Assembly: GCA_027001525.1 (NCBI GenBank)
Contig: JALTMR010000439.1
Location: forward strand, 1-11,202
DNA: 11,202 nucleotides
DNA from: Gammaproteobacteria bacterium
GTDB lineage: Bacteria > Pseudomonadota > Gammaproteobacteria > Tenderiales > Tenderiaceae
Direction: 5' to 3'
A program made the position numbers and the translations under genes. Under the pieces are notes generated by a model. That model was not told the origin of the DNA, did no database searches, and saw only the letters and a list, made by a program, of their open reading frames with translations. Shown here in pieces: positions 1 to 11,202 of this stretch. The stretch's first letter is position 1. Each line of letters opens with the position of its first letter.

Positions 1-371
1 TTGTCCTCCAGCATGGGGGCAAGCAGGTGCCCTTCCATGTGGTGGACCGCCACCGCCGGCACGCCCAGGCTCCAGGCCAGGCTTCGACCCACAGCGGCCC
101 CCACCAGCAAGGCACCGATCAATCCGGGTCCTGCAGTGTAGGCAACACCATCAATATCCCCCTTTGTCAGCCCCGCCTCGGCCAAGACCTGCGTCACCAG
201 GGGCAGCGTCTTTTGCACATGATCACGCGATGCAAGCTCAGGCACCACTCCACCGTAAACCGCATGCAGATCGATCTGACTGTGCAACGCATGAGCGAGT
301 AATCCGGCATCGCTGTCATAGATGGCGATGCCGGTCTCGTCACATGATGTCTCTATCCCCAGAACGCGCAT
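1..371 (-). CDS. tsaD: TsaD, tRNA threonylcarbamoyladenosine synthase catalytic subunit (N-terminal part)
   Basis: TsaD (Gcp/YgjD) transfers the threonylcarbamoyl group from threonylcarbamoyl-AMP to A37 of ANN-decoding tRNAs, working in the cytoplasm with TsaB and TsaE. The reading frame starts at ATG 369-371 and runs off the left edge, giving about 123 residues of a family normally near 340. The protein opens with [14 protein letters not shown], the ASKHA-fold phosphate-binding loop typical of TsaD. It continues with [26 protein letters not shown], and near the edge the metal-binding HMEGH motif. The gene is divergent from the ABC exporter. AGAGG at 377-381, five bases before the ATG, serves as ribosome binding site and lies within a hairpin (separate entry). 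In many gammaproteobacteria rpsU lies divergently upstream of this gene; it does not here. Identification is firm; completeness cannot be judged. Confidence 0.96.
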
Positions 372-373
372 AA

Positions 374-400
374 GGGCCTCTACGTAAGTGAAAGAGGCCC
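374..400 (-). promoter_or_regulatory. Hairpin enclosing the tsaD ribosome binding site
   Basis: On the minus strand, GGGCCTCT (400-393) and AGAGGCCC (381-374) form a perfect 8-bp stem around an 11-base loop, ending two bases before the tsaD ATG. The Shine-Dalgarno-like AGAGG is part of the 3' arm, so a transcript that includes both arms would have its ribosome binding site paired. The stem is seen directly; a role in translation control is inference. A weak -10-like TAAAAT lies at 401-406 on the minus strand. If it were used, transcription would start inside the 5' arm and the hairpin would not form. On the plus strand the same hairpin is followed only by ATTTTAAC, a poor terminator, and no plus-strand gene precedes it. 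Confidence 0.5.
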
Positions 401-456
401 ATTTTAACAAGCTTCTTCATGCCTGGCCCAAAGCTTCAACTTATTGTTTTTCAGGC

Positions 457-487
457 TTGTGTTGGCACCGAGATATCACGATATAAT
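457..487 (+). promoter_or_regulatory. Candidate sigma70 promoter of the ABC exporter
   Basis: A perfect -10 hexamer TATAAT lies at 482-487, about 35 bases before the ATPase ATG. The -35 is weak: TTGTGT at 457-462 gives a 19-base spacer, while the better TTGGCA at 462-467 is only 14 bases away. The palindrome ATATC-AC-GATAT (473-484) overlaps the -10 and could be bound by a regulator, although short AT-rich palindromes also occur by chance. Confidence 0.4.
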
Positions 488-522
488 GCAGGGCCTTTAA
501 ATAGCAAAATAATAAGGTAGCC

Positions 523-1719
523 ATGATTCGTGTAAATGGTTTGACCAAGATATTCTCCAGCGGTTTGAAAGCAATTAACCAGCTGGACTTAGAGGTTAGG
601 AAGGGAGAGATTCTGGCACTGTTAGGGCCTAACGGTGCAGGGAAAACGACCACTATTCGCGTACTTTCTACGCTCAGCGGCTTTGATGAGGGAGAGGTCG
701 TCGTCGCTGGCCACAACGTTGATGTTGAACCTGAAAAGGTGCGCTGCAAAATCGGTTTGGTGGCGCAGCAAACCGGTGTCGACTATTTTCTCACCGGGCG
801 AGAAAACCTGGAACTTCAGGGGCGTCTCTACCGTATGCCCAAGCAGGAGATCGTGAAACGCATTGAAGAGCTCGGTGAATACTTCGAGCTCGGTGATGCG
901 CTGGATCGCACCGTCATGACCTACTCCGGCGGCATGCGACGCAAGCTCGATATCGCCACAGCGCTCATCCACAAACCCGAAATCGTGTTTCTTGATGAAC
1001 CCACCCTGGGCCTGGACATCAAGAGCCGCCAAAGCCTGTGGCAATACATCCGCAAGCTCAACAAGGAACAGGGGCTCACCATTTTGCTGACCACCCACTA
1101 CCTTGAAGAGGCGGACCAGCTCAGTGACCGGGTGGCCATTATTGCCAACGGCCAGATTCGCGTTATCGACGACCCGGAGACGTTGAAGAACGATATCCAC
1201 GGCGACTCGGTGATCCTGACCTTTGACACTGACGGCCCGGAGGTCGGTGATTTCACCTACGCACTCCATGATGACCCCGATATAAAAGATATCGTTTGGG
1301 ACAATGACAACATTCACCTCTATGTCGATGATGGCAGCAAGGCCGTGCCCAAGTTTGTCGCTCTGGCGACAGAAAAAGGGGTCGGCATCAAGACCCTGCA
1401 ACTGGCACATCCGACCCTCGACGATGTGTTTCTTAAATACACCGGCACCACGCTGGAAGATAGCGGCGAGGAGGAGGGCGAAGAGTGGTGGCACCAGTGG
1501 GCTGGCAAAGGGGGCGGTAACGGCAAGTGGGAGAAGAACTGGCAGAAGTGGCAGGATCAGCTCGATGAAACCGGCACCGAGGAACAAAAATCCAGCTGGG
1601 CCGAACACGCCCAGCAATGGCAGCAAGGCGGCGACAACAAACAGGAAGCCACACCGCCACAGCAGCAATCGAAAGAGCAACAGGGCACCGACTGGCAGGC
1701 AGAGAACAAGAATAAATAA
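523..1719 (+). CDS. ABC-2 exporter ATP-binding protein, DrrA/NodI type, with Trp/Gln-rich tail
   Basis: This is the cytoplasmic ATPase that powers the membrane protein encoded next. Members of this family export drugs, lipids, lipo-oligosaccharides or glycans. The 398-residue protein has Walker A GPNGAGKT (35-42), Q-loop glutamine in VAQQ (80-83), signature YSGGM (134-138), Walker B IVFLDEP (154-160), D-loop GLD (163-165) and H-loop His192, so it should be an active ATPase. The DrrA-like C-terminal domain (about 225-308) ends in the usual HPTLDDVFLKYTG. Beyond it lies an extra low-complexity tail (311-398), so the protein is clearly longer than the usual 300-330 residues. The start is ATG 523, with TAAGG at 513-517 as ribosome binding site. 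It forms an operon with the permease (56 bases between ATPase stop and permease GTG). The substrate cannot be told from sequence; the family call is firm. Confidence 0.95.
   Translation: MIRVNGLTKIFSSGLKAINQLDLEVRKGEILALLGPNGAGKTTTIRVLSTLSGFDEGEVVVAGHNVDVEPEKVRCKIGLVAQQTGVDYFLTGRENLELQGRLYRMPKQEIVKRIEELGEYFELGDALDRTVMTYSGGMRRKLDIATALIHKPEIVFLDEPTLGLDIKSRQSLWQYIRKLNKEQGLTILLTTHYLEEADQLSDRVAIIANGQIRVIDDPETLKNDIHGDSVILTFDTDGPEVGDFTYALHDDPDIKDIVWDNDNIHLYVDDGSKAVPKFVALATEKGVGIKTLQLAHPTLDDVFLKYTGTTLEDSGEEEGEEWWHQWAGKGGGNGKWEKNWQKWQDQLDETGTEEQKSSWAEHAQQWQQGGDNKQEATPPQQQSKEQQGTDWQAENKNK
1453..1716 (+). other. Tryptophan- and glutamine-rich C-terminal tail of the ABC ATPase
   Basis: Residues 311-398 are rich in Glu, Gln, Lys, Gly and Trp and contain nine tryptophans (322, 323, 326, 336, 340, 343, 359, 366, 391), against two in the preceding 310 residues. 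Some Trp spacings (336/340/343 and 359/366) follow a 4-3 or 7-residue pattern that could place them on one helix face, but the glycines at 329-334 argue for local disorder. The segment lies after the last conserved motif of the family, so it is an addition rather than part of the ATPase fold. It is predicted to be cytoplasmic. A compositionally similar segment occurs in the RND protein of the convergent operon. Confidence 0.85.
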
Positions 1720-1740
1720 CGCCCGACGCCTTGCGCTCAT

Positions 1741-1757
1741 AAAAAAAAAAAAAAAAA
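1741..1757 (+). repeat. Homopolymer run of 17 A between ATPase and permease genes
   Basis: Seventeen consecutive A follow the T at 1740 and end at G1758, in the 56-base gap between the ATPase stop and the permease start. The run ends five bases before the permease ribosome binding site GAGGA (1763-1767). Length changes here would not alter either protein but could change translation of the permease, since A-rich leaders can help ribosome recruitment. The length could also be a sequencing or assembly artefact. Confidence 0.9.
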
Positions 1758-1775
1758 GTATTGAGGAAATTTATT

Positions 1776-2537
1776 GTGTTAGCAGATACCTGGTACCTGT
1801 TTTTAAAGTACACAAAGATCACCATGCGTATGCCCATGTGGACTTTGTTTACGCTGATTCAGCCGCTGCTATGGTTGTTGATTTTTACCCAGTTGTTCAA
1901 AAACGTGGTCGATACCAGCAACTTTGGCAATGAGAGCTATATCGACTTTTTCGTCCCTGGCGTTCTGGTGATGACGGCGCTGTTCGGCTCCTCCTGGTCC
2001 GGCGTCAGCCTGCTGCGAGAGATCACCGCCGGGAGCGTGGACAAGATGCTGGTCTCTCCCGTTTCGAGAGTCGCCATCGTACTGAGCCGGGTTCTGCATT
2101 CCGCCGCCCAGGTGGTGATTCAGGTGCTGGTGATCTTGCTCATTGCCTGGCTCGCCGGAGCGCAGCTTAACCTTGACCCGCTCTCACTGCTGTTGACCAT
2201 GGTCAGCGTTTTTCTGTTGGGCGTTGCGCTTGCTGCACTTTCAAATGGCTTTGCCATCATCCTGCAACGTGAAGAGCCGCTGGTGATGATCGGGAATCTG
2301 ATGACGTTGCCACTGATGTTTCTCTCCACCGCCATGGTGCCCAAACAGTTTATGCCGGGCTGGATTGAGACCATCTCAATCATTAACCCGATCACTTATG
2401 CCGTGGAATCTGTACGTGCCGTGCTGGTGGGAACACCGGATTTGGGTGCTTACTCATTTGGCGCGGTGATCATGCTCATTTTTGCCGCCGTCTCACTGGC
2501 CTGGGCAGTCAGCGCTTTCAACGGGCTGAGGGATTAA
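1776..2537 (+). CDS. ABC-2 type exporter permease, DrrB/NodJ type
   Basis: This is the inner-membrane partner of the upstream ATPase; two copies normally pair with two ATPases to export hydrophobic or glycan cargo. From GTG 1776 the protein has 253 residues, the usual size, with about six hydrophobic segments (near 22-41, 60-80, 110-128, 137-158, 169-188 and 228-248). Family features are the cytoplasmic segment LLREITAGSVDKMLVSPVSR (79-98), which contacts the ATPase, and the MPGW...NPITYAVESVRA region (193-215). GTG 1776 was chosen because GAGGA (1763-1767) lies eight bases upstream. An in-frame TTG at 1761 would add five residues but has only the poly-A run before it. The stop at 2535-2537 faces the 3' end of the convergent TPR gene, 45 bases away. 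Subtype and cargo are not resolved. Confidence 0.93.
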   Translation: MLADTWYLFLKYTKITMRMPMWTLFTLIQPLLWLLIFTQLFKNVVDTSNFGNESYIDFFVPGVLVMTALFGSSWSGVSLLREITAGSVDKMLVSPVSRVAIVLSRVLHSAAQVVIQVLVILLIAWLAGAQLNLDPLSLLLTMVSVFLLGVALAALSNGFAIILQREEPLVMIGNLMTLPLMFLSTAMVPKQFMPGWIETISIINPITYAVESVRAVLVGTPDLGAYSFGAVIMLIFAAVSLAWAVSAFNGLRD

Positions 2538-2549
2538 TGCTTTTTCGCT

Positions 2550-2573
2550 ATCCGCTGCAGCTTTGCAGCGGAT
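2550..2573. terminator. Hairpin between convergent operons, possible bidirectional terminator
   Basis: ATCCGCTGCA (2550-2559) and TGCAGCGGAT (2564-2573) form a perfect 10-bp stem with a 4-base loop, in the 45-base gap between the convergent stop codons. The position is right for terminating both operons. However, neither strand has a U-tract after the stem: the only T run (2541-2545) precedes it on the plus strand. It may act as a weak terminator or as a 3'-end-protecting structure. Confidence 0.4.
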
Positions 2574-2582
2574 GGCCAGTTC

Positions 2583-5270
2583 CTAAAAGCTAACCCGCAT
2601 CCCCAGATTAATCGAGTTACGCTGATAAGCGCCCAGTGAGCTGGCCTGCTCGATGACCTGCACCTGCGTTAACAAACCAACCGGCAAGGTAGAGGTCTGG
2701 CGAAAAAAGCCGTAGCTGGCAGAGAAACTGAACCGGTCATCAAAGCGATAGTTGGCCCCCACCTGAAGTTGAAATCGCAGATTCTGGCGCTTGATTGTGA
2801 ATTGGGTAATGGAGTCAGCGTTGCTGTAGTGATCATAGCCAGCACTGGCGCTGACGTAGGCGCTGATGGACGCGCCATAACGTTTGTTGAATCCACCGTT
2901 TATGGTATGGCCAACGTAGGCGTAGTCGCTGCCATATTCATGGTTGTTCTGCTTCCAGATCAGACTGTAACCATAATTCATGGAGCGCCCATCCGCCTCA
3001 CGGATAAAGGCGGTAAGCCCCGCAGATAACGTATCTGCATCAAAGATAGGGTTGGTCTCGGAGACAATCGTATAGTAGGAAAAGTTGGCCTGGTAGACCG
3101 TTTTGTCATCATGACGACGGATCGCATTGAGTATTAGCGTATTGGTGCTGGTCACGCTGTTATCTGAGCGCAGCACACCGTACTGGTTGTTGCGCTGAAT
3201 GCCCACGCGATAGGTGTACTTATCCCTGTCGTAAGACAACGAGGGGTAGTAGCTCAAATTGAGATAATCGTACTGACCCACATGATATATCTGGTACGAG
3301 GGGCTAAAAACAAAATTAAACTTGAGCCCCTTTCGGATTTTGTAGTTATAGTCGACGCGCAGTGAGGTATCGGAGCGGTAGTCAAACTGCTTGTTATCGT
3401 CGTTCAGCCTGGCGTTATCATCCAGCCCCAACGAGTAGCCGATACTGAAGCCCAGGCCGTTGATCTGACGTTGAATGACATCGACCCTTTTCTCGGCCAT
3501 TTTTTTAGTCGCTTCATTGGCGTTCATATCCAGCAATAACCCCCGATAGTAAACCAGGGCCTTCTCCTCCTCCCCCAAACGCTCATAAAGACGAGCCACG
3601 TTTACTTTGGCATTGACATTGTCGGGCCGGAGATCAAGTACCTTCTGGTACCAGGAGAGTGCCTCCTCCAACCGCCCTTCCAGCGTGTTAAGCCGAGCCA
3701 GGCCCCACAGGGTTTGGATGCTGTCAGGGGAGACGGCTAACACATCGAGAAAAGCCTGTTCCGCCGCCTCGAAATTTTTCTGTTCCAGGTAGAGCTGTGC
3801 CTGAACCGTCCAAAGCCGCTGCCGGATTGAAACGATGCGCTCTTCCTCATCCAGCAGCGATAGGGCAATGGCATAGTGCTCCGCTGCTTTGAGAAATTCC
3901 TCCTTCTCCTCCATCAAGGCACCCAACCTGATGCGGGCGTCAATATGCCCTGAATCAAGTGCGACTACTTTTTCGAAAACCTCGATGGCATCGTCTGTCT
4001 TGCGCTCCCTAAGCAAAAGACCACCCAGTTCGTACAGCGCGCCGATATCGCCCGGCGCATCACTCAGCACCGACTGGATCTTCGCTTCCTCGTGGTTGAA
4101 CTCCCGAATAAGCGCCAGGCGGTCGGCACCAATGCGCTGCTCCAGCGTGGTTAAAATAGCCACGGCACGCGCTCTATGGCCCCCCGCCAGATCATTGGCA
4201 ACGATATAATCCAGCTGCTCTACACCTTCCGGCACTTTGGCTATATCCAGATAGACGGTGGCCAGACGAATGCGGGCTTCAAACTCGCCGGGCTTGACCT
4301 GTATCACGCGCTCAAATGCTTTTGCTGCCTCTTCCAGCTCGTCATTCTCGATGTATATGAGCCCAAGGTTCATGTTGGCCACCACGTTCCAGGGATCGAG
4401 TTCGAGCACGGCCTCAAACTCCTGGCGGGAGAGCAATACGTCGTTTTGGTTCAGCAGGCGCAAGCCGACCAAGACGTGGTACTTGATTGTTGCCGCCTTG
4501 GTAATGGCCGGATTGAGTTTCAGGCCCAGCGCCTGCTTGAATAACTTTTCAGCCGCTTCATTACGGCCCGTGGCTTCGTAAACATTGGCCAGATAAAAAT
4601 GCGCTTTACCACTATTGGGCAGCGCAGCCACCAACCCCTGGAACGCTTTTTCGGCCAAGGCATAACGTTCATTCTCTGCCGCTGCGGCCCCGACTTTGTA
4701 TAACACCGCAGGCTCAGTCCCATAGTCAGCAAGCAGCTGTTCCCCCACCTCCTCAATGGCCTCGGCATCCCTGTTTCTTTGTGCTTTTTTGAGCAGCAGC
4801 AACTTGAGTTCACGATCAGCCTTTGTGTACACTTTTGATCCGTTGGGCGATTGCGAACGCAGCATCCGGTATTGAGCTATCGCCTTATCGTCCGCCCCCG
4901 ACTCCCGCAGCGCGCGCGCGTAAGCCTCCCGAATCGAGATGTTTTTTGGCACAATTTCCAGACTCTGTTCCAGCAGAGGGATCCCTTTTCCATACTCGTT
5001 TTTCATGAAGTGGATAATCGCCATGTTGTAGAGTGCGCGATAGTTTTTGGGGTCGATCGCCAGGATCTGTTGCAGGATACGAAAGGCGCTGCCAAAATCC
5101 TTGGCCGCCATGGCTTTGTTGCGCTGCACCAGTAGGCGCTGCACCGCCGCCTCTCGTTCAGCATCAGACATCACGGCAGAACCAGCAGCCGTTTGAGCCT
5201 GGGCAACCGCCAACAGCAAGCAACTGAGCAGCAACACCAGCGCGATGTGCCGGCAGCATCGACTCAACAT
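2583..5270 (-). CDS. TPR-repeat protein with C-terminal outer-membrane beta-barrel
   Basis: The 895-residue protein has a signal peptide (1-26, cleavage near AQAQ). A long TPR solenoid follows (about 36-600), with typical units such as ALYNMAIIHFMKNEYGKGIPLLEQSL, NMNLGLIYIENDELEEAAKAFERV and NVARLYERLGEEEKALVYYRGLL. About 290 C-terminal residues (607-895) alternate polar and aromatic residues and end in NLGMRVSF, a beta-signal with terminal Phe. Such architecture is known from polysaccharide export porins (PgaA, BcsC) and from Slam proteins that deliver lipoproteins to the cell surface. Which of these, if either, applies is not visible, and no glycosyltransferase gene is nearby. ATG 5270 has GGGAG seven bases upstream. 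It is the last gene of the array, 45 bases after the 306-residue protein. Architecture is well supported; the role in cargo passage or binding is inference. Confidence 0.85.
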   Translation of the reverse strand: MLSRCCRHIALVLLLSCLLLAVAQAQTAAGSAVMSDAEREAAVQRLLVQRNKAMAAKDFGSAFRILQQILAIDPKNYRALYNMAIIHFMKNEYGKGIPLLEQSLEIVPKNISIREAYARALRESGADDKAIAQYRMLRSQSPNGSKVYTKADRELKLLLLKKAQRNRDAEAIEEVGEQLLADYGTEPAVLYKVGAAAAENERYALAEKAFQGLVAALPNSGKAHFYLANVYEATGRNEAAEKLFKQALGLKLNPAITKAATIKYHVLVGLRLLNQNDVLLSRQEFEAVLELDPWNVVANMNLGLIYIENDELEEAAKAFERVIQVKPGEFEARIRLATVYLDIAKVPEGVEQLDYIVANDLAGGHRARAVAILTTLEQRIGADRLALIREFNHEEAKIQSVLSDAPGDIGALYELGGLLLRERKTDDAIEVFEKVVALDSGHIDARIRLGALMEEKEEFLKAAEHYAIALSLLDEEERIVSIRQRLWTVQAQLYLEQKNFEAAEQAFLDVLAVSPDSIQTLWGLARLNTLEGRLEEALSWYQKVLDLRPDNVNAKVNVARLYERLGEEEKALVYYRGLLLDMNANEATKKMAEKRVDVIQRQINGLGFSIGYSLGLDDNARLNDDNKQFDYRSDTSLRVDYNYKIRKGLKFNFVFSPSYQIYHVGQYDYLNLSYYPSLSYDRDKYTYRVGIQRNNQYGVLRSDNSVTSTNTLILNAIRRHDDKTVYQANFSYYTIVSETNPIFDADTLSAGLTAFIREADGRSMNYGYSLIWKQNNHEYGSDYAYVGHTINGGFNKRYGASISAYVSASAGYDHYSNADSITQFTIKRQNLRFQLQVGANYRFDDRFSFSASYGFFRQTSTLPVGLLTQVQVIEQASSLGAYQRNSINLGMRVSF

Positions 5271-5315
5271 GGTGACGCTCCCGTTGAGGCATGCAACCGC
5301 GGATCGATGGAAGAA

Positions 5316-6236
5316 CTAAAATAGCGCATTGATTCGGAACAACAGTTTCCAACCATCGAAGTTTAACTTCAGAGGGCGGTAGTCTTCTTTATTGGCCGCT
5401 TCCTGCGAGAGATACTCCAGGTTACTGCTTTCCGGCCCTATGCGCTGAGGCAACCACAGGTTGAGGTTATCGGAGAAAAGAAAGTCCTGCTTCGGATCGC
5501 CATTTTCCTGCAACGAGGCACCGCGCAATCCAATCAGGTAGGAGGCATCTGCTGAAAAAGAGAGCCACTTCAGGAGGAAAAATTCAACGCCAATCCCCGT
5601 TTGCAGGGCGAGCACCCCGGTGGCCTGGGTTTCGAGAATAACGCTTTTGTTGACCCCCGCGGCCGGCCCATTCAAATAGTTAAAGGCGATGTTCTCCCTA
5701 TAATCGATATCGAAAATTTCGTTCAGCGTTGCCCGATAGTAGAGCTTAAATTTGTCAGGCACGATCACCGTGTTGCGCCGCAACCCCACATAGAACTCGT
5801 TATAGGAGAGGGTGGCCGTGCGCACGGTAATGACATCGCTTCTCACCCCTTGAATGGCAAATGGCCCCTGCACCGACGCGGAAGAGGAGGCCTCCCAACT
5901 GCTGCCACCGACGATCACCGAGTACTTGGCGTTATAGGCCCACTGCAACTCAAGCCCGGCATTGGCCCCTATACCCAGGGCGGGCAGTGGATTCTGGATA
6001 TAAATGCGCTCCTGAGTCTGTGTATCGTCCTGAAAGTTAACGATGGTAGCCATACCGGAGATGGGGGATTTGAACTCCCCCTCGTTCAGGTCTTCAACAA
6101 CAGGTCGGTGCATACCCAGAAAGGGACCGAGACTGAATTTGGACTCCGCAAATACGGCGCGAGGAGCTAAGGCGACAAGCACACACAGAGCAGTAAATGA
6201 AAAAAGCTTTGAAACATCGCCTAACAGAAAATGCAC
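5316..6236 (-). CDS. Predicted outer-membrane beta-barrel protein of unknown function
   Basis: I do not recognise a named family. From GTG 6236 the product has 306 residues with a signal peptide ending AVFA (cleavage near 30/31). The mature part is rich in alternating aromatic and polar stretches (for example VITVRTATLSYNEFYVGLRR and VEFFLLKWLSFSADASYLIG) and ends in GWKLLFRINALF, whose terminal Phe fits an outer-membrane beta-signal. A small barrel of roughly 8-12 strands is plausible. GTG 6236 was chosen because AGGAGG (6246-6241) sits four bases before it and because it gives a clean signal peptide. An upstream in-frame extension to 6338 would lie inside the RND gene. The gap to the RND stop is ten bases, so translation is probably coupled to it, pointing to a joint function. 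Confidence 0.8.
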   Translation of the reverse strand: MHFLLGDVSKLFSFTALCVLVALAPRAVFAESKFSLGPFLGMHRPVVEDLNEGEFKSPISGMATIVNFQDDTQTQERIYIQNPLPALGIGANAGLELQWAYNAKYSVIVGGSSWEASSSASVQGPFAIQGVRSDVITVRTATLSYNEFYVGLRRNTVIVPDKFKLYYRATLNEIFDIDYRENIAFNYLNGPAAGVNKSVILETQATGVLALQTGIGVEFFLLKWLSFSADASYLIGLRGASLQENGDPKQDFLFSDNLNLWLPQRIGPESSNLEYLSQEAANKEDYRPLKLNFDGWKLLFRINALF

Positions 6237-6246
6237 CGCCCCTCCT

Positions 6247-8763
6247 CTATACAGCAACTCTCCGCCTATACACCAGCGGCAAGATAAAGAGCGCCACGAT
6301 GCAACTGATGACCATGTAGGCAACAACAAAAGCGCCAAGTTTCACGTGGGGTGGGAATTGCGACAGAAACAGAACAGAAAAACCGGCCGACACCACCACC
6401 GCGTTGAAGACAATGGTCCGCCCCACCGTTCGTAACGTCGCTGAAACGGCCTCTTCATGATTGCCGCACTGGTTGAATTCTCGCGTGTATCGAAAAATAT
6501 AGTGAACAGCGTAGTCCACCCCGACGCCAATCGCCACACCCGCAGCCAGTGCAGTGGAGACATCCAGCGCAATATTCATCCAGCCCGCCGCCGCTGCAAC
6601 GATGAGGGTGGTTAAGGCAACCGGAATGACCGTGGCGAGACCCGCCATCCAGGAGCGAAACATCAGTGCGGCAATCAGAAAGATACCAATCTTGGAGAAA
6701 ATAATCGCAATGCTCTGACTGTCGATCAGCAACTCTGCCCAGATGTATGAGTTATTGGCGGAACCCGCCATATTGACATCCACCTTTTCGTTCTTGAACG
6801 TTGTATCAACGAACACTTTAAGGTCATCGATAATCGTTCGGAGGTATTTGGTCTGATCCGTTTTTATGGAGATGGTGATGTTGGCTCTCTGATAGTCAAA
6901 ATCCACCACCTCGTCCAGCAGCTCGGGCTGACCGGAGACGGAGTACAAGTACAACAGCTCTGAAATTTCTGCTGTCGTCGCCGGTAACACGTTGTACTGC
7001 TCATCTTCGGCATGCAGTGTTTTATTCATGCTCTTGAGAAAATCGACAACGGAGAGAGAGTCCCCTACATACGGCAGGGTTTCTGCGTACTCCTGCAATG
7101 CATCTATTTTTCTCAACAGGGAGATCGATTTCAGCCCTCCAACGTCATCCGCCTCGACCACAACGTTGAGAAAGATCGACCCATCCAGCCGCTCGTTTAA
7201 TATATCGGTCGCAACGCGCACTTCCGTACCTTCTTTGAAATCACTTAGCCAGCTGGAATTCACGTAGAGTTTCGATGCGCCAACAGCCGCCAGCACCAGC
7301 ACCGATGCCAGCACGATTAAGGCGGGCTTTCTGTTGGCCAACAAAGCTGCGCCGGTGCCGACCAGAACACGGGTCAACCTGTCCTGCTCGGTATGCACCC
7401 TCATGGAGCGACGCTTGGCCAGATACCCGGCAACACGCGGCTGCATGAGCGACAACATGGCGGCAGCAAATGTGACCGTAAACAACCAGCTAAAAAAGAT
7501 ACCCAGCACAGTGAACAAGCCAAACACCTTGAAAGGCGGCATGTCCGCAAACAGCAAGGCGAGAAAACCGATGGCGGTGGTGATGGAGGTGGTGATGAGC
7601 GGTGCCCCTAACTCCGAAATTGCGTCACGCACAACATCACTTGCCGGGCGATAGGGATCCTCAAACACCTTGTTGTAGTAGTTGCTCATGAGATGAACCG
7701 AGTCCCCGATACCAATCGCCACGAGAATAACCGGCAGCATGGTGGAGATGGTGTACATGGGAACATTCAGCAGAGCCATGGAGCCCATCGTCCAGATAAT
7801 GGCCCCGGCCATGACACCGAGGGGAATGATGATTCCACGACCTGTTTTGAAAATCAGGAAAAGTGCGGCTGCCATCACCGATAGCAGCATCGGGATCATC
7901 ACCTTCAGATCCTCTAACGCATGCAGGCCAGAGGTCACTTCAATCACCGGGCGGCCGGCCAGGAAAAAGGTGTCACCGTTATCCTCTACCTCAGCGACCT
8001 CTTCTCCTTCTGCAGTCTGACCGGCAGATGACTGATGCCAGTCATCCACCACTTCGGGCTCGCTATCTTCAGCATGCCACTGCGCCTGTTCTTCTTTCGT
8101 CCATTGGTTGTCAGCACTCTGCCAATTCGAGGCATCACCCCACTCGCCGCCCCAGTCACCCCACTGACCTTCAGATGATTCACCCATCTCTTTGGCCAGG
8201 ATTGCCTTGATCTGCCAATAGGTTTGATAGCGATTATCTGCACCCTCTTTCAATTTGGCGCGAATAATGGCTGCCGTACCATCCGCCGAAACGAGGTTGC
8301 CCACGAACAGATCCGCATGTTGCTGTACCTTGGTTTTGAGCGCCTCGACGTCTGCTTGTGTCTCTGGCACGGCGAGCATCAATCGCTCGGCCCCCATGGC
8401 CGTATCAGTGCCGACAAAGGCGGTAGCGGTAGCCAATGAGGCGACATCAAGTGTGCGATTTGCGATGACGCCGGGCAGCTCGGAAACCTGCCGGGTAATG
8501 CGGGCAATCTTCGCTAGTGTCTCGGTGTTATAGATACTTTTTTCGTCGTTTTTGATGCCAATAATAAAAGCATCCTTGACGCCAAAGATGTGCTCTATTT
8601 TTTCATCATATTGAATGGCCGGATGGCCTTTGGGCATGTAGACGCGTGCATCCGTCTCCCAACGCAGCGAACCCATCTGCATCGCCATATAGATAGTAAT
8701 GGAGAAGATAACAAACAGGACTAATTTAGGATTTCGGGTAACAAAAGTGTATAGCGCTGACAT
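6247..8763 (-). CDS. MMPL/RND superfamily transporter, HpnN-like, with Trp-rich periplasmic insert
   Basis: The 838-residue inner-membrane protein has the duplicated RND layout: one membrane helix (13-30), a large periplasmic loop (about 31-287) and helices 2-6 (288-440), then helix 7 (478-497), a second loop (about 500-683) and helices 8-12 (684-830). Transmembrane motifs are AIGIGDSVHLMSNY (349-362) and AIGVGVDYAVHYIFRY (744-759). Asp354 and Asp750 are the expected proton-relay residues. MMPL-type RND proteins such as HpnN and MmpL3 move lipids or hydrophobic molecules using the proton gradient, so a lipid-like cargo is likely but unproven. A tryptophan-rich acidic segment (193-264) interrupts the first loop (separate entry). 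ATG 8763 is preceded by AGGGA with six bases spacing. The gene follows the DUF1302 gene (64-base gap) and precedes the 306-residue barrel gene (10-base gap). No MFP/TolC-type partner is present. Confidence 0.93.
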   Translation of the reverse strand: MSALYTFVTRNPKLVLFVIFSITIYMAMQMGSLRWETDARVYMPKGHPAIQYDEKIEHIFGVKDAFIIGIKNDEKSIYNTETLAKIARITRQVSELPGVIANRTLDVASLATATAFVGTDTAMGAERLMLAVPETQADVEALKTKVQQHADLFVGNLVSADGTAAIIRAKLKEGADNRYQTYWQIKAILAKEMGESSEGQWGDWGGEWGDASNWQSADNQWTKEEQAQWHAEDSEPEVVDDWHQSSAGQTAEGEEVAEVEDNGDTFFLAGRPVIEVTSGLHALEDLKVMIPMLLSVMAAALFLIFKTGRGIIIPLGVMAGAIIWTMGSMALLNVPMYTISTMLPVILVAIGIGDSVHLMSNYYNKVFEDPYRPASDVVRDAISELGAPLITTSITTAIGFLALLFADMPPFKVFGLFTVLGIFFSWLFTVTFAAAMLSLMQPRVAGYLAKRRSMRVHTEQDRLTRVLVGTGAALLANRKPALIVLASVLVLAAVGASKLYVNSSWLSDFKEGTEVRVATDILNERLDGSIFLNVVVEADDVGGLKSISLLRKIDALQEYAETLPYVGDSLSVVDFLKSMNKTLHAEDEQYNVLPATTAEISELLYLYSVSGQPELLDEVVDFDYQRANITISIKTDQTKYLRTIIDDLKVFVDTTFKNEKVDVNMAGSANNSYIWAELLIDSQSIAIIFSKIGIFLIAALMFRSWMAGLATVIPVALTTLIVAAAAGWMNIALDVSTALAAGVAIGVGVDYAVHYIFRYTREFNQCGNHEEAVSATLRTVGRTIVFNAVVVSAGFSVLFLSQFPPHVKLGAFVVAYMVISCIVALFILPLVYRRRVAV
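7972..8187 (-). other. Tryptophan-rich low-complexity insert in the RND transporter
   Basis: Residues 193-264, in the first periplasmic loop, are acidic and Gln/Gly/Trp-rich, with seven tryptophans (201, 204, 208, 214, 221, 229, 242) against eight in the other 766 residues. Spacings of 3, 4, 7 and 8 recall those in the ABC ATPase tail, and both share strings such as EEQ, AQW and NWQ. The segment sits between the end of the first porter-like subdomain and the stretch leading into helix 2, where MMPL proteins vary in length. It is probably disordered or a short interaction motif. The topology follows from the helices; function is unknown. Confidence 0.82.
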
Positions 8764-8827
8764 GAAATATCCCTACGCGCGTTTTTAGCCTGCATCCGTT
8801 CGCCAAGCTAACGCAGTATTAAAATTT

Positions 8828-10303
8828 TTAAAATGAGTACTTAAATTCGAAAAAGACTCGGTCATTGTCGTTGAAATTACCGACGAATTGAGCCTGCTGA
8901 ATATTGACGGCGAAGTCACCTGCGCTGTTCTGGGCCGAGCTGCCAAAGTCTGACTTCGCGCCACTAAAAAGATCCATACCCACAGCGATCTGAAACCGGT
9001 TTGTTACTTGAAAAAACAGTTTGGGCTTAAGATAACTTTCACTCAACGACTTGAAGTATATGTACAACATTTGAAAGGTGAGGGACACCCGGGGGAACTC
9101 CTTACGTAGGAAAACATTGTACGAAGTATCCAGCCTGTCCTGAATCAGGGTGTCTTCATAGTCGAGAATAATCCACTGCATCACACCCACAGCGGCATCC
9201 CAACCCAAGACGACAAAGTCCGTGCCCAGTCCCCAGCGAATATGATTCTTTTGTGCCTCACCGTTGGTATCAACAATCAGATCGCCATCGACATCAGCCG
9301 TGTTCGAGCGACCAAAAAACTTATCGGTTACATAGGCAAATTCACCCTTGACAATATATGAGCCCAGTTGTTTGACAGTGGTAAGTCCGTACATGTTGAT
9401 ACGAGTATAAGTCGGATAGAAAAGGGGGTCTCTGCCACCGATTTTTACGGTACGAAAAATAACGGGAAAGTCGTCCCATGTGTAGAGATAACTGAGAGAA
9501 ATCTCCGTATCAAGCAGTGTTAAGTCCCACTTGAGCCCTATCTCTGCATTTTCCAGCTTCCAGGACTCGGGGGCACGGGTACCCGGTACCTCTTGTAACA
9601 GCTCCCACTCGGAACCCGGTGGTGCCGGTTTATGAAATTTCAATTCAGGAATAAACAGAAACTGGAAATCCCCCCAGTCGGTGTAGTAATCCACCTTTGC
9701 CGTCCAAAGGGAAATTCGGTAGTCCAGCAGATCGGGCAGGATCAATTCTCGAAAGTCGATGGGGTTAATTTCATCCACAATGCGCACCCCTTCAAGCACA
9801 CCCCACACCACATACTGCTTCCCCAAACGGGCGTCCCAATTATCTGCGGCGATATCCACATACAGCTCCCGAATAGCGGCTACCGGGCTATCTTTCTCTT
9901 GGGGCAGGCCTTGCACAAAAGCGAGGGGTTCTTCTGAATTTCGCTCCAGGCGGGCCGCGATGGTGTCATAGTTGAACAGATCGTAGGCATGATCGTAATA
10001 AGCCCAACCACTGAAGTTGAAATTTACAGCATCGTTAAAGGGGTACTGAGCATTGAGATAAGCGATGTTGCGGATTTTGGTGATGGACCGAGGCTCTCGG
10101 ATACGGTAAGCCGTTTCGTTCTTTAGATAGCCACTGAAACTAAAACGTGACCATATGGACTGCTCCGGCTCCTCTTCGACGGCAATCTCTGGAATATCAA
10201 AATCGCCAAAACCAACATCGAAATCTGACTCCTGCCCATAAGCGACAGGAGCCAGAACAAATGTAGAAATGGCCAGGTAAATCCAACTTAAACGTACTAC
10301 CAC
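8828..10303 (-). CDS. DUF1302-family outer-membrane protein
   Basis: DUF1302 proteins are predicted outer-membrane beta-barrels of unproven function that often neighbour RND/MMPL transporters and LolA-like or DUF1329 proteins. The hallmark is visible as RLGKQYVVWG (residues 159-168) followed by VRIVDEINPIDFRE (173-186). The rest is a long series of amphipathic strands ending FFEFKYSF, a beta-signal with terminal Phe. From GTG 10303 the protein has 491 residues with a signal peptide (VVRLSWIYLAISTFVLAPVA, cleavage near 23), then an acidic linker (about 25-48). The open frame extends upstream to TTG 10360, but that would overlap the preceding gene and spoil the signal peptide. GTG 10351 is a further candidate, and the ribosome binding site of GTG 10303 is weak (GGCGG), so the exact start is uncertain. 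It lies 22 bases after the zinc/RHH gene. Confidence 0.88.
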   Translation of the reverse strand: MVVRLSWIYLAISTFVLAPVAYGQESDFDVGFGDFDIPEIAVEEEPEQSIWSRFSFSGYLKNETAYRIREPRSITKIRNIAYLNAQYPFNDAVNFNFSGWAYYDHAYDLFNYDTIAARLERNSEEPLAFVQGLPQEKDSPVAAIRELYVDIAADNWDARLGKQYVVWGVLEGVRIVDEINPIDFRELILPDLLDYRISLWTAKVDYYTDWGDFQFLFIPELKFHKPAPPGSEWELLQEVPGTRAPESWKLENAEIGLKWDLTLLDTEISLSYLYTWDDFPVIFRTVKIGGRDPLFYPTYTRINMYGLTTVKQLGSYIVKGEFAYVTDKFFGRSNTADVDGDLIVDTNGEAQKNHIRWGLGTDFVVLGWDAAVGVMQWIILDYEDTLIQDRLDTSYNVFLRKEFPRVSLTFQMLYIYFKSLSESYLKPKLFFQVTNRFQIAVGMDLFSGAKSDFGSSAQNSAGDFAVNIQQAQFVGNFNDNDRVFFEFKYSF

Positions 10304-10325
10304 TCGATAAGGCCGCCAGCCATTT

Positions 10326-10751
10326 CTACATGCGATCTTTGCATGGATCACACAAAACAATCGGTTTCACGCCTCCCAAGCCGAAAGCGACCTCTCTTCC
10401 AGGCTCCAGGGTAACGCCGCAACATGCGCAAACTGCCTCTTTGTTCAATGTGATCCGTTTCCAGCCCAGCACGGAATTCAGCACATCTTCCTTCACATCT
10501 GTGTTTGCACTTTCTGAAAAACTCGGGGGAGAAGTAATCTCTGGAGAGGCACCAGCACCGTTAAAAGACTCCTCCAGAATATTACGAATCAGTATCGAGA
10601 CAGGAATGCCGAGATCTTTGGCTTTCGCTGTCACTTGATCCCGCAACTCTTTTGGCACCCGGGCACCCAGATACTCCTCTTTGCGCTTCATCGCGAGTGA
10701 TACCGCCTTCTCCCTCATTGCACTTCCATCATGACGCATAGAACCAGCCAT
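10326..10751 (-). CDS. Putative ribbon-helix-helix regulator with C-terminal cysteine (zinc) motif
   Basis: The 141-residue protein seems to join two small domains. Residues about 26-63 (EEYLGARVPKELRDQV ... LGIPVSILIRNILEESF) fit a ribbon-helix-helix fold: a short strand, then two helices with the typical P-x-S-x-L-I-R-N start of the second helix. This fold binds DNA as a dimer in CopG/Arc-type repressors. A linker (64-95) follows, then CACCGVTLEPGRE (108-120) and CDPC (134-137), spaced as a Cys4 zinc knuckle. ATG 10751 is preceded by AAGGAG (10764-10759) at seven bases; GTG 10757 would lie too close to it. It is the first gene after the promoter and is likely a local, perhaps autoregulating, repressor with metal- or redox-responsive properties. 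DNA binding and metal binding are inferred from short motifs only. Confidence 0.72.
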   Translation of the reverse strand: MAGSMRHDGSAMREKAVSLAMKRKEEYLGARVPKELRDQVTAKAKDLGIPVSILIRNILEESFNGAGASPEITSPPSFSESANTDVKEDVLNSVLGWKRITLNKEAVCACCGVTLEPGREVAFGLGGVKPIVLCDPCKDRM

Positions 10752-10776
10752 TTTCACTCTCCTTCTGCTCCTTGCT

Positions 10777-10816
10777 ACGTTGGCTCGCCAACAACGTTAT
10801 TCATTGTTATACGTTG
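10777..10816 (-). promoter_or_regulatory. Leader with three ACGTTG half-sites, candidate operators
   Basis: In plus-strand terms ACGTTG occurs at 10777-10782 and 10811-10816, and its complement CAACGT at 10792-10797, so the orientation alternates along 40 bases. ACAACGT (10791-10797) and ACGTTGT (10811-10817) form a 7-bp inverted repeat with a 13-base centre; GTTGGC-TC-GCCAAC (10779-10792) is another palindrome. They lie just downstream of the -10, about where transcription would start, a good place for repressor binding. That the adjacent ribbon-helix-helix protein binds here is inference. Confidence 0.45.
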
Positions 10817-10824
10817 TAACACCT

Positions 10825-10853
10825 ATGCTATGCATCGTGCTTTTTACTGTCAA
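10825..10853 (-). promoter_or_regulatory. Sigma70-type promoter of the minus-strand envelope operon
   Basis: On the minus strand, a perfect -35 TTGACA (10853-10848) is followed by a 17-base spacer and TAGCAT (10830-10825), four of six matches to the -10 consensus. The start of transcription would be near 10817-10819, leaving a leader of about 65 bases before ATG 10751. It would drive the regulator, DUF1302, RND, 306-residue barrel and TPR-barrel genes, whose gaps are short (10-64 bases). Confidence 0.7.
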
Positions 10854-10990
10854 CGAGTTAAACCAAGCGCTTGCAACCCAGCGTGATATGACTCCTGCCA
10901 AACACAAAAAAGCTGACAAAAATACGCCCGCACATTTTCATTATTTACTTATATTTCAAAATGATAAGCCTACAAAGCGATCAATTTGCA
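10854..10990. other. AT-rich intergenic stretch without visible gene
   Basis: Between the stop of the LolA-like gene and the operon promoter lie about 137 AT-rich bases with several A/T runs. I see no convincing ORF, stem-loop terminator or RNA. Lack of a clear terminator means transcription of the LolA-like gene might read through into the operon. Confidence 0.6.
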
Positions 10991-11202
10991 CTAAGGCCCC
11001 TTTTTGAGTGCTCTTTCTGTGAATTGCCGGTCCTTCAAGCCCACATCAACGGAGACATCGGTGACACCAAACATTGAACGGTGGCGCGTTTGTACGTTTT
11101 CCACTAACACCTTATCCCAGACCCAAGCACCCTCCACCTGTTGCCACTTCAAATTTGCAACCTTCAGCAACAACCCCTGGCGATCATAATAGTCCGTTTT
11201 TG
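10991..11202 (-). CDS. LolA-like 'outer membrane lipoprotein-sorting' family protein (C-terminal part)
   Basis: The frame enters from the right edge and ends at TAG (10993-10991), giving about 70 C-terminal residues of a protein usually near 250. The visible part reads KTDYYDRQGLLLKVANLKW, then VEGAWVWDKVLVENVQTRHR, then TDVSVDVGLKDRQFTERAL at the end. This matches the C-terminal pattern of the LolA-like family PF17131, periplasmic proteins with a half-open beta-barrel fold suited to carrying a lipid moiety, often encoded with MMPL/RND proteins. It lies 240 bases upstream of the regulator gene, same strand, and probably belongs to the same function. The N-terminus and signal peptide are outside the window. 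Family assignment is from memory of the motif, moderately sure. Confidence 0.75.
   Translation of the reverse strand, partial: KTDYYDRQGLLLKVANLKWQQVEGAWVWDKVLVENVQTRHRSMFGVTDVSVDVGLKDRQFTERALKKGP

Follow-up and report, generated by a model that had tools for sequence, protein, structure and literature searches.

Similar tryptophan-rich arms on two otherwise unrelated transporters of an uncultured gammaproteobacterial lineage

Introduction

Among described envelope systems, one of the closest to the one discussed here is AmeABCD of Castellaniella defragrans, which comprises the HAE3 RND protein AmeD, the DUF1302 protein AmeA, the LolA/DUF1329 protein AmeB, and AmeC, and for which the available part of the report mentions no Trp arm (PMC6394551). 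Cassettes of similar make-up are tied to hydrophobic compounds in the accessible portions of two reports (PMC6394551, PMC6304351), the second of which describes TOL_3187 and TOL_3188 of Thalassolituus oleivorans, carrying MMPL and LolA-like domains, as raised on n-C28 and located beside a porin-like gene (PMC6304351).

The DNA analyzed here (the window, a stretch of 11,202 nucleotides; Table 1) encodes an ABC-2 type ATPase and an RND transporter, placed in two convergent transcription units, as a preliminary description had stated. Resemblance between segments of these two otherwise unrelated proteins is the subject of this work.

Table 1. Genes and gene parts in the window
Feature	Position	Strand	Remarks
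ABC-2 type ATPase, DrrA subfamily, 398 aa	523..1719	+	Pfam ABC_tran and DrrA1-3_C; NCBIfam TIGR01188 drrA
Trp-rich C-terminal tail of the ABC ATPase, residues 311-398, 9 Trp	1453..1716	+	contains conserved block EEWWxQWAGKGGGxxxKWxxxW
ABC-2 permease	1761..2537	+	Pfam ABC2_membrane; real start possibly slightly downstream
TPR protein, signal-peptide-like start, barrel-like C-terminal part ending in F	2583..5270	-	Pfam TPR families
P4, about 300 aa, signal-peptide-like start	5316..6236	-	kept in cluster; start (GTG) inferred after RND stop
RND/MMPL transporter, HAE3-like, 838 aa	6247..8763	-	Pfam MMPL
Trp-rich RND insert, residues 193-264, 7 Trp, first large periplasmic loop	7972..8187	-	
DUF1302 protein, outer membrane going by family	8828..10360	-	Pfam PF06980
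CopG-like protein with two CxxC motifs	10326..10757	-	kept in cluster; Pfam match 22.3 bits, below cut-off of 28
LolA-like gene, C-terminal end only, truncated by window edge	10991..11202	-	likeness by eye

The locus and its relation to known systems

The RND protein is placed in the MMPL/RND superfamily by its Pfam MMPL score (87.4 bits, cut-off 20.5), while its best NCBIfam match, HAE3 (TIGR00921), lies below the cut-off (209.1 against 351.9 bits) and HpnN (TIGR03480) far below it (79.7 against 751.85). The ATPase is assigned to its subfamily by TIGR01188 drrA (328.2 bits, above the cut-off of 312.45); the permease, whose gene adjoins that of the ATPase in all 27 loci holding both, resembles DrrB (TIGR01247, 126.3 bits, cut-off 223.05) and NodJ below the cut-offs. 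For the TPR protein, whose signal peptide and barrel are a reading of the sequence by eye, the NCBIfam matches PrsT, BcsC and PgaA all fall under the cut-off, and P4 has no family match in Pfam or NCBIfam. The LolA-like, DUF1302, RND, TPR/barrel and ABC genes form a conserved envelope cluster, a DUF1302 relative being present in 43 of the 48 gammaproteobacterial RND loci; no biosynthetic gene naming a substrate was seen next to it.

The cluster is similar to AmeABCD in its RND protein, with HAE3 as best family, in the nearby DUF1302 gene and in a gene of the LolA superfamily. The partial LolA-like product resembles, by eye, complete LolA_like (PF17131) proteins found at the same place in the related loci L066 and L067, which agree with the LolA/DUF1329 assignment of AmeB (in L066, 147 bits for LolA_like and 41.2 bits for DUF1329, cut-off 23.1; in L067, similar values). 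The cluster differs from AmeABCD in that no AmeC-like (COG4447) family is recognized among the Pfam and NCBIfam matches of the window proteins, and in the addition of the CopG-like, P4 and TPR/barrel genes as well as the convergent ABC pair. MMPL and LolA-like components are also common to the window and to TOL_3187/TOL_3188, as far as the accessible text on the latter goes (PMC6304351). A Thalassolituus RND locus among the distant relatives (L135), which may or may not be TOL_3187, has DUF1302 and, by eye, LolA-like neighbors, but unlike the window it has neither the Trp-rich insert nor a linked ABC pair.

Other relatives place the two segments in a wider context. HpnN, a hopanoid transporter, and MmpL3 act in lipid transport across the envelope; the window RND protein is an MMPL/RND relative of both by profile, and its insert falls outside every best-matching stretch listed for the solved structures 6wu0, 5khn and 6n40. 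The ABC pair is of the DrrAB/NodIJ ABC-2 exporter kind, from which it is set apart by a Trp-rich tail that extends beyond the DrrA-type C-terminal domain. ABC ATPases of the Wzt type carry a folded, substrate-binding C-terminal domain; the window ATPase likewise has a C-terminal extension, which may read a substrate, but which looks disordered by charge-hydropathy.

Two conserved tryptophan-rich segments

The preliminary description reported Trp-rich segments on two otherwise Trp-poor proteins, and the counts agree: the ATPase tail holds 9 Trp in 88 residues as opposed to 2 in the remaining 310, and the RND insert 7 in 72 as opposed to 8 in the remaining 766. Trp spacings of 3, 4 and 7 are indeed present in both segments; of the strings said to be common, NWQ occurs in both, whereas AQW is found in the insert only, the tail having AQQW. 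The insert sits between TM-like stretches 14-32 and 286-304, in the first periplasmic loop, and the tail follows the ATP-binding domain, which bears out the topological caveat of the same description. The binomial chances of such Trp contents (2.4e-6 for the tail and 4.4e-5 for the insert, on a background of 1.3% Trp) are uncorrected for segment choice, so that conservation constitutes the real evidence.

In the tail, W322, W323, W326, A327, G328, K329 and W336 are invariant across 36 sequences. A Trp-rich tail is present in 42/42 ATPases found in related genomes with RND loci (27 linked, plus 10 and 5), and WAGK with at least 5 Trp in all 119 anchor-bearing proteins of the nearest 120 among the matches listed; after the DrrA-type domain, tail length in relatives ranges from 65 to 332 aa. 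The insert is persistent as well, being found in 47/47 related gammaproteobacterial RND loci that hold the region and, with at least 3 Trp, in 119/120 RND proteins (nearest 120 among the matches listed), a count made on the alignment for all 120 since the anchor pattern matched 95 of them (94 with at least 3 Trp). That such segments are not usual in either family is borne out by the proteins compared: the insert is without counterpart in 28/28 distant RNDs, 27 of which have a loop of 7-9 aa with 0-1 Trp at that place and one (L139) 60 aa without Trp, and a 41% identical ATPase (L048) is without such a tail.

Within these fast-changing segments, Trp is the best-retained residue among those with at least 20 comparisons, being kept in 87% of comparisons between close relatives for the tail and 84% for the insert. 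In both segments Phe and Tyr do not exceed 0.3% each, and none of Leu, Ile, Met, Phe and Tyr exceeds 1.3%; Val stands at 3.0% (insert) and 0.7% (tail). The number of Trp rises with segment length (rho 0.86, insert; 0.85, tail), and several lineages display tandem repeats and variable length. A crude charge-hydropathy line places both segments on its disordered side, and they are probably disordered. Trp spacing is helix-like in the tail by a pair-spacing count (0.709 against 0.546 for shuffled sequences, reached by 0/200), and shows no helix-like pattern in the insert by the same count. A spectral test is unclean, since both segments have excess power at several different angles (z 12.3 at 80 degrees and 7.9 at 100 for the tail, 5.0 at 100 for the insert), and only the pair-spacing count separates the two; this difference in spacing suggests different shapes.

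Co-occurrence in the absence of covariation

The two proteins travel together. Among 369 gammaproteobacterial genomes, the RND transporter was found in 23, the ATPase in 24 and both in 23, seven of these having them on separate contigs; G327 is the one genome with the ATPase but no RND protein, and no ATPase was found for 5 of the 48 RND loci, perhaps as a result of incomplete assemblies. In the sample searched, the putative export system spans nine gammaproteobacterial families. The arms are old and occur together, and dozens of related species retain them.

An alignment of orthologs had been proposed as a means to see if the segments co-occur and covary; they do the former, in 23/23 RND genomes, but not the latter. 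Tail and insert show no covariation in Trp number (rho 0.06, p 0.77), in length (rho -0.05), or in composition with relatedness allowed for (partial Mantel 0.08, reached by 317/2000 permutations), which makes direct pairing unlikely. Since topology also puts one arm in the cytoplasm and the other in the periplasm, direct contact between them was rejected. Independent absence of the segments from orthologs in related genomes had been named in the preliminary description as grounds for abandoning a link; nearly every ortholog seen has them.

A repeat common to both proteins

In a minority of genomes the segment is built from the repeat WxGNxWVxxDGxxK, which lies in the RND protein in some (L102 and L089 among them) and in the ATPase in others (including L097 and L105). 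It was found in 8/51 inserts, with one genome represented twice (G046 and L080 are one genome, so that the 51 inserts stand for at most 50), and in 6/40 tails that have a partner insert; L101 alone carries it in both proteins, and the window's own tail and insert are without it. BLAST comparison of inserts with tails reached 118 bits, as opposed to a maximum of 53.9 in 20 shuffles; the E-values carry no composition correction, and it is the bit scores against shuffles that are relied on. Ten whole genomes, picked for carrying the motif, yielded 37 WxGNxWV matches (13 in RND proteins, 21 in ATPases and 3 stray single copies), with a control of 6.

The pattern of W, G and DG repeated in WxGNxWV-type segments is reminiscent of choline-binding repeats (PF19085; PDB 4cnl); the segments of the window are free of this repeat. 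The tail repeat of L201 has 4cnl as its sole PDB match (E 0.001, with E 1.4 and 0.19 for single stretches and a high composition bias); PF19085 scores 9.4 bits in the L102 RND protein, far below the cut-off of 27, and has no match in L194 or L201.

Other potential carriers

A genome with many Trp-tract proteins would have undermined the link between the segments. No third carrier was found by the final criterion (at least 4 Trp in 50 aa, with an Arg+His limit and a minimum of Gly/Gln/Asn/Asp/Glu/Lys), set after the first result had been seen, in 780 kb of spaced stretches of the relative G004, about one fifth of its main contig. One match each appeared when the hydrophobic limit or the Trp minimum was relaxed. 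The first criterion, 5 or more Trp in 60 aa, proved too permissive, giving 48 matches in 400 kb of G004, 9 in the distant loci and 94 in 841 kb of gammaproteobacterial loci. Those in G004 and the distant loci, like the gammaproteobacterial ones that fall outside the two genes, resemble Arg/Pro/Cys-rich ORFs in the wrong frame. A still looser scan was noisier.

A search with the tail recovered the ATPase alone in 9/12 genomes, plus one match with E 0.09 in G002, and a search with the insert recovered the window itself only, plus one match with E 0.11 and stops; since sequence search fails to carry across inserts, its silence on third proteins is weak evidence. Similarly, a search with the L194 tail repeat returned 55 proteins, each recognizable from its Pfam domains as an ABC ATPase, and not a single RND protein; repeat-bearing RND inserts exist and were missed, so that this search is too insensitive to exclude other carriers. 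Titles and abstract openings of the papers listed in the literature search held no description of such arms, which may still be in print.

General Trp-richness of the genome was rejected on the basis of the G004 stretches, and chance composition on that of conservation, the same scan, BLAST against shuffles and Trp retention. The proposal that the segments are linked stands on co-occurrence, the minority repeat and the lack of another carrier in the part scanned; direct pairing is not supported.

Possible roles of the arms

Conservation of the arms and their restriction, as far as scanned, to these two proteins suggest that both transporters handle the same molecule. The reading that we tentatively place first, while giving it less than an even chance, is that they are multivalent Trp arms of one envelope-export system, which would both capture one putative ligand, each on its own side of the inner membrane. 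Each arm would grip this ligand weakly and repeatedly, through Trp stacking or cation-pi contacts set among Gln, Asn, Asp, Glu and Gly; the probable ligand would be an exported glycolipid or amphiphile, or else the head group of such a molecule. The cytoplasmic ATPase arm could gather it for the ABC-2 permease, and the periplasmic RND arm could hold it after the membrane step and hand it to the LolA-like carrier and to the DUF1302 and TPR/barrel proteins, with no contact between the two arms. In favor of such a scheme are insert and tail conservation, co-occurrence, Trp retention, the scarcity of Phe and Tyr, the common repeat, the clustering with LolA-like, DUF1302 and TPR/barrel genes and the tie of similar cassettes to hydrophobic compounds (PMC6394551, PMC6304351); against it are the lack of covariation, the minority status of the repeat, the differing Trp spacing, G327, the loci without a found ATPase and the lack of a neighboring biosynthetic gene that would name a substrate.

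A more specific and more speculative version, to which we give about one chance in four, is a two-sided "aromatic comb" relay. Here two mutually unrelated transporter genes would have acquired, in different lineages, a Trp repeat module of one kind, and this module would bind a single exported molecule on both sides, through the ABC tail in the cytoplasm and through the RND loop in the periplasm. The ABC step would then be linked to the RND step, in lipid or glycolipid export, by a disordered ligand-binding arm rather than a folded adaptor.

Trp prefers membrane interfaces, and the arms could instead be interfacial anchors, each fixed to the inner membrane on its own side, where it would determine local lipid order or the position of the transporter with no substrate binding. 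This is compatible with two compartments, and the helix-face spacing of Trp in the tail makes amphipathic helices possible; however, the near absence of Leu, Ile, Met, Phe and Tyr and the low Val content are unusual for membrane-binding helices, and the insert is non-helical by the pair-spacing count, so that we consider such anchoring unlikely. No more probable is a role as homotypic stickers, by which Trp-Trp and Trp-Gln contacts would draw the copies of each transporter together into patches or condensates, independently on the two sides. Known stickers often employ Tyr, Phe and Arg, as opposed to Trp alone, and the presence of one specific repeat in both proteins would be left unexplained, although conserved Trp, variable polar spacers and a Trp number that rises with length do have a sticker-and-spacer look. 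Phase separation is mentioned for bacterial ABC transporters in the accessible part of one report (PMC13257379).

Slightly less probable still is that each arm binds a separate protein partner via short Trp motifs, their likeness reflecting convergence on Trp-rich linear motifs. The absence of covariation fits this possibility, and the periplasmic TPR protein of the cluster could bind the insert, but the repeat common to RND proteins and ATPases would then be a coincidence, and it is difficult to picture a single protein partner common to the two sides of the membrane. Clusters of Trp codons that throttle translation at low tryptophan, making the transporters sensors of amino-acid supply with a near-inert peptide, would account for Trp rather than Phe or Tyr and for the indifference to compartment, but leave the context around Trp (GN, DG, K) and the tail helix-face spacing unexplained, and the 3' end of a gene is in our judgment a poor site for attenuation, which makes this very improbable. 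We likewise give little credence to functionless, neutral low-complexity expansion by slippage or recombination, with which tandem repeats and variable length would agree, given that Trp is retained above any other residue as the spacers vary, that nearly every ortholog seen has the segments, and that the sampled fifth of G004 has no such tract elsewhere.

If the capture of one ligand by both arms is correct, two energy-coupled transporters of different superfamilies would serve one substrate and employ the same kind of disordered, Trp-only arm on the two sides of a membrane. The arms would then provide a sequence handle for finding the substrate of an uncharacterized export system, as well as a test case for ligand selection by disordered segments.

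Gene cluster

The window is one entire contig of an incomplete genome (G000; 2.75 Mb in 583 contigs).

Features of the window, with the Trp-rich segments
Feature	Position	Strand	Remark
TsaD gene, end only	left edge	-	named by eye
ABC ATPase	523-1719	+	DrrA-like
Trp-rich tail of ATPase	1453-1716	+
ABC-2 permease	1761-2537	+
TPR protein with barrel-like end	2583-5270	-
Protein P4	about 5316-6236	-
RND/MMPL transporter	6247-8763	-	HAE3 best-scoring family, below cut-off
Trp-rich insert of RND	7972-8187	-
DUF1302 protein	8828-10360	-
CopG-like protein	10326-10757	-	two CxxC motifs at end
LolA-like gene, end only	right edge	-

Of 48 related gammaproteobacterial loci (L065-L112, the gamma loci), 27 show RND, P4 and TPR/barrel genes in a row, followed by the permease and ATPase in convergent orientation, and in 21 of these 27 TsaD comes next; most other gamma loci are cut by contig ends or carry the ABC pair elsewhere. 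By title, all 48 appear to be assemblies of uncultured organisms, and none is a named cultured isolate. The ATPase of L203 and L204 lies beside DUF1302, P4 and TPR/barrel genes and the RND is on another contig (L097, L084) with its own DUF1302 and P4, an arrangement that may represent partial duplication or relocation of the cluster. A run of 17 A (1741-1757) separates the ATPase stop from the permease start, many loci keep the CopG-like gene, possibly a regulator of the cluster, beside DUF1302, and two tandem LolA-like open frames were seen by eye upstream of the cluster in L078, L079, L082, L083, L088, and L107.

Trp-rich segments of the two transporters

The proposal that both transporters carry Trp-rich segments was borne out, and extends to their relatives. 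Within the window ATPase, residues 311-398 hold 9 Trp in 88, and the other residues 2 in 310; this tail follows the DrrA-type domain and, being C-terminal to it, is presumably cytoplasmic, judging from knowledge of the family. The RND insert (residues 193-264) holds 7 Trp in 72, and the remaining residues 8 in 766; flanked by TM-like stretches in a hydropathy scan (14-32 and 286-304), it is predicted to occupy the first periplasmic loop of RND pumps.

A search using one genome per species yielded 76 loci from the best 80 of 122 stretches: the 48 gamma loci (best-segment RND identity 49-62%) and 28 distant loci (24-32%), of which 18 belong by title to FCB-group phyla and two (L135, L139) to gammaproteobacteria. 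Inserts of 43-317 residues with 3-20 Trp occur in 47 of the 48 gamma loci, L110 being left out because its region is cut. The loop is just 7-9 residues long, with 0-1 Trp, in 27 of the 28 distant RNDs, and has 60 residues but no Trp in L139. Of the 120 nearest RND proteins listed, all but P0103, which has 2, carry 3 or more insert Trp; Trp makes up 8.4% of the insert and 0.99% of the rest.

All 27 RND-linked ATPases have tails of 65-332 residues with 8-33 Trp, and cores with 1-3; ten ATPases located elsewhere in genomes lacking a linked one have 10-23 tail Trp, and five further ones 11-18. The anchor pattern is found in 119 of the 120 nearest listed ATPases, each of them with WAGK and 5 or more Trp; the exception, P0237, still has a visibly Trp-rich end. 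Variable Trp-rich stretches come after a near-invariant block, EEWWxQWAGKGGGxxxKWxxxW, in which W322, W323, W326, A327, G328, K329, and W336 are unchanged across 36 sequences. When relatives sharing 75% or more core identity are compared, Trp is the best-retained of all residues with 20 or more comparisons: it is kept in 84% of 397 cases in the insert and 87% of 2438 in the tail, followed by His with 68% and 79%.

Confinement and co-occurrence

Scanning for hydrophobic-poor Trp tracts, with a criterion tightened after a noisier first version, gave 74 matches in 841 kb around the 48 gamma RND loci, 73 within labelled RNDs or ATPases and one in the cut L098 ATPase. No match was found in 454 kb around distant RNDs, nor in 780 kb of spaced stretches from a single genome, G004 (roughly one-fifth of the main contig), for which a control stretch with its own cluster returned both expected matches.

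At E-values of at most 1e-120 for the RND and 1e-80 for the ATPase, 369 gammaproteobacterial genomes include 23 with the RND, 24 with the ATPase and 23 with both, G327 being the sole one with an ATPase and no RND. The 23 genomes span nine families and, because they are related to one another, do not amount to 23 independent events; 7 of them have the two genes on separate contigs. An ATPase was found for 43 of the 48 gamma loci: 27 linked, one cut (L098), and 15 elsewhere in the genome (10 of 13 genomes in one search, 5 of 8 in another). None was found in the genomes of L074, L095, L099, L102, and L104; in L102 the permease lies at a contig end.

Of co-occurrence and covariation, both of which the preliminary description proposed to check, only co-occurrence held: insert and tail are uncorrelated in Trp number (rho 0.06) and length (rho -0.05), and in composition once core distance is allowed for (partial Mantel 0.08, reached by 317 of 2000 permutations). 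The evidence stands against tight coupling of the two segments. Mean compositions in 30 genomes with both correlate at 0.89, with Trp at 8.0% in inserts, 9.5% in tails, and 1.1% in RND cores, and Phe and Tyr each at 0.3% or less in either segment. Trp pairs up to 11 residues apart show helix-face spacing in 70.9% of tail cases, a level that none of 200 shuffles reached (shuffled 54.6%), and in 53.1% of insert cases, a level that 150 of 200 did reach (shuffled 54.9%); a spectral test of spacing was not clean for either.

A repeat shared by a minority

In a minority of genomes, insert or tail consists of WxGNxWVxxDGxxK units strung together. WxGNxW is present in 8 of 51 insert rows, with eight copies in L102 (whose insert, within 2223-5504, is the largest, at 317 residues and 20 Trp), four in L089, three in L111, two in L104, and one each in L101, L081, L080, and G046, the last two representing the same genome; it also occurs in 6 of 40 tails paired with an insert (by the RND locus of the genome: L105 seven, L097 six, L084 four, L093, L101, and L103 two each). 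Neither window segment has it, and L101 alone carries it in both proteins, the repeat elsewhere being nearly always in one. The best insert-tail pairs score 118, 108, 96, 88, 81, and 71 bits, the top of 20 shuffles being 53.9.

On the RND-core tree, read by eye, insert carriers appear in three or more places, as do tail carriers, and the two sets mostly belong to different groups; L101 and L104 sit inside the main tail-carrier group. In ten whole genomes picked for carrying the motif, a WxGNxWV DNA pattern matched 37 times (13 in RNDs, 21 in ATPases placed by coordinates, and three single strays), and the reversed pattern 6 times. The likeness therefore goes beyond composition, with one motif used by two proteins in two compartments in some lineages. 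The only PDB match for such a repeat-bearing tail, weak and affected by composition bias, is to 4cnl, a choline-binding repeat protein (E 0.001); the choline-binding repeat Pfam score of a repeat-bearing segment is far below cut-off. The name of the repeat-tailed ATPase P0246 assigns it to a Nitrospiraceae assembly, which may reflect transfer or a binning error.

Proposed function

The HAE3 and DrrA-like family scores, together with similar cassettes, place the cluster, by analogy, in envelope export of an amphiphile: deletion of the similarly composed AmeABCD reduced monoterpene tolerance (PMC6394551), and a Thalassolituus MMPL/LolA-like protein was 42-fold up on n-C28 alkane (PMC6304351). 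At the distant loci L113 and L114 (RND-LolA-DUF1302), genes named by eye include a TetR-like one before, and cyclopropane-synthase-like and methyltransferase-like ones after, hinting at lipid substrates.

The most economical reading is that of a single ligand, which would be met on each face of the inner membrane, by tail and by insert. The suggested shared role is favored by co-occurrence, confinement in the scanned DNA and the minority repeat; the absence of covariation, and a repeat mostly restricted to single proteins, count against it, and confidence in the single-ligand reading is slightly lowered, since only a minority of genomes have the repeat and the window lacks it. The arms of these two transporters, both of known kinds, may instead serve as membrane anchors, although Trp amid Gly, Gln, Asn, Asp, Glu, and Lys, with few aliphatics, is in our judgement closer to ligand-stacking sites; they may also self-associate, or each bind a separate protein partner.
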